Assembly: GCA_016191815.1 (NCBI GenBank)
Contig: JACPVI010000081.1
Span: 62,001-126,000 of the forward strand
Source: Myxococcales bacterium
GTDB lineage: Bacteria; Myxococcota; Myxococcia; Myxococcales; Myxococcaceae
DNA length: 64,000 bases
Reading direction: 5' to 3'
The notes beneath the pieces were generated by a model. The model saw nothing but the letters and a program-made list of their open reading frames with translations, was not told the DNA's origin and did not search any database. This document shows positions 1-64,000 of this stretch, piece by piece (the stretch's first letter is position 1; every line of letters begins with the position of its first letter). The translations under genes and the position numbers were made by a program.

Positions 1-276
1 CTGTCCACCAGCCGCGTGCTTTGGGTTCAGCGTTCCGGCGCGTGCTTCGTGGCCACGGCGGTCTTCGGCGAGCAGGCCCCCGAGCTGGAGGCTTTCCGAG
101 CCTACCGAGACCGAGTGCTAGAGCCCTCGCCGCTCGGCAGGGCGCTCATCCGAGGATACTATTCGCTCGGCCCCGGCCTCGCGCGGCTCGTCACGCGGCA
201 GCCTTGGCTTCGGCGAGCGGCGCGCCGGGGGTTTTCGGCTCTCTACCGACGACTATCGAGGAGCGGCTTTTCTTGA
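1..276 (+). CDS. C-terminal fragment of a CFI-box-CTERM protein (5' end outside window)
   Basis: The reading frame is open from base 1 and stops at TGA 274-276, so only the last 91 residues are visible. They contain CFVATAVFG, then ELEAFRAYRDRVL and a segment PLGRALIRGYYSLGPGLA. This is the pattern of the CFI-box C-terminal domain, a short domain of unknown function found at the ends of otherwise unrelated bacterial proteins. The tail after it is Arg-rich and ends RLSRSGFS. The N-terminal part, which would say what the protein does, lies upstream of the window. The next gene starts on a TTG that overlaps this stop codon, so the two are probably translationally coupled. Recognition is by motif only. 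Confidence 0.6.
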   Translation: MSTSRVLWVQRSGACFVATAVFGEQAPELEAFRAYRDRVLEPSPLGRALIRGYYSLGPGLARLVTRQPWLRRAARRGFSALYRRLSRSGFS

Positions 277-842
277 GCGAGCCAGCCGAGCAGCGGCGAG
301 TGGGAAGAGGGAGGGCGGGGAGGTTGCTCGCGAGGCTCATCGCCGCGGTGCTTCTGGTCGGAGGCCTCTACCTCGGCATCCTCGAGGCGCAGCGGGGGGA
401 CTTCCTCGCCGAGGGGTCCGACGCTCCGGCCTTCGCGCTCGAACGCTACGCGGGCGGAGCGGTGTCGCTCGAGGGGCTCAAGGGGAAGGTGGTGATGCTC
501 GACTTCTGGGCCACCTGGTGTGCGCCCTGCATGAAGGAGATGCCCTCGCTGGTGAGGCTGGCGCGCGAGTACGAGGGAAGGGGGATCGCGTTCGTGGCGG
601 CGAACCGCGACGATCCCGAGGAGGCGCGAGCGGTGGTGGACGACTACGTCAGGGGAAGGCTGCCGGACGTCGGCCCGTTCGTGGCGTTCGCCGACGACGC
701 GACTGCAGTGAGCTACCGAGTGCGTAGCCTGCCGACGCTCTACTTCCTCGGCCGCGACGGGAAGGTGCTGTTCGCCGATTCGGGTGTCGCTTCGGAGGCC
801 ACGCTACGGCGCTGGATCGAGCGCGCGCTCGAGTCGCGCTGA
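273..842 (+). CDS. TlpA/ResA-like membrane-anchored thioredoxin-fold protein
   Basis: This is a 189-residue protein with an Arg-rich N-terminus, one hydrophobic segment (LLARLIAAVLLVGGLYLGIL) and then a thioredoxin domain. The redox motif is WATWCAPCMKEMP, a WCxPC pair, and SLPTLYFLGRDGK supplies the cis-Pro loop. Such proteins are extracytoplasmic thiol reductases that keep cytochrome c or other envelope proteins reduced; the client here is unknown. I chose TTG 273 because GAGGAG lies nine bases upstream and it overlaps the preceding TGA; GTG 300 is an alternative. No cytochrome-maturation genes are visible nearby. The fold is secure, the precise role is not. Confidence 0.82.
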   Translation: MSEPAEQRRVGRGRAGRLLARLIAAVLLVGGLYLGILEAQRGDFLAEGSDAPAFALERYAGGAVSLEGLKGKVVMLDFWATWCAPCMKEMPSLVRLAREYEGRGIAFVAANRDDPEEARAVVDDYVRGRLPDVGPFVAFADDATAVSYRVRSLPTLYFLGRDGKVLFADSGVASEATLRRWIERALESR

Positions 843-863
843 CGGCGGGTCCCTTCACCTAGG

Positions 864-994
864 CGTTGACGTGATCCCCAAGTTGACCACCGCCCGGACA
901 ACTCCGCGCCAGTTTGTGCCTACAGCCTGACAGCAAGGTGCTGATCTGACTCTGTGTTTCTCGGGGGGTGGTCAACTTGGGGTCCACGTCAACG
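864..994. repeat. 131-bp element bounded by 28-bp inverted repeats
   Basis: Bases 864-891 and 967-994 are reverse complements of each other with only two mismatches in 28, enclosing 75 bp with no obvious coding. Both arms contain the core CCCCAAGTTGACCACC. The layout (short non-coding body, long near-perfect terminal inverted repeats, intergenic position) is that of a MITE or the ends of a lost insertion sequence. A resemblance to IS21-type ends is only a recollection. No clear target-site duplication is seen. It separates the thioredoxin gene from the convergent OmpA-family gene, where the hairpin could also act as a transcription terminator. Confidence 0.7.
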
Positions 995-1041
995 ACCACG
1001 ACCGCCACCATGACTCGCCGTGGCCACCTGGAGCCCCGGCG

Positions 1042-2658
1042 TCACTTCTTCTCTTCTTCGCCCTCGCCGACCAGCTTGAACTCGGTGCGCCGGTTCTTCG
1101 CGCGGCCCAGCGGGCTGTCGTTGTCCGCCACCGGGCGGTCGAAGCCGTAGCCTTTGCTCTGCAGCCGCTTCTTGGCGATGCCCTTGCGCACCAGATAGTC
1201 CACTACCGCCTTGGCGCGCCGGTCCGACAGATCCTGGTTGTAGGCCTTGGTCCCGCGGTTGTCGGTGTGGCCCTCGATCAGCACCGGGCCCACCTCGGGG
1301 TTGTCGTTGAGGACCTTGAACACCTCGTCGAGCATCTTGAACGAGATCGGCTGGATGATCGCCTCGCCGGTCTCGAAGAGGATCTGCCCCCGCACCCGGA
1401 TTCGCTCGGCCTCCAGCACCACCTCCGGCTCGGCGCTCGGGCAGCCCAGGTCTTCGGCCGCGCCCGCGTCGTCGGGACACTTGTCGACGTTGTCGGGGAT
1501 CTGATCGCCGTCGCGGTCCGGGCAGCCGTCGTACTCCTTGGGGCCGGGCTCCATCGGGCAGCCGTCTTCCCGATCGGGGATGCCGTCCTTGTCGTTGTCG
1601 TCCTCGGGGCAGCCGTCTTGATCCTCAAAGCCGTCGAAGTCCTCCGGGACGTCCGGGCAGGCGTCGAGGTGGTCGGGGATTCCGTCGCCGTCACGGTCCT
1701 GGAAGTCGAAGTCGTAGCGGACCGCGACCATCGCCCGGAAGGTCTCCCGCCCGTAACCGGTCATCACCCCGATGCCCCGGCCGACGTTCAGCTCGACTCC
1801 CCAGTTGCCTTTCACCCGTCCGCGCACGCCGACCAGAAGCTCCCAGGGCGTCTTCAGCGAGTCCGACTGCCCGAAGGTGAAGGGCGCCTCGGTCGGCGTC
1901 ACCACGTGCATCTCCGCCAGGAGTTTCAGGTCGGTGACGCGGGGGATGTAGTTCGGCAAGCCGATCATCGCGCCCGCGCCCATCGCGAACTCGTTGCCCA
2001 CGAAGAGGTTCATGAACTGCGCGTGGTAGTTGCGCAGCCGGTAGCCGATGTTCCCGAGCACCGTCACCGGGCCGAAGTCCCGCTCGGCGGCGAGCCGGGG
2101 AGCGAATACCAGGCCGGCGTCTCCGGCGAAGTCCTTCGCCGACGGGCTTGGAAGCCTCAGCTCGGGCACCACCGCGAGCGCGATCGGGAACCGGGGACGC
2201 TCAAGGAGCAAGAGCCTGGGAAGCACGCGCAGGCTGCCCAGCCCCACCGGCGCGGGCGCGGTCTGCGGGAAGCCGTTCTTCTCGAGAAGGCCGAAGTTGT
2301 GCACCTGGAGCGCGGTGACCGGCAGGTCGGCGCCGATCTCGATCCGCGGCTGGAGCTGGTAGGAGAAGAGCAGGTGGACGTCCGAGCGGAACGGCATCAG
2401 CTCGCCCAGTTTCTCGCTTCCCCGCTTGAGCGAGAGGACTCCCACGTTGGGATCGAGGAGCACCGCGAAGCGGTAGCTCTTCGTGCCCGGCATGCGCGCT
2501 CCTTCGAGCGCGATGCCGCTGTGCAACGCCGCGGTGGGCTTCACCGGGACCACGTCGAAGCCGCGGGCGAACGGCTCGTGCGACGCGCGCGCCGGCCACG
2601 CGAGCAGCGCGCAGGCGGCGGCGAGGCCAAGGGCGGTCCGCTTGGATCGTTCTGGCAT
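1042..2658 (-). CDS. OmpA-family outer-membrane protein with thrombospondin type 3 repeats
   Basis: 538 residues with an N-terminal signal peptide (GLAAACALLAWPARA). Residues about 30-315 are a beta-rich region, probably an outer-membrane barrel. Residues 321-405 hold calcium-binding TSP3 repeats (DRDGDGIPDHLDACPD, DKDGIPDREDGCP, DRDGDQIPDNVDKCPD). Residues 422-532 form a peptidoglycan-binding OmpA domain with EGHTDNRGTKAYNQDLSDRR and NRRTEFKL. This order is common in myxobacteria and links the outer membrane to the cell wall. The ATG has no strong ribosome site in view. The gene stands alone, convergent with the thioredoxin gene and followed upstream by the M16 pair on the same strand. Confidence 0.9.
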   Translation of the reverse strand: MPERSKRTALGLAAACALLAWPARASHEPFARGFDVVPVKPTAALHSGIALEGARMPGTKSYRFAVLLDPNVGVLSLKRGSEKLGELMPFRSDVHLLFSYQLQPRIEIGADLPVTALQVHNFGLLEKNGFPQTAPAPVGLGSLRVLPRLLLLERPRFPIALAVVPELRLPSPSAKDFAGDAGLVFAPRLAAERDFGPVTVLGNIGYRLRNYHAQFMNLFVGNEFAMGAGAMIGLPNYIPRVTDLKLLAEMHVVTPTEAPFTFGQSDSLKTPWELLVGVRGRVKGNWGVELNVGRGIGVMTGYGRETFRAMVAVRYDFDFQDRDGDGIPDHLDACPDVPEDFDGFEDQDGCPEDDNDKDGIPDREDGCPMEPGPKEYDGCPDRDGDQIPDNVDKCPDDAGAAEDLGCPSAEPEVVLEAERIRVRGQILFETGEAIIQPISFKMLDEVFKVLNDNPEVGPVLIEGHTDNRGTKAYNQDLSDRRAKAVVDYLVRKGIAKKRLQSKGYGFDRPVADNDSPLGRAKNRRTEFKLVGEGEEEKK

Positions 2659-2738
2659 GAGCCCCGGACCCGCTTATAGCTCCGACCGGCGACCGCCGGA
2701 AGAATCTCCCCGTGGCAGTGTGACAGGGCTGTAGACCC

Positions 2739-4340
2739 TCACTCCTCCATGAAGGCCTGCGCGTCCTGCACCTTCACCAAGGAGGAATGGACCGGCAGCG
2801 GGTGGGAGGCGATTCGCCCGTCCAGCTCCAATACCTCCGGCGGCTTGGGGCTCGGATATCTGATGGGGGCGGTCTCTGCCTTGGCCAGGGATTCCGCCAG
2901 GGAGTTGGCGCCCTTGGCCACGAACACCAGGTTGAGCTTCGAGGGAGCGAGATGGCGCCTGGCTGCCTCGTGCATCTGCTCGGGGGTCATTGCCTCGAGG
3001 GCCACTCGCATCCGTTCGAGAAAGGGGGGCGTGCCGTAGAGCGCGTCGTCGATGGCGTAGCCCAGCCGCCGCTGATCGGTCTGCTCCCACAGCCGGGTGA
3101 GGCCTAAGAGGAAGCCGCGGGCGGTCTCGAAGCGCTCCTTGGGAGGAGGCCGGCTCAACAGCTCGTCGAGGAAGAAGACGGCTCCCCGGGCGGCGAAGAG
3201 CGCATTCTGCGGCTCCACCGGGCGGATCCAGATCGAGAAGTCCTGCTGCGTGCGGCCCACGTTTACGCGGGGGCGGCTGCTGTAGCCCTCCTGGTGGAAG
3301 TGCTCGGCGTAGGCGTAGTCGCCGTAGTTGAGGCCGCGCTTCTCGCGCAGTTCCTGGAAGAGGACGCCGTGGAACTGGCGGTGCTCGCCCAGGTAGGAGA
3401 CCGCCAGCGCCACCGGGTAGAAGTCCGGATGGTCGCGGCGCAACGGGTAGGAGAAGCCCATCGAGATCGCCGTGGAGAGGGAGTCCTTCTCCACCACCAG
3501 CGCGCGGGAGCGTACGCCGGGCGCGGGGGGAAGCTCGGGCCGATCGGCGCTCCTCTCCGGGAGGGAGCAGAGGCGCTCCTTCACCTGCTTCACGAGCGAG
3601 TCGTCCACCGCGCCGGCGAGGCCGATCACCAGCCGGTCCTGGGTGAAGACGGCCTTCCAGTGCGCCTTCACGTCCTCCAGGGTGATGGCGGAGAGGCCCT
3701 TCACGGTGCCGCCGGGGAAATGGCGGTAGGGGTGGTCCGGGTAGAGGAGCGCATCGAGCGCGACCTTTCCCAGGTTCTCGTCGTTCTCTCCGCGGAGCCC
3801 GCTCTTCACCGCATTGAGGGCGTCGGTGCGGAGGCGATCCAGCTCCGCCTGATCGAAGCGCGGCTCGAGCATCACGTCGCCGAAGATGTCGAGGAAGCGT
3901 TCCAGCCGGTCCCGGTGGACCCGGCCCTCGAAGACGGTCAGCTCCTTGTCGGTCGAGGCGGACAGCTCGGCGGCCATCGGGTAGAGGGCCTCGAGGAGCT
4001 GAGGGGCGGACAGCTCCTTTGTGCCTCCCTCCGCCATGAGCTGGGCGGTAAGGGAAGTGAGTCCCTCCTTGCCCTGGGGGTCATCGATCGAGCCGGCCTG
4101 AAAGACGAGCCGGAAGCTGACGATGGGCTTTCCCTCCACCGGCAGCGCGATGGTGTGCATCGGCGGCGGGCGCTGGATGGGCTTGGAGGTGAAGGGCACC
4201 GGCGAGGGCGGAGGAGAAGGCTCGGACGTGGGAGGCGTGGGCGTGATCGCCTTGACGAGGTCCACCTCCACCGCGTCCTTGATGACTGGCTCGGGGGTGG
4301 CGCAGCCGGCGAGGAGGAAGAAGAGGAAGGCGCGCTTCAT
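2739..4340 (-). CDS. M16-family peptidase-like lipoprotein, catalytically inactive partner
   Basis: 533 residues. It starts MKRAFLFFLLAGCATPEP, a lipoprotein signal with lipobox LAGC, followed by a Pro-rich linker. The rest has the M16 (pitrilysin) two-domain fold: GKPIVSFRLVFQAGSIDD near the N-terminus and DSLSTAISMGFSYPLRRDHPD in the second half. At the position where M16 enzymes carry HxxEH this protein has LTAQLMAEGG, so the zinc site is absent. Its ATG (4338-4340) overlaps the stop of the preceding gene in a 4-base ATGA, so the two are coupled. An active/inactive M16 pair resembles the mitochondrial processing peptidase arrangement. It is likely tethered to the envelope and may present substrate to the active subunit. 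That pairing is inferred. Confidence 0.88.
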   Translation of the reverse strand: MKRAFLFFLLAGCATPEPVIKDAVEVDLVKAITPTPPTSEPSPPPSPVPFTSKPIQRPPPMHTIALPVEGKPIVSFRLVFQAGSIDDPQGKEGLTSLTAQLMAEGGTKELSAPQLLEALYPMAAELSASTDKELTVFEGRVHRDRLERFLDIFGDVMLEPRFDQAELDRLRTDALNAVKSGLRGENDENLGKVALDALLYPDHPYRHFPGGTVKGLSAITLEDVKAHWKAVFTQDRLVIGLAGAVDDSLVKQVKERLCSLPERSADRPELPPAPGVRSRALVVEKDSLSTAISMGFSYPLRRDHPDFYPVALAVSYLGEHRQFHGVLFQELREKRGLNYGDYAYAEHFHQEGYSSRPRVNVGRTQQDFSIWIRPVEPQNALFAARGAVFFLDELLSRPPPKERFETARGFLLGLTRLWEQTDQRRLGYAIDDALYGTPPFLERMRVALEAMTPEQMHEAARRHLAPSKLNLVFVAKGANSLAESLAKAETAPIRYPSPKPPEVLELDGRIASHPLPVHSSLVKVQDAQAFMEE

Positions 4341-5698
4341 GGCCGGCCTCCCTCGGACTGGGGCTGCGGAGGCTTGTGGGTGAGCGCGAGGACGGTGCGG
4401 TTTTTTTCCGCGAGGTGCTTCCTGGCGAACTGGACCAGCTGCTCGGGGCGCACCCTGGAGATGGCCTGGTAGAGCAGCTCGAGTCCGTCCGGCGTACCGA
4501 GGACGCCGGCGTGGTAGCCGAGCTGGAGGGCGACCTGGTCCGGAGTCTCGAGCCCCATGAGGAGCGCGTAGCGGAGGTGGTCCTTGGTGTCCTGGACGCG
4601 CTTGGAGTCGACCTTGCCGGAGGCGAGGGCTTTCACTTGGGCGTCGAAGGCGGCCGCGACCTCGGGGCGGTGCTTCTCCTCCTTGAGGGTGGCGGTGAGG
4701 GTGAAGAGGCTCGGGTCGCGGTGATCGGAGAAGGAGCTGCCGACGCTCTCGCAGAGGTGCCTTGTGAGGACGAGATCCTTGTGCAGCGGGCTGGTAGGGC
4801 CGGAGAGGTAGGAGGCGAGGACGTTCTGGATGGCGCCGTCGGGCGTGGAGGGGGAGGTGGCGGGCGCGTGCCAGGCGTAAATGTGGCGCGGCAGGGTGGG
4901 GGTGTTCCAGTCGATGTGGACCGAGCGCCCGGCGGTCTGGGGTGGCTCCTTGGGGATGTCCACCTTCGCCGCCTTGCCGGTCCAGCCGCCGTAGTGCTTT
5001 TCCGCCCACTCGAGGAGTTTCTGATCGTCGAAGTCGCCCACGACGAAGACGAGGGTGTTGTCGGGGGTGTACCAGCGGCGGAAGAACTCCTTGGAGTACT
5101 CGTAGTAGCCCGGCATCTTCTTGATGTCCTCGTAGAAGCCGAGGGTGGTGTGCCGGTAGGTGTGGCGGGTGAAGGCGGTGGAGGAGAGCTCCTCTTCGAT
5201 CTTCAGGAAGGGGCTGGCGGCGTTCTTGTGGTACTCGCCGAGGACGGCCTTGGCCTCGGTCTGGAAGGTGGCCTCGCCGTACTGGAGGTTGCGGAAGCGG
5301 TCGGCCTCCAGCTCGACCAGCTTCTCCAGCCCGGAGGATGGCCCGCTCACGTGGTAGACGGTGACATCGTCGCTGGTGAAGGCGTTCTCGTCGAAGCCGA
5401 GCTTGCCCAGCAGCGCCTCGCGGCCGCCCTCGGGCCAGGAGGGCGTGCCCTTGAACATCATGTGCTCGAAGAAATGGGCGAAACCGGTGTGGCCCTCTTC
5501 CACTTCGTTGCGGGAGCCCACTCGGACCACGGTGTAGTAGGCGACCAGGCCGGGCGAGTGGAACGGCACTCGGACCAACGTGAGGCCGTTCTTGAGAACG
5601 TGTTTCTTGAGGGGGTAGGGGACCAGCGGCTTGGCCTTCTGGGCGCTGGCCGGGAGGGCGAGGAGGCACGCCAGGAGGGCGGCGCGGGGGCGGATCAT
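4337..5698 (-). CDS. M16-family zinc metallopeptidase (active subunit)
   Basis: 453 residues with a signal peptide (AALLACLLALPASAQ). The zinc-binding motif HFFEH lies at residues 75-79 in GHTGFAHFFEHMMFKGTP, and the downstream acidic ligand region VELEADRFRNLQY is present. This is a half-size M16B/C-type enzyme expected to act in the periplasm on unfolded peptides. It is the first gene of a two-gene operon: its TGA overlaps the ATG of the inactive M16 lipoprotein. The 107 bp upstream hold the divergent tmRNA promoter. Substrate is unknown. Confidence 0.92.
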   Translation of the reverse strand: MIRPRAALLACLLALPASAQKAKPLVPYPLKKHVLKNGLTLVRVPFHSPGLVAYYTVVRVGSRNEVEEGHTGFAHFFEHMMFKGTPSWPEGGREALLGKLGFDENAFTSDDVTVYHVSGPSSGLEKLVELEADRFRNLQYGEATFQTEAKAVLGEYHKNAASPFLKIEEELSSTAFTRHTYRHTTLGFYEDIKKMPGYYEYSKEFFRRWYTPDNTLVFVVGDFDDQKLLEWAEKHYGGWTGKAAKVDIPKEPPQTAGRSVHIDWNTPTLPRHIYAWHAPATSPSTPDGAIQNVLASYLSGPTSPLHKDLVLTRHLCESVGSSFSDHRDPSLFTLTATLKEEKHRPEVAAAFDAQVKALASGKVDSKRVQDTKDHLRYALLMGLETPDQVALQLGYHAGVLGTPDGLELLYQAISRVRPEQLVQFARKHLAEKNRTVLALTHKPPQPQSEGGRP

Positions 5699-5764
5699 AG
5701 GGGTGTCGGCATACCTCGCTCGCGAGGAAGCTCAAGCACTTCTTTGGCGCGCCTTGGAGACGGA

Positions 5765-5792
5765 TTGATCCAGGGGGGCCAGGGGTTAGACT
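5765..5792 (+). promoter_or_regulatory. Candidate sigma-70 promoter of ssrA
   Basis: TTGATC (5765-5770) and TAGACT (5787-5792) are separated by 16 bp and sit just upstream of the tmRNA 5' end at about 5806. The match to consensus is moderate, but the position is right for a precursor that RNase P trims to the mature 5' end. Confidence 0.45.
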
Positions 5793-5805
5793 CCTCGACT
5801 GGAAA

Positions 5806-6161
5806 GGGGGCGAAAAGGGTTCGACGGGGGCACAGATGTCCCAGACGCGTGTCGAGCATCGCTCGGAGCTCGTAAATCCCTGGGCGAAAGCACAAAAGCC
5901 AACGACAACGTTGAGCTGGCGCTCGCGGCCTAACAAGCCGTGACACCCGGTCCTCCCGATCTCGGCCCGTGGGTCGGGGCAGGGCCGTCAGAATGCGGGC
6001 TGGCTGCCGGGTGAGCCTGGGCGCTCGGCGGCGAGATCACCAGGAACCTCTGCCGGGGATCCCGCCCACGGGAGGCTCGGCGGAGCAAGAAACGTGGGCT
6101 ACACACGTAGGGTCGACGGACGGATGGCTTCCGGACGGGGGTTCGATTCCCCCCGCCTCCA
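5806..6161 (+). ncRNA. ssrA: tmRNA (transfer-messenger RNA)
   Basis: The 5' end GGGGGCG pairs with CGCCTCC at 6154-6160 to form the acceptor stem (one G-U), followed by discriminator A 6161. The T-arm GGGGTTCGATTCCCC lies just before it, and the conserved 5' block GTTCGACGGGGGCACAGATG is at 5819-5838. The mRNA-like part reads ANDNVELALAA then TAA (5898-5933), a typical proteolysis tag ending in ALAA. A pseudoknot-rich region follows. CCA is not encoded after 6161, so it must be added by the tRNA nucleotidyltransferase. tmRNA rescues stalled ribosomes with SmpB; smpB is not in this window. The exact resume codon is uncertain by one residue. Confidence 0.95.
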
Positions 6162-6182
6162 TGCCGTAAGTAGTGGAAGTAG

Positions 6183-6374
6183 AAGAGGAATTCGCAACGC
6201 ATAAAACGAGGTGCCTCGGACGCCTGGATCGTCGGCGGCAAGCACCTGTTCTTGGTGAAGGGCGAGCTGGTGCTTCGCGTCCCCAACCCGCACCAAGGAG
6301 ATATCGGGAGGGACCTGCTCGCCCGGCTTCTTCGGCAGGCCAAGATTTCGCGCGAGGAGTGGGAGCGGGTCTAG
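6183..6374 (+). pseudogene. HicA/YcfA-like mRNA interferase remnant without a start codon
   Basis: The frame opens after two in-frame stops (6171 and 6180) and ends at TAG 6372-6374, giving 63 residues. The C-terminal half reads GGKHLFLVKGELVLRVPNPH and then DLLARLLRQAKISREEW, which follows the HicA pattern of a G-K/S-H motif, V-P, and L-R-Q-A-x-I-S. No ATG, GTG or TTG precedes the conserved part, and the N-terminus begins just 22 bases after the tmRNA. It looks like the tail of a toxin gene left by an insertion or deletion at ssrA. No HicB antitoxin follows. Use of an ATA start cannot be excluded but is unlikely. Confidence 0.5.
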
Positions 6375-6425
6375 CCTCGACGAACGGCGCCATCGCCCGG
6401 CCACGCCGGTGCGTCCTTCAGCCCC

Positions 6426-6956
6426 TTGCCGAGCAGGCGGAGGTGCGCTTCCATCTTCCCTACCTTGCGCCGCGGAACCGTCGCTGAAGGAATCGGTCGG
6501 CCTGCCCTGCGCACGCGCGAGTTGCGCGACGCGCTGGAATGCTTGCTGCGCGTGGCAGAGCTAGTCGAGCGCCGCCAACCTAGGAGCCGGGCCGACAGCC
6601 GTGCGGTCGTCGAATCGGCCACTGGCCGGGGTCGCTCTGGCCGCGTGGACGAGATCGATGAGGCCAGGTGGAGCTCAGCCGCCGGGACGGCCGCGCGCCG
6701 CCGCCTGGCCATCGCCTACGAACAGTGCGGTTATTTGCGAGCGGTGCCTGATCGGTCCCAGCACCCGGCCACGCACCATGGCTACGAGCTGCGCCTGTGC
6801 GCCGTGGACGACGAGGAACGCGATCAATTCCTCGAGCTGCTTCGGGCGACTGGCGTCAGCCTGGGACGACCCTTCCGAAAGGGAAAAGGCTGGCGAGTAC
6901 CAGTGTATGGTCGCAATGCGGTGACTCGACTCCTCGCCGATTTCTCCCACGGGTGA
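6426..6956 (+). CDS. Orphan hypothetical protein beside ssrA
   Basis: Open frame of 176 residues from TTG 6426; the true start is uncertain because no ATG occurs in frame. The C-terminal 85 residues look like a real domain: LAIAYEQCGYLRAVPD, then GYELRLCAVDDEERDQFLEL, then GRPFRKGKGWRVPVYGRNAV. The N-terminal half is Arg-rich and may be non-coding or decayed. Codon use is unlike the neighbours, with frequent CGA, GGA, CAA and GTA, which suggests foreign origin. It lies in the debris patch between ssrA and the yceI operon. I recall similar short domains in accessory DNA but cannot name the family or function. Confidence 0.4.
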   Translation: MPSRRRCASIFPTLRRGTVAEGIGRPALRTRELRDALECLLRVAELVERRQPRSRADSRAVVESATGRGRSGRVDEIDEARWSSAAGTAARRRLAIAYEQCGYLRAVPDRSQHPATHHGYELRLCAVDDEERDQFLELLRATGVSLGRPFRKGKGWRVPVYGRNAVTRLLADFSHG

Positions 6957-7563
6957 GCCGGAGCTCCGCTGAGCATTCATCTGCGCGCCGTTCAAGCCTC
7001 GAAGCGCCGGAAGCGTTCCCTGCATCGACCGAAAGCACATGCCCGCTGGCCGGGTTCTGCTATCGCCCCGCGCTCCTTCCTCGGGGTGCCAGCGTCGGCC
7101 TTTCGGCTCGAATGCCCTTGGCCCGCCTCGTGGCCGTCCTGCTCGCTGCCGTTGCGTCGGGCGCGAGAGTGCGTGCGCTCCTGCGTATCCTGGCGCTGCA
7201 GGTTTCGGGCTCGCCGGCTCGGCTAGAGCCCTTGGCCGAGGCGCGGGTCGCCACCCTGTCCCGCGTGGCGACTGGACGACGCGCTTCCTTCTGCTCCCGA
7301 GAGCGTTCCGGGAAAAGCTGGAGTCCCTCCGGCGGGGGGCGCAGGCGGAGGCGGACCGCGGCCTCGCGCTGCTCGAGGAGCTGAGGGCGCAGCTCCTCCT
7401 CCTCGAGTTGGCCACCTCGGGCCGGCAGCCTCCAGTCCGCGCGGAGGAGATGGGGCTCGAAGTGCTCCTTGCGCAGCTCGAGGCGATGGCGGAAGTCTCC
7501 TGCGCAGTCGAACCCGGGCATCTCCAGCGTTGACTGCGCCCACGTCTGCCTTCCTTCGGACGC
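6957..7563. other. Decayed stretch without an intact gene
   Basis: No frame here gives a convincing complete protein. On the plus strand, 7270-7533 has strong G/C at third positions and reads RGLALLEELRAQLLLLELAT and EEMGLEVLLAQLEAMAEV, like the end of a helical protein. Its upstream part is in another frame (from 7111), as if frameshifted. The minus strand in the same interval reads through from the truncated DoxX gene into sequence with no DoxX similarity. I read it as the scar of an insertion plus deletion that replaced the end of the DoxX gene. Confidence 0.4.
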
Positions 7564-7746
7564 ACGGCCGAGCGCCCCGGCGAGCTCGGCGGCTCCGATC
7601 ACGCGAGCCAGCAGGGGCACTGCCGACACCCACGCCATGTTTTTCGCGAGCTCCTCGATTGGCATGGCCAGCTTGGAGAAGCCGGCCAGGCCAAACGCCA
7701 GGGCCACGAGCACCTGCGCAGCCCACAGGGCGACGCCGAGTCCCTT
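7564..7746 (-). pseudogene. DoxX-family membrane protein, 3'-truncated
   Basis: Read from the minus strand, GLGVALWAAQVLVALAFGL is followed by AGFSKLAMPIEELAKNMAWV and ARVIGAAELAGALG, which is the first half of a DoxX-family protein (four-helix membrane protein linked to redox or terminal oxidase functions). After GALG at about 7564 the similarity ends abruptly and the frame runs into unrelated sequence. The only in-frame canonical start is GTG 7713, inside the first helix. It lies 55 bp downstream of yceI on the same strand, an ordinary yceI-doxX order. I infer a broken operon member. Confidence 0.55.
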
Positions 7747-7801
7747 CCGCGGCGCCCCTGGTTCGCGCCCCTCTGCTCGATGGACGCTGGCAGCCGTCGC
7801 G

Positions 7802-8380
7802 TCACCCCCGTGCTTCCGCTCGGGCCGAGGGCGCTTCCGCCTCGACCGGCTTGGCCTTCACTGCCTCGACCTCGATGTCGATCTCCACCTTGTCGCCGAC
7901 CACGAATCCCCCGGCCTCCAGCGCCATGTTCCAGGTGAGGCCGAAGTCCTTGCGGTTGATCGAGGTCCTGGCGGAGAACCCGGCGCGCTCGCCGCCCCAC
8001 GGGTCCTTGGCGCGCCCGGCGTACTCCACGTCGAGCGTGACCGGGCGGGAGATCCCTCGGATGGTGAGCTCACCCACCACCTTGAAGCGCTGCTCCCCCT
8101 CCCGTGTCACCGCGGTGCTCTTGAAGGTGAGGTGCGGATGCTTGGCGACCTCCAGGAAGTCCGCGGAGCTCAGGTGCTCGTCGCGCTTCTGCTCCTTGGT
8201 CTCGATGCTCGCGGCGTCGATCTGCACCTCCACCCGCGAGAGCGAGGGGTCCTGCTCGTCCAGCTCCAAGGCGCCGGACCACCTGCCGAAGCGCCCGTGC
8301 ACCTTGGAGACCATCATGTGGCGCGCCCAGAAGTTGATGCTCGAGTGCGAGAGGTCGAAGTCCCATCTGCTTGCTGCCAT
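7802..8380 (-). CDS. YceI-family lipid-binding protein
   Basis: 192 residues from ATG 8378-8380, preceded by GGAGGCAGCAC. It has the YceI beta-barrel (lipocalin-like, binds isoprenoid or amide lipids): WDFDLSHSSINFWARHMMV at the start, HLSSADFLEVAKHPHLTFKS in the middle, then VVGELTIRGISRPVTLDVEY and INRKDFGLTWNMALEAGGFV. There is no signal peptide, so this copy is probably cytoplasmic, unlike E. coli YceI. The C-terminus ends in an Ala/Glu-rich tail. It lies downstream of the ArsR gene on the same strand, with a palindromic operator-like site between them, so repression by that ArsR protein is likely. Confidence 0.9.
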   Translation of the reverse strand: MAASRWDFDLSHSSINFWARHMMVSKVHGRFGRWSGALELDEQDPSLSRVEVQIDAASIETKEQKRDEHLSSADFLEVAKHPHLTFKSTAVTREGEQRFKVVGELTIRGISRPVTLDVEYAGRAKDPWGGERAGFSARTSINRKDFGLTWNMALEAGGFVVGDKVEIDIEVEAVKAKPVEAEAPSARAEARG

Positions 8381-8409
8381 GTGCTGCCTCCTTCTGCGTA
8401 TGTAAATGT

Positions 8410-8423
8410 TTCGATATTTCGAA
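8410..8423. promoter_or_regulatory. Palindromic operator candidate upstream of yceI
   Basis: TTCGATATTTCGAA has perfect TTCGA/TCGAA half-sites around 4 bases. A related sequence with TTCGATATTT occurs upstream of the arsR-type gene (8813-8835, read on the minus strand). The AT-rich sites stand out in GC-rich DNA and probably bind the ArsR-family protein. Confidence 0.5.
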
Positions 8424-8460
8424 CTACGAGCCAGGCCGAGCCGTTCTGCGAGATCGCACC

Positions 8461-8790
8461 TCAGGAACCTTTCCGGCCCGCGACCTTCCGCGCCCGCTTC
8501 CTCCCACGCGGGCCGAATTCGGTCAGGCTGGCGGGCAAAGTGGCAGCCACTTCGTCCAGGAGCTTCCGGTCGACGGAAATGAAATGGTGCTGGGCATCGT
8601 GGCGGACCGAGATGACTCCCGCGTCGCCCAGGATTCTCAGGTGGTGCGAGATGGTGGGCTGGGAGAGAGAAAACCGGGCCGCGACCTGACCGCACGACAG
8701 CTCGCCGGCGGCGGCGATCTCCTGAACCATCCGGAACCGCTGCGGATCGGCCAGGGCTTTCAGCACCCTCACCAGCTTTCCGTCGTCCAT
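8461..8790 (-). CDS. ArsR-family transcriptional repressor
   Basis: 109 residues, a single winged-helix domain: LVRVLKALADPQRFRMVQEI, then GELSCGQVAARFSLSQPTIS with the recognition helix, then HHLRILGDAGVISVRHDAQH. The metal-binding ELCVCDL motif of ArsR/SmtB is missing (GELSCGQVA has one Cys), so it probably senses something other than arsenite or acts like the SdpR/YceI-linked ArsR regulators. The C-terminus is basic. I prefer ATG 8788-8790 because GAGGG lies five bases upstream; GTG 8796 is an alternative. It precedes yceI and a broken doxX, and a palindrome like the one before yceI lies in its own promoter, suggesting autoregulation. Confidence 0.9.
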   Translation of the reverse strand: MDDGKLVRVLKALADPQRFRMVQEIAAAGELSCGQVAARFSLSQPTISHHLRILGDAGVISVRHDAQHHFISVDRKLLDEVAATLPASLTEFGPRGRKRARKVAGRKGS

Positions 8791-8812
8791 CGACACCCTC
8801 GAACCGCGTCTA

Positions 8813-8835
8813 TCGAAGTATTTCTAAATATCGAA
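8813..8835. promoter_or_regulatory. Palindromic operator candidate upstream of the ArsR gene
   Basis: An AT-rich palindrome: TATTT/AAATA arms around CT, flanked by TCGA on both sides. It shares TTCGATATTT (minus strand) with the site before yceI and lies just upstream of the ArsR start, as expected for autorepression. Confidence 0.45.
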
Positions 8836-8876
8836 GGTGCCTCGAGTCAAGGAGAAGTGCTCGCGGCGCAGGGGGA

Positions 8877-11318
8877 CTACTGCCTTGCCCGCCGCCGGCG
8901 AAACGCCACCGCGGCGAGGAAGCCGAGCCCCAGGAGCCCGGTCTCTCCCGCGGAACAGCCGCAGCTCGGGGGCTTGCCCAACGTGCCATCTTCGGGGACG
9001 GCCTCCGCCAGCACCGGCTCCGGCAGGGACTGCGGAGGCTCCGCCTGCCCGGCGTCGGGCGACGGCTCGTTCTTCGGCGGCTCGGGGCAGCTCGCCAAAG
9101 GCTCGTAGGAGACCGTGAGGTTCTGCAGCAGCCGGCCTCGCCGCGAGGTGTTTCCCACGGTGAGGTACAGCTCCCCCCCGCAGGGAATCTCCAGCGGCGC
9201 GGCGGCCTGCATCTGCGTGCCGCTCAAGGTCGGGACCTTCGAGACATCGGCGTCGTGGAACAGGTCGTTGCTCCCGGCGCGGGTGAAGGTGATCGGCTTG
9301 CCCGCCTTGGCCAACAGGACCAGCCGCACCGTCCCTCCGTAGGAATAGTAGGGCCCTCCGATGGAGACGCTCTTCGCTCCCTTGGGGAGGCGGAACTTCA
9401 TCTGGTAAGGACCCGGCACCGGACTGCTGTCCGAGAGCATCGCCTCCATAGTTCCCAGGACGGCGTAGTAGGGGCGCTTGCCGGAGGTGCCTTCGAGCTC
9501 CAGCACCTTCGAGCAGCCGATCACCCCGCGCCTGCGGAAGAGGTCCTCCATCTTCTGGGCGGCGTCGGGGATCCCCGGGAAGGCGAGGCCGACCTGGGCC
9601 ACGATGGCCGCCGCCGCGGACTCGAAGGTGGCGGCGGGCGTCATCGAAACCAGCGCGGCGTAGAAGGCGGCGTCGAAGGTCCGCCCCTGGTCCGCGCCTT
9701 GGAACAGATCGCGCCGCGCCTCCCACAGCGCGGCGGCGAAGTGGCGGCTGTCCTGGTGCGACTCTCCCCACAAGACCTCGGGGCAGGAGAGGTCGGTGTC
9801 GAGGTCGCGGATGGCGTCCTCGTCGCCCGCGCGCGGCCCGACGTACGGGCCCACCCTCGAGTCCTGTCCGGTGGCCGCGGCGATGAAGTCCGCCACTCCC
9901 TCGTGCAAGGGGCCGCTCTCCTCGTTCGCGGAGCGGGAGTCGATCACCACGTTGGGCTCGAAGTTCGCGGTGGAGTACACCACTCCGTGGCCGAACTCGT
10001 GCCAGACCACCGTGCCGTCGTAGGCGAAGTCGGCGTGGTCGCCCTGGAAGATGAGCAGCGTGTCTACATCGAGCGCGTACTCGGGAAGGAACAGGGCCTC
10101 GAAGTTCTCCTTGGCCACGAAGGCCGCGTTGTCCTCCCGGAGGAGGGTGTTGGAGACCAGCACTCCTTGGGCGTCGCGCTGCGCCCCGTACATGTCGGGC
10201 TGGGTGACGTTGGTCCACACCGCCGGCGCCTTCCCAACCCGCTCGTCGCGCATGGTGAAGCCATTGAGCCCGGCGTCTGGTCCCCCGGCAGCCAGCGAGC
10301 GGACGTAGTCGTAGACGCGATTCACGTGGTGGTAGGCGTGCACCTCGGCGAACTCGTCGGAGTCGGCCGGCTCGCTCTGGGACACCGTGGCCGAGCGAGG
10401 CGGATCCACCGGCTGGTAGACGTAGCTGGCCGCCGCCCGCTCGTTGTTGGCGCGCTGCAGCCGGTCGCAGATGGCGAAGTCGTAGCTGATCGTCCCCTGG
10501 AAGGTGGACATCTGCCCGGTGGAGCGGCGCGGCCCGGCGCCGGGCCCGGTGTCGCAACCCGCGTTGGGGCAGCAGTTGTACGCCGTCAGGCGCTCGCCCT
10601 GGAGGAAGCCTCCGTCGCGGCCGGCGATGAGGTGCGGCAAGCTCACCCGCTCCAGCGGGGCGATGCCCACCCCGCCGTCCAGGCCGCCGGGGCTCGCGCG
10701 GTAGACGTCGGCGTCATCCGAGTGGTGAACCCGGTTGTTCCGGAAGAGCACCCTCCCGTCGGTGGCGTCGATGCCCAAGAACCAGCTCTCGTCCAGCCGA
10801 AGGGTGGGCACATGGGCGAGGTAGCCGGCATGAATCTCGTCGCCCACCGAAAACGCCATGCGCCGGTACCCGCCATAGGGCACCCCGCCTCTGGCGAGCA
10901 GCGCGCCATCGACCTCGCTTGCTGCGATCCGGAGGGCCTGCTCGGCTAAGACGTGCCACGCCAGCACCGCGGCCCGGTAGGGCCTCAAGCTCGAGGCGAG
11001 CCGCACCACCCGGCGCTGCGAGTCCACCGTCACCACCAGCCGAGCGCCATGGACGTCGAATCCGCCCACCTGCTGCGGGAAGTGGATGCTCCCGCCGAAC
11101 CGCGTGGCGAAGGTCGTGGCCGGACCCAGCTCCGAGCTGGGCGGCAGCCCCAACTCCGCCCTCCGCGACAGCGCGAACGCCCGCGCCGACTCCGCTAGAT
11201 CGCCGGACAGGGGCGCCGACATCACACCGCTCAGCGTCACGCCCGGGCTGCCATGCTGCTGGACGACGGAGGCGCCGACGGTGGCGGCGATGAGGGAAGT
11301 CAGAAGTGGGGTGATCAT
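8877..11318 (-). CDS. Secreted gluzincin metalloprotease (M36/M4-like) with MYXO-CTERM tail
   Basis: 813 residues with a signal sequence (LLTSLIAATVGASVVQQ). Residues about 25-200 look like an FTP-type propeptide (GGSIHFPQQVGGFDVHGARL, VVTVDSQRRVVRLASSLRPY). The zinc motif HEFGH is at residues 440-444 (VVWHEFGHGVVYST), and GPLHEGVADFIAAATG supplies the third ligand Glu, as in clan MA proteases of the M36/M4 type. A jelly-roll-like region follows, then a Pro/Glu linker and CGCSAGETGLLGLG plus a hydrophobic stretch and RRRR. That last part is the MYXO-CTERM signal, which in myxobacteria directs sorting or anchoring at the cell surface. Extracellular protein degradation is the likely role. Confidence 0.9.
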   Translation of the reverse strand: MITPLLTSLIAATVGASVVQQHGSPGVTLSGVMSAPLSGDLAESARAFALSRRAELGLPPSSELGPATTFATRFGGSIHFPQQVGGFDVHGARLVVTVDSQRRVVRLASSLRPYRAAVLAWHVLAEQALRIAASEVDGALLARGGVPYGGYRRMAFSVGDEIHAGYLAHVPTLRLDESWFLGIDATDGRVLFRNNRVHHSDDADVYRASPGGLDGGVGIAPLERVSLPHLIAGRDGGFLQGERLTAYNCCPNAGCDTGPGAGPRRSTGQMSTFQGTISYDFAICDRLQRANNERAAASYVYQPVDPPRSATVSQSEPADSDEFAEVHAYHHVNRVYDYVRSLAAGGPDAGLNGFTMRDERVGKAPAVWTNVTQPDMYGAQRDAQGVLVSNTLLREDNAAFVAKENFEALFLPEYALDVDTLLIFQGDHADFAYDGTVVWHEFGHGVVYSTANFEPNVVIDSRSANEESGPLHEGVADFIAAATGQDSRVGPYVGPRAGDEDAIRDLDTDLSCPEVLWGESHQDSRHFAAALWEARRDLFQGADQGRTFDAAFYAALVSMTPAATFESAAAAIVAQVGLAFPGIPDAAQKMEDLFRRRGVIGCSKVLELEGTSGKRPYYAVLGTMEAMLSDSSPVPGPYQMKFRLPKGAKSVSIGGPYYSYGGTVRLVLLAKAGKPITFTRAGSNDLFHDADVSKVPTLSGTQMQAAAPLEIPCGGELYLTVGNTSRRGRLLQNLTVSYEPLASCPEPPKNEPSPDAGQAEPPQSLPEPVLAEAVPEDGTLGKPPSCGCSAGETGLLGLGFLAAVAFRRRRARQ

Positions 11319-11505
11319 GGGCTAACGCCTTCCGCGAGGAGGGGCGCGGGTACGCAACAGTCATACCCGTTCGAAGTGCGCGAAAACACGACCCTGGCAA
11401 GTCGACCGTTAGGACACTGTTGACGCCAGGCTGGACCACTTTCTAAGCGCCTGAGAAAACGCAACTTTCCAGCGGGAGGTGGGAGAAAAGATCAAGGAGG
11501 CACAC
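11319..11505. other. Divergent intergenic region
   Basis: 187 bp between the divergent protease and the peptidoglycan-binding protein. A TTGACG at 11420-11425 could be a -35 box for the rightward gene, but the matching -10 is weak. GATCAAGGAGG before ATG 11506 is a strong ribosome site. Nothing else stands out. Confidence 0.35.
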
Positions 11506-12648
11506 ATGCCGAACCTCTCAGCCACCGCGCGCAGGATCATCGCCGATGGGCGAATCACCTCTTCGGAGGTGGGCGAGCTGGAGTCCTCCATTCGCGCCGG
11601 GGAAGCTCAGAGGAACGAGGTGGCCTCGCTGGCGAGCCGCTATTCGGACCTCTTCGAGCCCCAGGCGAGGACGGCGGTGGTGCAGCTCTCCTCCCGGCTT
11701 GGCGAGCAGGTGCGGCTGAATCAGGGAGTGCGCTCGTTGGGCGACGACGCGCAGTCGGCGGGGGTGCTTCGCGGGGAAGTGGTGCTGTCCGCCGAGGGGG
11801 GCGCCCGGCACCCGGCGGTGTTGCAGTTCCAGCGCGCGCTCTGCACCTTGGCTCGGCGCGCGGGGAAGGCAGAGTGGGCGCTCGCTGGCCACGGCGCCGA
11901 TGGAGCGATGGGCGCGGAGACGGCGAGGGCGGTGAAGGCCTTCCAGAGGGATCATCGGCTTCCGCAGACCGGCGCGATCGACGCGGACACCGCGCTGGCG
12001 ATCGAGGCGGAGCTTTTGGCGCACCCTCCCGCCCGCGAGGAGTGGGACGCGCGCGCTTCGGCCTTGCCCGACGGAGAAGCGATCGCCTCGGCGGCCCGTT
12101 CGCTCATCGAGAGCCGCGCCGAGGACTACGGCACCGAGCGGCCGTGGAGGAGCCCGAACCCCAACGTGCCCGGAAACCGCGAGCCGGGGAGGACGCCGAT
12201 CGGCGCCGCCGGTCGGTGGAAGTGCAACCTGTTCGGGCTCGACAGCCTCTACCTCGCGGGCGCCAAGCCGCCGCACTACGGGGGAGACCGCGGCTGGTAC
12301 CCGATCGCGATCGACATTCCCAAGTACTCGCGGGGACCGAACGCGCCGCTGATCAAGCTCGGGGAGGTGCGCTTCGACGATTCCAACCGCGACTCCGCCC
12401 GAGAGCGGGTGAAGGCTCTGATGCGGATCGCCCGGCCGGGCGACATCCTGATCGTCAACCATCTCGGGCCGGACGTGGCGGACGGCGGGCACACCAGGGT
12501 GGTGGTGGGCAACCGCTTCGCCGAGGATGGCACCCTCGAGTGCGCGCAGGCCGGCGGCGACCGCGCCATGGTGCGCGCCGAGTCGGTGGACAGCCTGATG
12601 AGCGGCGAAGAGGGCGTCTACCTGCTCAGGCCCGCGCAGAGGCGCTAA
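11506..12648 (+). CDS. Peptidoglycan-binding protein with a Cys/His hydrolase-like C-terminal domain
   Basis: 380 residues from ATG 11506, chosen because AAGGAGG lies just upstream. Residues about 1-75 are helical. Residues about 100-170 are a PG_binding_1 domain (HPAVLQFQRALCTLA, GAMGAETARAVKAFQRDHRL, TGAIDADTALAI). The C-terminal part has an isolated Cys240 in WKCNLFGLDSLYL and His329 in DGGHTRVVVGNRF preceded by PGDILIVNHL, which is how CHAP or NlpC/P60 amidases place their Cys-His pair. No signal peptide or membrane segment is seen, so if it is a cell-wall hydrolase it must leave by another route or act on lysis. Assignment of the catalytic domain is by pattern only. Confidence 0.7.
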   Translation: MPNLSATARRIIADGRITSSEVGELESSIRAGEAQRNEVASLASRYSDLFEPQARTAVVQLSSRLGEQVRLNQGVRSLGDDAQSAGVLRGEVVLSAEGGARHPAVLQFQRALCTLARRAGKAEWALAGHGADGAMGAETARAVKAFQRDHRLPQTGAIDADTALAIEAELLAHPPAREEWDARASALPDGEAIASAARSLIESRAEDYGTERPWRSPNPNVPGNREPGRTPIGAAGRWKCNLFGLDSLYLAGAKPPHYGGDRGWYPIAIDIPKYSRGPNAPLIKLGEVRFDDSNRDSARERVKALMRIARPGDILIVNHLGPDVADGGHTRVVVGNRFAEDGTLECAQAGGDRAMVRAESVDSLMSGEEGVYLLRPAQRR

Positions 12649-12724
12649 GCCCAGAGTTCGCCTGGGACGACGGGATCGGGCGAAAAGCCAAGCGAGGACT
12701 GGTCAGCCCAGGCGAATTCTGGGC
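12649..12724. terminator. 18-bp inverted repeat after the PG-binding gene
   Basis: Bases 12649-12666 and 12707-12724 are reverse complements with one mismatch in 18, separated by 40 bp, and the left arm starts at the base after the TAA. It would form a stable hairpin in the transcript. There is no T-run, so it is not a textbook intrinsic terminator; it may still stop or protect the mRNA. Confidence 0.5.
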
Positions 12725-13079
12725 TTGGGTAGGCGGCGCGGCCCGAGTCCACAGCGGCCAACCAGCTAGCTCGCGGCGGCGAACTGCGGGTGCGGATCGG
12801 TGCCGGCGCTCGCGCTCGGGGTCACCGCGATCCTGGTGCGGCGCCGTGCCGGAGCCGCTCCCGGTCCCGCTCCCGGCTTCGCACTGGTCGGTTTGAGGCC
12901 GAGCGCAAGAGCGCGAGGCTTCGCTAGCCCTCTCAAGCCGGCAAGCGGGCGTTTGCGCTCGGGCGCCCGAGCCATGCCGAAGGTCTTGTCGCTGTCGGCG
13001 ATGTGCGACGCGCCACGGCGTCGTGGACCCGGTCCGCCGCGAGGGCGCGGACCGTGCGGACCGGGCGTAAAGTACCCCG
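12725..13079. other. Intergenic stretch with no supported gene
   Basis: I see no gene here with convincing codon use. A plus-strand segment from 12770 reads LAAANCGCGSVPALALGVTA then ILVRRR, which looks like a MYXO-CTERM tail, but a stop (TAG 12767) lies directly before it and no stop follows. A short minus-strand frame (12766-12975) is Ala/Pro/Arg-rich and equally unconvincing. Confidence 0.35.
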
Positions 13080-14363
13080 GTGGGCATCCGGGGACAGCTT
13101 GCGGTGCTGGTGGGCGGCCTGGTGGCCATCTGCCTGATCGGCGCGGCGTTCGCCGCCGCCGAGAACCGCCGGCAGGAAGAGATCGAGCAGATGCGCATCC
13201 GCAGCGAGCGCGTGCTCGACGCGATCGGCGTCACAGTCGCGGTCTTCGTCGCCGAGAACGACATGGCCGGCCTGGACACCCTGATCGCCCACGTGAGCGA
13301 GCCTGGCCGCTACCCGGATCTCCGGGAGATCTCCGTCCTCGACGCCGAGACGCGCGTGCTCGCCCACAGCCAGCCCGAGCGCTTCAATCAGCTCGCCAGC
13401 GACGACTTCAGCCGCTCCGCGGTGGTCCACGACGGCGTGGTGTGGACGTGCGATGGGAAGCTCCTCAAGGTCGCCGTCCCCGCGGTCTCCGGCCTGCGGT
13501 GGGCCACGGTGACCGCTTCGTATTCGCTCGAGCGGCTCGAGGCCGCGGTGGCCGCCTCGCGAACCCGGTGGCTCCTCATGTCGCTCGGATTGGCCGCCAC
13601 CTTGGCGCTGGCGCTCTTCCTCGGACTCGATCGCTTGGTGGTGCGGCCGCTCCGATCCCTGCAGCAGGCAGCCCGCAGGATGGGAGAGGGGGATCTCAAG
13701 TCTCGGGTGCCTCCCCTGCGGACCCACGAGCTGGGCGAGCTGTCCGGCGCCTTCAACCGGATGGCCTCCGCGCTCCAGCACGAGCGCGACAACCTCGAGC
13801 ACACCGTGTCGGAGCGGACCCGTGAGCTGAAGCAGGCGAACGAGCGGCTGGAGAGGTTGGCGGTCACCGACGGCCTCACCGGCATCTTCAACCACCGCCG
13901 CTTCCAGGAGGCGCTGGCCCAGGAAGTGCTCAGGTCCACCCGCTCCTCGAGGCCGGTCTCGGTGCTGATGGCCGACGTCGACCACTTCAAGCGGTTCAAC
14001 GACACCAACGGACACCCGGCGGGCGACGAGCTGTTGAGGCGCCTGGCCTCGGTGCTGGCCGCCGAGCTGCGGGCCACCGACCTCCTGGCCCGGTACGGCG
14101 GCGAGGAGTTCGCGGTCGTCCTGCCTGACACCGGCAAGGCCGAGGCCCTTCAGGCCGCCGAACGGTTGCGATCGGCGGTGGACCGGCAGCTAAACGCCGA
14201 GGGCGAGCATACTCGCCGGGTGAGCATCAGCGTCGGGGTGGCCACCTTCGGCACCGACGGCGATGGGCCGCAGGCGTTGCTCGCAGCCGCCGACCGTGCC
14301 CTCTACGTCGCGAAGAACCGCGGGCGCAACCAGGTGGTGGCCGCGAGCCTGGAGGTGGGTTGA
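13080..14363 (+). CDS. Membrane diguanylate cyclase (sensor-HAMP-GGDEF)
   Basis: 427 residues from GTG 13080. A first membrane helix (LAVLVGGLVAICLIGAAFAA), a periplasmic sensor of about 130 residues, a second helix (WLLMSLGLAATLALALFLG), a HAMP linker (VVRPLRSLQQAARRMGEGDL), a short coiled coil and a GGDEF domain follow in order. The active-site loop is GGEEF at residues 340-344, and RATD five residues before it is the inhibitory I-site, so the enzyme should be active and feedback-inhibited by c-di-GMP. The stop codon overlaps the ATG of the next gene (TGATG), which encodes a PhnD-like binding lipoprotein, so the two are almost certainly made together and may form a ligand-sensing pair. Confidence 0.93.
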   Translation: MGIRGQLAVLVGGLVAICLIGAAFAAAENRRQEEIEQMRIRSERVLDAIGVTVAVFVAENDMAGLDTLIAHVSEPGRYPDLREISVLDAETRVLAHSQPERFNQLASDDFSRSAVVHDGVVWTCDGKLLKVAVPAVSGLRWATVTASYSLERLEAAVAASRTRWLLMSLGLAATLALALFLGLDRLVVRPLRSLQQAARRMGEGDLKSRVPPLRTHELGELSGAFNRMASALQHERDNLEHTVSERTRELKQANERLERLAVTDGLTGIFNHRRFQEALAQEVLRSTRSSRPVSVLMADVDHFKRFNDTNGHPAGDELLRRLASVLAAELRATDLLARYGGEEFAVVLPDTGKAEALQAAERLRSAVDRQLNAEGEHTRRVSISVGVATFGTDGDGPQALLAAADRALYVAKNRGRNQVVAASLEVG

Positions 14364-15274
14364 TGAGCCGCGTGCTGTTCGCACTCTGCGCCCTGGCCGC
14401 CTGCGACTCGCCGCGCCCGCCCGTGGCTCCGCCCCTTCCCCACCCGGCCACCCCGGTGAAGTTCGTTCCCCCCTCCACCTTCGATCGGCTGCGGATCTCG
14501 CTCACTCCCCACCTCGATCCGCAGACCCTCGAGCTGGCCCACCGGCCGCTCAACGAGTATCTCTCGCGCGGGCTCTCGGTTCCGGTCGAGCTGAAGGTGG
14601 CCTCCAGCTATGACGAGCTGGGAAAGATGCTCGCCCGCGAGGAGATCGACCTCGCCGAGTTCAGCCCGTTCGCCTACGTCCGCGCCGGCAAGAGCGGAGT
14701 GCGGATGCAGCCTTTGGTCACCACCATCTCCGACGGCTCCGCCACCGCCGCCGCCTACATCCTGGTCAACGCGGAGAGCTCCTTCCGCACGCTGGAAGAT
14801 CTCAAAGGGCGCTCCTTCGCCTTCGTAGACCCGGCCTCGACCTCCGGCTTTCTCTACCCGACCAAGGTGATGCTCGACCGGGGCATCGAGCCGAAGACGT
14901 TCTTCTCCCGCACCGAGTTTTTGGGCAACCACGAGGCGGTGCTGCTCGCGGTGCACGAGGGCCGCTTCGACGCCGGGGCCACCTACCAGGGCGCGCTCCG
15001 CTCCCTCCAGCGCTCCCGCGGGGTGGACCCGCTCTCTTTCAGGATCATCGCCAAGTCGCCGCGCACCCCGAGGGACATCTTCTGCGCCCGCGAGGGCCTG
15101 CCCGAGCCGGTGATGGAGGAGCTCAAGCGCCTGCTGCTCGCGATCTCGGTGCTCACCCCGGAGGGACGCGCGGTGCTCCGTCCGCTGAACGTCAACGGCT
15201 TCGTCCTCGCCGACGACCGCCAGTTCGACCCCGTGCGGGAGGTGGATGCGGCCCTGAATGGAGGCGCCCGCTGA
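14363..15274 (+). CDS. PhnD-like periplasmic phosphate/phosphonate-type binding lipoprotein
   Basis: 303 residues starting MSRVLFALCALAACDSP, a lipoprotein signal with lipobox LAAC. The rest follows the PhnD/TauA-like periplasmic binding fold: RISLTPHLDPQTLELAHRPL, VELKVASSYDELGKMLAREE, LAEFSPFAYV, then DLKGRSFAFVDPASTSGFLY and NHEAVLLAVHEGRFDAGATY. No ABC permease or ATPase gene is adjacent, so it is not an obvious transport component. It is translationally coupled to the diguanylate cyclase upstream, which suggests that ligand binding in the periplasm modulates cyclase activity. The ligand is unknown; PhnD-fold proteins also bind compounds other than phosphonate. Confidence 0.85.
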   Translation: MSRVLFALCALAACDSPRPPVAPPLPHPATPVKFVPPSTFDRLRISLTPHLDPQTLELAHRPLNEYLSRGLSVPVELKVASSYDELGKMLAREEIDLAEFSPFAYVRAGKSGVRMQPLVTTISDGSATAAAYILVNAESSFRTLEDLKGRSFAFVDPASTSGFLYPTKVMLDRGIEPKTFFSRTEFLGNHEAVLLAVHEGRFDAGATYQGALRSLQRSRGVDPLSFRIIAKSPRTPRDIFCAREGLPEPVMEELKRLLLAISVLTPEGRAVLRPLNVNGFVLADDRQFDPVREVDAALNGGAR

Positions 15275-15357
15275 CCGGCGCCCCTCCTTGGGCGTCACCA
15301 CCGGAGGCGCTGAGGCCCTCGACTCCGCGGGGACTAGCGCTATGTTGCCTGCCCTCG

Positions 15358-17653
<2,296 letters not shown>

Positions 17654-17699
17654 GGTCGAGCGCCGGATGGCGGCCGCCCTCGAAGCTGGCCGCGAACCG

Positions 17700-18491
17700 T
17701 CAAGTGCCCGGCATCGGCTCGCGGATGCGCTCGATACCCCGCGACAGACCGGTGGACTCGTCGATGTCTACCAGCACCCCCTGCACGTAGACCTGCCCCT
17801 TCGCCACCTCGAAGCCCGCCGGGCGCTGCGTGAGGAAGCGCTCGACCGAGAGCTCCTTCTTGATGCCGATCACCGAGTCCAACGGGCCACACATGCCGGC
17901 GTCGGTGATGAAGGCCGTCCCCCCAGGGAGGATTCGCTCGTCCGCCGTCTGCACGTGCGTGTGCGAGCCGATCACCGCCGAGACCTTGCCGTCCAGGTAG
18001 ACCCCGATCGCGTTCTTCTCGCTCGTCGCCTCGGCATGGATGTCGACCACGATGCAGGAGGTGGACTTCCTCAGCTCCTCGACCAGCCGCAGCCCCACCC
18101 GGAAGGGATCGTCCAGCGGCCGCATGAAGACGCGCCCCTCCAGGTTGATCACCCCGAGCTTTCTCCCACCCCGCGTCTCCACCAGCGTGTGGCCCCTTCC
18201 CGGCGCGCCCTCGGGGTAGTTCGCCGGCCGCAACAGCCGCACCGGCTGCTGCTCGAGGAAGGGGAGGATCTGCTTCTTCGACCAGATGTGGTTCCCCGAG
18301 GTCAAAAGGTCCACTTCGGCCGACAGGAGCGCCTGCGCGCCCTCCGGCGTGACGCCCACCCCGGTCTCCGAGTTCTCCGCGTTGGCGACTACCAGATCCG
18401 CGCTCGTCCGCGCGATCAGCCGCGGCAACAGCGCCTTCACCGCCTGCACGCCGACCTTGCCCACCACGTCGCCGAGGAAGAGGACCTTCAC
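17700..18491 (-). CDS. YmdB-family metallophosphoesterase (2',3'-cyclic-nucleotide phosphodiesterase type)
   Basis: 263 residues of the TIGR00282/YmdB family. Metal-binding motifs are in order: FLGDVVGKVGVQAVKALL, VANAENSETGVGVTPEGA, LTSGNHIWSKKQIL, then IVVDIHAEATSEKNAIGVYL and VIGSHTHVQTADERILPGG, with AFITDAGMCGPLDSVIG near the end. In Bacillus, YmdB hydrolyses 2',3'-cAMP and affects biofilm versus motility choice; the role in myxobacteria is not established here. It lies 24 bp downstream of the 5-formyl-THF cyclo-ligase gene on the same strand and is probably cotranscribed with it. Confidence 0.93.
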   Translation of the reverse strand: MKVLFLGDVVGKVGVQAVKALLPRLIARTSADLVVANAENSETGVGVTPEGAQALLSAEVDLLTSGNHIWSKKQILPFLEQQPVRLLRPANYPEGAPGRGHTLVETRGGRKLGVINLEGRVFMRPLDDPFRVGLRLVEELRKSTSCIVVDIHAEATSEKNAIGVYLDGKVSAVIGSHTHVQTADERILPGGTAFITDAGMCGPLDSVIGIKKELSVERFLTQRPAGFEVAKGQVYVQGVLVDIDESTGLSRGIERIREPMPGT

Positions 18492-18515
18492 GCGGCTGCT
18501 ATCGCAGGTGTGCCC

Positions 18516-19139
18516 TCAGGTGTCCAGGTAGTCCCAGCTCCGGAACAGCCCCTTGAAGCTCTCGCCCTCGGTCACCACCAGGTCCATGTCCACGTCCTCA
18601 CCGTCGGAGGGCAGCGCATCGACCACCTGGTCGGAGAAAGCCAGGCCCACTCGCCGGCTCCGCGGTGACGCCGCCCTGAGCGTGGCGTCGTAGTAGCCGC
18701 CGCCTCGGCCCAGGCGCTTGCCCTCACGCGTGAACGCCAGCCCCGGCACCGCGAAGAGGTCGATGTCCTCGAGCGGCACCAACTCCGCCGCGCTCGAGGG
18801 CTCCCGCACCCCCAGCCGCCCCGGCTCCAGCTCGCTCTCGGAGGTGATCGCCCTGAACGAGAGCACCCTCCCGTGCACGTGCGAGAGCGGGTAGCACACC
18901 ACCTTCCCCTCGGAGATCGCCGCAGTGAGGATGTCCCGCGTCGGCACCTCCCCCCGGATCGGCGCGTACAGCGCCACCGTCCGCGCCCGCTCGAAATAGG
19001 GCGTCGCGAGCAAGCGCGCCTGCACCTTGAGCCCCCGCTGCTCGATCAGCTCCGGAGCAACCGCCTTGCGCCGCTGCGTCAGCTCCTCGCGCAAGCTCGC
19101 CTTCCTGAGGGCTGCCTCGTCCACCATCATCCCGTTCAC
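18516..19139 (-). CDS. 5-formyltetrahydrofolate cyclo-ligase
   Basis: 207 residues. The enzyme converts 5-formyl-THF to 5,10-methenyl-THF using ATP. Seen are the N-terminal LREELTQRRKAVAPE helix, ALYAPIRGEVPTRDIL, and the phosphate-binding signature GKRLGRGGGYYDATL, followed by VGLAFSDQVVDALPSDGEDV. Two further Met codons (residues 4 and 5) could serve as start. The 6S RNA lies directly upstream on the same strand, the ssrS-ygfA order known from E. coli and many other proteobacteria, where both are cotranscribed. The YmdB-type gene follows. Confidence 0.93.
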   Translation of the reverse strand: MNGMMVDEAALRKASLREELTQRRKAVAPELIEQRGLKVQARLLATPYFERARTVALYAPIRGEVPTRDILTAAISEGKVVCYPLSHVHGRVLSFRAITSESELEPGRLGVREPSSAAELVPLEDIDLFAVPGLAFTREGKRLGRGGGYYDATLRAASPRSRRVGLAFSDQVVDALPSDGEDVDMDLVVTEGESFKGLFRSWDYLDT

Positions 19140-19164
19140 CGCTCCCCCCGCGCCCTAGAAAAAG

Positions 19165-19375
19165 TCCCCCGCCGTCTGGCCGTGTGCGCAGCGTCTATTG
19201 AACCCTTCAGTTTCAGGTGGGGACCTGTGTTCGGAGAGCCTTAGGCTTCCCTCTCCAAGGAGGGCTTGCTCATGGCCCCCGAGGCGGCCCCCGGTGCCAA
19301 CGTATCGGTTCGAATTTCCGCTGCCCATCACGCACCCCGCAGGGGACAGCCCTTCCTATGCCATGGCCCTCCTAA
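19165..19375 (-). ncRNA. ssrS: 6S RNA
   Basis: Read on the minus strand, the segment shows the landmarks of proteobacterial 6S RNA in order. GGGCTGTCCCCTG lies near the 5' end (about 19338-19350). CCTCGGGGGCCATGAGCAAG then leads out of the open central bubble, followed by GGGAAGCCTAAGGCTC. CCCCACCTGAAACTGAAGGG and GGTTCAA follow near the 3' end. 6S RNA mimics an open promoter and sequesters sigma-70 RNA polymerase in stationary phase. Its position just upstream of the 5-formyl-THF cyclo-ligase gene supports the call. The ends are estimated by alignment in memory to the E. coli molecule and may be off by 10-20 nt; no clear promoter was found. Confidence 0.78.
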
Positions 19376-19491
19376 CTTCTTGAAGTTGTTGACAAAAAAA
19401 TCAAGAGCCTTCACCTGATGATAGGGAGAGCGTCCCCAAGGGTCAAGGCAGGCCAAAAAGGGCTCCCTCATCGTCTACACTCGCACAGCCC

Positions 19492-20424
19492 ATGGCCAGT
19501 CCTCCGCGATGGTGCCTCGCCCTCTTGGTCGGCTTCGCCCCGGCGGCGAGGGGCGCCGAGGGCGTGGAGGTCTCCGGCCTCTTCCGCGCCGGGGAGCTGG
19601 GCAGCCTGGAGCTCTCCACCGAGGGAGGGCGAGTGGCCGGCCGCTATCGGGGCGGCGGGGCCTGTGCCGAGCTCTTCGAGGGCCAGCGCGTGCTCGAGGG
19701 CGCCGTGGAGGAGAGCGTGCTGGTGGGCCACCTCACCCTCTGCCAGACCGGCGCCGCCTGCGGCCAGAAGGCATACCCGGTGCTGGTGTTCTACAACTCG
19801 GTGGACGGGGTCTTGACCACCGACGTGAAGCTCGATCCCGCCTGCGCCTCGCCCGCGCTCAAGGGCTCGCGGCTCACCTTCGTTCCCGCCGGCGAGGAGC
19901 GCAGCCCGCCGAAGAACCCCGGCTCGGCCTCCCAGGTGGCCAAGAAGAAGCTCGACCCGAAGAAGAACCTGGAATTGCAGAAGCAGGCGCTGATGAACGG
20001 CCAGCGGCTGCTCGACGCCGGCGACTATGCAGGTGCCGCCGAGCAGTTCGAGCTGGGAGTCAGCTACAACGAGGCCAACTGGACCGCTCACTTCGGGCTC
20101 GGGCTCGCCGAGTTCCGCAAGGGCGACGCCAGGCGGGCCATCGCCAGCTACGAACGCGCCCGCGAGCTGGCCAAGGAGGCAAAACAGGAGGACCCCGACC
20201 TCTACTACAACCTCGCCTGTGCCCATAGCCGGGTGGGCGATCGCAAGGCGGCTCTGTCGAGCCTCCGGCAGGCGGTGAAGCTGGGCTTCGCGCTGCCCGA
20301 GGCGATGAGCGCCGACGCCGACCTCAACCGGCTGCTCCGCGACGACCCTGAGTTCAAGAAGCTGGTCAACCAAGCCTGGACGCTCAAGGACAAAAGCGGG
20401 AAGAAGGGCGAGAGCAAGCTCTGA
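19492..20424 (+). CDS. Secreted TPR-repeat protein
   Basis: 310 residues with a signal peptide (WCLALLVGFAPAARGAEG). Residues about 25-130 form a beta-rich domain with four Cys (GGACAEL, TLCQTGAACG, DPACASPALKG). A Lys-rich linker follows, then TPRs: QKQALMNGQRLLDAGDYAGA, TAHFGLGLAEFRKGDARRAI and LYYNLACAHSRVGDRKAALS, and a final VKLGFALPEAMSADADLNRL typical of TPR proteins. It is probably a periplasmic scaffold. A Ser/Thr kinase gene begins two bases after its stop, so the pair is an operon. Partner unknown. Confidence 0.8.
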   Translation: MASPPRWCLALLVGFAPAARGAEGVEVSGLFRAGELGSLELSTEGGRVAGRYRGGGACAELFEGQRVLEGAVEESVLVGHLTLCQTGAACGQKAYPVLVFYNSVDGVLTTDVKLDPACASPALKGSRLTFVPAGEERSPPKNPGSASQVAKKKLDPKKNLELQKQALMNGQRLLDAGDYAGAAEQFELGVSYNEANWTAHFGLGLAEFRKGDARRAIASYERARELAKEAKQEDPDLYYNLACAHSRVGDRKAALSSLRQAVKLGFALPEAMSADADLNRLLRDDPEFKKLVNQAWTLKDKSGKKGESKL

Positions 20425-20426
20425 CC

Positions 20427-21359
20427 GTGACGGGGGGAACTCAGCGCCGCTTCGGCAACTACGAGATCCTCGGCCTGATGGGGCGCGGAGGCATGTCCGA
20501 GGTGTTTCGGGCGCGGGTGCTCGCGGGCCCGAGGGCCGGTTGGACGGTGGCGATCAAGCGGCTGTTGCCCTCGCTGGCGAGCGACCCGGCCAACGTGGAG
20601 CAGTTCGCCCACGAGGCCGACGTCTCGAGGTACCTGGATCACCCGAACATCGTCCGGGTGCTGGAGGTGGGCGTCATCGAGGACGTGTACTTCATGGTGA
20701 TGGAGATGGTCGACGGGCGGGACGTGGGACAGATCCTCAAGCGGTGCAGGCAGAAGGGCATCCTCTGGCCGGTGGACTTCGCGGTGTACGCGGCGAAGGC
20801 GCTGCTCGATGCGCTCGCTTACGCGCACCAGGCGACCGGGCCCAGCGGGAAGCCGCTGGGGATCGTCCATTGCGACGTCTCTCCCTCCAACCTCTTCGTC
20901 TCGCGCACCGGCGATCTGAAGCTGGGGGACTTCGGCGTGGCGCGGGCCAAGGGCCGAGGGGGCGGCGAGCTGATCGGAAAGCCGTACTACTTCTCTCCGG
21001 AGGCGCTGGATGGCCAAGTCACTCCCGCCGCGGACCTGTGGTCGGCCACCGTCACCCTGTACGAGATGCTGACGCTGGAGCGGCCCTTCACCGGCAAGGA
21101 TCCCGAGGAGGTCTTCGCCGCCATCCGCGGGCGCTTGCACACCCCGGTGAGGATGCTGAGGCCCGAGGCGTCCGAGGAGCTGGAGGCGCTGATCGAGCGG
21201 AACTTCTCGCTCGAGCTGCCCGATCGTTTCCAGAACGCGGCCGAGTACGCGGCGGCGCTGGGTCCGCTGTTCGATGAGCGAATCGGCACTCCGCTGGCCA
21301 TCTCCGCCATGGTGCGGGGGCTGTTCGGGGCCACCGAGCACGCCGGAGGCGGAGGCTGA
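20427..21359 (+). CDS. Eukaryote-like Ser/Thr protein kinase, non-RD type
   Basis: 310 residues: a kinase domain and a short tail, with no transmembrane segment, so cytoplasmic. The Gly loop is GLMGRGGMSEVFRA, the ATP Lys is K44 in VAIKRLLP, the catalytic loop is HCDVSPSN with Asp150, and DFG is at 168-170. The residue before the catalytic Asp is Cys instead of Arg, so it is a non-RD kinase that may not need activation-loop phosphorylation. YYFSPEAL replaces the APE motif. GTG 20427 starts two bases after the TPR gene. Myxobacteria carry dozens of such kinases; targets are unknown. Confidence 0.92.
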   Translation: MTGGTQRRFGNYEILGLMGRGGMSEVFRARVLAGPRAGWTVAIKRLLPSLASDPANVEQFAHEADVSRYLDHPNIVRVLEVGVIEDVYFMVMEMVDGRDVGQILKRCRQKGILWPVDFAVYAAKALLDALAYAHQATGPSGKPLGIVHCDVSPSNLFVSRTGDLKLGDFGVARAKGRGGGELIGKPYYFSPEALDGQVTPAADLWSATVTLYEMLTLERPFTGKDPEEVFAAIRGRLHTPVRMLRPEASEELEALIERNFSLELPDRFQNAAEYAAALGPLFDERIGTPLAISAMVRGLFGATEHAGGGG

Positions 21360-21362
21360 GCC

Positions 21363-22064
21363 ATGGCCCGGGTGGGAGGAACCAGGCGATCGGCGCCGAG
21401 CGCCCGGCCTCGGGCTGCCGGCGTGGGCCAGGGAGAAGCCGGCTGGGAGCAGCGAGGGCATCCCGGGGGCTCTCCTTCCGGCCCCGGCCGGTCTTTGTCC
21501 CCCGCGCCTGAGCGCGACGGCTTCGAGAAGGCTTCCCGGGAGCGAAGGAGACCAGCTCCAGGTCTGATCGATGCCGCGCTGCTGCGCGACTTCCCGCTAC
21601 CGGAGCTTCTCGAAGCGGCGTTCCAGCATGTCGGGGGCCGGCTCAAGGAGCCGCGGGTGCACCACCTCGAGATCGCGGTGTGCGGTGGCGCACCGCTCTT
21701 GAAGGTGTCCTTCCACGACGCCCGAAGGCGCTGGTGCGGAGTCCGGCTCGGAGTGGACGGGACGGTGAAGTGGGAGCGGCTGGTCAGCTCACCGCCCGGC
21801 GAGCGGCGGCGAAGGCTCTTCGACGATCTCGCCGAGGCGAAGGTGACGCCGGCCGAGGCGCTCCGTCTCTCGAAGGAGCGCCTGCCGGGAGCGCGCTTCG
21901 ACACCGTCGGGCTGTGCTCCGACCGTCAAGGTCGATTGGCCTGGCTGCTGTACCTCTCGGCGGGCCCGGCCAGCGCCTTGGCGGTCGAGGTGGATGCGGG
22001 CGGGAATGGCCTTTTTGTCTTGCGTACCGATCCGCTCACCGGCCAGCTCAGGCGTGAGCCCTGA
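21363..22064 (+). CDS. Hypothetical protein downstream of the kinase
   Basis: 233 residues. The first 65 are Arg/Gly/Pro-rich and may be disordered, or the true start may be later (no good internal Met). From about residue 66 a compact domain appears: GLIDAALLRDFPLPELLEAA, HHLEIAVCGGAPLLKVSFHD, GVRLGVDGTVKWERLVSSPP and LAVEVDAGGNGLFVLRTDPL. I do not recognise the family. It starts three bases after the kinase stop, so it belongs to the TPR-kinase operon. A hairpin suited to bidirectional termination follows it. Confidence 0.6.
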   Translation: MARVGGTRRSAPSARPRAAGVGQGEAGWEQRGHPGGSPSGPGRSLSPAPERDGFEKASRERRRPAPGLIDAALLRDFPLPELLEAAFQHVGGRLKEPRVHHLEIAVCGGAPLLKVSFHDARRRWCGVRLGVDGTVKWERLVSSPPGERRRRLFDDLAEAKVTPAEALRLSKERLPGARFDTVGLCSDRQGRLAWLLYLSAGPASALAVEVDAGGNGLFVLRTDPLTGQLRREP

Positions 22065-22085
22065 CGAACCGAGAAACTCTCTCCC

Positions 22086-22135
22086 CAGCGCGGAGAGGGC
22101 AGGGTGAAGGGGGGCAGCCCCTCATCTCCGCGCTG
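22086..22135. terminator. Candidate bidirectional terminator between convergent genes
   Basis: CAGCGCGGAGA (22086-22096) and TCTCCGCGCTG (22125-22135) are perfect 11-bp inverted repeats across the gap between convergent genes. A second small hairpin (GGGGCTGCCCCC type) lies in the loop. There is no T-run. Confidence 0.45.
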
Positions 22136-22787
22136 CCGGGCCGAGGTCGATCTGCAGCACTGCGGGCGCCCCGCCTTCCTCGACGGAGAACACTCGTTCG
22201 ACCGGCGGGTGGCCGGGCCGTTCGAGGCGCAGTTGATGCACGCCCGCGATCAGCACCAGCGAGAGCGGGCTTCTCCCTCGCCGCAAGTCGTCGACTTCGA
22301 CCTCCACCGGGGCGGAAGCTCTGCCGACCACGGTGACGATCCGGATCCTCCCGAGCATGGGCGGGTGGGTGGACAACTGCCTCGGCGGCGAGCCCTCGCC
22401 GGTGTCTCGGAAGAGGACCGTCTCGGAAGGGATCTCCTCCGGGTCCTCGGACAGGGGCGCATCGAGGGTATCTCTGGGTCCGGCTTCGCGCGCGACGGGT
22501 GCCTCTCCGTCGGCGTCGGGCTCCGGCTCGAGTGATTCATCGAGGGTATCGGCCGGCGCCAGCGTCGCACCCGAGTCTTCGGGAGCCTGGTCGGCGATGG
22601 TGTCGCTGGCCGGCTGGAGGATCGTCTGCTCGGCCTCGGACCAAGGCGACTCGTCGCGCCTGCAGCGGTGGACGCGCCGCGGATCGATCGAGGCGCCGCA
22701 GCGCTGGCAGCGGGTGCGAGGCACCGGGAGAGGATACCGCGCCAGCGGAGCCAGGGCTCCGGGAGGAGGATGACCGGCTCGCCCCAT
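22122..22787 (-). CDS. Zinc-ribbon protein with PEGA-like C-terminal domain
   Basis: 221 residues from ATG 22787; GTG 22724 would put the zinc ribbon (CQRCGASIDPRRVHRC) at the N-terminus and is also plausible. A long acidic Ser/Thr/Pro-rich linker follows, and then a beta domain: IRIVTVVGRASAPVEVEVDD and LVLIAGVHQLRLERPGHPPV, close to the PEGA domain seen in myxobacterial surface and kinase-linked proteins. No signal peptide. It may be a cytoplasmic adaptor; function unknown. It lies 27 bp downstream of the aspartyl-protease gene on the same strand. Confidence 0.6.
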   Translation of the reverse strand: MGRAGHPPPGALAPLARYPLPVPRTRCQRCGASIDPRRVHRCRRDESPWSEAEQTILQPASDTIADQAPEDSGATLAPADTLDESLEPEPDADGEAPVAREAGPRDTLDAPLSEDPEEIPSETVLFRDTGEGSPPRQLSTHPPMLGRIRIVTVVGRASAPVEVEVDDLRRGRSPLSLVLIAGVHQLRLERPGHPPVERVFSVEEGGAPAVLQIDLGPAARR

Positions 22788-22814
22788 GGACGTGTGGGAC
22801 CGTGCAGTGACTGG

Positions 22815-24035
22815 TCACGGATCCGGGAGAAGGTCCCTTACCTCCACCGAGAGCTGGAGCTCCTGCTGCCCTCGGCGGAGCCCGAGGATCACCCGGCTGC
22901 CCGGAGAGGCAAGCGGGTATGGGGCGAGCTGAGCCGGCGTCCCGTCCACGGTGGAGATGGTATCGCCGAGCTTCACCCCCGCCTCGCGCGCCGGCGAGAC
23001 CGAGAGGAAGGCCGCCACCCGGAGTCCCGGAGGATCGGCCGATTCGGAGGTGATCACCCCGATGCCCACGAAGTCGCGCCGGAAGTGATCTTGCGAATCG
23101 AAGCGCTCGAGGCCGAGCCTCCGCTCCGACAGGGCCCCGCGTCCTTCGGACAGTGAGACTCGGAACTCCCTGAGAAAGCTCCGACCGAGAAAGCCGCCCA
23201 GGGGCGGCTGTTCCTTCGCAAGGCCCTCTCGCCGAATGGGCGAGATCGAGGAGAGGCGGTCCAGCTCCGAGTCGGCCTCGGGGCTCGAGAGCACCGGGGC
23301 ATTCACGACTTCGGCTTCTCCGACCGCGATGCGGCGGGCGCGGGTCGCCTCCGCCGAGAATGTGCCCGCGAATCCGCTCGCCACCAACACTCCCTCGAGG
23401 CGCGGACGCGCGGCAAGGCCGCCGAAGATCTCGCGTCGAACCAGCGTGGCCTCCGAGCCGGAATCAAGCACGAAGTCCACAGGCGAACCCTCCACCTCGC
23501 CTCGAACCACGAACAGCGGGGAAAGGCGTCCTTCATCGAGGCCGCAGAGGCCGGAGTCGGCGAAGGCGATGGCGGGCGCCGACCGCGGCGGCTCGAAGGC
23601 GGCGAGCACCAAGGTGCGCTGGGCGCGGGCGTCGAATACCAGCGGGAGCTGGTGCAGCACGTCGCTGCCGAGCACTCCCGGGAGGCCGCTGTCCAGCAAC
23701 AGGCCGGCCGACAGCGGCCCGGCGCGCACCTCTCCGATCGAGAGAACGAGGCTCCCCAGATCGAGCCCGCCCGCGTCCGAGGCGCGAAGCGATGTTCGGG
23801 GAAACCCGGTGTCGAACAGCAGGGGCAGCGTTCGATCTCCCACGCCGATGTCGGTGAGTGGGCGGTCCGGTGCGGTCCAAGGCAGCGAGATGGGGGCCTG
23901 CTGCAAGCGAAGCGGCACCTGGGGGCATGGGTCGCCGCAACCCATCAGCGCGGCCATGCCGACGAAGGACACCGCGACAGTAACCCGCCTTGCGCCCGCC
24001 GACGAGGCTCGCCCTCTGACTCGTGTTCCGCTCAT
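22815..24035 (-). CDS. Aspartyl-protease/PDZ lipoprotein
   Basis: 406 residues from ATG 24033-24035; longer starts would disrupt the signal. The N-terminus has a lipoprotein signal (VAVSFVGMAALMGC). Two retropepsin-like halves follow, with DTG at 75-77 (LLFDTGFPRTSL) and DSG at 191-193 (DFVLDSGSEATLV), each giving one catalytic Asp, so a single chain can form an active pepsin-like site. The C-terminal 80 residues are a PDZ domain (GLRVAAFLSVSPAREAGVKL and GDTISTVDGTPAQL). Likely anchored in the envelope and facing the periplasm or outside. Substrate unknown; regulated processing of another envelope protein is one possibility. Confidence 0.82.
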   Translation of the reverse strand: MSGTRVRGRASSAGARRVTVAVSFVGMAALMGCGDPCPQVPLRLQQAPISLPWTAPDRPLTDIGVGDRTLPLLFDTGFPRTSLRASDAGGLDLGSLVLSIGEVRAGPLSAGLLLDSGLPGVLGSDVLHQLPLVFDARAQRTLVLAAFEPPRSAPAIAFADSGLCGLDEGRLSPLFVVRGEVEGSPVDFVLDSGSEATLVRREIFGGLAARPRLEGVLVASGFAGTFSAEATRARRIAVGEAEVVNAPVLSSPEADSELDRLSSISPIRREGLAKEQPPLGGFLGRSFLREFRVSLSEGRGALSERRLGLERFDSQDHFRRDFVGIGVITSESADPPGLRVAAFLSVSPAREAGVKLGDTISTVDGTPAQLAPYPLASPGSRVILGLRRGQQELQLSVEVRDLLPDP

Positions 24036-24110
24036 TCTGTTGGCGCGGCGAAAGGGAAGAGTCCGCCCCGGGGAGGGCGCGCAGATTGATCCCGCCGCCA
24101 CCACGCCACG

Positions 24111-25265
24111 TTACCCGCGAGCGGCGTCGCGGGCCCTGCCGATGTGCGAGGCGAGCGCGGCGACCACCCGCTCCACTTCCTCACCGGTGCTCGTAGCCCC
24201 CAGCGAGAACCGCAGCGAGGCCTGAGCCTGGGCCGCGCTCATCCCCATGCCGACGAGCACGTGCGAGGGGCGGAGTGATCCCGACGCGCACGCCGCGCCC
24301 GACGAGACGCAGATCCCCTCCAGGTCCAGCGCGATGAGCAGCGCCTCTCCGTCCGCCCCCTCGAAGGTCAGGCTGCTCGTGTTGGGCAGCCGCAGCGCGC
24401 CATAGCCGTTCACCCGCACGCCGGTGATGCACCTTTGCACCTCGGCCTCGAAGCGGCCGCGGAGCGCCGCGACTCGCGTGCCTTCATCGGCGGCCTCGCG
24501 GGCGGCAAGCTCCACCGCGAGCGCGAACGCCTCGGCGTACGCCACGTTGACGGTGCCTCCGCGGCGGCCTCCCTCGTGGTGGCCCGGGACCAGCGCTTCG
24601 ACCTCCACTCCCTGGCGGACCACCAGCACGCCCGCCCCGGCCGGGCCTCCGAGCTTGTGCGCGGATGCCGAAAAGAGCCCCACCGGCAACCCGCGCAGGT
24701 CCACCGGCACCTTCCCCAGGGCCTGCACCGCGTCGGTGTGAAAGAGAATTCCCCTCTCGGCGCAGGCGCGGGCGACCTCCGCCACCGGTTGGATCACGCC
24801 CGTCTCGTTGTTCGCCCACATCAAGGAGCACAGCGCCGTCCTAGGTGTCAGCGCGGCGAGCAGCTCATCGGCGTCGAGGCGGCCCGAGCCGTCCGGAGCC
24901 ACCCGGACCACCTCGGCGCCGTCCCGCTCGAGCCGGTCCACGCTGCCGAGGACCGCCGGGTGCTCGATGGCCGAGGTGACTACCCGGGAGCGTGCTCGAT
25001 CCTTTCGCGCCCGGAAAGCGCCCTGCACCGCAAGCGCATCGGCCTCGGAGCCCGAGCCGGTGAAGACCACCTCGCGGGGCTCGCACCCCAGAACGGCGGC
25101 GAGCTTGGTGCGCGCTCCGTCGAGCCGCACCCGCGCCTCGCGCCCCGCCCGGTGCACGCTGGCGGGGTTGCCCGGCGCCGCCTGGGCGCTCTGCACCGAA
25201 TGGCCCAGAAGCTCGGCCACCTCGGGCCTCAGCGGAGTCGTGGCGTTATGGTCCCAGTAGATCAT
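24111..25265 (-). CDS. Cysteine desulfurase (NifS/IscS family)
   Basis: 384 residues. A PLP enzyme that takes sulfur from cysteine for Fe-S clusters or thiolated tRNA. Seen are MIYWDHNATTPLRPEV, TGSGSEADALAVQG, SLMWANNETGVIQPV, the PLP Lys204 in SASAHKLGGPAG and catalytic Cys326 in SSGAACASGSLRPSHVL. No scaffold gene (iscU, iscA) is adjacent, so it may be a stand-alone supplier, for example for tRNA thiolation. Its ATG overlaps the stop of the DHH phosphoesterase gene by four bases, so they are translationally coupled. Confidence 0.94.
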   Translation of the reverse strand: MIYWDHNATTPLRPEVAELLGHSVQSAQAAPGNPASVHRAGREARVRLDGARTKLAAVLGCEPREVVFTGSGSEADALAVQGAFRARKDRARSRVVTSAIEHPAVLGSVDRLERDGAEVVRVAPDGSGRLDADELLAALTPRTALCSLMWANNETGVIQPVAEVARACAERGILFHTDAVQALGKVPVDLRGLPVGLFSASAHKLGGPAGAGVLVVRQGVEVEALVPGHHEGGRRGGTVNVAYAEAFALAVELAAREAADEGTRVAALRGRFEAEVQRCITGVRVNGYGALRLPNTSSLTFEGADGEALLIALDLEGICVSSGAACASGSLRPSHVLVGMGMSAAQAQASLRFSLGATSTGEEVERVVAALASHIGRARDAARG

Positions 25266-26362
25266 TGCCCTCGCGCCTGCTCGCTCAACAGCGACACTCC
25301 TCGGACTCGCTCGGCGCCGAAGGCCCTCAAAAACTCGCCGATCACCTCGCGCCTGAGCGCTGTCCGCTGCGAGCGGGTGCCGCTCAAGGCCAGCCTGGCT
25401 CCGGCCATGCTCCCGTGTCCGCCGGCGGACCCTCCGCGCGGCTCGCAGATCTCGCGGACCAGCCGGCCGGCGTTCATCCGCCGGTCGTTCACCCGCAAGG
25501 AAAGGTATAGCTGGCTACGGAAGCTCCCGTGGGCGAGGGACCACTTCATCCCTTCCAGGTGCATCATCCGGTCGGCGACCTCGGCCACCATGTCGGGTGA
25601 GTAGACCTCTCCCAGGTCGGTGATCACCGCGGCGCCGTACACCTTCGCCCGTTCGATCGCGGTGTGGTAGAGCGCAAAGTATCGCGCGGGCAGATCGGGG
25701 TGCTCGATCTGGCTCAGGAGCTCGCGGTCGACTCTCGGGATCAGCCACACGTATGCGTCCACGTCGCTCTGGGTGGTCTGCCGGTCGAGGTCGCGCGTGT
25801 CGGCCTTGATCCCGTAGTACAGGGCGGTAGCCAGCTCCACCGAAGGCTCCAGCCGTGCGGCCCGCAGGTACTCCACCAGGAGCGTGGAGGTGGCTCCGAA
25901 ATCGCCACCCACGTCAGCGTACTCGGGGACCGGCCCCTCCTCGCGCAAGGGGTGGTGGTCGATCACCACGTCGGCGGCGTACCGCGGCGGCAGCGAATGG
26001 TTCCTCTGCCCGGGCTGGGTGTCGACGAGCCCGATGAGGTCGTGCTCCTCGAACACGACCTCCGAAACCGGGATGGCCGGAAGCCCGAGCACCTTCACGA
26101 AGGCGATGTTCTCCGCCCGGCCGATGATGCCGCCGAACGCCACCTCGCAGGAGAGGCCCGTCTTCCGCTCCAACAGGAGAGCCAGCGCCGCCGCCGAGGC
26201 CAAGGAGTCAGGGTCGGGATTGTCGTGGGTGAGGATGAGCCCGTGCCGCCGGCTCTTCGCCAGGCGCACCAGGCGCTCGATCTTCGCTCGGGTGGGAAGC
26301 CCCGCGACGATTCTGCGGGAGAGCTCGGCCGGGGCGCGGCCGGTGAAGGGTGCGTTCGCCAT
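25262..26362 (-). CDS. DHH-family phosphoesterase (NrnA-like)
   Basis: 366 residues of the DHH/DHHA1 superfamily: ILTHDNPDPDSLASAAALAL, FGGIIGRAENIAFV, GLVDTQPGQRNHSLP, VVIDHHPLREE and, in the DHHA1 half, NAGRLVREICEPRGGSAGGH followed by GSMAGARL. NrnA-type enzymes degrade nanoRNA and dephosphorylate pAp, the by-product of sulfate assimilation; coupling to cysteine desulfurase would fit a sulfur link, but that is inference. The substrate cannot be told from sequence alone. Confidence 0.88.
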   Translation of the reverse strand: MANAPFTGRAPAELSRRIVAGLPTRAKIERLVRLAKSRRHGLILTHDNPDPDSLASAAALALLLERKTGLSCEVAFGGIIGRAENIAFVKVLGLPAIPVSEVVFEEHDLIGLVDTQPGQRNHSLPPRYAADVVIDHHPLREEGPVPEYADVGGDFGATSTLLVEYLRAARLEPSVELATALYYGIKADTRDLDRQTTQSDVDAYVWLIPRVDRELLSQIEHPDLPARYFALYHTAIERAKVYGAAVITDLGEVYSPDMVAEVADRMMHLEGMKWSLAHGSFRSQLYLSLRVNDRRMNAGRLVREICEPRGGSAGGHGSMAGARLALSGTRSQRTALRREVIGEFLRAFGAERVRGVSLLSEQARGQ

Positions 26363-26452
26363 ATTGGGGGCCGGGCTTCCTACCCTGTCCTTGGAGATTC
26401 GAGAAGCCCGCCCGGCTTCACCGTAACGTCGGGGGGCCGGCGATGCGCGATC

Positions 26453-27355
26453 CTAGTTCAGCGCTCGGTACCTGCGGGCGCCGTCGCGGAAGAACTTGAT
26501 CCCGTTGTCGAGCGAGTTCTCGATCGCGTCCATGAGCAAGAGCCGGAAGTTCGGCGTGGTTCCGCGCAGGGCCTCGTAGTACCGCTGCCGGTCGATGGAG
26601 TGGATCACGCACGGCAAGAACCCGTGCCGCAGCAGGATCAGGTTGGAGCACATCCGCGCGATCTTCCCGCTGTGCTCGATGAACGGGAAGATCTGCAAAA
26701 ACTGGTGCTGCACCGTTGCCGCCTGCTTGATCGGGTGGAACTCTCGGAACTCGGCTCCGGCGGTGAAGTCCACCAGCTTCTCGAGCAGCGCGGGGATCTT
26801 CGGAGGCTGCGCGATGTCGTGGAAGTAGGTGCGGTGCAGCGGCATGTCCTTGCGGTACCCGGCCCTCTCCTTCTCCTTGGCCAGCTCCCGCTCGCTCTTC
26901 TCGCGCTTCTCGGTCGCGGCCCTCGCCGCCTGGGCCTCGGGGGTGTTCCCCGATAGCAAGTCGTGCATCCGCTTGATCATCGTCAGCGTGATCGCCGCCT
27001 GCTTTCGCCCGGAGACCTTCGCCTCCTCGCGGATGTAGTCGCACACCGCCTTGTGGTTTCGGATCTCGAGGAGGATCGGCATCAGCGAGGCCTCCGCCGG
27101 CATCACCTCCGGCTTGAGCGCCGCCGCCAGCTCCTGCGAGGAGTAGACGACTCCCTCCAGCGCCGCGTCGTGGTAGATCCACGACATCTCGAAGCGCGCC
27201 AGAAAGTCGTGCGCCCTTTCCTTGCCTCGGCTCAGGTACTCACGAAGAGCCTGGGCCTTCTCATCGATGTCCTGGTAGCGCTCCTTCACGAGGTCGAAGC
27301 TCCTCCGGCCCCTGACGACTTCCGCCGGGGCACTCCGCCGGTCACCGCTCTTCAT
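26453..27355 (-). CDS. Fic-family protein with degenerate active-site motif
   Basis: 300 residues from ATG 27353-27355; ATG 27406 is a possible longer start. The Fic fold is suggested by EMSWIYHDAALEGVVYSSQE near the N-terminus (where the inhibitory-helix region lies), LTMIKRMHDLLSG, REFHPIKQAATVQHQFLQI and the motif at residues 223-234. The canonical motif is HPFxEGNGRxxR; here it reads FPFIEHSGKIAR, so the catalytic His is Phe, Gly-Asn is His-Ser and the first Arg is Lys. Normal AMP transfer is unlikely. It may bind nucleotide or protein without catalysis. No partner antitoxin is adjacent. It is followed upstream by an AAA+ gene on the same strand. Confidence 0.7.
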   Translation of the reverse strand: MKSGDRRSAPAEVVRGRRSFDLVKERYQDIDEKAQALREYLSRGKERAHDFLARFEMSWIYHDAALEGVVYSSQELAAALKPEVMPAEASLMPILLEIRNHKAVCDYIREEAKVSGRKQAAITLTMIKRMHDLLSGNTPEAQAARAATEKREKSERELAKEKERAGYRKDMPLHRTYFHDIAQPPKIPALLEKLVDFTAGAEFREFHPIKQAATVQHQFLQIFPFIEHSGKIARMCSNLILLRHGFLPCVIHSIDRQRYYEALRGTTPNFRLLLMDAIENSLDNGIKFFRDGARRYRALN

Positions 27356-27436
27356 CGCGCTGGGAACAGACTTGCAACTGTAGGGATTCCGCAAGCTTAG
27401 CGTCAAGCGTCGCGTCGCTCGAGCGCAGTGCTCTGC

Positions 27437-28855
27437 CTACAGGTCGACGAGGAAGACCTGGCACGCCTGGTCGAGCAGCTCCTTGGAGAGCGCCGGAGGT
27501 ATTTGGCGGTACCTCGCCGAATCCTTGATGAGTTGCACCAGGTCGCGGGGGTGGCAGGCGCGAAGCTCCATCTGCCTCGGCTTGTAGTAGTGCTCGATGA
27601 GGTAGGTCACCGCCTGGTCGACGTAGGGGACGCCTGCCGCGTCGCAGACCCGCCGGAAGATCTCCCGGTACGCCTTCTCGTCGGGGTTGCCGACTTCGAT
27701 CTTGTACTTGATCCGCCGGAGGAAGGCCTCGTCCACCAGCTCCTTGGGATCGAGGTTGGTGGAGAAGACGATGAGCTGGTCGAAGGGGATCTCGAACTTC
27801 TTGCCGGTGTGCAGGGTGAGGAAGTCGATCCGCTTCTCCAGCGGGACGATCCACCGGTTGAGCAGGTCGGTGGGGTGCACCTTCTGCCGGCCGAAGTCGT
27901 CGATGAGCAGCATTCCTCCGTTGGCCTTGACCTGGAATGGGGCCTCGTAGAAGCGGGCGGTCTCCGAGTAGATGAGGTCCAAGGTCTCCAGGGTCAATTC
28001 ACCGCCCACCACCACCGCCGGCCTGCGGCAGAGCAGCCAGCGGTTGTCCATCTCGAAAGTCTGGCGCCGGCCCGCGGAGTCGCGCCCGGCCTCGAGGGGG
28101 ATGGGCGAGTGGTTGAGGCTGTCGAAGACCTTGATGATCTGGTTGTCGATCTCCAGGCAGTGAGGCACGAAGGTCTCGCCGCTGAACATCGAGGAGACCG
28201 CCTCGGCGAGCGAGGTCTTCCCGTTGCCGGGCGGTCCGTAGAGGAAGAGGGACCGGCTGGAGTTGACCGCCGGCCCGAGCTTGTCCACCAGGGCCTGGGG
28301 GACCACCAGGTGGGAGAGGCCCATGGAGAGGTCCTCCCGGCTGACCACGGGGGCCTCCTGGCTCTGGCTGGTGATGAGGGCGTTGTACTGCTCGATTGGC
28401 ACGGGCGCTGGGCCGACGTAGGTGTTGCGGCCCAAGGCGTCGCGGGCGTACTCCCGGCCCTTCTCGGTGAGGACGAACTCCACCGATGCCCGTCCGAAGC
28501 CCTTGCCGCCGCGGAGGTCGGTCAGCTTCTCCGAGGTGAGGAAGTCGATCACCTTCTCCACCACGCCCGCCCAGGGCAGCCGCATCTCCTGGGCGATCTC
28601 CACCCCGGTGCCGCTGCCCGAGTAGTAGAGATACTTGAGCGCGATGTCGGCCAAGAGCCCGATCTTCAGCCCGGTATCCTCGAGCGCCTTGGGCTCCTGG
28701 GGCGCCACGTCGAGGATCGAGGGGTTCTCGAGGTTGAAGGGGTTGGCGTTGAAGTTCTCCGCCGTTCCCGGGGCGTGCGTCTTCTCGTAGTTCCCGGTGT
28801 CGAGATCAGCAGGATCTTCCTCGCCCAGCCTCGGTCTGTGGGTGGTGGTCGGCAC
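27437..28855 (-). CDS. AAA+ ATPase with N-terminal winged-helix region
   Basis: 472 residues from GTG 28853-28855, the first start downstream of the palindromic repeat. Residues about 45-135 look like winged-helix modules (EIAQEMRLPWAGVVEKVIDF, VEFVLTEKGREYARDAL). The ATPase core has Walker A YGPPGNGKTSLAEAV, Walker B GGMLLIDDFGRQ, sensor IVFSTNLDPKELVDEAFLRR and a C-terminal helical lid (CHPRDLVQLIKDSARYRQIP). Soluble; probably remodels a protein or nucleic-acid complex. I know of such proteins in myxobacteria but cannot name a function. The Fic-like gene lies downstream, 81 bp away, so cotranscription is possible. Confidence 0.8.
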   Translation of the reverse strand: MPTTTHRPRLGEEDPADLDTGNYEKTHAPGTAENFNANPFNLENPSILDVAPQEPKALEDTGLKIGLLADIALKYLYYSGSGTGVEIAQEMRLPWAGVVEKVIDFLTSEKLTDLRGGKGFGRASVEFVLTEKGREYARDALGRNTYVGPAPVPIEQYNALITSQSQEAPVVSREDLSMGLSHLVVPQALVDKLGPAVNSSRSLFLYGPPGNGKTSLAEAVSSMFSGETFVPHCLEIDNQIIKVFDSLNHSPIPLEAGRDSAGRRQTFEMDNRWLLCRRPAVVVGGELTLETLDLIYSETARFYEAPFQVKANGGMLLIDDFGRQKVHPTDLLNRWIVPLEKRIDFLTLHTGKKFEIPFDQLIVFSTNLDPKELVDEAFLRRIKYKIEVGNPDEKAYREIFRRVCDAAGVPYVDQAVTYLIEHYYKPRQMELRACHPRDLVQLIKDSARYRQIPPALSKELLDQACQVFLVDL

Positions 28856-28871
28856 GGACCGATCATCTCCC

Positions 28872-29010
28872 AGTCGAGGGTCGAGGGTCGAGCGTCGAGT
28901 GGAACCGTCCAGCGATCGTTCAGCGCCTCTGGACGCCCAAGGTCGACGGAAAGACCGTCGAACGCCCAACGGGCGCGCGACGCGGCACGCTCGACCCTCG
29001 ACCCTCGACT
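28872..29010. repeat. Palindromic element, copy A, with perfect 24-bp terminal inverted repeats
   Basis: 28872-28895 and 28987-29010 are exact reverse complements (24 bp) built from GTCGAGG and GTCGAGC units. The 91 bp between them include a smaller perfect stem, TCGACGG-AAAGA-CCGTCGA (28942-28960). The element sits between ilvE and the AAA+ gene, ending just before the ilvE stop. It carries no coding signal. A similar element lies at 56015-56150 and a solo arm at 17609. A non-autonomous mobile element or structured extragenic repeat is the best reading. Confidence 0.75.
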
Positions 29011-29015
29011 CTCAA

Positions 29016-29963
29016 CTAGACGTAGGTCATCCACTCGGCGTACTTCGCCTCGTGACCGCGCACCAGGCGGAAGAAGCGCTCCTGGACCTCGCGGGTGATA
29101 CGACCCGGCTTGCCTCCGCCCACCGCCCGGTTGTCCACCTCGCGCACCGGGGTCACCTCGGCCGCGGTGCCGGTGAGGAACACCTCGCTGCCCACGTACA
29201 GCGCGTCGCGCGTGAAGGTCACCTCCTGCACCTCCACCCCCATGTCGCGCAGGATGTGGATGATCGAGTCGCGGGTGATCCCCGCCAGGATCGGCGAGGA
29301 GAGGGGCGGCGTCTTCACGATGCCCTCCTGCGTCACCAGGAAGATGTTCTCCCCGGACGCCTCCGCCACGAAGCCCGAAATGTCCAGCATGATCGCCTCG
29401 TCGTACCCCGCCAGCACCGCCTCCCGCTTCGCCAGGATCGAGTTCACGTACTGCCCGGTGATCTTCCCCCGCACCATGTTCACGTTCACGTGCATGCGGG
29501 TGAAGGAGCTGACCTTGGCCCGGATCCCCTCCTTGAGGCCCTTCTCACCCAGGTAGGCGCCCCAGTCCCAGGCCGTGATCGCCACCTTGGTCGGGTTCAC
29601 CGCCCCCAGCCCCATCGCCCCATCGCCCATGAAGGCGATCGGACGGAGGTAGGCCCCGTTGGCGAACCGGTCGCGCTGCTGCCCGAGCACCTCCACGCAC
29701 GCCTGGGTCACCTCCTCTTCGGAGTAGGGCACCTTCAAGAGCACGATGTGCGCCGAGTCGTAGAACCTCCGGATGTGCTCCTTCAGCCGGAAGATCGCCA
29801 GCCGGCCGTCCTTGGTCTTGTACGCCCGGATACCCTCGAACACCCCCAGCCCATAGTGGAGCGCATGGGTCATGATGTGGACCTGGCCCTCCTCCCACTT
29901 CACCAGCTTTCCGTCGATCCAGATCTTGTCGGCGCGCAGCACTTCGGTCGAGGTCGAGCTCAA
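29016..29963 (-). CDS. ilvE: Branched-chain amino acid aminotransferase
   Basis: 315 residues, the standard length of class IV PLP aminotransferases. It interconverts leucine, isoleucine and valine with their keto acids using glutamate. Seen are [50 protein letters not shown], the PLP Lys region [39 protein letters not shown] and [16 protein letters not shown]. Branched-chain keto acids feed the iso-fatty acids that are abundant in myxobacteria. ATG 29963 gives a normal start. It stands alone, with a palindromic repeat right after its stop. Confidence 0.95.
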
Positions 29964-30095
29964 GGGTCACCCCGGCTTTGAAAGGGCGCCGCCTCTTTGC
30001 CATCGCCCCGCTGGGAAGTCAAAGGCAGTCGGAGGCCACCCGAATTCCACCCGAGCCTAGGCGGCTAGCTCGTTGGAGCTCAAATCGATTCCGCC

Positions 30096-31511
30096 CTACA
30101 TCCGCGGGAGCGGCGCCAACATCCGGGTCAAGAACGGAAGATCCGGGGTCAGCTGCTCGCGACCCAGCTCCACCGCCCGCGAGAGCGTCTCCACCGAGGG
30201 CACCAACTCCAGCGGCGAGAGGGTGCGGCGAAAGTCCTTCACCAGGTGGGCGTAGGGGCGGTTGGGAGCCACGTTCAGCTCCGCCAGCCGCTGCAGGGGC
30301 AGCCACAGAGGAGTGACCAGCTTCTGGGCGAAGCCGTTGAGCGCCAGGATGAAGGCGTTGCGGGTGCCGATCAGCCCCTTGTGCACCGCCCGCCAGGCCG
30401 CCTTGGCCGGCAGGTTGTCCACCAGCCCGCCGTCGACCAGCCGGAAGACGCTCCTTTGCTCGAACAACTCGTCCAACAGCCCGCGCATGCGGGCGTCGTC
30501 CCGGAGCACGTCGTAGTGGATCACCCCGGGCAGGGCCGAGGAGAAGCCCACCGCGTCCAGGGCGTCGAACTCGCGCGTCTGCTCGTCGGCGCCCAAGTGC
30601 AGCTTCACCATCATCTCCGGGTGCGTGAAGAACTCGGCCAGCGCCCCGAAGGCCGCGGTGACTCGCCTGGTCACCGCCGCCGGCTCGAGCAGGGTCCTCG
30701 GCGAGAGGTTGAGCAGCCGCTCGTAGAACTCGACCGGGTGAGGCAACATCCCCCGGCGGATGCCGCTCACCGTCACGATGGTCGGCACCGGAAGCTCCTT
30801 GAGCTTCACCGCCGCGCCCTCGGCTCCCGTGGGCGGGGCGAAGTAACGCCCGATGCCCGCCCTGAGGAACAGCCGCAGCGCCGCCGGGAGCCCGTACCGG
30901 TTCTCGGTGGAGATGATCCGGAACAGCTTCCGCCACGACAGCCCGCGGACGATGTTCGCCATCTCGGTGTGGTCGAACCGCGGCATCCGCGACCGGAAGA
31001 GCGAGAGGATCGCCCCTATCGATGTCCCTACCAAAAGCGCCGGCTTGAGGCCGAACTCGTCGAGCAGCGCCATCACCCCCACGTAGACGTAGCCGGTGCC
31101 CCCGCCGCCCCCCGAGACCATCACCAGCGCCTTGTTCCGGATCTCCCGGTCGATCGCCTCCTTCGGCAGACGGTGCTCGAAGCGCTTCTGCAACTCGTCC
31201 CGGGTGCGGGCGGTGCGCTCGGACAGCGCCCGAACGAGCGGCAGCAGCGCCTCCCGCTTCGGCGGCCGGTCGAGCAGCACCGGCTTGAGCTTGCGCGTCA
31301 CCTCCTCCCGGAACGGCGAAAGGAAGGCGCCCACCCCCACGTCCCTCCCTTGGTGCCGCACCTTGTAGAGCCGCGCCAGCGAGATCGCGGTGCGGACGAT
31401 CGCCTCCTCGGTGGGGTCCACCAGGTTGGGTTGGCGCACCGCCTCCCGGACCAAGGAGATCTCCATCTCCTCGAGCGGGCGGGTGATCTGGAACCGTTCC
31501 TTGAGCAGCAC
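30096..31511 (-). CDS. Patatin-like phospholipase
   Basis: 471 residues from GTG 31509-31511, which lies eight bases past the stop of the preceding regulator gene; an ATG at 31583 inside that gene is less likely. The patatin domain has the oxyanion loop GGGGGTGYVY at about 134-143, the nucleophile GTSIG with Ser164, and the Asp of DGGLVDN at 360. These give the Ser-Asp dyad of lipid acyl hydrolases. An N-terminal helical region of about 125 residues precedes it. No signal peptide. It probably acts on membrane phospholipids from the cytoplasmic side; physiological substrate unknown. Confidence 0.88.
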   Translation of the reverse strand: MLLKERFQITRPLEEMEISLVREAVRQPNLVDPTEEAIVRTAISLARLYKVRHQGRDVGVGAFLSPFREEVTRKLKPVLLDRPPKREALLPLVRALSERTARTRDELQKRFEHRLPKEAIDREIRNKALVMVSGGGGGTGYVYVGVMALLDEFGLKPALLVGTSIGAILSLFRSRMPRFDHTEMANIVRGLSWRKLFRIISTENRYGLPAALRLFLRAGIGRYFAPPTGAEGAAVKLKELPVPTIVTVSGIRRGMLPHPVEFYERLLNLSPRTLLEPAAVTRRVTAAFGALAEFFTHPEMMVKLHLGADEQTREFDALDAVGFSSALPGVIHYDVLRDDARMRGLLDELFEQRSVFRLVDGGLVDNLPAKAAWRAVHKGLIGTRNAFILALNGFAQKLVTPLWLPLQRLAELNVAPNRPYAHLVKDFRRTLSPLELVPSVETLSRAVELGREQLTPDLPFLTRMLAPLPRM

Positions 31512-31519
31512 GTGGCTGG

Positions 31520-33733
31520 TCAGCGCTTCGCCTTGCCGAGAATGCGCAGCTCCCGCAGCGCCTCGGTGCAATCGGGGTTGCACTGGATGGCCTTCTCGAA
31601 CTGCTTCTCCGCCTTGTCCGGCCGGCCGGTCGCCTTGTAGAGGTAGCCGGTGAAGAGATAGCTGCGATCGAGCTTGGGGTTCAGGCTCACCGCCTTCTCC
31701 AGCGAGCGCAGCGCCGAGTCGGTGCTCGAGGGATCCTCCGGGTTGAGCTGGAAGATGGTCCAGCCCAGGTAGGCGTGGAACTCGCCCTCCTCCCCGTACA
31801 GCTCGATCGCTTCCTGGAACATGCCGCAGGCGGCGCGGAAATTCCTCTGCCGGAGCAGCTCCTCGCCCTTCTGGAACTTGCCCTCGGCGGCGAGAATCTT
31901 TCCTACCTCATCGCCGATGTCGCGCTTCACCCCCGAGGCCAGGTCCTTCAGGTACCGGTCCCGCTCGTCCGGGTCGGCCAGCGTGTCGTGGGCGGTGGAG
32001 ATCAGATCGTAGATCTGCCCCGCCAGCTGCCGGATCTCCGCCGAGGCGGAGCCGAAGTGCTTGTCGGGGTGGTACTCCTTGGCGAGGGCGAAGTAGGCGC
32101 GCTTCACTTCTTCCCGCGAGGCGTTCTGCGCCACCCCCAGGACCTCGAAGTAGCTCAGCTTCCGCATCTGCTGGACCTTGTTCACCAGCCGCTCGCGGAT
32201 CAGGCTCTCCTCCCCCGAGAGGCTGCCCGTGCTCACCACCTCGGACAGCTCCGGCAACAGCGAGCCCGCCGCCCGCGCCAGCACCGGCTCCTTCCGATCC
32301 CCCTTGCCGGGCTTCTTCTTCGGCAGCGGCGCCTCCGCGGAGGGATCGGTCGGTCCGGCATCCCAGGGCGATGGCAATGGCGGGGCCGTCTGCCCCTTCG
32401 CCTCCCCCTGGAGCTGCGGAGGGGGCGGCGGCAGGGGCGGGGGTCTGGGTGCCGAGTCGGCCAGTTTGGAGATGGTCGGCTTGGGCTTGCCCTCCGCCGG
32501 CCGGTCCCGCAGCTCGATCATCTGCGCGCAGGTCATCGCGTAGAGGAACCGGTCGGTCTCCAGCGGCGAGAGCACCGCCAGCGCCCGCAAGGTGGAGACC
32601 GTCTTGTGCCCATCGGCGGCCTGCAATAGCTGGTTCTCCTCCTCGCCCAGCCCCGCATCCTGCAGGGCGAGGAGCGGGTGCTCGGAGGGATGCACGAAGA
32701 GCGCGTCGACGCTGCCCATGGCCCGCGAAAGCCTCGCGGCGTCGTAGCAGCGGCGGACCCCCTCGTGGATGATCGCCGCGGTGGTCATCTCCAGATTCAC
32801 CGGGTCGGGCGGCGGGGGCACCTTCGGGTTGAACTGGTACTCGCCCTTCTCCCAGGCGAACACGTCGAACAGCTTGAGCTGAAGCTGGAGGGTCAGCGCG
32901 TAGACCAGGTTGTGGGGGCTGATGCAGCCCATCTCGATCAGCACCGTGCCCTGCTGGCGCGAGGTCGCCTTCATGCGCTTCAAGGACTCCTCGCACTCCG
33001 CCTCGGAGATCATCTTCTCCCGCACCATCACCCGCCCCAGGCACTCCGAGAGGAGGTTGCTCTTGATCGACACCGGGACGCCGTCGCGGAAGTAAGCGAT
33101 CTTCTTCACCTTGTCCCTTCGGAGCAGCAGCGCCCCGTTCCCCTTCCAGCGGTAGATCTCCGCCAGCACCTCCGGGAAGGGCCTCTGGGTGAAGTCGCCG
33201 CGGATGGACTGGAAGGTGGCCACCGAGCGGCGGGACTGGGTCTCGACGTGGGAGATCTCCTCTTGGGCGGCGGCATCGGCGAACCGCTCGGCGGTGACCT
33301 CGTCGACCATCGGCGGAGGCGGCGGCTCCTCGCGCTTTTGCGGGTAGCGGTCGCCGAGGGCGGATTTCAGGGTCTCGTAGAGCGCCTGCAGCCGCACCGG
33401 CTTCTCCAGGAAGGCGAAGGCCCCGTGCTTTTGCACTGCCTCCTTCTGATGGAGCGCGTTCTTGTAGACCCCGGAGATCATGACGATCGGCGTCTTCTTC
33501 CCCTTGATGGTGGCGCGCAGCTTCCGGGCGACCTCGTAGCCGTTGATCGCCGGCAACAAGAGGTCGAGCACCACCGCCTCGAAGGACTTCTTCTCGAACG
33601 TCTTGAGGGCCCACTCTCCATCGCGCTCCACCGCCACCGCGAAGCCTTGCTTGGAGAGGGCGTCGGCGAGCATCCGCTGGGTGGCGCGGTCGTCGTCGAC
33701 GATGAGGATGCTGGGCGGGTCTTTCTTGGCCAA
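31520..33733 (-). CDS. Response regulator fused to PATAN (DUF4388), J domain and TPR
   Basis: 737 residues from TTG 33731-33733, chosen because receiver domains start about here. Order: an intact receiver (ILIVDDDRATQ, phospho-Asp57 in VVLDLLLPA, KP in AFLEKPV), a Pro-rich linker, a PATAN/DUF4388-type region (FTQRPFPEVLAEIYRWKGNG, ISPHNLVYALTLQLQLKLFD), another long Pro/Lys linker, a DnaJ-type J domain (SYFEVLGVAQNASREEVKRA, with HPD in KEYHPDKHF) and C-terminal TPRs (ACGMFQEAIELYGEEGEFHA). The J domain implies recruitment of DnaK. The output is protein-protein, not DNA binding. Coupled to the patatin gene. Such fusions occur in myxobacteria; the signalling partner is not visible. Confidence 0.88.
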   Translation of the reverse strand: MAKKDPPSILIVDDDRATQRMLADALSKQGFAVAVERDGEWALKTFEKKSFEAVVLDLLLPAINGYEVARKLRATIKGKKTPIVMISGVYKNALHQKEAVQKHGAFAFLEKPVRLQALYETLKSALGDRYPQKREEPPPPPMVDEVTAERFADAAAQEEISHVETQSRRSVATFQSIRGDFTQRPFPEVLAEIYRWKGNGALLLRRDKVKKIAYFRDGVPVSIKSNLLSECLGRVMVREKMISEAECEESLKRMKATSRQQGTVLIEMGCISPHNLVYALTLQLQLKLFDVFAWEKGEYQFNPKVPPPPDPVNLEMTTAAIIHEGVRRCYDAARLSRAMGSVDALFVHPSEHPLLALQDAGLGEEENQLLQAADGHKTVSTLRALAVLSPLETDRFLYAMTCAQMIELRDRPAEGKPKPTISKLADSAPRPPPLPPPPPQLQGEAKGQTAPPLPSPWDAGPTDPSAEAPLPKKKPGKGDRKEPVLARAAGSLLPELSEVVSTGSLSGEESLIRERLVNKVQQMRKLSYFEVLGVAQNASREEVKRAYFALAKEYHPDKHFGSASAEIRQLAGQIYDLISTAHDTLADPDERDRYLKDLASGVKRDIGDEVGKILAAEGKFQKGEELLRQRNFRAACGMFQEAIELYGEEGEFHAYLGWTIFQLNPEDPSSTDSALRSLEKAVSLNPKLDRSYLFTGYLYKATGRPDKAEKQFEKAIQCNPDCTEALRELRILGKAKR

Positions 33734-33923
33734 GGCGGGTCGATGGTGGGATGCGCCGCGAGCATACACGCCGGCCCCGCGCCGGGTGTAGGTCGATCGC
33801 GTGCCTCCTCGCCCCCCTCGTGCCGGCGTGCTCGCAGCAAGAGTGGCCGGCCATTCGAGCGCAGGGCACGGCTGGGCATGCAGGGGTGAATAACTTTTCC
33901 AAAACCAGCAGGGAGGTGCGCCA

Positions 33924-34313
33924 GTGGCAGGCCTGAGAATCAAGAACGTCCGCTCCCCGGACGAAACCCGGCCCTTCACCGACAAGGGACGGGCGGAGCT
34001 CCTAAAGCTCGGCGACGTCACCGTCGGCCGGGCGGTGTTCGAGCCGGGGTGGAGGTGGTCGAAGCACGTCAAGCCCATCGCCCAGACCGACCAGTGCGAA
34101 TCGGCCCACGTGGGCTACTGCCTCTCGGGGAAGATGCGGGTCCGGATGAAGGACGGCGAGGAGGCCGAGTTCGGCCCCGGAGACGTCGTCACCATCGCCC
34201 CCGGCCACGACGCGTGGGTGGTGGGCGAGGAGGAGTGCGTATTCCTCGACTTCGCCGGGCTGGAGCACTACGCGCAGCGAGCCGCGACCGAAGAGGCTCC
34301 CGCGGTCCACTGA
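33924..34313 (+). CDS. Small cupin-domain protein
   Basis: 129 residues from GTG 33924, with GGGAGG upstream. A single cupin: RAVFEPGWRWSKHVKPIAQT (first motif), SAHVGYCLSGKMRVRMKDGE, then EFGPGDVVTIAPGHDAWVVG (second motif). Histidines in both motifs could bind a metal. The protein is soluble. Cupins of this length serve as ligand sensors or small isomerase-like enzymes; there is no neighbour that narrows it. It is convergent with glnE. Confidence 0.85.
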   Translation: MAGLRIKNVRSPDETRPFTDKGRAELLKLGDVTVGRAVFEPGWRWSKHVKPIAQTDQCESAHVGYCLSGKMRVRMKDGEEAEFGPGDVVTIAPGHDAWVVGEEECVFLDFAGLEHYAQRAATEEAPAVH

Positions 34314-34348
34314 GGAATGGCGAGCCTGCCCGCCGAAGTTCCCGATCC

Positions 34349-37300
34349 TCAGGCGCTTGGAAAACCGCGCGCGCCGATCCGGAGGATCCGCCGGTACACC
34401 TCGCGCACCCGGCCGGCCCAGGAGCGGTACTCCTCGAGGAAGGTTCGCCCCGGCTCTGACCCCAGGTAGCCGAGGCGCCTGGCGAGCAGGGAGAGCGGCC
34501 TGCCTTCGGTGGGCATCGACGAGAGCGAATAGCCGTGCACCAGCCTGAGGCGGTTCTCCACCCTGCGGTGGAAGAGGTACCCCTCGCGGAGGGCGCGGGC
34601 GTCGGCGGCGGGCAGGCAGCCCTGCTCCTCGAGCGCCGAGAGCGCCTCCAGGGTGGAGGCGGTGCGCGCCTCCGGGTGCGCCGCGCCGTGGAGCAGCTGC
34701 AGGTACTGCACGGCGAACTCCACGTCCACCAGCCCGCCCTGTCCCACCTTGGGGTTGAGCTGATCTCCGCCCTCGCGGGCGACCTCTCGCTCCATCCGCA
34801 TCCGCATCCGGTCGATCTCCGCCGCCGCGTCGGGAGGCAGCGGGCGGAGGTACACCAAGGGCTCGATGATCTCCCGGACCAGCCGCCGGCCGAGCGAGAA
34901 ATCCCCCGCCACCTCGCGCGCCTTGATCAGCGCCTGCCGCTCCCAGAGCTTCGCCCGCTTCTCGTGGTGATCCCGGAGAGAAGCCTGGTTCACCACCAAG
35001 GGCCCCTGGTTTCCCGAGGGGCGCAGCCGAGTGTCCACCTTGTAGAGGGCTCCTTCGCGAAGCTGCATCGAGAGGAAGGTGAGCAGCCGCTGCACCACCT
35101 TGGCGAAGTACTCGTGGTGGCTCAGCCGCCCCTTGGAGCCGCCCTCGGTCTCCTCGTCGCCCGAGCCGGAGTAGACGAAGATCAGGTCCAGGTCGGAGTG
35201 GTAGCCGAGCTCTCTCCCGCCGAGCTTTCCCATCCCCACCACCGCGAGCGACGGCCGGGCCCCCCCGGTGGGCCGGCCGTAGCGCTCGTCCGCCTCGGCC
35301 AGGGCGAGGAAGAGGGCCTCGTCGATCGCGCCATCGGCGAGCGCGGTGAGCTGCCGCGAAACCTCGGGCACCTCTAGCTCGCCCGCGATGTCGTACAGGC
35401 CGATCCGGAGCACCTCCTCGTTCTTGCAGCGGCGCATGGCGGAGAGACGTGCCTCGGAGTCGGAGTGCCGGTGGACCCTCGCCGAAAGCTCGGCGCGGAT
35501 CCGCTCCGGCTCCTTGTGCACCTCCTCGAAGGCCGGCTGCACCAAGGCGTCCAAAAGCTCGGGGTGTCGGAGGAAGTAACGGGAGAGGTACTCGCTCTGG
35601 CCGAAGAGGTTCAGCAGCCGCCGGCTCGCCGATGGCGCGGCCGCGAGCAGGCCCAAGTAGCCCTGGGGGGCCACCAGCACCGACACGAACTCGGCGAAGA
35701 GCTGCAGCGCCTGGTCCGGGTCGGGCGTCCGCGCCACCTCCGCCAAGAGCCGCACCGCCTCCAGACCCGGCCCGGACGGCCCTTGCGTGAACTGCACCGC
35801 GCCCGATCTCGCCAGCCGGCCGATGGCGGCGAGCGCCCGATCGGGATCGGCGAAGCCGCGCTCCTCGAGCGCCGCGGACCTCTCGGCCTCCGGCGCGTCC
35901 AGGTCCAGCGCCAGCGCCAGGAGCGGCTCGTCGGGGACTTCCTCGCGGGCGGTCTGGCCGAGCAAGGTGGAGAAGGCCCCCCGCACGTAGGCGCGGTGCC
36001 GCTCCAGCTCCCCCAAGAAGCCGGCCCAGTCCTGAAAGCCGAGGCCGCGGGCGAGGCGAGCCCGCTCCAGCGGCGCCTCGGGGAGCGAGTGGATCTGCCT
36101 CTCCTCCAGCATCTGCAGCCGGTTCTCGGCGCGGCGGAGGAAGAGGTAGGCCTCCTCGAGGGCGTCGGCGTCGGGCGCGGAGAGCAGGCCCGCCTGCTCG
36201 AGCTTCCTGAGCGCGCGCACCGTGTTCCGCTCGCGGAGCGAGGGGCGCTTGCCGCCGTGGAGGAGCTGGAGCGCGTTGGCGAAGAACTCGATCTCCCGGA
36301 TTCCTCCCTGGCCCAGCTTGAGGTCGGCCGCGCTGGCCTTCCCGCGGAGATCGATCTGGTGCTTCAGCTCGCGAAGCTCGTCCACCGCCGCGAGGTCCAG
36401 GCTGCGGGGAAAGAGGAAGGGCGCGAGCTGCTGCAACAGCTCCTCCCCGAGCGCGAGCTCCCCGGCGATCGGCCGAGCCTTGATCAGGGCCGCGCGCTCC
36501 CAGGTGCGCCCCTGGGTTTCGTAGTAGCCGACCGTCTGCGCCAGCGAGAGGACGATCGCCCCGCCGCGGCCGGCGGGCCTCAGGTTCAGGTCCACCCGGA
36601 AGCAGAAACCGTCGCCGGTCACCGCGGAGAGCGCCCTGGTGGTCCCCTCGGCGAGCTTGGCGAAGAACTGCGCGTGCGAGAGGCTGCCTTCGAACCCTCC
36701 GGAGGTCTGGCCCTCCTCGCGGTAGAGGTAGATGAGGTCCACGTCCGAGCTGAAGTTCAGGTCCTCTCCACCGAGCTTGCCGAGGCCGAACACGCAGAAG
36801 CCCAACCCTTGGCCCTCCGGCGCTCCGAAGCGCTGGCGAAGCTCACGGAAGGTGCCCGTCAGCGCCGCCTGGACGCAGGCCTGGGCAAGGTGGCTCATCT
36901 CCTTGCCCAGCTCATCCGGCGGACCCAGGAGCAAGGCCTCTCGGGCGACGATTCGGAGCAGCTCCCGGTACTTGAGCCTTCGCAGCCGCCTCGGCAGCGC
37001 CTCTCGCTCTCCCAAGTCCGAGCGCGTGGCGGCGGCGACGGCCTTTCGGTTCAATGCCTCCGGGGGCCTCCGGCGGCCGGCCGAGAGGGCGCAGTAAAGC
37101 CAGGCGGGCAGGCGGCTCCTCGCCGAGATGAGGCGAGCAGTGAGGTCGCTCGCGTCGATCGCCGCGGCCAGCGAGGGCAACAGCTCGGCCCTCGCCGTTT
37201 CCGAGAGGCGGGCCAGCGCGGGTGCGCACCGCTCCAGGGCGGCCAGGCACGCGTCGGGAGACGGCGAGGCGCGGGCCGCCTCGAGCGCCGAGGCCGCGTC

Positions 37301-37402
37301 GCGCTCGGAGAGCTGAACCGACAGGGCGGCCAGGGAGCGCGCCGCGCGGGCGGGCTCGGCGAACCCGAAACCGCCGAGCTCTTCTTGGGAGGGAGCTGAC
37401 AC
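34349..37402 (-). CDS. glnE: Bifunctional glutamine synthetase adenylyltransferase/deadenylylase
   Basis: 1017 residues from GTG 37400-37402, near the usual 950. GlnE adds and removes AMP on glutamine synthetase in response to PII and glutamine. Both nucleotidyltransferase halves are present: GLGKLGGEDLNFSSDVDLIY in the N-terminal, and GMGKLGGRELGYHSDLDLIF in the C-terminal half, with LNPKVGQGGLVDVEFAVQYL after the second and KLGQGGIREIEFFANALQLL after the first. The intervening regions match the family's helical linker. Gene is monocistronic in this window; glnA and glnB are elsewhere. Confidence 0.95.
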   Translation of the reverse strand: MSAPSQEELGGFGFAEPARAARSLAALSVQLSERDAASALEAARASPSPDACLAALERCAPALARLSETARAELLPSLAAAIDASDLTARLISARSRLPAWLYCALSAGRRRPPEALNRKAVAAATRSDLGEREALPRRLRRLKYRELLRIVAREALLLGPPDELGKEMSHLAQACVQAALTGTFRELRQRFGAPEGQGLGFCVFGLGKLGGEDLNFSSDVDLIYLYREEGQTSGGFEGSLSHAQFFAKLAEGTTRALSAVTGDGFCFRVDLNLRPAGRGGAIVLSLAQTVGYYETQGRTWERAALIKARPIAGELALGEELLQQLAPFLFPRSLDLAAVDELRELKHQIDLRGKASAADLKLGQGGIREIEFFANALQLLHGGKRPSLRERNTVRALRKLEQAGLLSAPDADALEEAYLFLRRAENRLQMLEERQIHSLPEAPLERARLARGLGFQDWAGFLGELERHRAYVRGAFSTLLGQTAREEVPDEPLLALALDLDAPEAERSAALEERGFADPDRALAAIGRLARSGAVQFTQGPSGPGLEAVRLLAEVARTPDPDQALQLFAEFVSVLVAPQGYLGLLAAAPSASRRLLNLFGQSEYLSRYFLRHPELLDALVQPAFEEVHKEPERIRAELSARVHRHSDSEARLSAMRRCKNEEVLRIGLYDIAGELEVPEVSRQLTALADGAIDEALFLALAEADERYGRPTGGARPSLAVVGMGKLGGRELGYHSDLDLIFVYSGSGDEETEGGSKGRLSHHEYFAKVVQRLLTFLSMQLREGALYKVDTRLRPSGNQGPLVVNQASLRDHHEKRAKLWERQALIKAREVAGDFSLGRRLVREIIEPLVYLRPLPPDAAAEIDRMRMRMEREVAREGGDQLNPKVGQGGLVDVEFAVQYLQLLHGAAHPEARTASTLEALSALEEQGCLPAADARALREGYLFHRRVENRLRLVHGYSLSSMPTEGRPLSLLARRLGYLGSEPGRTFLEEYRSWAGRVREVYRRILRIGARGFPSA

Positions 37403-37467
37403 CGCTTCCAAACTAGGGGGACTCGGGTAAAACCCGCTACATTCTTCGCGAACCACAAGGGTGCGGG

Positions 37468-37986
37468 ATGAAGATGCGATCGAGGTGGCTGGTTGCCTTC
37501 GGGCTGTTGCTTCCCCTTTTGGCGCTGGGGCAGGCGGAGGCGCCGGCCGAAGAGGAATCCCCCGAGGTGAAGGCGGCAAAGGAGCTGGTGACCAAGTACC
37601 TCACCGCGGTGAAGGCCAAGAAGTGGCCCGAGGCCAAGAAGCTCCTCCACCCCAACACCCTCAAGTCGATCGCCGAGCGGAAGAGGCGCCTGGGCAAGGA
37701 AGATCACCCGATGGCGCCCTGGTACCACGAGAAGGTCAGCTATTACCTCAAGGAGTTCAAGCTCACCGCCGCGCGGGCGGCCACCATGGGCGCCGTGGTG
37801 GTGGAGACCAGCGAGGACAACTTCCAGGTGGAGGAGAAGGGCCTGGCCGAGGGCGAGCTGGCCAGCTACCTGGTCGGAAAGAAAGGCGGCAAGCGGTACC
37901 TCGTGGACAAGAAGCGAGGGGAGACCTTCTCCGACGACTCGATCAAGCTCGGGTACAAGGGCTACTTCGATCCGGTGGCGCAGTAG
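37468..37986 (+). CDS. Small secreted hypothetical protein
   Basis: 172 residues with a signal peptide (WLVAFGLLLPLLALGQAEA). The mature part begins acidic (APAEEESPEV) and then reads ELVTKYLTAVKAKKWPEAKK, LLHPNTLKSIAERKRRLGKE and APWYHEKVSYYLKEFKLTAA, resembling NTF2-like or DUF4878-type helical-beta proteins, but I cannot assign a family. Divergent from glnE with a 65-bp gap and convergent with the MoxR gene. Periplasmic location is likely; function unknown. Confidence 0.75.
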   Translation: MKMRSRWLVAFGLLLPLLALGQAEAPAEEESPEVKAAKELVTKYLTAVKAKKWPEAKKLLHPNTLKSIAERKRRLGKEDHPMAPWYHEKVSYYLKEFKLTAARAATMGAVVVETSEDNFQVEEKGLAEGELASYLVGKKGGKRYLVDKKRGETFSDDSIKLGYKGYFDPVAQ

Positions 37987-37998
37987 TCAGACCGCCCC

Positions 37999-38934
37999 TC
38001 AAGGGCGAGCGGCGGCGATCGCCGCGAGGTGCCCGCGGGCCTTCTCCACGTCGCCCTCGTGCTTGAGCACCAGGCTCAAGGTCGAGGCCACCAGCTCCGG
38101 CGAGAGGGAGTCCGCATTCAGCAGGGCCAGGCTCTGCGCCCAGTCCAAGGTCTCCGCGATGGACGGCGCCTTCTTCAGATCCAGCGAGCGGATCTTCTGG
38201 ATCGCATCCACCACCTGCTCCGACAGCTTCTCCGAAAGCTGCGGCAGCCGCGCGCGGATGATCCGCAACTCGCGCTCCCGGGTGGGGAAGTCGATGTAGA
38301 GGTGCAGGCACCTTCGCCGCAGCGCGTCGGACAGCTCGCGGGTGGCGTTGGAGGTCAGCACCACCCTGGGCACCTGCCTCGCCCGGATGGTGCCCAACTC
38401 CGGCACCGTCACCGCGTTGTCCGCCAGCACCTCGAGGAGGAAGGCCTCGAATTCCGGGTCGGCCTTGTCCACCTCGTCGACGAGGAGCAGTGCGGGCGCC
38501 TCGGACAGGAGCGCTTGGAGGATGGGTCGCGGCAACAGGAAGCGCTCCGAGAAGAACACCGCGTCGCCTGAGGCCACTCGCTCGGCCGCTTCGCTCAGGC
38601 TCCCGGCTCCGGCGAGCATCTCGCCAATCTTGTCCTTGAGGAGTTGGGTATAGAGGAGCTGCTTCGCGTACTCCCACTCGTAGAGCGCCTTCGCCTCGTC
38701 CAGACCCTCGTAGCACTGCAGGCGGATCAGCTCCCTGCCCAGCGCCCGACAGAGCGCCCGCGCCAGCTCCGTCTTCCCCACTCCGGCCGGGCCCTCGACG
38801 AGAATTGGCTTCTCCATCCGGTCCGCAAGGAAGGACACCGTGGAGATTTGCGGTGACGGCAGGTAGCTGGCGCCTTCCAGACGCGCCGCGGCGTCCTCCA
38901 CCGAGGCGAACGGCGCTTTGGGCTGGTCGCTCAA
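37999..38934 (-). CDS. MoxR-family AAA+ ATPase
   Basis: 311 residues: Walker A PILVEGPAGVGKTELARALC, MoxR-typical LIRLQCYEGLDEAKALYEWE, Walker B ALLLVDEVDKADPEFEAFLL, sensor VVLTSNATRELSDALRRRC and the C-terminal lid. MoxR ATPases are chaperones that mature or activate partner complexes, usually with a VWA-domain protein (and often a DUF58 protein) encoded next door. No such partner is seen on either side here, so this copy works alone or with distant partners. Confidence 0.92.
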   Translation of the reverse strand: MSDQPKAPFASVEDAAARLEGASYLPSPQISTVSFLADRMEKPILVEGPAGVGKTELARALCRALGRELIRLQCYEGLDEAKALYEWEYAKQLLYTQLLKDKIGEMLAGAGSLSEAAERVASGDAVFFSERFLLPRPILQALLSEAPALLLVDEVDKADPEFEAFLLEVLADNAVTVPELGTIRARQVPRVVLTSNATRELSDALRRRCLHLYIDFPTRERELRIIRARLPQLSEKLSEQVVDAIQKIRSLDLKKAPSIAETLDWAQSLALLNADSLSPELVASTLSLVLKHEGDVEKARGHLAAIAAARP

Positions 38935-39127
38935 GTTCCTTTCACCTTAGCGGATGGCTCGTGGGTTTACCGTGGCAAAAGTGACAGGGACCCGTGGCTT
39001 TGACCCACCCCTTCCGTTGTCCTGCCGACGGATGGGGAGAACCAAGCTTCCGGATTTGCTCGGAGTCCACCGAGGGCGGATCGAGGCACGGGGCCTGCAT
39101 CCGGATTTGTGCGAGGAGAGGAGCGCA

Positions 39128-39337
39128 ATGCTGGCGATGGCGAAGATGGTGGCGGTTGCGATGGTGCTGGTGATGCCCGGAGGCGTCTTCGCGATCTGCG
39201 CCTACTTCCTCGCCCGGGCCGCGGCGGTGGCTTATCGGAAGGCTCAGCTCCGCTCCGGGCGGGCTCCGACGCTCCGCGCCATTGCCGCCGAGCTGTCCTT
39301 CCGGAGCGCCTGGCGCGAGGCCCGGGCGTCTCTCTGA
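39128..39337 (+). CDS. Small single-span membrane protein
   Basis: 69 residues from ATG 39128, preceded by GAGGAGAGG. The first 40 residues are a hydrophobic helix (MVAVAMVLVMPGGVFAICAY), followed by an Arg-rich cytoplasmic-type tail (YRKAQLRSGRAPTLRAIAAE). No family recognised. An upstream extension exists in frame but has poor codon use. It lies between the MoxR gene and the large lipoprotein. Confidence 0.5.
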   Translation: MLAMAKMVAVAMVLVMPGGVFAICAYFLARAAAVAYRKAQLRSGRAPTLRAIAAELSFRSAWREARASL

Positions 39338-39415
39338 AGCCTGCCTCCATCGCTCACCCGTGCCGGCCTGGATGCGCTAGAAGAGCGCATCCTCGGCTGA
39401 GCAATCGGTGACTCG

Positions 39416-41737
39416 ATGCGCAAGACATTTTTCGTAGCGGCGGCGCTCGCCTCCGCGGTCCTCGCCGGCTGCAACTGCGGCGGCGGGTTGTGCGACCGCT
39501 CGGAGAGCCTCGACATGGCGAAGAAGGCCGGCGAGTGCGGCGGACAGAGCGGCAAGGTGCTGGGCCCCAAGGCGCAGTGCACCCAGTCGGTGACGGCCTG
39601 CTCCGGGGCCGACCAGGCAGCGCTCTCCTCGATGCTGGACTGCCTGGAGAAGCTCCCCACCTGCACGCAGGATCAGGCGGCCTCGTGGAGCGCCAGCCGC
39701 CAGTCGTGCTTCGATCGCGCCAGCTCGATCTCCGAATCCTGCAAGAGCGCAGTGTTCGGCGGAGTGCTGCCGGGCCAAGACGCCGGCCCCGACGGAGGAG
39801 AAGACGCGGGCGTCGACGCGGGCCGCCAGCCGATGACCGACGGCGGAGGGGCGATCGAGCTGATTGCGGTCGCCGACGAGACCGACTTCGCGATCGCCTG
39901 GACCGCCCGCCAGAAGGGCGCGGTGGCGCAGTGGGAGGTCAACTCGGAGAACGCGATCGGCATCCGGTACCCGGAGGTGCTGGTGCCGGGCGCGCGCCTG
40001 GGCCTTGAGGACCGCGACGCCGGGGCGGGGGTGAAGAAGGGCTTCTTCGTGGTGGGGCTCTCCTCCACCGGAGAGGTGGTGCTCGGCGAGCCGGAGGTGA
40101 GCGATGCCGGCCGCCCGGACGCGGGAGGCTGCTCTGGGCCGCTCGATTGCCCGGTGGACCGGGTGTGCAACCTGGGCAGCTGCCAGGTGCAGGCCTGCGT
40201 CCCGCCCAACTCGGACACCTGCCCGGGCGGCTACCTCTGCAACGCGGTCACCGCGCGCTGCGTGCGCGTGTTCGGGCTCGACGGCGGAGTCACCGACGCG
40301 GGCAGCGCTTTGGACGGAGGCGACGGCCGCCGCCGGCCGTTCATCTCGGAGATGGTGACCCTGAGCACCGGCAGCCCCAGCTTCGGGCCGGAGGTCTTCG
40401 TCAGCCGCTTCCCGGTCACCCGCAACGGGCCGGAGGTGGTGGCGATCGACTCGGCCAGGCAGTACGTGGCGATGGAGCAGGAGAACCAGCTCTTCGGCCA
40501 CCTCACTGTCAACCGGGGGAAGGACTTCGTCCAGAACGACGTCCTACAGACCTTCAACATCGACACCATCGGCTCGAGGGTGAAGCTGGTCTGGCTCCCG
40601 GGGAACAGGAGCCTTTTGGCTTGCTACAACGTCGGCCTCGGGGTGCGGGTGCGGAGGAGCTTCGACCTCGGCCGCACCTGGCCCGACGTGCTGGATGTGA
40701 GCAACCCCGATCCGCAGGACGGCGGCACGCCGGTGCTGATCCAGGACTGCGACCTCGCTCCGTGGCGAGACAACAAGGCGATCATGGTGACCAAGGACGG
40801 CGACGACCTGGCGGTCCGGGTAGTAACCGACGTGCCGTTCGGAGTGGCCGCGCCGGAGGTGGCGTTCGTCTCCAGCGGCGCCGACGCCGGGAACATCTTC
40901 AATCCGGAGCGAGCCGCCATCGCCACCGCGCCCGAGGACTACGTCGTCCACGTCGGCTTCACCGGCTCGCGGGTGGTCGCCACCGGGACGGATACCGAGG
41001 TTTACGCGGTGTACCGCGACTCCTCGAGCGCGGGGGTGTTCGGGCAGCCGATGCGGATCAACGAGAGCAGCGTCACGCCCGGAAACCCGATGCCGCAGGA
41101 CCACGTGGCGCTTGCGGTCGAGCCCAAGCGCGCGTGCCAGAAGGACGCCGACTGCGGCGCCGGGATCGGCTGCAACCTGTCGGCCAAGGTGTGCTCGAAG
41201 CGGCGTGCGATCGCCGCCTTCGGTTCGCTGGAGTCGGTGGGGGCGCTCACCTACTCGGTGGTCTACGTGTCGCTGTGGAACCCCAACGTCAAGGCGTGGG
41301 GGACCGGCTCGGACCTTTCGATCTTCGCCAAGAACAGCACCGGGACTGCGTACCTGGTGCTGCCCGGGAGGCAGATCAACGAGGGGTGGGATGCGTTCGC
41401 GCCGTCCTTGGCGACGACGCCCTCCGGGAGGGTGTTCCTCTCTTTCCTCGCCGGTCCGGAGCGGGCCGCCGCCGCGGCCGACTACCATCCGTACCTGGTG
41501 GGGTTCGATTTCGACAAGGACTCGCCGCTGGCGAACGCCAAGGGGTGGTATCTGGCTCCGGCCAAGCGGGCGGGGACCACCCGGGCGGTGGACCCGGCGA
41601 TGGGCGGCAACGCGGTGCCTCCGACCTGGGGCTCGCTGGCGGCCGACTCGCAGCTCTCGGTGTACCTCGGCTTCGTGGAGGGCATCGGCCCGATGTCCGA
41701 TGAGCGGAACCGCGCGGTGATGGTGAGCTGGCCGTGA
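39416..41737 (+). CDS. Large myxobacterial lipoprotein with Asp/Gly linkers
   Basis: 773 residues with a lipoprotein signal (MRKTFFVAAALASAVLAGC). A Cys-rich N-terminal domain (residues about 20-105) is followed by an Asp-Ala-Gly/Asp-Gly-Gly linker (DAGPDGGEDAGVDAG), two EGF-like Cys modules (CSGPLDCPVDRVCN, CQKDADCGAGIGCN) and a long beta-rich region resembling a propeller (RSFDLGRTWPDVLDVSNPDP is BNR/Asp-box-like). Such lipoproteins are characteristic of Myxococcales outer membranes. Function unknown. Its stop overlaps the next start by four bases. Confidence 0.82.
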   Translation: MRKTFFVAAALASAVLAGCNCGGGLCDRSESLDMAKKAGECGGQSGKVLGPKAQCTQSVTACSGADQAALSSMLDCLEKLPTCTQDQAASWSASRQSCFDRASSISESCKSAVFGGVLPGQDAGPDGGEDAGVDAGRQPMTDGGGAIELIAVADETDFAIAWTARQKGAVAQWEVNSENAIGIRYPEVLVPGARLGLEDRDAGAGVKKGFFVVGLSSTGEVVLGEPEVSDAGRPDAGGCSGPLDCPVDRVCNLGSCQVQACVPPNSDTCPGGYLCNAVTARCVRVFGLDGGVTDAGSALDGGDGRRRPFISEMVTLSTGSPSFGPEVFVSRFPVTRNGPEVVAIDSARQYVAMEQENQLFGHLTVNRGKDFVQNDVLQTFNIDTIGSRVKLVWLPGNRSLLACYNVGLGVRVRRSFDLGRTWPDVLDVSNPDPQDGGTPVLIQDCDLAPWRDNKAIMVTKDGDDLAVRVVTDVPFGVAAPEVAFVSSGADAGNIFNPERAAIATAPEDYVVHVGFTGSRVVATGTDTEVYAVYRDSSSAGVFGQPMRINESSVTPGNPMPQDHVALAVEPKRACQKDADCGAGIGCNLSAKVCSKRRAIAAFGSLESVGALTYSVVYVSLWNPNVKAWGTGSDLSIFAKNSTGTAYLVLPGRQINEGWDAFAPSLATTPSGRVFLSFLAGPERAAAAADYHPYLVGFDFDKDSPLANAKGWYLAPAKRAGTTRAVDPAMGGNAVPPTWGSLAADSQLSVYLGFVEGIGPMSDERNRAVMVSWP

Positions 41738-42162
41738 GGCGCGCGGGGCTCGTGGCGTTCCTGGTGATGGGCGTGGCTACGGCTCAGGAGAAGGCTCCCG
41801 AGTTCTCGATCGTGGAGATCCGGCCGATGTTGTTCGAGCGGGAAAGCGGGGACTTGCGCCCGCTGCCGGAGCCGGACGCGCGGATCAACCTGTTCGGGGA
41901 TCTGGCGGTGGTGGTGAAGGTGAAGGGGCGGCCGGGCTCGTTCGCCAAGGGGCGGAAGCTCCGGGTGCAGGTGAGCGACGGAAAGCGCGAGCTGGTGTCG
42001 CAGACGCAGGAGCTCGAGGGCATCGGAGTGAACGGGCACGCGCACCGGCTGGTGTTCGTGCCGATGGGAATCCTCTGCGGCGAGCTGAAGGTGTCGGCGC
42101 GCATCGACCAGCCGAAGCCGTCGGCGAAGGAGCTGGCGCTCTCGTTTGCCTGCGGAGAGTAG
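41734..42162 (+). CDS. Small secreted hypothetical protein coupled to the lipoprotein
   Basis: 142 residues from GTG 41734, which overlaps the TGA of the preceding gene (GTGA). Signal peptide AGLVAFLVMGVATAQ. The mature chain is beta-rich: INLFGDLAVVVKVKGRPGSF and HAHRLVFVPMGILCGELKVS, with two Cys that may form a disulfide. Probably a partner of the 773-residue lipoprotein in the envelope. Family not recognised. Confidence 0.7.
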   Translation: MRRAGLVAFLVMGVATAQEKAPEFSIVEIRPMLFERESGDLRPLPEPDARINLFGDLAVVVKVKGRPGSFAKGRKLRVQVSDGKRELVSQTQELEGIGVNGHAHRLVFVPMGILCGELKVSARIDQPKPSAKELALSFACGE

Positions 42163-42183
42163 GCGACCCTGCGGCGCCGCCGG

Positions 42184-44793
42184 TCACCCACCAGGATCGA
42201 TGCCGGTCACGATGGTGCCAAGGTCGAGGCCGCCGGTGTAGCCGTAGGAGACGTAGGCATCGTAGCCGTACACGGTCACACCAGCGCCAGGCATGGTGGT
42301 GACTCCGGGCTTCGCGACCACCGTCACCGTGTGCGTGCCTGTCGAGATGGGTTGGTTCTTCACCTTGAAGGTCGTGCCCGAGATGGCCACAAAGCCGGCG
42401 ATTGCGGAGCCGTCCACCTCGACCGAAGCCACCACCGTGTCGTCGATCGCGATGGCCAGGTAGTTGTCCTTGATGCCTGGCGCGGCGAGCAGCGTGTAGC
42501 TCGATCGCCATTGTTCAGCGGGCGGCAGCAGGACCATCGATGGGTCACCCTGCTCGGGCTGCGTCGGCAGCCCGGTCGGCCCCTGCCCGGGGAAAAACTG
42601 CGCCACCGCAATCGGATTATCGGCGGTGATCACGAAGCTCGAGCGGGACTTGAATTCCATGTAGGCGCCGCCCGCCAGCCGGCAGTTGTTGGTGGCGATG
42701 GTCCCGCTCAGGCAGCGATTGGGCAGGAGCACGTCCGCAGCCGCAGGGGCGGCAGGTGCGAAGGTGATCAGCGTTCCGTTGGGGCAGGTGGAGGCCGGGC
42801 AACTCGCCACGATCTTCCAGTGATCCGGTGGGGAGTTGGTGGCGAACTGCTGGTTCGCGAGCCGCAGGGGATAGCTTGCTTGGGCCACGAATCTCTTCCC
42901 CCATGTCGAGAAGGGGAAGATCTGTTCTTCCACGTGGTCGCACGCGACCCGGTTGTACGGCTTGGTGATGCACGCCGCTCCGCCGAAGACAGCGATTGGC
43001 TTGCTGGAGCTGATCACCGTCCCGGTGAGATCATTGTCCACCCGGCAAATGTTCGAGGGCTTGCAGGGGCCGATCCCGCCGCAGAACGGATTGCCGCCGC
43101 ACTCGATGTAGCTGATTCCAAGGTTGGTCGTCGCCACTTGGAGCACGTCGTAGCTGTTCATCGTGAAGACACGGGTGTCTCCCTTGTTCATCGCAGCGAC
43201 CGTGCCACCGCCGACCGTCTTCGCGGACGACTTGAAGGTGACGGTGGTGTTGTCCTGGGTGGCAACTACGGTGACGTGACCGGTCACGTCGAAGTCGGGC
43301 GGCTGGTTGAGGCCGTCGCTGAAGACCACATGCTCGTTTGACATCACCACATGGCTGATGCCAAGGATGTGCTCAGGCAGCAGGAGCGACGCGTCGTTGG
43401 AGTAGGTGTTGTAGCGACAGCGGTTGTTGTTTTCGCAGACTCCCCAAGTCCCGGGATCGAACGCCGAGTAGTCGCCATACGCGTTGCAGTCGCTGCTCAG
43501 CGGCGCGTAGAAGAAGTCCTGGGTGCAGTTCTTGTTGACGGTCTTCGTCGCGGTCAACGGGTTGAACTGGTAGAGGGTAATCGGCTTGGTCGAGGTGATG
43601 CGGTAGCCGAATCGCGCGAGGCCGGTGCTCGCGACGCCCGTTGGGTTGCTCGCCGGCCCGATCGACTGCCAGGGGACATAGATGACCTGCAGCCCCTTGG
43701 TGGCGGCGTCGTTCCGTCCAGGGACGGTCACGGTCTTCAACCTCACCGGGACGCCGCCCTGGTGCCGCCACACTTCCACGGTGGCGGCCAAGGTCGACCG
43801 GTTGGCGACGACGAAGGCGAAATCCGAGTCCGCGGTCCCCTGTCCGCTTTGCGTGCCTCCCTTGAAATACCTGTCTACCGAGTTGTCCTGCACCGCCGTC
43901 CAGTAGGAGCAGCCGAAGTAGCTCTTCGCCTTCGCCGCGTCCACGCACTCGTCCACGCACACTCCCGACTGGCACTCCGCCCCCGCGGTGTAACCCGGCA
44001 GCGAAGAGCAGGTGACGTCGGTCCAGGCTCCGACCGAGCTGCACACCTGCTGCGTCTTCGTGTCCTTGCACTGCGTCGAGCCGGGGAAGCACGAAGGAGG
44101 CGTACACCTCGCCGGCGACGTCCCGCTCGGCGCCTCGCACTTCTTGGTGATGCAGGTCCCGTCGAAGCTGTCGCCGTTGTTCGCCCACTTCCACGCCAAA
44201 GTCTCGTCCGAAGTCCGCTGGCAGGCCTGCGCCACCTGGCCCCCGTCCGCGTCCGCGGCACAGCGAGTCGTGTCCGGAGCGCACTCCCGGCACTCACCCT
44301 GATTGCACGCCCCCCCGCCCGAGCAGGTCACCGTCCTCGTGCCGCTCCCGTCGTCCAGGCACACCGTGACCAGCTTGCTGTTCACCGTGTCGCAGATGGT
44401 GGAGCCCGGCCGGCACGCCAGGCACTTCTCGTTCAGGCAGAAGCCCGAAGGCGGCGGACAGCTCTGCTTGAGCTGCCACTTGCCGTCCGGCCCGCAGTGT
44501 TCGATGGCCTTGTTGTCCGCGCTGCAGCGCTCCGCCCCGTTGGTGCATGGCACCGGCGGCACTCCCGCATCCGGCACCTGAGGCCTCGGCTCGCACGCCC
44601 CGGTGAGCAGGTTGCACCGCTGGCCGGCCGCGCAGTCACCGTCCCGGTCGCAGAAGAACTCGCACTCCCCATCCACCACCCGCTCGCTCGGCCCGCATAA
44701 AAGCCCCGCGTCCGGAGGCGGGCGCGTCTGCACCTTCTCTCGGCATCCCGAAGCCAGCGCCAAAAGCACTGCCGCTAACGCTGCTCTCTTCAT
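42184..44793 (-). CDS. Surface lipoprotein with IgGFc-binding domain
   Basis: 869 residues from ATG 44791-44793. Lipoprotein signal (AALAAVLLALASGC). Residues about 20-300 hold repeated Cys-rich modules (CDRDGDCAAGQRCN, CAPDTTRCAADADGG, CFPGSTQCKDTKTQQVC), each about 40-50 residues. The C-terminal 550 residues carry the IgGFc-binding N-terminal-type domain: DFAFVVANRSTLAATVEVWR, LLPEHILGISHVVMSN, GHVTVVATQDNTTVTFKSSA, CDHVEEQIFPFSTWGKRFV and GLPTQPEQGDPSMVLLPPAE. In animals this domain occurs in mucin-like FCGBP; in myxobacteria it is common in large adhesin-like surface proteins. Adhesion is a guess. Confidence 0.85.
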   Translation of the reverse strand: MKRAALAAVLLALASGCREKVQTRPPPDAGLLCGPSERVVDGECEFFCDRDGDCAAGQRCNLLTGACEPRPQVPDAGVPPVPCTNGAERCSADNKAIEHCGPDGKWQLKQSCPPPSGFCLNEKCLACRPGSTICDTVNSKLVTVCLDDGSGTRTVTCSGGGACNQGECRECAPDTTRCAADADGGQVAQACQRTSDETLAWKWANNGDSFDGTCITKKCEAPSGTSPARCTPPSCFPGSTQCKDTKTQQVCSSVGAWTDVTCSSLPGYTAGAECQSGVCVDECVDAAKAKSYFGCSYWTAVQDNSVDRYFKGGTQSGQGTADSDFAFVVANRSTLAATVEVWRHQGGVPVRLKTVTVPGRNDAATKGLQVIYVPWQSIGPASNPTGVASTGLARFGYRITSTKPITLYQFNPLTATKTVNKNCTQDFFYAPLSSDCNAYGDYSAFDPGTWGVCENNNRCRYNTYSNDASLLLPEHILGISHVVMSNEHVVFSDGLNQPPDFDVTGHVTVVATQDNTTVTFKSSAKTVGGGTVAAMNKGDTRVFTMNSYDVLQVATTNLGISYIECGGNPFCGGIGPCKPSNICRVDNDLTGTVISSSKPIAVFGGAACITKPYNRVACDHVEEQIFPFSTWGKRFVAQASYPLRLANQQFATNSPPDHWKIVASCPASTCPNGTLITFAPAAPAAADVLLPNRCLSGTIATNNCRLAGGAYMEFKSRSSFVITADNPIAVAQFFPGQGPTGLPTQPEQGDPSMVLLPPAEQWRSSYTLLAAPGIKDNYLAIAIDDTVVASVEVDGSAIAGFVAISGTTFKVKNQPISTGTHTVTVVAKPGVTTMPGAGVTVYGYDAYVSYGYTGGLDLGTIVTGIDPGG

Positions 44794-44889
44794 CGCGTCC
44801 CCTCTACTTCCGAGGCCCATTCGCCCGCGGCCGCGAGCGAGGGCGCGCACTATAGCCTGAGGGGCGAGCAAGACGCCTCTCCGCCCGGT

Positions 44890-45093
44890 TCACAGCCCCG
44901 CGGCGGCGATCATCGCCTGAGCCAGCGGTGCCTCTATTCGTCCCTCTCGCGCCAGGACGCCGAAGCTGGCGGCGTAGTCCTCGGCCGGCGGCAGCCCTTC
45001 ATCCGCGATCCAGTGCGCGGCGAGATCGATGCACTCCTGGATGGCGAGGAGCAGGTAGAACATCGCGAGGTCTCGCTCCTTGCGCTACGCCAT
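44890..45093 (-). pseudogene. HepT (DUF86) toxin-family remnant
   Basis: Minus-strand reading from ATG 45091 hits TAG at 45085-45087 after two codons; beyond it the frame reads RKERDLAMFYLLLAIQECID, then LAAHWIADEGLPPAEDYAAS and FGVLAREGRIEAPLAQAMIA, ending AAGL at TGA 44890. This is the body of a HepT-like protein, but it stops where the functional motif RNxxxH (RNRIAH) should follow. So the gene is broken at both ends. The nucleotidyltransferase partner (MntA) usually lies upstream; no readable GSxARG motif is found there. It is a decayed HepT/MntA module. Confidence 0.6.
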
Positions 45094-45341
45094 GAAGTGG
45101 TCCCCGCCGCCGAGCAGGACAGGCTCCGCGTCGGCCTCACGGGGGCATCGCCGAGGCCCGGGCGTCGGCTGCGGTCGGCCCGAGCGAGGAGGGCCGCGAC
45201 TTGGAGCGATCGGCGGGCGCCGCGATCGACCGGGGCCTCGACCGGGCTCGCCCGAGCGGCACGAAGGTTGCGACCGGCACCGACCGGCTTCACTGCCTCG
45301 ACTGGTTGATGTTTCGATCGGCTCGGCCCGAGCGGGACGCG
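45094..45341. other. Non-coding stretch upstream of the HepT remnant
   Basis: 248 bp between the HepT remnant and the 3' end of aglZ. It is rich in GCTCGGCCCGAGCG-type short repeats. If an MntA gene was here, too many changes have occurred to read it. Confidence 0.3.
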
Positions 45342-48300
45342 CTACTTGTCCAACTCGTCCACCAGCGAGGTCCAGTCGTCCTCGGTCGGCTCTCGCAGGG
45401 CCGGCCGGCCGCTCATCAGCACGGTGCGGTCCGCCGCCCCCTCGTCGATCTCCTGCGGCGGCGGATTCTTCACCGCCGCCTGCGGCGACGGACGGGAGCC
45501 AGAAGGCGCCGCCGCCCCGCCCACTCGAGGTCCCGGCCTCGGCGCCAAGGCCGCCGGCGGCCGCCCCGGCATCGTCACCTCGCCGGGGATCTGATTCGGC
45601 TTGGTGACTTGCTCCTCGCCCACGCCAAGCGGAGCCCCCGGCCTTGGCCCCGCCGGAACCGGCACCCGCTGGGTCGCCCCCCCGCCGCCCTGGGCCTTGC
45701 TCTTGTATCGGTCGCGCTCCAGCTCCACCACCTTGAGCTGCTTGCTCTTCTCCTGGAGCGCCTGCTGCAGCCTCTGCAGCTCCTGCGCCTTGATCGCTTC
45801 CCGGCGGTCCGTCTCCTGCTTGTGCTTGGCGACTAGGTCGTCCAGCTCCTTGAGCTGCCGCGACTCCAGCTCCTTCTTCTCCCTCGCCAGCGCCCCCAGC
45901 TTGGCGATCACCTCGTTCGCCTTCCCCTCCGCCTGGGCGATCCGCCCCTGCAGCTCCTTCTCGCTGCGCACCTTGGCCGCGTGGGCGTTCTCGTACGCAA
46001 GCTGCAACTCCTGGATCTTCCTCGCCCGGCTGGCGAGCTGCTCCTGGGCCTCCTTGAGCTTCGCCTCGAGCTCCCCGGCGCGGGCGGCGCCCTCCTGGGC
46101 GGCTTGAGCCGTCCTGGCCTCGGCCTTCTGCGCCCTCCCCGATAGCTCCTCCACCTGTCGCGTCAGCGCGGCCTTCGTCCCCTCGAGCGACTTGGACAGC
46201 TCGCCGATGCGGGCGTTCGCCTGCTGGAGCTGCGCGTTCGCCCTCTCCCTCAACCCGTCGCGCTCGGTCGCGAGCGCCTGCGCCTGCTGCTGGGCCGCGG
46301 TGAGCTGCATGGTGCGCTGCTCCAGCTCCGCGCGCACCGACTCCAGCTCTCCTCCGGCGGCCTCCAGCTTGTGCGCCGCATCCTCCTGCCTCTTCCGCGA
46401 CTCGTCCGCCGAGGCCCGAAGCCGCGCCTCGGCCTGCTTTACCTGCTCGGCCTTCGCGGCGACCTCGCGGGTCAGCGCCTCTCCCTGGCGGGCCTTCTCC
46501 TGGTTGGCCGCCGCCAGTTTGCGCAAGGTGTCCGACAGCTCCTGGCTCTTCTTGGAGAGATCGTTCTGGAGCAGCTCCTCGCGGCGGTGGGACTCCTCGG
46601 TGAGCGTGTGGATGCGCTCCTCCAGGTGCCCGTGGGTGTCCTCGGCGTGGGCGAGCCTCGAGGTGAGCTGGGTCACCTCCGCCACCCGCTGCCCCAGCTC
46701 CTGCTTGGTGGCCGCGAGCTGATCGGCGAGATCCTGGCCCTGCGCCTGGGCGTCCTGGAGATTCTCGGTGAGCTGGGCGATCTCCAACCCGGTGCTCTCC
46801 CGGAGCGAGGCGTGGGTGGCCCGCTCCCCCTCCAGGGCCTCCTTGGTGTCGGCCAGCGAGGCCTCGGAGGACGCCAGCTCGGCGGAGGTGGCCTCCAGCC
46901 GGTTGCGGAGATCGTCCCGCTCGCCGGTCAGCTCCTCGGCGGTGCGGCTGCTCTCGGCCTGCAGCTCCTCGTGCGCCGACTTCTCCGCCTCGTAGTTGCC
47001 TTTCGCCTCGGAGAGATCCGCCCGGAGCTGGCCGAGCTGCCCGGTCAGCTCCTCCTCGAGGTGCGCCTTGGCCGCCTCGGTCTGGCGGAGCACGTTGGTG
47101 ACGCGGGCGATCTCGTTTCGCGCCGCCTTGACCTCGCCCTCCCGCTCGGTGCGCTCCTGGAGCGTGCGCTGGAGGTCCGCCTGGCTCTTCCCCAGCGTGT
47201 CCTGGGTGGCCCGCAGCTCCCCCTCGCGGACGGAGAGCGTCTCTTGGGTCTCGGTGAGCGCGTTCTGGGTGGCGGACAGCTCCTTGGAGGTCTCGTCCAA
47301 CGACTTCGATAGCTCTTCGATCCGGCCGTCCCGGTCGGCGAGGTCGGTGTTCAGCCCATCGATGGTCCGCTCGCGGTCGGCGAGGTCGGCCTCCAGCATC
47401 GCCCCCCGCGCGTCCCGGTCGGTGATGGTGCGCTCGGCGATCTCCAGCTTGGTGGAAAGCTCGTCGAGCCGCTCCTGCCGGGCCGAAAGCTCGGCCTTCT
47501 GCCCTTCGATGGTCTGCTCCCGCCCCTCCAGCGTGGCCTGGAGGTCCGCCAGCTCGTTGGAGAGCTGGCCGATGCGCCCGTCGGCCAAGGAGAGCCGGCC
47601 GGTGAGGTCCTGCTCGAGCTGGTCCTTGCCGTCGCGCAGCGCCGCCAGCTCGATGGACAGCTCCTGCTCGCGGTCGGCGGCGGCGGCTTTCTGGGCCTCG
47701 ATCTCGCCCTCCAGCTCGCCCACGTCCTCGAGCTTCTGCTGGAGCTGGGCGCGCAGGTCCGCCTCGCCCTTCTCGCCCCGCTCGATGGCGTCGGCGAGCT
47801 CCTTCTCGAGCTGGGCGATCTTCGCGTCCCGCTCGGCCAGCCGGTCGGTCATCGACTGGGCGATCCCGTCGCGCTGGATGCGCAGGTCCTCGGCCTTGGC
47901 GTTGGCGCGCTCCAGCTCGCCCTCGAGGTCGGTCACCTGCCCGGTGAAGCGCTGGGTGGTGCTCTCCAGCTCGGCGCGGAGCCGCTCGATCTCCGCGTCG
48001 GCTGCTTGGCCGTGCTCCTCGGCCTTCCCCAGCCGCGCCTCGAGCGATCGCACCGTCTGGTCGCGCTCGTCGCGGGTGCTCTGGAGCGTGTCGGAGAGCT
48101 CCTTCACCTCGGCGTCGTACTGCTGGTAGCGGAGGTCGCGCGCGCTCACCGCCTCCGCCAGCTCGAGGCGGGAGCCCTCCAGCTCGTCCTTGAGCTTCTG
48201 GACCTCGGCGTCTTTGGCCGCCACCGTCTCGAGGAGCTGCTTCTCCTTCACCTCGAACTCGAGGGTGGTGACCAAGAGGTGCTTCTCCACCTTCTCGCGC

Positions 48301-49340
48301 TCGGAGCGCTCGCTCTCCAGCTCCACCGCGCGGCGGGCCAGCTCCTCGTCGCGGGCGGAGATCTCCTTCCGGAGCAGGTTGATGTCCTTCTCCTTGGCGG
48401 AGACGACCTCGATGACCTCCTTCTCGCCGACGAACTTCTGCAGCAGCAGGTCGTCGACGATCTGCCCGTGCTCGCGCTCCTTCCGGACCAAGGTAGCCTC
48501 GGCCTCGTTGAGCCGATGCACCAGGTCGTCGCTCTGGATCTTGAGGCCCTGGATCTCCACGTCCTTCTCGTGGACCCGGTCCTCGACCGAGAGCAGCTCC
48601 CGCTCGCGGACGCTCCAGATCTCCGAGATGCGGGCGACCTGCGCCTCGCGCACCTTGAGCTGCTCCCGGAGCATCTGGATCTTCCCCTCCGGGGTACCCA
48701 TCAGCTCGCGGCGCTGGGCGGGACGGGCGACCTCCTTCGACTCGGCCAAGAGCTCGGCCTTCCGGTCGGCGATGGACTGGAAGGTGCGGTCGAGGAAGGA
48801 GCGGTCCTCCTCGGTGATCGCCGAGCGGCGCTCCCGCTTGGGCAGCCGCGGCGGCCCGCTCGAGGTGCGGATCGGCGGCGGCATCGGCGGCGGCTCGGAC
48901 TTCGGCGGTGCCCCGGCGAGCGCGCTGTCGATCGAGGCGTCCAGCTCGTCCGCCTCCCCGGGGCCGCTCACCGGGAGCACTCGCATGGTGAGCTCGGTGA
49001 GCTCCCCCATCTCGAAGGGAATGGTGAGGTAGCCGTCGGCCGCGTCAGGGCTCTGGGCGTGCTGGGCCAGGCCCTCCTGGGCCACGTCCGAGGAAAGGAG
49101 CACCACCGGCAGGTTCTGGCCGAAGCGCCCCTTCTTGATCTGCTTGCAGAGGTGGAAGCCGCTCTGGCCGGGCAGCTCGGCGCGGAGCACCACCAGATCC
49201 GGCCGGCGCTTCTCCAGCTCGCGCAGCGCCTCCTCCGCCGTGCCGGCGATCGCGGTGTGGTACCCCGCGCCCTTCAGCACGGAGGCCATGGTGAGTGCGG
49301 TCTCGTTCTGACTCTCGACGATGAGGACTCGGCGCTCCAT
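45342..49340 (-). CDS. aglZ: AglZ-like gliding motility protein (pseudo-receiver plus long coiled coil)
   Basis: 1332 residues. The N-terminal 125 residues are a receiver-like domain (VLIVESQNETALTMASVLKG, LPGQSGFHLCKQIKKG, IPFEMGELTEL). At the place of the phospho-Asp it has Arg (PDLVVLRAELPG), so it is a pseudo-receiver. After a Pro-rich linker, residues about 170-1230 are almost unbroken heptad coiled coil, then a Pro/Gly-rich C-terminus. Myxococcus AglZ has the same plan and length, binds the GTPase MglA and marks gliding focal adhesions at the leading pole. FrzS is shorter with fewer coiled-coil repeats. The gene is preceded by a GT4 gene on the same strand. Name assigned by architecture and recalled N-terminal similarity. 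Confidence 0.85.
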   Translation of the reverse strand: MERRVLIVESQNETALTMASVLKGAGYHTAIAGTAEEALRELEKRRPDLVVLRAELPGQSGFHLCKQIKKGRFGQNLPVVLLSSDVAQEGLAQHAQSPDAADGYLTIPFEMGELTELTMRVLPVSGPGEADELDASIDSALAGAPPKSEPPPMPPPIRTSSGPPRLPKRERRSAITEEDRSFLDRTFQSIADRKAELLAESKEVARPAQRRELMGTPEGKIQMLREQLKVREAQVARISEIWSVRERELLSVEDRVHEKDVEIQGLKIQSDDLVHRLNEAEATLVRKEREHGQIVDDLLLQKFVGEKEVIEVVSAKEKDINLLRKEISARDEELARRAVELESERSEREKVEKHLLVTTLEFEVKEKQLLETVAAKDAEVQKLKDELEGSRLELAEAVSARDLRYQQYDAEVKELSDTLQSTRDERDQTVRSLEARLGKAEEHGQAADAEIERLRAELESTTQRFTGQVTDLEGELERANAKAEDLRIQRDGIAQSMTDRLAERDAKIAQLEKELADAIERGEKGEADLRAQLQQKLEDVGELEGEIEAQKAAAADREQELSIELAALRDGKDQLEQDLTGRLSLADGRIGQLSNELADLQATLEGREQTIEGQKAELSARQERLDELSTKLEIAERTITDRDARGAMLEADLADRERTIDGLNTDLADRDGRIEELSKSLDETSKELSATQNALTETQETLSVREGELRATQDTLGKSQADLQRTLQERTEREGEVKAARNEIARVTNVLRQTEAAKAHLEEELTGQLGQLRADLSEAKGNYEAEKSAHEELQAESSRTAEELTGERDDLRNRLEATSAELASSEASLADTKEALEGERATHASLRESTGLEIAQLTENLQDAQAQGQDLADQLAATKQELGQRVAEVTQLTSRLAHAEDTHGHLEERIHTLTEESHRREELLQNDLSKKSQELSDTLRKLAAANQEKARQGEALTREVAAKAEQVKQAEARLRASADESRKRQEDAAHKLEAAGGELESVRAELEQRTMQLTAAQQQAQALATERDGLRERANAQLQQANARIGELSKSLEGTKAALTRQVEELSGRAQKAEARTAQAAQEGAARAGELEAKLKEAQEQLASRARKIQELQLAYENAHAAKVRSEKELQGRIAQAEGKANEVIAKLGALAREKKELESRQLKELDDLVAKHKQETDRREAIKAQELQRLQQALQEKSKQLKVVELERDRYKSKAQGGGGATQRVPVPAGPRPGAPLGVGEEQVTKPNQIPGEVTMPGRPPAALAPRPGPRVGGAAAPSGSRPSPQAAVKNPPPQEIDEGAADRTVLMSGRPALREPTEDDWTSLVDELDK

Positions 49341-49433
49341 GGTGGCCTGGGCTGGAGGTCGCGGCCATCCTAACCACCCACCGCCGCCGCTGGAAAGGCA
49401 GCGTTGCGCGGGCTGACCGCCAAGGACGATCCG

Positions 49434-51260
49434 CTAGGGTTTCTCGGAGCGCGACGGCTTGGGCTCTCCCGGCTCCTCCTTCCCCGGAAAAGTGGTCGGC
49501 GGTGGCGGCCGGGCGAACTGGGTGACCTCCGGCGGGCAGTAGCCGTGGGCGATCTGCGCGAGCCAGGGGTCCATCCTGGAGGGCAAAGGCACCGCCTCGT
49601 CATCCACGATGTCCTCGGCCGACACCTCCACCGGCTCCTCGGCCGGAGGCGGAGCGGGAACCCGCACCGGCGGTCCCGGAGGCGGCTGCGAAGAAGCGTT
49701 CGATGGCGCGATCGGGAAGAGCACCGGCGGCCCAGGCGGTGGTCCGAAGGCGGCGGGCTCCACGTCGATCGGGAAAAGCACCGGCGGGCCTGCGTTCGAG
49801 CGGGCGGCGGCCTCCGGCGGCGCGCCCGGAGTAGGGACGGCCTCGGGCGGAGCGTCGAGGATCACCGCCGGGATCTCCACCTGCGTGCCCGCCTCGGAGT
49901 CGGCGGGCGCCATAGGCTCGGCCAGCGGGGAGGTGATCGCCCCGGTGGGCGTGATCTCGACAGCGGGGGGCTCCGGCAAGGGAATGGCCGGGTCGGTCTT
50001 CGGCCCCTCTTTCGGAGCGTCGGGGAGGACGCGGCTGGTCGGGGTACCGACCTGGGTGACGTGGCCGTCTTCCGGTTTCCGCGCGCCCGGCTGCTGGCCC
50101 AGAAGCTCGTGGTAGATCTCCAAGAGCTGTTTTTGCACCACCAGCCCGTCGAGATGGGCAGCCGCCTCTGCCCGGCCCCTCCCGCCCAGCTCCACCCGCT
50201 TCGAGGGGTCCTTGGCGAGGGTGGCCAGAAGCTCTCCCAGCGCCTTGTAGTCGCCGGGGGCGTGGAAGAGGGTGGCGGCCTCGAGGAGCAGCTCGCGCGT
50301 CACCGGGAGGTCCGAGGCGATCACCGGCCGGCCGGCGCCGAAGTACTCGGAGGCCTTCGCGAGCGGGCCGCCCTGGTGCCGGTTCCGCTCCACGTCGTCC
50401 AAAGGCAGCACTCCGACGTCGCTTTGGCCCAAGAGCCTGTGCAGCTCCTCCGCGGGCGAAGGGGGGTGGAACTCCACCTTCCCGGCGAGCTTGAGCTCGT
50501 CGACGAGATCCTCGAGCAGCGGCTGCCAGTCGGGGTGCTTGGGGCCGGCGAGCGAGAGCCTCACCTCCGTCTGGCGGGTGGCCTGCTGCATCGCGCGGAG
50601 CAAGGTCGGCAACCCCTGGTAGCCGACCTGGCTGCCCAGGTAGAGGACGCGCATCGGCGAGCCGTCGGGCAGGCCGATCGCCTCCGGCTTGTACGGCTCG
50701 AGGTCCACCGGAGCCCGCATGATCCGCACCAGCCCGTCCGCCACGCCCAGGCCGTGGATGAAGCGGCGGGTGGTGGGCGAGCCGGTGACCACCAGGTCCG
50801 CGTTCATCAGGCAGTACAGCTCCTGCCTCCGCACCTTGGAAAGGAAACGCCGGTCGCCCTCGATCTGCGGGTGGGTGTAGCGAAGCTCGCGCGAGGGGAA
50901 GGTATGCGCCTCGTACAGGAGCCGGAAGCCGAACTCCTCCCGCCGCTCGCACAGGGCGTAACCGCCGAAGGGATCGGTGAAGTGCGCCAGCACGTAGTCC
51001 TCGCTCTCGAGCTGCCGGCGCACCGCGCGGTCGAAGGCCAGCAGCTTGGAGTGGAGGTCTCCGGTGCCGACCGGCACCCTGAGCAGGCGCGCGCCCTGGT
51101 AGCGCTCGATGTGCGAGTGGTCGGGCGTCTTGGCCGAGAGCACCACCACCTGAAAGCGGTCGGAGAGCCCCTTCAGGTACTCGGTGAGCCGGCGCGCCGA
51201 GCCCGTCGGCCCGGGGATGACGTCGAAGGTGCAGATCAGAAGTCGCGGCAGCTCGCTCAA
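49434..51260 (-). CDS. GT4-type glycosyltransferase with long Pro-rich C-terminal extension
   Basis: 608 residues from TTG 51258-51260; upstream GTG codons are alternatives. Residues 1-385 are a GT-B glycosyltransferase of the group 1 type: LLICTFDVIPGPTGSARRLT, LLYEAHTFPSRELR, MRVLYLGSQVGYQGLPTLLR, GPLAKASEYFGAGRPVIASD (the conserved E region). The last 220 residues are Pro/Ala/Glu-rich with the recurring PPVLFPI motif (PGPPVLFPIAP), probably disordered. It may build a cell-surface or storage glycan. Its gene precedes aglZ (93 bp gap) and is divergent from the DUF4912 and GH57 genes. Confidence 0.82.
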   Translation of the reverse strand: MSELPRLLICTFDVIPGPTGSARRLTEYLKGLSDRFQVVVLSAKTPDHSHIERYQGARLLRVPVGTGDLHSKLLAFDRAVRRQLESEDYVLAHFTDPFGGYALCERREEFGFRLLYEAHTFPSRELRYTHPQIEGDRRFLSKVRRQELYCLMNADLVVTGSPTTRRFIHGLGVADGLVRIMRAPVDLEPYKPEAIGLPDGSPMRVLYLGSQVGYQGLPTLLRAMQQATRQTEVRLSLAGPKHPDWQPLLEDLVDELKLAGKVEFHPPSPAEELHRLLGQSDVGVLPLDDVERNRHQGGPLAKASEYFGAGRPVIASDLPVTRELLLEAATLFHAPGDYKALGELLATLAKDPSKRVELGGRGRAEAAAHLDGLVVQKQLLEIYHELLGQQPGARKPEDGHVTQVGTPTSRVLPDAPKEGPKTDPAIPLPEPPAVEITPTGAITSPLAEPMAPADSEAGTQVEIPAVILDAPPEAVPTPGAPPEAAARSNAGPPVLFPIDVEPAAFGPPPGPPVLFPIAPSNASSQPPPGPPVRVPAPPPAEEPVEVSAEDIVDDEAVPLPSRMDPWLAQIAHGYCPPEVTQFARPPPPTTFPGKEEPGEPKPSRSEKP

Positions 51261-51378
51261 GGCGCGCGCAGGATAGCGCACTGAACGAGCGCTGTTCGGG
51301 GCTCGGCGCACGAATGCGGACAGCCGGCTGCGGAAGTCGTTGACCCGCGCGCCGCCAGTGCATAAAGGGCCGCGCGCT

Positions 51379-52395
51379 ATGGCCGAATCGAAGAGGCTGA
51401 CCGTGCGTGCGCTGAGGGACCTGGCGCGCGAGCACCTGGGCAAGGGCTACAGCAAGCTCAAGACCAAGCAGGAGCTCATCGACGCGCTCAAGAAGGTGCC
51501 CGGCGCGCTCAAGGCCCTCGCCCGGGAGGCCGGCGAGCGCCCGAAGGCGAAGCTCGAGGCGGCGAAGGGAGTCCCGGCGAAGATCGTCCGCTTCGCGCGG
51601 CGGGCGCTCCCCAGGGCGCTGGCCCGGGCTCCGAAGGCCGCGCCCGAGCGCGAGCCAGCCAAGGCCGCGCCCCCATCGGAACAGCACGCGGCCGAGCCGC
51701 TGGTGGAAGGCTTCTTCGTGGCGAGGGTGGCCGGGGAGCAAGAGGTCCGCCGGCACCACCTGACCGAGGAGGTGGCGAAGCCCACCGCGGAGGCGTCGAA
51801 CGGCCACGGCTACGACGAGAAGCTGGGCGAGCTGCCGCACTCCTACGGCGACGACTCGGTGGTGCTGTTGCCGCGCGACCCTATGACGCTGTTCTTCCTC
51901 TGGGACTTCGCCAGCCGCACCCGCGAGGAGGCGGCGCTGGGGCTGCCGGATCCGCGGGCGGTGATCCGGGTGTACGAGGGAGAGAAGCTCTTGCGGGAGA
52001 TCGACTTCGCCTTCGAGTCGCACTGCTACTACATCCACGGGCTTCCCGCGGGCCTTGGCTACCGGGTCGAGGCCTTCTTCGTGGGCTCGGACGGGCGCGC
52101 CCACCGGGTGGGGAGGCCCTCCAACTCGGTGGCGCTCCCTCCTTCGGGGCCCTCGGGCGATCTCGCGGTGCGCTTCCTGCGGATCCCCTGGGGACTGCCG
52201 CTGGTCCACCTTCGCCAGGCGCTTTTGGATGGCAGGGCGGCCGCTGGCGAGCGCAAAGGTCCCCACGAGCACCTTGCGGTGCCTCGCTTCGAGCTGCCGA
52301 GCAGCGCGTCCTGGCAAGTGCCGCTGGGCCCTCAGCTCTCGATTGCCCCCGGCGTCGCCGGGTGGGTGCCCCCCGCTTCCGGCCGGCCCTACTGA
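51379..52395 (+). CDS. DUF4912 protein with N-terminal Rho-N/SAP-like motif
   Basis: 338 residues from ATG 51379. The N-terminus (LTVRALRDLAREHLGKGYSK, LKTKQELIDALKK) looks like a Rho-N or SAP-like helical motif. A basic Ala/Pro linker follows. Residues about 140-270 fit DUF4912: DDSVVLLPRDPMTLFFLWDF, AVIRVYEGEKLLREIDF, YIHGLPAGLGYRVEAFFVGS. The domain often accompanies glycan-branching GH57 enzymes, and here the GH57 gene starts three bases after the stop, so the two are an operon. A regulatory or carbohydrate-binding role is plausible; not known. Confidence 0.78.
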   Translation: MAESKRLTVRALRDLAREHLGKGYSKLKTKQELIDALKKVPGALKALAREAGERPKAKLEAAKGVPAKIVRFARRALPRALARAPKAAPEREPAKAAPPSEQHAAEPLVEGFFVARVAGEQEVRRHHLTEEVAKPTAEASNGHGYDEKLGELPHSYGDDSVVLLPRDPMTLFFLWDFASRTREEAALGLPDPRAVIRVYEGEKLLREIDFAFESHCYYIHGLPAGLGYRVEAFFVGSDGRAHRVGRPSNSVALPPSGPSGDLAVRFLRIPWGLPLVHLRQALLDGRAAAGERKGPHEHLAVPRFELPSSASWQVPLGPQLSIAPGVAGWVPPASGRPY

Positions 52396-52398
52396 CAC

Positions 52399-53982
52399 AT
52401 GCCCCGCGGATACCTCGCGATCGTCCTGCACGCCCACCTGCCCTTCGTCCGCCACCCGGAGTACGAGGAGTTCCTCGAAGAGGACTGGCTCTACGAGGCG
52501 GTGAGCGAGACCTATCTGCCGCTGCTCAAGGTGTTCGACCGCCTGGCCGACGAGCAGGTGCCGTTCCGGCTGACGATGACGCTGACGCCGCCTTTGGTCA
52601 GCATGCTCCGGGACGAGCTGTTGATGGGGCGGTACGCGAGGAGGCTGGACCGGCTGTGCGAGCTGGCCGACAAGGAGGTCCACCGCACCCGGAACGACCC
52701 CACCTTCCAGCGCCTCGCTCGCTTCTACCGCGAGCACCTGTTCGAGCTCAGGCGCGCCTTCCACGACCGCTACCGCCGCGACGTGGTCGGGGCGTTCCGG
52801 CAGCTCCAGGACTCCGGCTGCCTGGAGATCATCACCTGCAACGCCACCCACGGCTTTTTGCCCTTGATGCAGGCGCAGCCGAACGCGGTGCGCGCGCAAG
52901 TGACGGTGGCGGCCAACCACTACCGGCAGAACTTCGGCCGCAACCCGGACGGGATCTGGCTGGCCGAGTGCGGCTACTACCCGGGGCTGGAGAAGATGCT
53001 GGTGCCGGAGGGCATCCGCTACTTCTTCCTGGACACCCACGGGATCACCGACGCCACGCCCAGGCCGCTCCATGGGGTGTACGCGCCCATCTTCACCGAG
53101 TCGGGGGTGGCCGCCCTCGCGCGCGACCCGGAGTCGAGCCAGCAGGTGTGGAGCGCCCAGCACGGCTACCCGGGCGACCCGGTGTACCGGGAGTTCTACC
53201 GGGACGTGGGCTGGGACCTCGATCACGAGTACGTGCGGCCGTACATCCAGGCCACCGGCGACCGGAAGAACACGGGGATCAAGTACTACCGGATCACCGG
53301 GAAGACGAACCACAAGGAGCCGTACGATCCGGAGGCCGCCCGCGAGCGGGCCGCGGCGCACGCGGGGAACTTCATGTTCAACCGCGAGCGGCAGGTGGAG
53401 CACCTGTGCGGACAGATGCAGGGCCGCCGCCCGATCGTGGTCGCCCCCTACGACGCCGAGCTGTTCGGCCACTGGTGGTTCGAGGGCCCGTGGTTCCTCG
53501 ACTTCCTCATCCGCAAGTCGGTGGTCGACCAGGACGTGTACCGGCTGGCGACGGCTTCGGACTACCTCAAGGAGAACCCGGAGAACCAGGTCTGCTCTCC
53601 GGCGATGTCGAGCTGGGGCGAGAAGGGCTATGCCAACATCTGGCTCGACGGCTCGAACGACTGGATCTACCGCCACCTCCACAAGGCGGCGGAGCTGATG
53701 GTGGCGCTGGCCCGCGACTTCCACGACGCCGACCCCTTGAGGACCCGGGCGCTCAACCAGGCGGCGCGGGAGCTGCTCTTGGCGCAGTCCTCCGACTGGG
53801 CCTTCATCATGAAGACCGGGACGATGGTGGACTACGCGGTGCGCAGGACGAAGGAGCACGTGCTCCGCTTCTTGAGGCTCCACGACCAGGTGCGCTCCGG
53901 CCGGATCGACGAGGGCTGGCTCAGCCACGTGGAGGGGAGAAACAACATCTTCCCGGAGCTGGACTATCGCGTCTACCGTTGA
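52399..53982 (+). CDS. GH57 1,4-alpha-glucan branching enzyme
   Basis: 527 residues of GH57: GYLAIVLHAHLPFVRHPEYE at the start (catalytic region 1), TCNATHGFLPLMQAQPNAVR, GIWLAECGYYPGLE with nucleophile Glu190, VVAPYDAELFGHWWFEGP with acid/base Asp352, and the C-terminal helical domain. GH57 branching enzymes make alpha-1,6 branches in glycogen-like polymers and are an alternative to the GH13 enzyme GlgB. ATG 52399 is three bases after the DUF4912 stop. The next gene starts five bases after its stop, extending the operon. Confidence 0.92.
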   Translation: MPRGYLAIVLHAHLPFVRHPEYEEFLEEDWLYEAVSETYLPLLKVFDRLADEQVPFRLTMTLTPPLVSMLRDELLMGRYARRLDRLCELADKEVHRTRNDPTFQRLARFYREHLFELRRAFHDRYRRDVVGAFRQLQDSGCLEIITCNATHGFLPLMQAQPNAVRAQVTVAANHYRQNFGRNPDGIWLAECGYYPGLEKMLVPEGIRYFFLDTHGITDATPRPLHGVYAPIFTESGVAALARDPESSQQVWSAQHGYPGDPVYREFYRDVGWDLDHEYVRPYIQATGDRKNTGIKYYRITGKTNHKEPYDPEAARERAAAHAGNFMFNRERQVEHLCGQMQGRRPIVVAPYDAELFGHWWFEGPWFLDFLIRKSVVDQDVYRLATASDYLKENPENQVCSPAMSSWGEKGYANIWLDGSNDWIYRHLHKAAELMVALARDFHDADPLRTRALNQAARELLLAQSSDWAFIMKTGTMVDYAVRRTKEHVLRFLRLHDQVRSGRIDEGWLSHVEGRNNIFPELDYRVYR

Positions 53983-53986
53983 GGGC

Positions 53987-56008
53987 GTGACCGGCAAGAT
54001 GAACAAGAAGAAGGCCACCGCGCTGCTCGAGCAGGCGAAGCTGCACCTCTCCTTGGGGCAGCACGAGAAGGCGGAGGCGGTGATCAAGGAGGTGGCCTAC
54101 GAGGCCGACCTCCGCTCCTCGGTGCTGTTCGCGGTGCTGGCCGACGCGCAATCCGGCCAGGACCGCACCGCGGAGGCGATCGGGACGCTGGAGGAGGGGC
54201 TCCGCCGCTTTCCGCGCGACGCGGACCTCGAGGCGCGAATGGGCCAGGCGCTGCTGGAGCAGGACCGGGTGGAGGAGGCCTTGGAGCGCTTTGCGCGCGC
54301 GCGGGAGAAGCTGGGGCGCGACCCGAGCTTCCTCACCCAGCACGCCTTCGCGCTGATCCGCGGCGGGCGGCTGGATCAAGCGGAGTCGGCGCTCACCACC
54401 GCGCTGGGAAGGGGGGCGGGCGCCGAGGCCAAGCTGGTCTTGGCGGTGGCGCGGGGGAAGCGGGGGCTCTACTCCGAGGCCGAGGAGATGGCGGCGCGGA
54501 TCGAGGAGGCGAGCAAGTCGGTGCGGCTCACTGCGGCGGCGAGGGCGCTTCGGGCCGATTGCCGGCTCTTCATGGGCGACGCGAAGGGGGCGCTCGAGCT
54601 CTGGAAGGTGCTTCGGGCCGAGGGCCAGCTCGACGACGGCCAGCTCGGTCACATGGCCTACGCCGCGGAGCTATCAGGAGAGAGCGCGCTGTGCGACGAG
54701 CTGTCCAAGGAGCGCCTCGAGGGCACTCCGACTTCGGAGGATCTGTTGCTGTTCGCGCAGATCGCCAACCTGCGAGGGGACGGGGAGGAGGCGCAAAGGC
54801 GGCTGGAGGCTTCGGAGGAGGCTCCTGGGGAGCGGCACCCGGGCCACGGCTTCGAGGTGTTGGCGACGAAGGGGAGGGCGCTGCGGCTGACGATGAGGCG
54901 GGGCGAGGCGAGGGCGGCGTTGGAGGAGGCGGCGGCGATGCCGGAGTTCCAGTCGGCGCGGTTGGGGCCGAAGGTGCACATCGACTTGGGGCATCTGGCG
55001 GCGGAGGAGGGGGACTTCGACCGTGCGGCGGACCGCTTCAAGGCGGCGCTGGCGATGGACGCGGAGGATCCGGAGGCGAAGCGGGCGCTCTCGCTGACGG
55101 AGCGGCGGGTGGCCTGGCGCGCGGAGGTGGAGGCGTCTGCGGAGGCGAAGGTGGAGGCGGCGAAGGCGGAGGCGGCGGCGATGCGGCGCCGCTTTCAGGT
55201 GCGCGAAGGTGAGCTGGAGGCCTTGAGGCGGGAGCTGGAGCGGGTGAAGGCGGCGCAGCGCGAGGCGGAGGAGAAGGCGCGCAAGGCGGAGGAGGAGGCG
55301 CGCAAGGCGGAGGAGGAGGCGCGGCGGGCGGCGGAGGAGGGGAGGGCGGCGCAGGAGCAGAAGGTGAAGGAAGAGCTCTTGGCGCGCGAGCGGGAGTGGG
55401 AAGAGAAAGCGGCGGAGAACGTGGATCGGGCGTTGGGGGAGGCGGCGCTGAGCTGTCCCTTGCCGCTGCGAAACCTCTTGATGGTGGCGGAGAAGACCTA
55501 CCAGACGGCGCTGTACACCGAGCTGCCCGCGGCGGCGGTGGCGGTGTTGTACTCGGGGGCATTGGAGCGGGCGCTGTTCGTGTGGTTCGTGGAGCGGTTC
55601 GACCGCTGGCTATCGGAGGGGGGGCGTCGGGGGCCGTTCCTCTCCGGGGCGGTGAGGGAGCGGCGGGGCAAGCGGGTGGAGTACTTCGACCATTTCGTGG
55701 AGGCGTTCGACCATGAGCGGGCGGGGCGTGCTCCCTCGATGGGGGAGGTGGGGCGGGTGCTCTCGAAGCGGAACGAGCCCTACCTCAAGCCGTTCCGCGA
55801 CTTCCTAGAGGAGAGCCACAAGTTGCCGGACGGCTTCTACGACGAGCTGGCGTCCTTCGTGCAGTGGAGCAAGGAGCGGCTGAGGGATCCGGCGGCGCAC
55901 GGGCGGGGCATCGAGATGGGCTACGACGAGCTGAAGCGATTCCGCGAGCAACTCCTCTTCTCCTTCGGCGCGCACGGCAAGGGAGTGCTGAGGATGTTGA
56001 TGGGGTAG
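53987..56008 (+). CDS. TPR and coiled-coil protein of unknown function
   Basis: 673 residues from GTG 53987 (ATG 53999 is also possible). Residues about 5-370 are TPR-like repeats (ATALLEQAKLHLSLGQHEKA, HIDLGHLAAEEGDFDRAADR and others). Residues about 380-490 are a Glu/Lys/Ala coiled coil with tandem ARKAEEE units. The C-terminal 180 residues form a compact domain (LRNLLMVAEKTYQTALYTEL, YSGALERALFVWFVERFDRW, WSKERLRDPAAHGRGIEMGY) that I do not recognise. Soluble. The gene follows the GH57 gene by four bases, so it is probably the last gene of that operon. A scaffold role is inferred. Confidence 0.78.
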   Translation: MTGKMNKKKATALLEQAKLHLSLGQHEKAEAVIKEVAYEADLRSSVLFAVLADAQSGQDRTAEAIGTLEEGLRRFPRDADLEARMGQALLEQDRVEEALERFARAREKLGRDPSFLTQHAFALIRGGRLDQAESALTTALGRGAGAEAKLVLAVARGKRGLYSEAEEMAARIEEASKSVRLTAAARALRADCRLFMGDAKGALELWKVLRAEGQLDDGQLGHMAYAAELSGESALCDELSKERLEGTPTSEDLLLFAQIANLRGDGEEAQRRLEASEEAPGERHPGHGFEVLATKGRALRLTMRRGEARAALEEAAAMPEFQSARLGPKVHIDLGHLAAEEGDFDRAADRFKAALAMDAEDPEAKRALSLTERRVAWRAEVEASAEAKVEAAKAEAAAMRRRFQVREGELEALRRELERVKAAQREAEEKARKAEEEARKAEEEARRAAEEGRAAQEQKVKEELLAREREWEEKAAENVDRALGEAALSCPLPLRNLLMVAEKTYQTALYTELPAAAVAVLYSGALERALFVWFVERFDRWLSEGGRRGPFLSGAVRERRGKRVEYFDHFVEAFDHERAGRAPSMGEVGRVLSKRNEPYLKPFRDFLEESHKLPDGFYDELASFVQWSKERLRDPAAHGRGIEMGYDELKRFREQLLFSFGAHGKGVLRMLMG

Positions 56009-56014
56009 GGGCGA

Positions 56015-56150
56015 TCGAGCGTCGAGCGTCGAGCGTTGAGTGGGCCGCCGAGTGCCGTCGAGGGCTCGACCGTCCTTGGTCGACGGGAAGGCGTCAAGGC
56101 GCTCGACCGTCGCTTGACCGTACACTCGACGCTCGACCCTCGACCCTCGA
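56015..56150. repeat. Palindromic element, copy B, with 28-bp terminal inverted repeats
   Basis: 56015-56042 and 56123-56150 are reverse complements with three mismatches in 28, built of GTCGAGC/GTCGAGG units like copy A. The middle contains TCGACGGGAAGGCGTC, related to the inner stem of copy A. It fills the gap between the TPR gene and apt. The outer right arm is nearly identical to the outer arms of copy A at 28872. Confidence 0.72.
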
Positions 56151-56172
56151 CTGAGTAGTCTCGCCCCCGCCG

Positions 56173-56685
56173 ATGGATTGGATCCGCGCCAGGATTCGCG
56201 ACATCCCGGGTTTCCCGCGCGAGGGCGTGGTGTTTCGGGACATCACCCCGCTTTTGTCGGATCCGCAGTTGTTCCGCCAGGTAGTGGAGGCGATGGCCCA
56301 GGACTGGCGCAGCCTACGGGTGGACAAGGTGCTGGCGATCGAGTCGCGCGGCTTCATCTTCGGCGCCCCGCTCGCCGCGACTCTCTCTGCCGGCTTCGCC
56401 TTCGCTCGCAAGTTCGGCACGCTCCCCAGGCGGACCCTCCGGGAGACCTACACCCCCGACGGGCACACCGTGGAGATCCACGAGGACGCCATCGCCCCGG
56501 GGGAGAACGTGCTGGTGGTGGACGACCTGCTCGCCACCGGCGCCACCGCAGCCGCGGTCGGAAGGTTGGTGGAGCGGGCCCAGGGCAAGCTCTTGGGTTT
56601 CTCCTTCCTGGTCGAGCTGGGCTACCTCAATGGGGTAGAGCTGCTCGGCCGCGAGCGAGTGCACGCCCTGGTCCGCTACACCTAG
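56173..56685 (+). CDS. apt: Adenine phosphoribosyltransferase
   Basis: 170 residues, the normal length for APRT, which salvages adenine to AMP using PRPP. Seen are IRDIPGFPREGVVFRDITPL, LAIESRGFIFGAPLAATL, and the PRPP-binding VLVVDDLLATGATAAAV. ATG 56173 gives the usual start MDWIRARIRDIPGFP. Its 3' end overlaps the convergent lipid kinase gene by four bases. Copy B of the palindromic repeat is just upstream, so its promoter must lie within or next to that repeat. Confidence 0.95.
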   Translation: MDWIRARIRDIPGFPREGVVFRDITPLLSDPQLFRQVVEAMAQDWRSLRVDKVLAIESRGFIFGAPLAATLSAGFAFARKFGTLPRRTLRETYTPDGHTVEIHEDAIAPGENVLVVDDLLATGATAAAVGRLVERAQGKLLGFSFLVELGYLNGVELLGRERVHALVRYT

Positions 56686-57713
56686 CGCCCCTTCCACGGC
56701 GGCACGAAGCCCGCCGGCGCCAGGAACGGCAGCCGATTCTTCAAAACCTCGACGCGGAAGTGGGTGCCGGCAGGCCACTCCTCTCCGTCCACCTGGGCGG
56801 TGACCGGCTTCCCGTGCGCCTCGAGGCGGATCTCGAAGCTCGAGGCCGAGGGGATCTCCGGCCGGGGAAGCCCCAGTTGCTCGAGCTGCTCGCCGAGGTC
56901 GCCCAGCGCCTCGAGGTCGCCCAGCGCCCGGGCGAACAGCTCACGCCGCCCGCGGATCGCCACCACCTCGAAGCGCCCGTCGTCCGGCTCGGAATTCCGG
57001 TCGAGTACCCACGCCCCCGCGTACACCGCGGTGCCCTTCACGATGAGGTCGGTCAGGCTCTCGTAGCGGTGCGGTTCCTTCCCGGCGGTCACCTCCGCGT
57101 CGAACTTGGTCTGCTCGACGAACGAGGCCAGGTACCGCTGCAGGGCCGCCCCCGCGTACACCGCCTGGTCGCGGTACAGCTCGCGAAGGAGGGGCACGTG
57201 CTCGACTGCTTCGCGGTCCCGGTTTCGCTGGGCGAGAACCTCCGCCTGAAAGCCGAAGCCGGCCGAGTCGAAGAACAGCGCCTCGCCATCCGAGCGTCTC
57301 CTCCCGCCCACCCGTTCGATCCGTCCCACGTCCATCTGCACCACCTGCCCCGCTTCGATCACGTCCAGGTGGTGCTCCAGTTGGTCCGCGCCGGGCCGAA
57401 GGCCGAACGAGCGCGCCTGGTCGTTCGCGGTGCCCGAGGGGATGAGGCCCACCGGGCGCACCCTCTTCGCCGCCAGGCTCCCCCGCGCCGCCTCCGAGAA
57501 GGTGCCGTCTCCGCCCATCGCGACCACCACCTCCCCGCGGCCCTCCTCGAGCGCGGCGCGCACGGACGCCACCGTCCTGCCTCGGGGCTCGGAGGGCAAC
57601 AGCTCGGCCTCCATGCCCCGCTCGGCCATCCGGTCGAGGAGGTGTTCGATCTCCTCGGCCGCCCTGCCGCTGTGGGCGAGCGGGTTCGCCACCAAGAGGT
57701 AACGCCTGGCCAT
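56682..57713 (-). CDS. Diacylglycerol kinase-family lipid kinase (YegS/BmrU-like)
   Basis: 343 residues. N-terminal catalytic domain: YLLVANPLAHSGRAAEEIEH, VVVAMGGDGTFSEAARGSLA (GGDGT nucleotide-binding motif) and PVGLIPSGTANDQARSFGLR. The beta-rich second domain includes QMDVGRIERVG, FFDSAGFGFQAEVLAQ and QVDGEEWPAGTHFRVEVL. The enzyme phosphorylates diacylglycerol, a sphingosine-like lipid or another alcohol; the acceptor cannot be told. Its gene lies one base after the lipoprotein gene's 3' end on the same strand, so the two are cotranscribed. Confidence 0.9.
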   Translation of the reverse strand: MARRYLLVANPLAHSGRAAEEIEHLLDRMAERGMEAELLPSEPRGRTVASVRAALEEGRGEVVVAMGGDGTFSEAARGSLAAKRVRPVGLIPSGTANDQARSFGLRPGADQLEHHLDVIEAGQVVQMDVGRIERVGGRRRSDGEALFFDSAGFGFQAEVLAQRNRDREAVEHVPLLRELYRDQAVYAGAALQRYLASFVEQTKFDAEVTAGKEPHRYESLTDLIVKGTAVYAGAWVLDRNSEPDDGRFEVVAIRGRRELFARALGDLEALGDLGEQLEQLGLPRPEIPSASSFEIRLEAHGKPVTAQVDGEEWPAGTHFRVEVLKNRLPFLAPAGFVPPWKGR

Positions 57714-57714
57714 C

Positions 57715-60252
57715 CTAGGGGGGCACTCCGCGCAACAGCCCGCCTCCCTCCGTCCCGAGCCAGATCTCGCTGCTCGAGCTGCCGTGGATGGCAGTCACCT
57801 TCCGCTGCGAGCCGGCGTCCACCAGACTCCACTGCGCTCCGTCGAACCGCACCGCATAGCCGAACGGCAGCGGCAAGATGGTGTGGCCCACCGCGTAGAG
57901 GTTGTCGGCGCTCGAGCCCCACAGCCCGGCCAAGGTCTCGGGGAAGATGCCGCCCGGCATGTCGAAGACGGTCAGGTCCGAGGTGTCCCAGTAGACGCCG
58001 TAGCGGGCGTCGCCGAAGGCGAACGCCTCGCCCACACCGGGAGACCAGACCGCGCGCCAGAAGCTGTGCCTCACCGTGCTCGAGGCCCGGAGCACGAAGG
58101 AGCCGCCGTTCCGCTCGAAGAGCACTCCGGTCCCGGCGACCCACACGTTGCTGTCGACCGGACAGTGGATGGCGTAGAGGTCCCTGCTCCCCAGGGAGGG
58201 TTCGGCGGCGAGCGCGGTGGTGCTCCCCCGGTAGAGCGCTCCGTTGGGCCCTACCGCCCAGACGGTGTTGCCGCAGATCTGGATGTCGTTGATCGGCTCT
58301 GCCGCTGCGCCGCTCACTGGCAAAGGCGACCAAGCCTGGCCGTCGAAGCGGAAGATCTGCCCCACGCCCCCGGCGAGCACCTCGGTCGGAGAGGCGGCGG
58401 CCACCGAGAACAGCGGCCCGCCGAACACCGATGAGCCGAGCTGGCTCCAGGTGGCCGAGGTCACCCGGCTGACCACCTTGCCGGAGCGGACGCTGCAGGC
58501 CGCGTCGGCGCACTCGTTCACCGCGGCGATCACCGAGGTGCCGCTCACCGCCACGTCCGCCACGTCGCCGTAGAAGCCGCGGGAGACTTCGGTGAAGGTG
58601 CCGGCCGAGTATTGCCAGATCGCCCCCAGCTCGCCCACCGCGTAGCCGTCGGTCCCTGCTCCGAAGATGCCTCGAACGACCTGCGGGCCCCTAAGCGCCA
58701 CTACCGTCCACTCGGTCCCGGTCCCTCCATCTGCTCCTCCCGTGCCTCCATCCGAGGGGCCGGTAACGGCGGGCTGGTAGACGAGCAGAGTGCCCTGCCG
58801 CAGCGTCTTTCCCCCGATGACGATCCGGCCGTCGATCCGCGCGATCGCGGTCAGCTCGGTCAGCGCCGGAGTCGCCGGCAGGTTGACGGCCGTCCACGCC
58901 CCCGAGAAGAAGTGCCAGAGCTTCCCGCCTCCGGCCGCCCAGGCCTCGTTCCCGGACGGATCGATCAACGTTCCGGCGGTGAGCAGCACCGAAAGCTGGG
59001 TCTGGAACAGCGAGTTCCAGGTCCTGGTCGCCGGGTCGTACCGGTAGATGGAGCCCCGATTGCCCACGGTGACGAAGCCTCCCGCCCCGTCGCCGATCAC
59101 CGAAAGCAAAGTCTCGAAGGAAGGGCTGTACTCCTTCACCCAGGCTCCGTTCTGCCGGACGATCACGTCGTTTCCGTAGCCGACCGCCATCCCGTACGTC
59201 CCATCGAACCAGAGCGCGCGGGGCTCGACGGTGGTGAAGGTGGCCACGGTGGGCGTCTGGGTGCCGTTCATCTGGATCAGCACTCCGGTGGTGCCGGCGG
59301 TGCCGACCGCTACCGCATTGGCGGGGCTTCCTGCCACCGCGCGCAGGGTGACGCCGGGGCTGGAGTACAGCCGCGTCCACACGTCTCCTGGGGCGCGCGA
59401 GAGCACCGTCGCGTTGCCGCCGACGAAGAACGCCGCGCCCTGGTACAGCGTCCCGCCCCACAGGTCGTTGCCGGTCGGGAAGGGGTTTTCGTGCAGGAAA
59501 GTGACCGGGCCCTTGGCGTCGCCCATCACCAGCACGCTCGCGGTGGCGGACATGGTGCCCGCCCGGGCGGTGACGGTGGCTGGCCCGGGGCCGCTCGCGG
59601 TGAGCAGGCCCGTCTGGTCGATCTTCGCCACCCGGGCGGCCACCGCGCTCCAAGTCAGCTCCACGTCCAGCGGGTTTCCCGCCGGATCCGTCACCTTCGC
59701 GGTGAACTGCTGCGTGTCGCCCACCTTGAGCACCGCCTGCTCGGGCTCGATGGTGAGCTTCGAGACTGCCGGCTGCGCCGGGCTGGTGATCCAGAACAGG
59801 CCGAGGCGTTCGGACTTGGCCTCCACCACCTTGAACTCTGTCCGGGTGGAGGCGCCTGAGAGCGCGAGGTACGCGTCGTCTCCGGCCTGCCGGCGCATGT
59901 CGAAGGTGGCGGGATCGACCCCTCGGGGCAGCCGGTCCTCCAGGTAGGGGAGGATGATCTTGATCGGCTCCTTGAAGGTGAGCCCGCTCGGAGAGAAGCG
60001 GTAGCCGAAGCTCACCCGCTTCCGCCCGGGCACCTCGGGGATGCCCGAGTCGTAGATGGTGACGGTGATCTGGGCGTTCGAGGAGAGCGCCCCGCGGGGG
60101 ATGTCCAGCACCGCCCCGTCGCGGACGAAGATGCCCCCCTCGGGGCCGGCGAAGATGACCCCGCCGCCGTCGTCGCCGGTGTCGATGCGCGGAGGACAGG
60201 CCCAGAGCGCGAGCGCGACCAGGGGCACGGCGAGCCTGCGGGTGGGGCTCAT
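57715..60252 (-). CDS. Lipoprotein with ZU5/Big-like and propeller-like repeats
   Basis: 845 residues with a lipoprotein signal (LAVPLVALALWAC). Residues about 35-150 resemble a ZU5-type domain (GGIFVRDGAVLDIPRGALSS, YRFSPSGLTFKEPIKIILPY). Residues about 165-245 are a Big_2-like Ig domain (KLTIEPEQAVLKVGDTQQFT, GLLTASGPGPATVTARAG). The rest repeats a motif around W-x-x-V and G-x-D/G-x-A-V (LRAVAGSPANAVAVGTAGTT, GIFGAGTDGYAVGELGAIWQ, IHGSSSSEIWLGTEGGGLLR), as in beta-propellers. Domain mixes like this are typical of myxobacterial secreted lipoproteins. Function unknown. Confidence 0.82.
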   Translation of the reverse strand: MSPTRRLAVPLVALALWACPPRIDTGDDGGGVIFAGPEGGIFVRDGAVLDIPRGALSSNAQITVTIYDSGIPEVPGRKRVSFGYRFSPSGLTFKEPIKIILPYLEDRLPRGVDPATFDMRRQAGDDAYLALSGASTRTEFKVVEAKSERLGLFWITSPAQPAVSKLTIEPEQAVLKVGDTQQFTAKVTDPAGNPLDVELTWSAVAARVAKIDQTGLLTASGPGPATVTARAGTMSATASVLVMGDAKGPVTFLHENPFPTGNDLWGGTLYQGAAFFVGGNATVLSRAPGDVWTRLYSSPGVTLRAVAGSPANAVAVGTAGTTGVLIQMNGTQTPTVATFTTVEPRALWFDGTYGMAVGYGNDVIVRQNGAWVKEYSPSFETLLSVIGDGAGGFVTVGNRGSIYRYDPATRTWNSLFQTQLSVLLTAGTLIDPSGNEAWAAGGGKLWHFFSGAWTAVNLPATPALTELTAIARIDGRIVIGGKTLRQGTLLVYQPAVTGPSDGGTGGADGGTGTEWTVVALRGPQVVRGIFGAGTDGYAVGELGAIWQYSAGTFTEVSRGFYGDVADVAVSGTSVIAAVNECADAACSVRSGKVVSRVTSATWSQLGSSVFGGPLFSVAAASPTEVLAGGVGQIFRFDGQAWSPLPVSGAAAEPINDIQICGNTVWAVGPNGALYRGSTTALAAEPSLGSRDLYAIHCPVDSNVWVAGTGVLFERNGGSFVLRASSTVRHSFWRAVWSPGVGEAFAFGDARYGVYWDTSDLTVFDMPGGIFPETLAGLWGSSADNLYAVGHTILPLPFGYAVRFDGAQWSLVDAGSQRKVTAIHGSSSSEIWLGTEGGGLLRGVPP

Positions 60253-60390
60253 GACTGCGGAAATCCTCTCTCGGCCAGACTTCGGGCTCCCAGACGGAGG
60301 GAGGCAGAGGCAATCTACGGGAAGACCGCTTGAACTCCAATGTTACTGGGCCGCCCACCCCGTTGACCGGCGGCCGGACTGGATCCAGTA

Positions 60391-61791
60391 ATGGACACTG
60401 CCATGGTTCGCATCGCGCTTTCCCTTGCCTCGCTATCGCTGGTCGCTTCCTCGCCGGCGCCCGCCCAACCCGCCACCCGCGAGTCTCTGGCGCTGCCGTC
60501 TTTGGCGCCGCTCATCGAGTCGGTGAAAGCCGCGGTGGTGAACGTGGACGTCCAATCGCGGGGGCGGGGAGGCGAGGGGGGCGAGGAGCTTATGGAGCGG
60601 TTCTTCCGGGGCCGCGAAGGCATGCGCGAGCGGCTGATGCCGGGCGCCGGCTCTGGCTTCATCATCGACTCCAAGGGGCTGGTGCTCACCAACAACCATG
60701 TGGTGGATCGCGCGGTGACGATCCGGGTGCGCCTGGACGACGGCCGTAGCTTTGACGCCCAGGTGCTGGGGAGAGATCCGCTCACCGACGTGGCGCTCTT
60801 GAAACTGAAGGGGGAGGTGAAGGACCTTCCTTTGGTGAAGCTCGGAGACTCGGACGCGATGCGGGTGGGCGACTGGGTGGTGGCGATCGGCAACCCCTTC
60901 GGGCTGGCCTCCAGCGTGAGCATGGGGATCATCTCCGCGCGCGCGCGGGACATCAAGGCGGGCCCCTACGACGAGTTCCTCCAGACGGACGCCGCCATCA
61001 ACCCGGGCAACTCCGGCGGGCCGCTGTTCAACATGAAGGGAGAGGTGATCGGCATCAACACCATCATCATCGGCGGCCTGGGCACCGGGGTCGGCTTTGC
61101 CGTCCCCTCGAATCTCGCCCGCGCGCTCCTCCCGCAGCTCCAGAAGGAGGGCTCGGTCACCCGCGGCTGGCTGGGCATTGGCATCCAGGACTTGACCGCC
61201 GATCTGGCGAAGGGCCTCGGAGTGCCGGTGAACGAGGGAGCGATCGTCACTCAGGTGAATCCCGGCTCTCCGGCGCACAAGTCTGGGCTCTCGGAGGACG
61301 ACGCGGTCGTCGCGGTGGACGGCGAGAAGGTGACCTCGGGCGGAGCGCTCAGCCGGACGATCGCGCTCAAACGCCCGGAGAGCACCGTGCGCCTTTCGGT
61401 GTACCGCGGCGGGAAGCAGAAAGAGGTGCCGGTCAAACTCGGCACCCGGCCGGACCTCGAAGGCATTGGCTCGAGGGAGCGCGAGGAGAAGCCGTCCGAG
61501 CAGCAGCAACGGATCGGACTCGTCTTCCAGGACATGGATTCCGAGCGAGCCGAGGCCTCCGGGCTGCCGCAGAGGGGAGCGCTGATCACCGACGTGCTTC
61601 CGGGCTCGCCGGCCGAGCGCGCCGACTTGCGGCCCGGGATGCTGGTGGTAGAGGCGGCGGGCAAGGCGGTGCGCAGCGCGGACGATCTCATCAGCGCGAT
61701 CCGCTCGGCGAAGTCCGGGAGCACGCTGCTCTTGCGCGTGCACATGGCCGCCAGCGGAGGAAAGCTGCTCAGGGCGCTGAGGCTTCCGTAG
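60391..61791 (+). CDS. HtrA/DegP-family serine protease
   Basis: 466 residues from ATG 60391; ATG 60403 would place the signal peptide (MVRIALSLASLSLVASSPAP) directly at the N-terminus and may be the real start. The chymotrypsin-fold domain has the triad His103 (LVLTNNHVVDRAV), Asp133 (DPLTDVALLKLK) and Ser208 (INPGNSGGPLFNMK). Two PDZ domains follow (GAIVTQVNPGSPAHKSGLSE and GALITDVLPGSPAERADLRP). It is a periplasmic quality-control protease. It is divergent from the large lipoprotein gene with a 138-bp shared upstream region; no heat-shock promoter could be identified. Confidence 0.94.
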   Translation: MDTAMVRIALSLASLSLVASSPAPAQPATRESLALPSLAPLIESVKAAVVNVDVQSRGRGGEGGEELMERFFRGREGMRERLMPGAGSGFIIDSKGLVLTNNHVVDRAVTIRVRLDDGRSFDAQVLGRDPLTDVALLKLKGEVKDLPLVKLGDSDAMRVGDWVVAIGNPFGLASSVSMGIISARARDIKAGPYDEFLQTDAAINPGNSGGPLFNMKGEVIGINTIIIGGLGTGVGFAVPSNLARALLPQLQKEGSVTRGWLGIGIQDLTADLAKGLGVPVNEGAIVTQVNPGSPAHKSGLSEDDAVVAVDGEKVTSGGALSRTIALKRPESTVRLSVYRGGKQKEVPVKLGTRPDLEGIGSREREEKPSEQQQRIGLVFQDMDSERAEASGLPQRGALITDVLPGSPAERADLRPGMLVVEAAGKAVRSADDLISAIRSAKSGSTLLLRVHMAASGGKLLRALRLP

Positions 61792-61842
61792 CGTCAGCCC
61801 CTCCGGCTGCCACCGGCGCCAAGCCCCAGGCCGCCCCGAATT

Positions 61843-61872
61843 CAACGTGAACGTGAATTCATGTTCACGTTG
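61843..61872. promoter_or_regulatory. Perfect 10-bp palindrome downstream of htrA
   Basis: CAACGTGAAC (61843-61852) and GTTCACGTTG (61863-61872) flank ten bases. The pattern suits a regulator binding site or a weak terminator. No gene in the right place for an operator could be supported. Confidence 0.4.
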
Positions 61873-62253
61873 GCCACGACCGTCGGGGGGCTCGGGTGCG
61901 GCTCGCTGCGCGCGCCTGTCGCACTGTCGCGGACAGGCCTCACCACCTCGGGAGCGAGCCGAGGGCACGCGTCGGATTCTCGCGGCTTTATGCGGATGGG
62001 TGCCCTGGCGCGGTCATTGCTGTTGTCCCGGCCGGGGAAAGAACGGGGGCGGTCGATGCGAAAGAACGAAGAGCGTGCAAGCGGCGCGCGGCCGCTGCTC
62101 CCGCGAGGTCAGCCGACCGCCCGCATGGCCGAGGAACCAGTGACTTCCTTCTTCAGTGCGCCTCGGTGCGTGGTAATCCGCGACGGCCGGCTCGCCATTT
62201 GCCGCTCGTTCGAACGCGACGATGCGCTCGCCGGCTGATCTTCCATCCGCCGA
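61873..62253. other. Intergenic stretch with no supported gene
   Basis: 381 bp between htrA and the convergent Uma2 gene. Short open frames exist on both strands but their composition is poor and no motif is recognisable. Codon use is less GC-biased at third positions than in the neighbouring genes, so this may be old gene debris. Confidence 0.3.
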
Positions 62254-63087
62254 TCAGCGGGACCGCTTCAGCCGCTCGATCTCGGCGAGCGCCATCGAGA
62301 GCCTCCGCTCAGCCTCCTCGCGCCCTCGCGCCTCCTCCTCGCGCCCTCGCGCCTCCTCCTCGCGCCCTCGCGCCTCCTCCTCCGCCCGCTCCTCTGCGGC
62401 GCGCACCCGGGCCTCCACCTGGGACAGCATCCCCTCGAGACGCCCGATCAGCTCGTTCGACTCGGGGAGAGGCGCCGTGCCATGGTAGAAGCGCAGCCTC
62501 GAGTCATCGATCATCAGATCCAGCCCAAGAACCGAGGAGGAGTACCTGCCCCCCTGAGGCAGAATCGGCTGATACACGCGGCCATGAGGTGGCAGCCGGA
62601 ACCCGGTGAGCCGCAGTCTTCCGCGATCGAAGATGAAGTATTCCGGGATCCCCAGGCGGGCGAAGCGTTCGGTGTTGCGCTCCAGGTCCTTTCTCCTGTC
62701 GCCGGCGACGTGCACTTCGAGGGCGAAATCGAGGCCCTTGCCCTCGGCCGCCACCACCCACTTGTCGCGCTCGCGCAGCTCGACATCGAGCACGGCGATC
62801 ACGTCCGGAGCGAACATCGGCTCGGCCGGGTAGTAGACCGGTAGCTCGCAGGCCAGGTACACGTGCCTGCCGATTCGAGCGAAGAAGCTCCCGAGGGCGT
62901 CCCGGGCGCCCGCCTTCGCGTTGAAGTGCCGGTCACCCTCCGGCGGGGCCGACTCGGAGGGCGGGAATTCGGACGGCAGGCTGTCCACCACCCGAGCGCG
63001 CTCGTCGGGTGACATGCGCTCCCACACCTCGAGCGGCGGGGCGCGCGGATCCTTCGGGTCGACTTCCCAGGCCATGGGCTTGCTCAT
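62254..63087 (-). CDS. Uma2-family (DUF820) restriction-endonuclease-fold protein
   Basis: 277 residues from ATG 63085-63087. The Uma2 core has YYPAEPMFAPDVIAVLDVEL (the catalytic Asp region), DFALEVHVAGDRRKDLERNT (Glu/Val/Asp motif like PD-ExK), and IPEYFIFDRGRLRLTGFRLP. The fold is that of PD-(D/E)XK nucleases, but Uma2 proteins have no proven activity and are multiplied in many cyanobacteria and myxobacteria. The C-terminus is a coiled coil with repeats of EEARGRE. It is convergent with the htrA region and follows the GAF-GGDEF gene on the same strand. Confidence 0.82.
   Translation of the reverse strand: MSKPMAWEVDPKDPRAPPLEVWERMSPDERARVVDSLPSEFPPSESAPPEGDRHFNAKAGARDALGSFFARIGRHVYLACELPVYYPAEPMFAPDVIAVLDVELRERDKWVVAAEGKGLDFALEVHVAGDRRKDLERNTERFARLGIPEYFIFDRGRLRLTGFRLPPHGRVYQPILPQGGRYSSSVLGLDLMIDDSRLRFYHGTAPLPESNELIGRLEGMLSQVEARVRAAEERAEEEARGREEEARGREEEARGREEAERRLSMALAEIERLKRSR
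62312..62382. repeat. 21-bp tandem repeat in the Uma2 gene
   Basis: Two exact 21-bp copies (62330-62350, 62351-62371) flanked by partial copies encode the EEARGRE heptads. Heptad length keeps the coiled coil in register, so copy number can vary without frameshift. Confidence 0.7.
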
Positions 63088-63175
63088 CGCCCACGATGAT
63101 AACCCCGTTCCTTGCCGGCAACCCCTCGCGGGGTTCGGCACCGTCCACTCCCGGGGTGAGAAGGAACCCCGGCGT

Positions 63176-64000
63176 TCAGCCGGACTTCGGCCCCGACGCC
63201 GCCTGGGGCAACTCGCCGGTCTTCACCCGCTTCTGGGCGTGAGGTCCCCGCTCGCGGCCCGGGTGCAGCTCCATCCCCGCGGCGTAGCCGGTCGCCTTGT
63301 TCCGCCCCGCCCGCTTCGAGGCGTAGAGCGCCGAGTCCGCGCAGTCCACCAGCCGGTCCTGCTCCACCGCGTCCACCGGAAGGTTCGCCACCCCCAGGGA
63401 GATGGTGATCTTCCCCTCCGGCTGGAAGCGCGCGTGCTCGTTGGGGGCTTCCTCCACCGCGCGCCGGAGCTTCTCCGCCACCTCCAGCGCCTCCGCCTTG
63501 GTCACCTGGGGGAGAATCAGCACGAACTCCTCGCCGCCGTAGCGCGCGAGCGTGTCCACCTTGCGCACCATCTGCTTGAGGACCGCGCACACCTCCCGCA
63601 GCACCGCATCGCCAGCCCGGTGGCCGGCGGCGTCGTTCAGCCGTTTGAAGTGGTCGATGTCCACCATCAACATCGAAAGCTGCGTCCCGAAGCGGTTGGC
63701 CCGGGCGATCTCCAGCTCCAGCCGGGAGAACAGGTGCCGCCGGTTCGGCACGCCGGTGAGCGGATCAGTGAGCGAGAGCTCCACCGTGGTCTGGTGGAGC
63801 TGGGCGTTCTTCACCGCCATCGCCGCCTGGTCCGCCACCGTGGTGAGGAAGTCGACCTCCTCGCGGTCGAAGCCCACCGTGTCGGGGCGTTCGAAGTTCA
63901 GCACCCCGAGCAGCGCTCCGCCGTGGACCATCGGCACCGAGAGCAGCGCGCCCTTGCCCCGCGGGCCCGCCCCGGGACGAGTCTTGAACTCCGCCGTCTC
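63176..64000 (-). CDS. GAF-GGDEF diguanylate cyclase (5' end outside window)
   Basis: 275 codons are visible; the frame is open to base 64000, so the N-terminus lies beyond the window. The visible start is the end of a GAF sensor domain (GKGALLSVPMVHGGALLGVL, GFDREEVDFLTTVADQAAMA). A GGDEF domain follows: LSLTDPLTGVPNRRHLFSRL, the loop GGEEF, and the I-site RKVD five residues before it. So the cyclase should be active and feedback-controlled. The tail is basic. It is cytoplasmic as far as visible. A second diguanylate cyclase of different sensor type lies at 13080. Confidence 0.92.
   Translation of the reverse strand, partial: ETAEFKTRPGAGPRGKGALLSVPMVHGGALLGVLNFERPDTVGFDREEVDFLTTVADQAAMAVKNAQLHQTTVELSLTDPLTGVPNRRHLFSRLELEIARANRFGTQLSMLMVDIDHFKRLNDAAGHRAGDAVLREVCAVLKQMVRKVDTLARYGGEEFVLILPQVTKAEALEVAEKLRRAVEEAPNEHARFQPEGKITISLGVANLPVDAVEQDRLVDCADSALYASKRAGRNKATGYAAGMELHPGRERGPHAQKRVKTGELPQAASGPKSG

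Follow-up and report, generated by a model that had tools for sequence, protein, structure and literature searches.

A single-copy 6S RNA match upstream of the 5-formyl-THF cyclo-ligase gene in a Myxococcales bacterium, and its conservation in Myxococcota

The 6S RNA locus

The window analyzed here is a 64-kb stretch of DNA from a Myxococcales genome (6.77 Mb, 89 contigs). Scanning the whole window with cmscan gave two Rfam matches above the cut-off, a tmRNA and a 6S RNA. The 6S match (RF00013) lies on the minus strand at 19162-19348 and scores 74.6 bits (E 7.4e-13), which is 28 bits above the family's gathering score of 46.4 bits, used here as the cut-off. It spans model positions 1-187 of 187, was obtained again in a repeat scan on 801 bases, and is the only such match in the genome. 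In a single-sequence fold, none of 200 dinucleotide shuffles is as stable as the RNA (z -3.86). The original prediction had placed a 6S RNA on this strand at 19165-19375, and the covariance-model search bears out both the RNA and its orientation; the interval was close, overshooting the match by 27 nt at the RNA's 5' end and falling 3 nt short of it at the 3' end. The tmRNA gene is found at 5806-6164 on the plus strand and encodes the tag peptide ANDNVELALAA. The features of the 6S locus are as follows.

17700-18491, minus strand: YmdB-type phosphodiesterase (PF13277, E 8.4e-102), 24 nt after ygfA
18516-19139, minus strand: 5-formyl-THF cyclo-ligase, ygfA/fau (PF01812, E 1.8e-39)
19159-19163, minus strand: U-run (TTTTT in the sequence) directly after the closing stem, proposed as a terminator-like 6S 3' end
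19162-19348, minus strand: 6S RNA (ssrS), full-length RF00013 match by cmscan, single in the genome, with covariation over 36 sequences
19164-19172, minus strand: 3' arm of the 6S closing stem, GCGGGGGAC, pairing with 19339-19347 in the single-sequence fold
19304-19317, plus strand: predicted pRNA, 5'-AUCGGUUCGAAUUU..., templated from U45 of 6S on the 5' side of the central bubble
19349-19411, minus strand: predicted leader at the 5' end of the 6S primary transcript, roughly 60 nt, its end placed from the promoter
19418-19446, minus strand: predicted sigma70-type promoter, TTGACC-17-TATCAT, 10 of 12 matches

Conservation and covariation in Myxococcota

To place the locus in its phylum, we used an even sample of 146 Myxococcota genomes and accepted matches at E values up to 0.001. 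A 6S match was present in 119 of them, the window's own genome included, always one per genome, and 116 of these matches were above the cut-off. The figure of 119 out of 146 is a lower bound because stricter filters were applied in this survey. Eleven of the 27 missed genomes were searched for the cyclo-ligase gene, which seven had; at these seven loci, an above-cut-off 6S RNA stood directly before the gene in five, a 46.3-bit match was found in one, and the last, where the gene begins just 123 bases into its contig, was without a match. Neither the cyclo-ligase nor 6S was found in the other four at that sensitivity.

The locus comparison comprises the window and 118 others, some with flanks shortened by contig ends: 63 from the same family, 24 from the same order, one from the same class and 30 others. 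For covariation, 36 of the 119 sequences were picked for spread, and RNAalifold recovered the 6S rod from them. Paired cells amount to 92.1%, compared with 77.6% in shuffles and 39.6-49.8% in slid controls, and 26 of 33 pairs show change on both sides; none of 500 shuffles reaches any of the five measures. Covariation across these sequences thereby backs a rod with a closing stem, a central bubble and an apical stem. The outer helix, in which eight of the nine closing-stem pairs are covered, is paired in 96.8% of cells.

At the sequence level, a 19-base core of the window's 6S RNA, GAAATTCGAACCGATACGT, is identical in 34 stretches. The carriers are mostly Myxococcus (Myxococcus xanthus AM003 among the examples), Corallococcus, Pyxidicoccus, Archangium, Hyalangium and Myxococcaceae MAGs. 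Other Myxococcaceae 6S RNAs differ from that of the window in loop and apical-stem lengths and in the length of the leader. A record titled Comamonas sp. KCTC 72670 also has the myxobacterial 6S core and is probably a mislabelled genome.

Predicted promoter, leader and pRNA start site

The predicted promoter TTGACC-17-TATCAT is the sole promoter-like site that we found in 18400-19600 (mean 0.0 in 50 shuffles), and its -10 box ends 69 nt upstream of the 6S model start. Promoters with at least 9 of 12 matches occur within 130 nt upstream in 78 of the 119 loci, against about four expected from single-base shuffles. The distance is also a family trait, as the promoter lies 67-78 nt before the model start in 50 family genomes, window included; in others of the family it lies at 23-29 nt (ten genomes), 42 nt (one) or 89 nt (one). 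Given this distance between promoter and 6S, a leader is probably part of the primary transcript and would measure about 60 nt in the window; the predicted promoter leads us to expect transcription to start near 19411.

Two candidate elements in the leader were considered and rejected. The predicted leader contains a 14-bp perfect palindrome at 19374-19387 (AACTTCTTGAAGTT on the plus strand). As a conserved leader element, the palindrome AACTTCAAGAAGTT was dropped, since the 46 distinct family leaders from 50 genomes gave no consensus structure (energy 0.0). The other candidate was a boxA, GGCTCTTGA, near the predicted start; it lacks one base relative to boxA, is not common to the aligned family leaders and falls outside the criteria of the motif scan. 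Over the 75 nt that precede 6S in the window, that scan found neither GCTCTTT nor G[CTG]TCTTTNA.

Within the RNA itself, CCGAU occupies 6S positions 41-45, which we take to be the place of the E. coli pRNA start. CCGAT occurs in the corresponding part of 6S at 73 of the 119 loci, comprising the window, 62 of the 63 family-mates and further genomes. Elsewhere the part reads CCGAC, CCAAN or further variants, with five loci showing none of the patterns. By analogy, the pRNA would be expected to begin with AUCGG, copied from the 5' strand of the central bubble.

The 3' end of the RNA

In the window, TTTTTCT follows the closing stem directly. At least five T within the 8 nt across the 6S 3' end were counted at 92 of the 119 loci, compared with 0.8% of random windows. 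The 8 nt include two bases of the model, and the random windows were taken from anywhere in the same loci, coding DNA included. This U-run is present in 59 of 63 family-mates, and the 27 loci that lack it are four family-mates, four of the 24 order-mates and 19 of the 31 more distant loci. It is found at 78 of the 97 loci with a downstream ygfA and also at 14 of the 22 loci without one, and is therefore not specific to ygfA.

A terminator scan of 18400-19600 that required a 3-8 nt loop turned up no ordinary terminator, either between 6S and ygfA or elsewhere in that interval. Of the 119 loci, 18 have a local hairpin terminator within 90 nt, and 14 of these 18 belong to genomes from outside the family. 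The position of the U-run right after the closing stem suggests that this stem is where 6S ends, with ygfA and ymdB reached by leak-through. Several observations speak against such a terminator: the arms of the closing stem are about 166 nt apart, unlike those of an ordinary terminator hairpin, 27 loci lack the U-run, and the U-run also occurs where ygfA is not downstream. We consider it an evenly balanced proposition that the closing stem and U-run end 6S, with a minority of read-through into ygfA-ymdB.

Neighboring genes and synteny

The gene next downstream of 6S on the same strand is the PF01812 gene at 18516-19139, so the 6S-ygfA order that had been predicted is present. The first in-frame start codon of ygfA is a GTG, 22 nt beyond the 6S 3' end; over the 97 loci with the gene, the median distance to the first in-frame start is 19 nt. 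The YmdB-type phosphodiesterase that had been proposed nearby is likewise found, as the PF13277 gene at 17700-18491, and probably shares one transcription unit with ygfA. A ThiC gene (15917-17653) points toward ymdB and ygfA from the opposite side, and the gene upstream of 6S is a divergent TPR protein (19492-20424, plus strand). Farther away, at 13080-14363 on the plus strand, a diguanylate cyclase gene (HAMP-GGDEF) shares 4 bases with the gene for a phosphonate-binding-type periplasmic protein (14360-15274), a possible sensor pair.

Directly downstream and on the same strand, ygfA is found at 97 of the 119 loci, namely the window, 60 of 63 family-mates, 20 of 24 order-mates, the single class-mate and 15 of the 30 others. 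The original prediction had treated this order as a gammaproteobacterial arrangement notable in a myxobacterium, which does not hold up against its frequency in the phylum; moreover, the available part of PMC9130861 counts some delta-proteobacteria among the groups that have ygfA next to 6S. In one genome (locus L031, genome G115), the arrangement is inverted, with the cyclo-ligase gene immediately before 6S and encoded on the other strand.

YmdB is found behind ygfA at 51 of the 119 loci, and the fetched flank of 29 of the 63 family-mates had no YmdB match. Among the 22 loci without ygfA directly downstream, two of which are cut within 1 kb, nine have a YmdB open frame about 1.6-2.0 kb downstream on the same strand. 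RNase Y lies between 6S and ymdB at all four distant loci tested (L032, L033, L040 and L042), and ZapA lies upstream of 6S at all three tested (L033, L039 and L042). The window has no zapA directly upstream of 6S, and its genome gave no match to the ZapA family or to RNase_Y_N; with the genome rated 98.76% complete, these absences are likely, not certain. The simplest reading is that there are signs of the window's YmdB being a remnant of a zapA-6S-(ygfA)-rny-ymdB neighborhood. The presence of ymdB is best read as inherited linkage rather than as a functional partnership.

Comparison with known systems

In E. coli K-12, the ssrS-fau/ygfA locus is alike in having the same family model, the cyclo-ligase next on the same strand and CCGAT in the central region. 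It differs from the window in having zapA directly upstream of 6S and a gap of 75 nt, rather than 22 nt, between 6S and fau/ygfA. After the annotated 6S 3' end, E. coli reads CCTTCTTATC, which is less T-rich than the clean T-run of the window. Termination of E. coli 6S was reportedly found to be Rho-dependent by Chae in 2011. The zapA-6S-rny-ymdB arrangement of distant Myxococcota resembles the window in having ymdB downstream of 6S in the same orientation (9 of 119 loci), but it has RNase Y in between and ZapA upstream, for neither of which the window's genome has a match.

The 6S genes of lactic acid bacteria (Firmicutes) are described as bounded by an intrinsic terminator, with Rho-independent terminators predicted at these loci; the terminator is not stated to be the 6S closing stem in the available part of that paper (PMC8414754). 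As for gene order, the accessible text of PMC9130861, citing Barrick 2005 and Wehner 2014, places ygfA beside 6S in alpha- and gamma-proteobacteria and in some beta- and delta-proteobacteria or Firmicutes. For other groups, a zapA-6S-ygfA order or a 5'-UTR position appears in the available parts of PMC7641849, PMC9788540 and PMC4064990. Since the part of PMC9130861 available already gives ygfA-6S adjacency in delta-proteobacteria, neither the RNA nor the order is new.

Among the matches listed in the open-licence literature, no study had 6S function in Myxococcota as its subject by title, and we did not find there the long Myxococcota leader, the closing-stem U-run, the RNase Y variant or the boxA-like leader described below. 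No related open-licence paper, judged by title, was found on 6S RNA with boxA or antitermination, nor was one found on 6S RNA in Anaeromyxobacter.

A boxA-like leader in a sister family

In a sister family (f2), all 17 genomes have a hairpin followed by GCTCTTT between the promoter and 6S. The set consists of 12 genomes with a 6S match in the survey and five rescued from among the misses (loci L107, L085, L066, L145, L084, L086, L102, L094, L128, L098, L103, L061 and L167-L171). Within 75 nt before 6S, GCTCTTT occurs at 13 of the 119 loci, these being the 12 sampled f2 loci and G115, compared with 0.4% in the control; the longer pattern G[CTG]TCTTTNA occurs at 11 of the 12. The A two bases after GCTCTTT is present in 12 of the 17 genomes and missing in four of the five rescued genomes and in G068.

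The hairpin is paired in 85.0% of cells, compared with 75.1% in shuffles and 31.3-49.0% in slid versions, and it shows 18 both-sided cells against 8.5 in shuffles (reached by 0 of 500, as is its covariation score), these values coming from 17 sequences of which 12 were those on which the hairpin was first spotted. On two further measures the hairpin is unexceptional: 132 of 500 shuffles score as high for pairs with both-sided change and 45 of 500 for further types. The column pair 17-34 is unpaired in 8 of the 17.

In the rRNA leader of E. coli, a hairpin (boxB) is followed by boxA, GCUCUUU. The rRNA leaders of the relatives have the boxA core GGUCUUUGAAAAC, and their boxA reads CGGTCTTTGAAAAC in 17 of 17 copies from eight genomes, one of them f2; the match of the f2 GCUCUUU to its own boxA is therefore partial. 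We hold with moderate confidence that the f2 6S leader resembles the boxB-boxA antitermination signal of rRNA. The hairpin with TTTTTT could equally act as a weak terminator or pause in some members.

A broader proposal would have the Myxococcota 6S gene built like a stable-RNA operon, with the closing stem and U-run doubling as a ygfA-ymdB attenuator and the rRNA-type leader of f2 letting Nus factors shield 6S transcription from Rho. We put this forward tentatively and judge it unlikely as a whole. The part on an rRNA-type leader leaves out the window, whose own leader is not of that type.

Proposed function and alternative explanations

By imitating an open promoter, 6S RNA binds the housekeeping form of the RNA polymerase holoenzyme under nutrient shortage; synthesis of a short pRNA by the polymerase, templated by the central bubble's 5' strand, sets the RNA free. 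The window's 6S RNA would be expected to work in the same way. Transcription from about 19411 would yield a precursor whose leader, about 60 nt long, would later be trimmed. Most polymerases would stop at the closing stem and U-run, so that the 6S stem itself would serve as the terminator, and a minority would continue into ygfA, 22 nt on, and ymdB. The original prediction went further and linked the operon to control of RNA polymerase by growth phase. We do not follow it there, as the tie was drawn from position and the U-run suggests that many transcripts stop before ygfA.

The closeness of the first in-frame ygfA start, both in the window and in the median of the 97 loci, together with a strong stem and a U-run that could form a read-through switch, would also suit an element whose main role is in cis: a structured leader at the 5' end of the ygfA-ymdB mRNA, serving as an attenuator, and not a free RNA that binds polymerase. 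This is improbable in our estimation, because the RNA is kept at the 22 loci that do not have ygfA directly downstream (the two cut within 1 kb among them), the next gene being RNase Y in the four such loci examined, and the U-run persists at 14 of the 22. The conserved features are, besides, those of the 6S model, central bubble included. An RNA of another kind that is alike only in shape would have a precedent in Ms1, a core-polymerase binder described as structurally related to 6S in the available part of PMC9130861. All 187 RF00013 positions are matched at a score well above the cut-off, however, and the next overlapping Rfam match, LPR10, reaches 20.8 bits against a cut-off of 69, so we regard such a relative as very improbable here. 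We give still less credence to a decayed, non-transcribed remnant: the stems are intact, the predicted promoter and candidate pRNA start site are common to relatives, and conservation is family-wide.

Overall, the best explanation of the minus-strand locus is a genuine single-copy 6S RNA, a conclusion in which we have high confidence. It is an ordinary, well-conserved copy, and the RNA, its place and its likely function are of a kind already known.

Implications for Myxococcota

The 6S gene of this genome is thus a normal one. The pairing of ssrS with ygfA is widespread among Myxococcota, in which the response to starvation can be multicellular development. The U-run and the boxA-like leader of the relatives amount to predictions about how an abundant regulatory RNA may be started, protected and ended, and about how it may be coupled to ygfA.

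Follow-up and report, generated by a model that had tools for sequence, protein, structure and literature searches.

The palindromic elements dispersed over the window, i.e. the 64,000-nucleotide stretch of a Myxococcaceae genome analysed here (G000:C75:62001-126000), are probably MITE-like, ORF-less derivatives of a small putative mobile element carrying an IVP gene. According to the best explanation, the fuller form of this element would consist of an arm, an IVP/S23 four-helix-bundle gene (PF05635) and an inverted arm, each arm being made of four heptamers and inner motifs. The evidence comprises the family with its arms, an IVP gene lying between complete arms, versions built on other heptamers, including plasmid-borne ones, orthologous sites empty of the element, and placement at stop codons.

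A sequence-only reading of the window had recognized two palindromes (copies A and B) and one solitary arm, and all three were found again with small coordinate shifts. Copy A (28873-29016) separates the stop side of an ilvE-type class IV aminotransferase gene (29016-29942, minus strand) from an AAA ATPase gene (27437-28855, minus strand). Its left arm (28873-28900, plus strand) reads GTCGAGG GTCGAGG GTCGAGC GTCGAGT and is followed by the inner motifs CCGTCCAGCGA and TCGTTCAGCGC with an 11-bp spacing (28905-28926, plus strand). The right arm (28989-29016), read on the minus strand, is GTTGAGA GTCGAGG GTCGAGG GTCGAGC, its first G doubling as the final base of the TAG that ends ilvE. The inverted ends reported earlier for this copy are present, but the right one extends one heptamer further than had been described (GTTGAGA, 29010-29016). 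Copy B (56014-56151) starts 5 nt past the stop codon of a TPR protein gene (53987-56008, plus strand) and ends about 20 nt ahead of a phosphoribosyltransferase gene, with a left arm ATCGAGC GTCGAGC GTCGAGC GTTGAGT (56014-56041, plus strand) and a right arm at 56124-56151 (minus strand). The one-armed copy (17608-17660, plus strand), composed of four heptamers and degenerate inner motifs, lies over the 3' end of thiC at 17608-17653, and the thiC reading frame continues about 14 codons into it; on recount, its arm differs from the left arm of copy A at 2 of 27 positions, and not at the three previously counted. The window copies carry no PF05635 ORF. No Rfam family was found at the palindromic elements in a search of the window, in which Rfam places tmRNA and 6S RNA genes at 5806-6164 and 19162-19348.

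The search of the genome and of related myxobacteria that had been called for at that stage returned about 76 elements in this genome, 37 with two recognizable arms and 39 with one, and orthologous sites that were empty wherever tested in the relatives. The genome is represented by a 6.77-Mb assembly, 98.8% complete, whose closest named relatives are Myxococcaceae/Archangiaceae MAGs. BLAST with copy A as query gave 80 matches at about 40 places, and a covariance model search gave about 77 loci, nearly all of which were inspected individually, each with 2-kb flanks. A genome-wide scan of the 6.77 Mb with three GTCGAGN units (up to 2 mismatches) yielded 265 matches versus 1 for the reversed control pattern, placing the family far above chance.

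The anatomy of the element was deduced from an alignment of 28 full copies. One arm spans about 56 nt and is laid out as four heptamers GTCGAGN, a short gap, the motifs CCGTCSAGCG and CCGTCCAGCG 11 bp apart, and an inverse motif; the centre of the element is GGTCGACC, followed by the mirror image of the arm. Each arm thus includes two inner GTCSAGC motifs spaced by 11 bp. Exactly four heptamers (4 x 7 = 28 bp) are found in 100 of 113 arms, a number so nearly fixed that the arm is not a variable-number repeat. A purine stands directly 5' of the arm in 108 of the 113, and the preferences for the seventh base of the heptamer differ by position in the array. Conservation is sharply divided between motif and spacer, as 87 columns average 95% identity across copies versus 46% for the 31 others, and the mismatches per column have a variance of 29.8 for a mean of 5.1. 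Copy A had been considered recent or under selection because of its exact ends; a recent origin is not supported, since no pair among the 28 core copies exceeds 85% identity, which also excludes a recent burst. Arms conserved in the absence of recent copies may reflect either selection in place after insertion or renewal by some unseen process. At two loci (L012 and L014), inverted arms 1.6-1.8 kb apart surround unrelated genes and correspond to two separate elements each.

The elements are preferentially located at stop codons. Gene contexts were established with a purpose-written codon-usage gene caller, whose simplicity means that individual distances may be off while the overall stop-codon pattern is not in doubt: 28 elements lie between convergent genes, 43 between tandem genes and 6 between divergent genes, and one is unpaired. 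Sixty-two arms start between -5 and +13 nt from a coding stop on the same strand, with modes at -1 (TA|GTCGAG), 0, 4 and 5. An arm stands at a stop codon in 50 of 76 elements, versus 8.6% expected from the intergenic space in the window (p about 1e-34). Some elements are inserted inside nusG-rplK, infB-DUF503 and rpoN-hpf, or just ahead of atpA, where 8-36 nt remain to the next start. All the copies inspected are between protein genes or at their ends, and not in a 23S rRNA helix.

Several junctions occupied in this genome are empty or shorter in its relatives. The ilvE-AAA intergenic region measures 160 nt in the window versus 24 nt in the closest relative (L101, ilvE 83% identical), and the order of the two genes, with the AAA ATPase after ilvE, is the same in Myxococcaceae lacking the element. 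None of the relatives compared has the element at this junction. When peptides of the gene pairs were queried jointly against nine relatives and the junctions were retrieved, the same pairs stood 3-275 nt apart with no GTCGAG element. Empty or shorter orthologous junctions were found at ilvE-AAA, nuoN, rpoN-hpf, infB and rpoH. The GTCGAG arm with four heptamers, sought in 195 genomes of the phylum, is essentially limited to this one, and the element is absent from every other Myxococcaceae examined. GTCGAGA tandem arrays occur in G037 and G056; those of G037 were dismissed, being mostly simple tandem repeats distinct from this element.

One member of the family encloses a gene. This copy of 721 bp (G000:C17:21492-22212) consists of two inverted family arms around an ORF of 148 aa belonging to PF05635, the 23S rRNA intervening sequence protein (IVP/S23), with an E-value of 5e-33. 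Both of its 56-nt arms are complete (57 nt aligned; score 71 versus a shuffled maximum of 27). It is the sole IVP-bearing family copy found in the genome, all others being ORF-less. Taken together, the many dispersed copies, the empty orthologous sites and this gene-bearing copy with the same 56-nt arms support the earlier suggestion of a non-autonomous mobile element. The only PDB relative by sequence, and the best PDB match, of the encoded IVP is the uncharacterized Xcc0516 of X. campestris (2GSC). To our knowledge, no catalytic activity is known for PF05635, and S23/four-helix-bundle proteins still lack an assigned function. Second, divergent IVP genes were also observed in this genome (L269, G000:C39:19698-20003) and in G036 (L266, contig C41); these are flanked by inverted repeats as long as 86 and 226 nt, respectively, which are not heptamer arrays.

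IVP genes are also accompanied by heptamers in other genomes. When arrays up to 220 nt from the gene were compared with control windows 340-560 nt away, a period of 7 was detected beside 12 of 16 chromosomal IVP genes versus 0 of 16 control windows, and beside 11 of 14 plasmid genes versus 2 of 14. The same test gives 1-2 loci for period 8 and none for period 9, and about one quarter of the IVP genes are without detectable heptamer arrays. The plasmid set is independent and includes named Nostoc, Calothrix, Anabaena and Picosynechococcus plasmids, among others. On contigs chosen by number, 24 heptamer arrays were counted in 215 kb of IVP-positive genomes and no array in 324 kb from genomes negative for IVP, an association that is partly biased at the genome level because six genomes (G204-G209) were first noticed through their arrays, and in which the IVP-negative set comes mostly from one family; for periods 8-11, the counts are close to zero in both types of genomes. 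The tested genomes with known heptamer arrays have PF05635, except G172 (5 control-pattern matches, 75% complete), and the family is absent from most relatives without tested arrays.

In these other genomes, the IVP gene often lies between inverted arrays of a different heptamer, such as TTTTCGG, TCTTCGG, CCTGGTT or ACAGANG. The IVPs of two genomes sharing the heptamer TTTTCGG are 83% identical, and an IVP 70% identical from the same genome is associated with a heptamer differing by one base. Several IVP genes of cyanobacterial plasmids are placed between cistrons, with heptamers starting no more than a few nt from the upstream stop codon. On such plasmids, IVP (four-helix-bundle) genes with 7-bp-periodic flanks were observed within CRISPR-Cas operons, where they separate either cas10 from cmr3 or cas6 from cas4 (L318:556-985; L324:385-1066; L325:216-993).

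Arrays of other units were also seen. In the gene pair L053, occupied by one copy in the genome analysed here, four GTCTWCN heptamers stand 3 nt from a stop codon in the relative G151. This motif has about 40 matches in G151 and none in eight other relatives, the usual unit number being again four; GTCTDCC four-heptamer arrays of G151 (L201-L230) stand 0-6 nt past stop codons, with GCAGGC after them. An IVP whose arms match was not found in the G151 assembly. G145 (L089-L100) displays GAGCTNY arrays of variable unit number, often as inverted pairs beside stop codons, which were revealed by the reversed control pattern. A run of at least 12 near-perfect AACCTCG heptamers is present near an IVP-like gene in G041 (L257:2185-2290). 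A Gemmatirosa plasmid (L329) includes an IVP relative whose inverted-repeat flanks are apparently 8-bp periodic (AGGAGGGC), possibly representing another unit length. Mobility dependent on a reverse transcriptase, as in DGR/avd-like systems, was also considered; RVT_1 was not found in G036, G037, G145, G151, G207 and G208, and this possibility was rejected because a reverse transcriptase is not common to the element-bearing genomes.

The RNA folds of the elements are highly stable (z -6 to -8), as those of any palindrome would be, and 28 of the 78 contexts are convergent, as would suit either terminators working in both directions or structural RNA stems placed between converging genes. However, the arms vary independently, so that base pairing is not what maintains them. 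Indeed, compensatory change is absent: none of the 63 variant motif cells is mirrored in the opposite arm, the heptamer spacer bases of the two arms agree in 36 of 111 cells versus 44 expected from shuffling, and RNAalifold retains a consensus of just 15 pairs. The conserved trait is the sequence, not the stem. Moreover, the elements within nusG-rplK, infB-DUF503 and rpoN-hpf or before atpA cannot be strong terminators, because the few nucleotides left to the next start leave no space for a promoter. Terminators or RNA stems are hence most unlikely and were rejected on the missing covariation and on positions interrupting essential operons. The structured extragenic repeat proposed from the sequence alone is not supported either, as the arms do not covary. 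It is likewise very unlikely that the heptamers are simple-sequence repeats generated by polymerase slippage and kept as G-quadruplexes, as proposed for the GGGAATC repeats of Xanthomonas. The latter look alike, with a four-unit mode, convergent pairs and positions 0-50 nt past stop codons (PMC4692102), but the four G3 tracts of a canonical quadruplex are possible in only 1 of 113 arms, and the quadruplex reading was rejected on that count. In addition, the unit number is nearly invariant (100/113), the inner 11-bp-spaced motifs and the centre are conserved too, and the GTCTDCC arrays of G151 prefer four units without G3 runs. REP/BIME-type repeats mobilized by a RAYT (Y1) transposase are barely conceivable. 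The elements do resemble them in being palindromic, intergenic and close to stop codons; yet they are arrays of heptamers devoid of the GTAG/CGTC tag, and the REP-associated Y1 transposase that the sequence-only reading had suggested seeking is missing from the 98.8% complete assembly (Y1_Tnp, PF01797, 0 matches, with positive controls), for which reason this candidate was rejected.

The sequence conservation itself has to be reconciled with a mobile origin. Motif columns 95% identical beside saturated spacers 46% identical are not expected from a neutrally decaying dead MITE, and near-identical copies are lacking, so there is no sign of recent movement. The elements might be host-useful sites for a sequence-specific protein binding double-stranded DNA at gene 3' ends, for instance in chromosome organization or as a supercoil or transcription boundary, now under selection whatever their origin. 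Motifs kept across copies where spacers are not, arms varying independently, the heptamer number fixed at four, the spacer bases that depend on position, the purine before the arm and the rarity between divergent genes all agree with such sites. On the other hand, none occurs in the other Myxococcaceae examined, so that such a function is not ancestral, a recognizable arm has been lost in half of them, and both the IVP-bearing copy and the link with IVP in other phyla are left unexplained. Host binding sites are thus rather unlikely as an account of the elements, but they can be compatible with, and additional to, an origin from an IVP element.

In the IVP-element explanation, the IVP would recognize its own heptamers as sequence and not as a stem, and may promote the spread of the element as well as of its ORF-less derivatives. 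Copies would survive mainly right after stop codons because neither coding sequence nor the next ribosome-binding site is broken there, and the arms would stay conserved because they are still recognition sites. The 40-50-nt flanks of the copies, which are old, display neither a consistent target-site duplication nor a common target sequence.

Among the nearest known parallels is the 23S rRNA intervening sequence (IVS) of Coxiella burnetii, a presumably selfish element of 428 nt that has an S23p ORF and tandem heptamers and whose terminal inverted repeats form a 28-bp stem (PMC4990558). Both systems combine an S23/IVP ORF within a few hundred bases, adjacent tandem heptamers and 28-bp (4 x 7) inverted ends. 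Nevertheless, the Coxiella IVS is inserted in helix 45 of the 23S rRNA and excised by RNase III (PMC4990558), whereas the elements described here are scattered copies at protein-gene ends, all but one are ORF-less, and the heptamer sequences differ. In Xanthomonas, the GGGAATC repeats mostly comprise four heptamers and form 70-75 convergent inverted pairs per genome, 0-50 nt from the stop on the coding strand and rarely between divergent genes (PMC4692102). This layout is shared by the GTCGAG elements in its four-heptamer mode, its inverted pairs and its position just past the stop codon on the coding strand; in contrast, the Xanthomonas units are G-rich and read as quadruplexes in that text (PMC4692102), which the GTCGAG arms are not. 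The consulted passages of PMC4692102 make no connection between the GGGAATC repeats and an IVP gene; X. campestris too has an S23/IVP protein (Xcc0516, 2GSC). Dispersed intergenic heptamer arrays are further known as the TAACTGA arrays of Beggiatoaceae and the heptanucleotide repeats of cyanobacteria (PMC4679880, PMC4692102), those of Beggiatoaceae standing before start codons and being rarely inverted (PMC4679880). Nostoc and Calothrix plasmids carry IVP genes with heptamers on their flanks. With MITEs, the elements have in common a short size, the lack of an ORF, inverted ends, many dispersed copies and a single longer copy (721 bp) in which those ends enclose a gene, but target duplication is not seen and the partner gene belongs to PF05635 and not to a known transposase.

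A broader proposal is tentative and somewhat more doubtful than secure. Widespread tiny mobile elements may have as their sole protein a four-helix-bundle IVP reading a 7-bp "dialect" that is specific to the lineage and repeated four times at each end, and may place themselves and their ORF-less derivatives beside stop codons without a recognizable transposase, integrase or reverse transcriptase. Many bacterial heptanucleotide repeats might then be traces of such elements, and rRNA intervening sequences one specialized branch. In many bacterial genomes, heptanucleotide repeats are reportedly the most frequent of the long simple repeats (PMC4679880, PMC4692102), and the origin of 23S rRNA intervening sequences is unsettled (PMC4990558). 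In a literature search of journal papers accessible without subscription, no paper joining heptamer repeats, IVSs and IVP genes was found. The link brings together repeats of 7 bases, intervening sequences of rRNA and orphan genes for four-helix bundles, so far separate topics, which all tend to sit right after stop codons. If they belong to one element, the three topics would become testable together, assays of PF05635 function could use DNA or RNA targets of defined sequence, and matched pairs of protein and heptamer would provide a natural specificity series.
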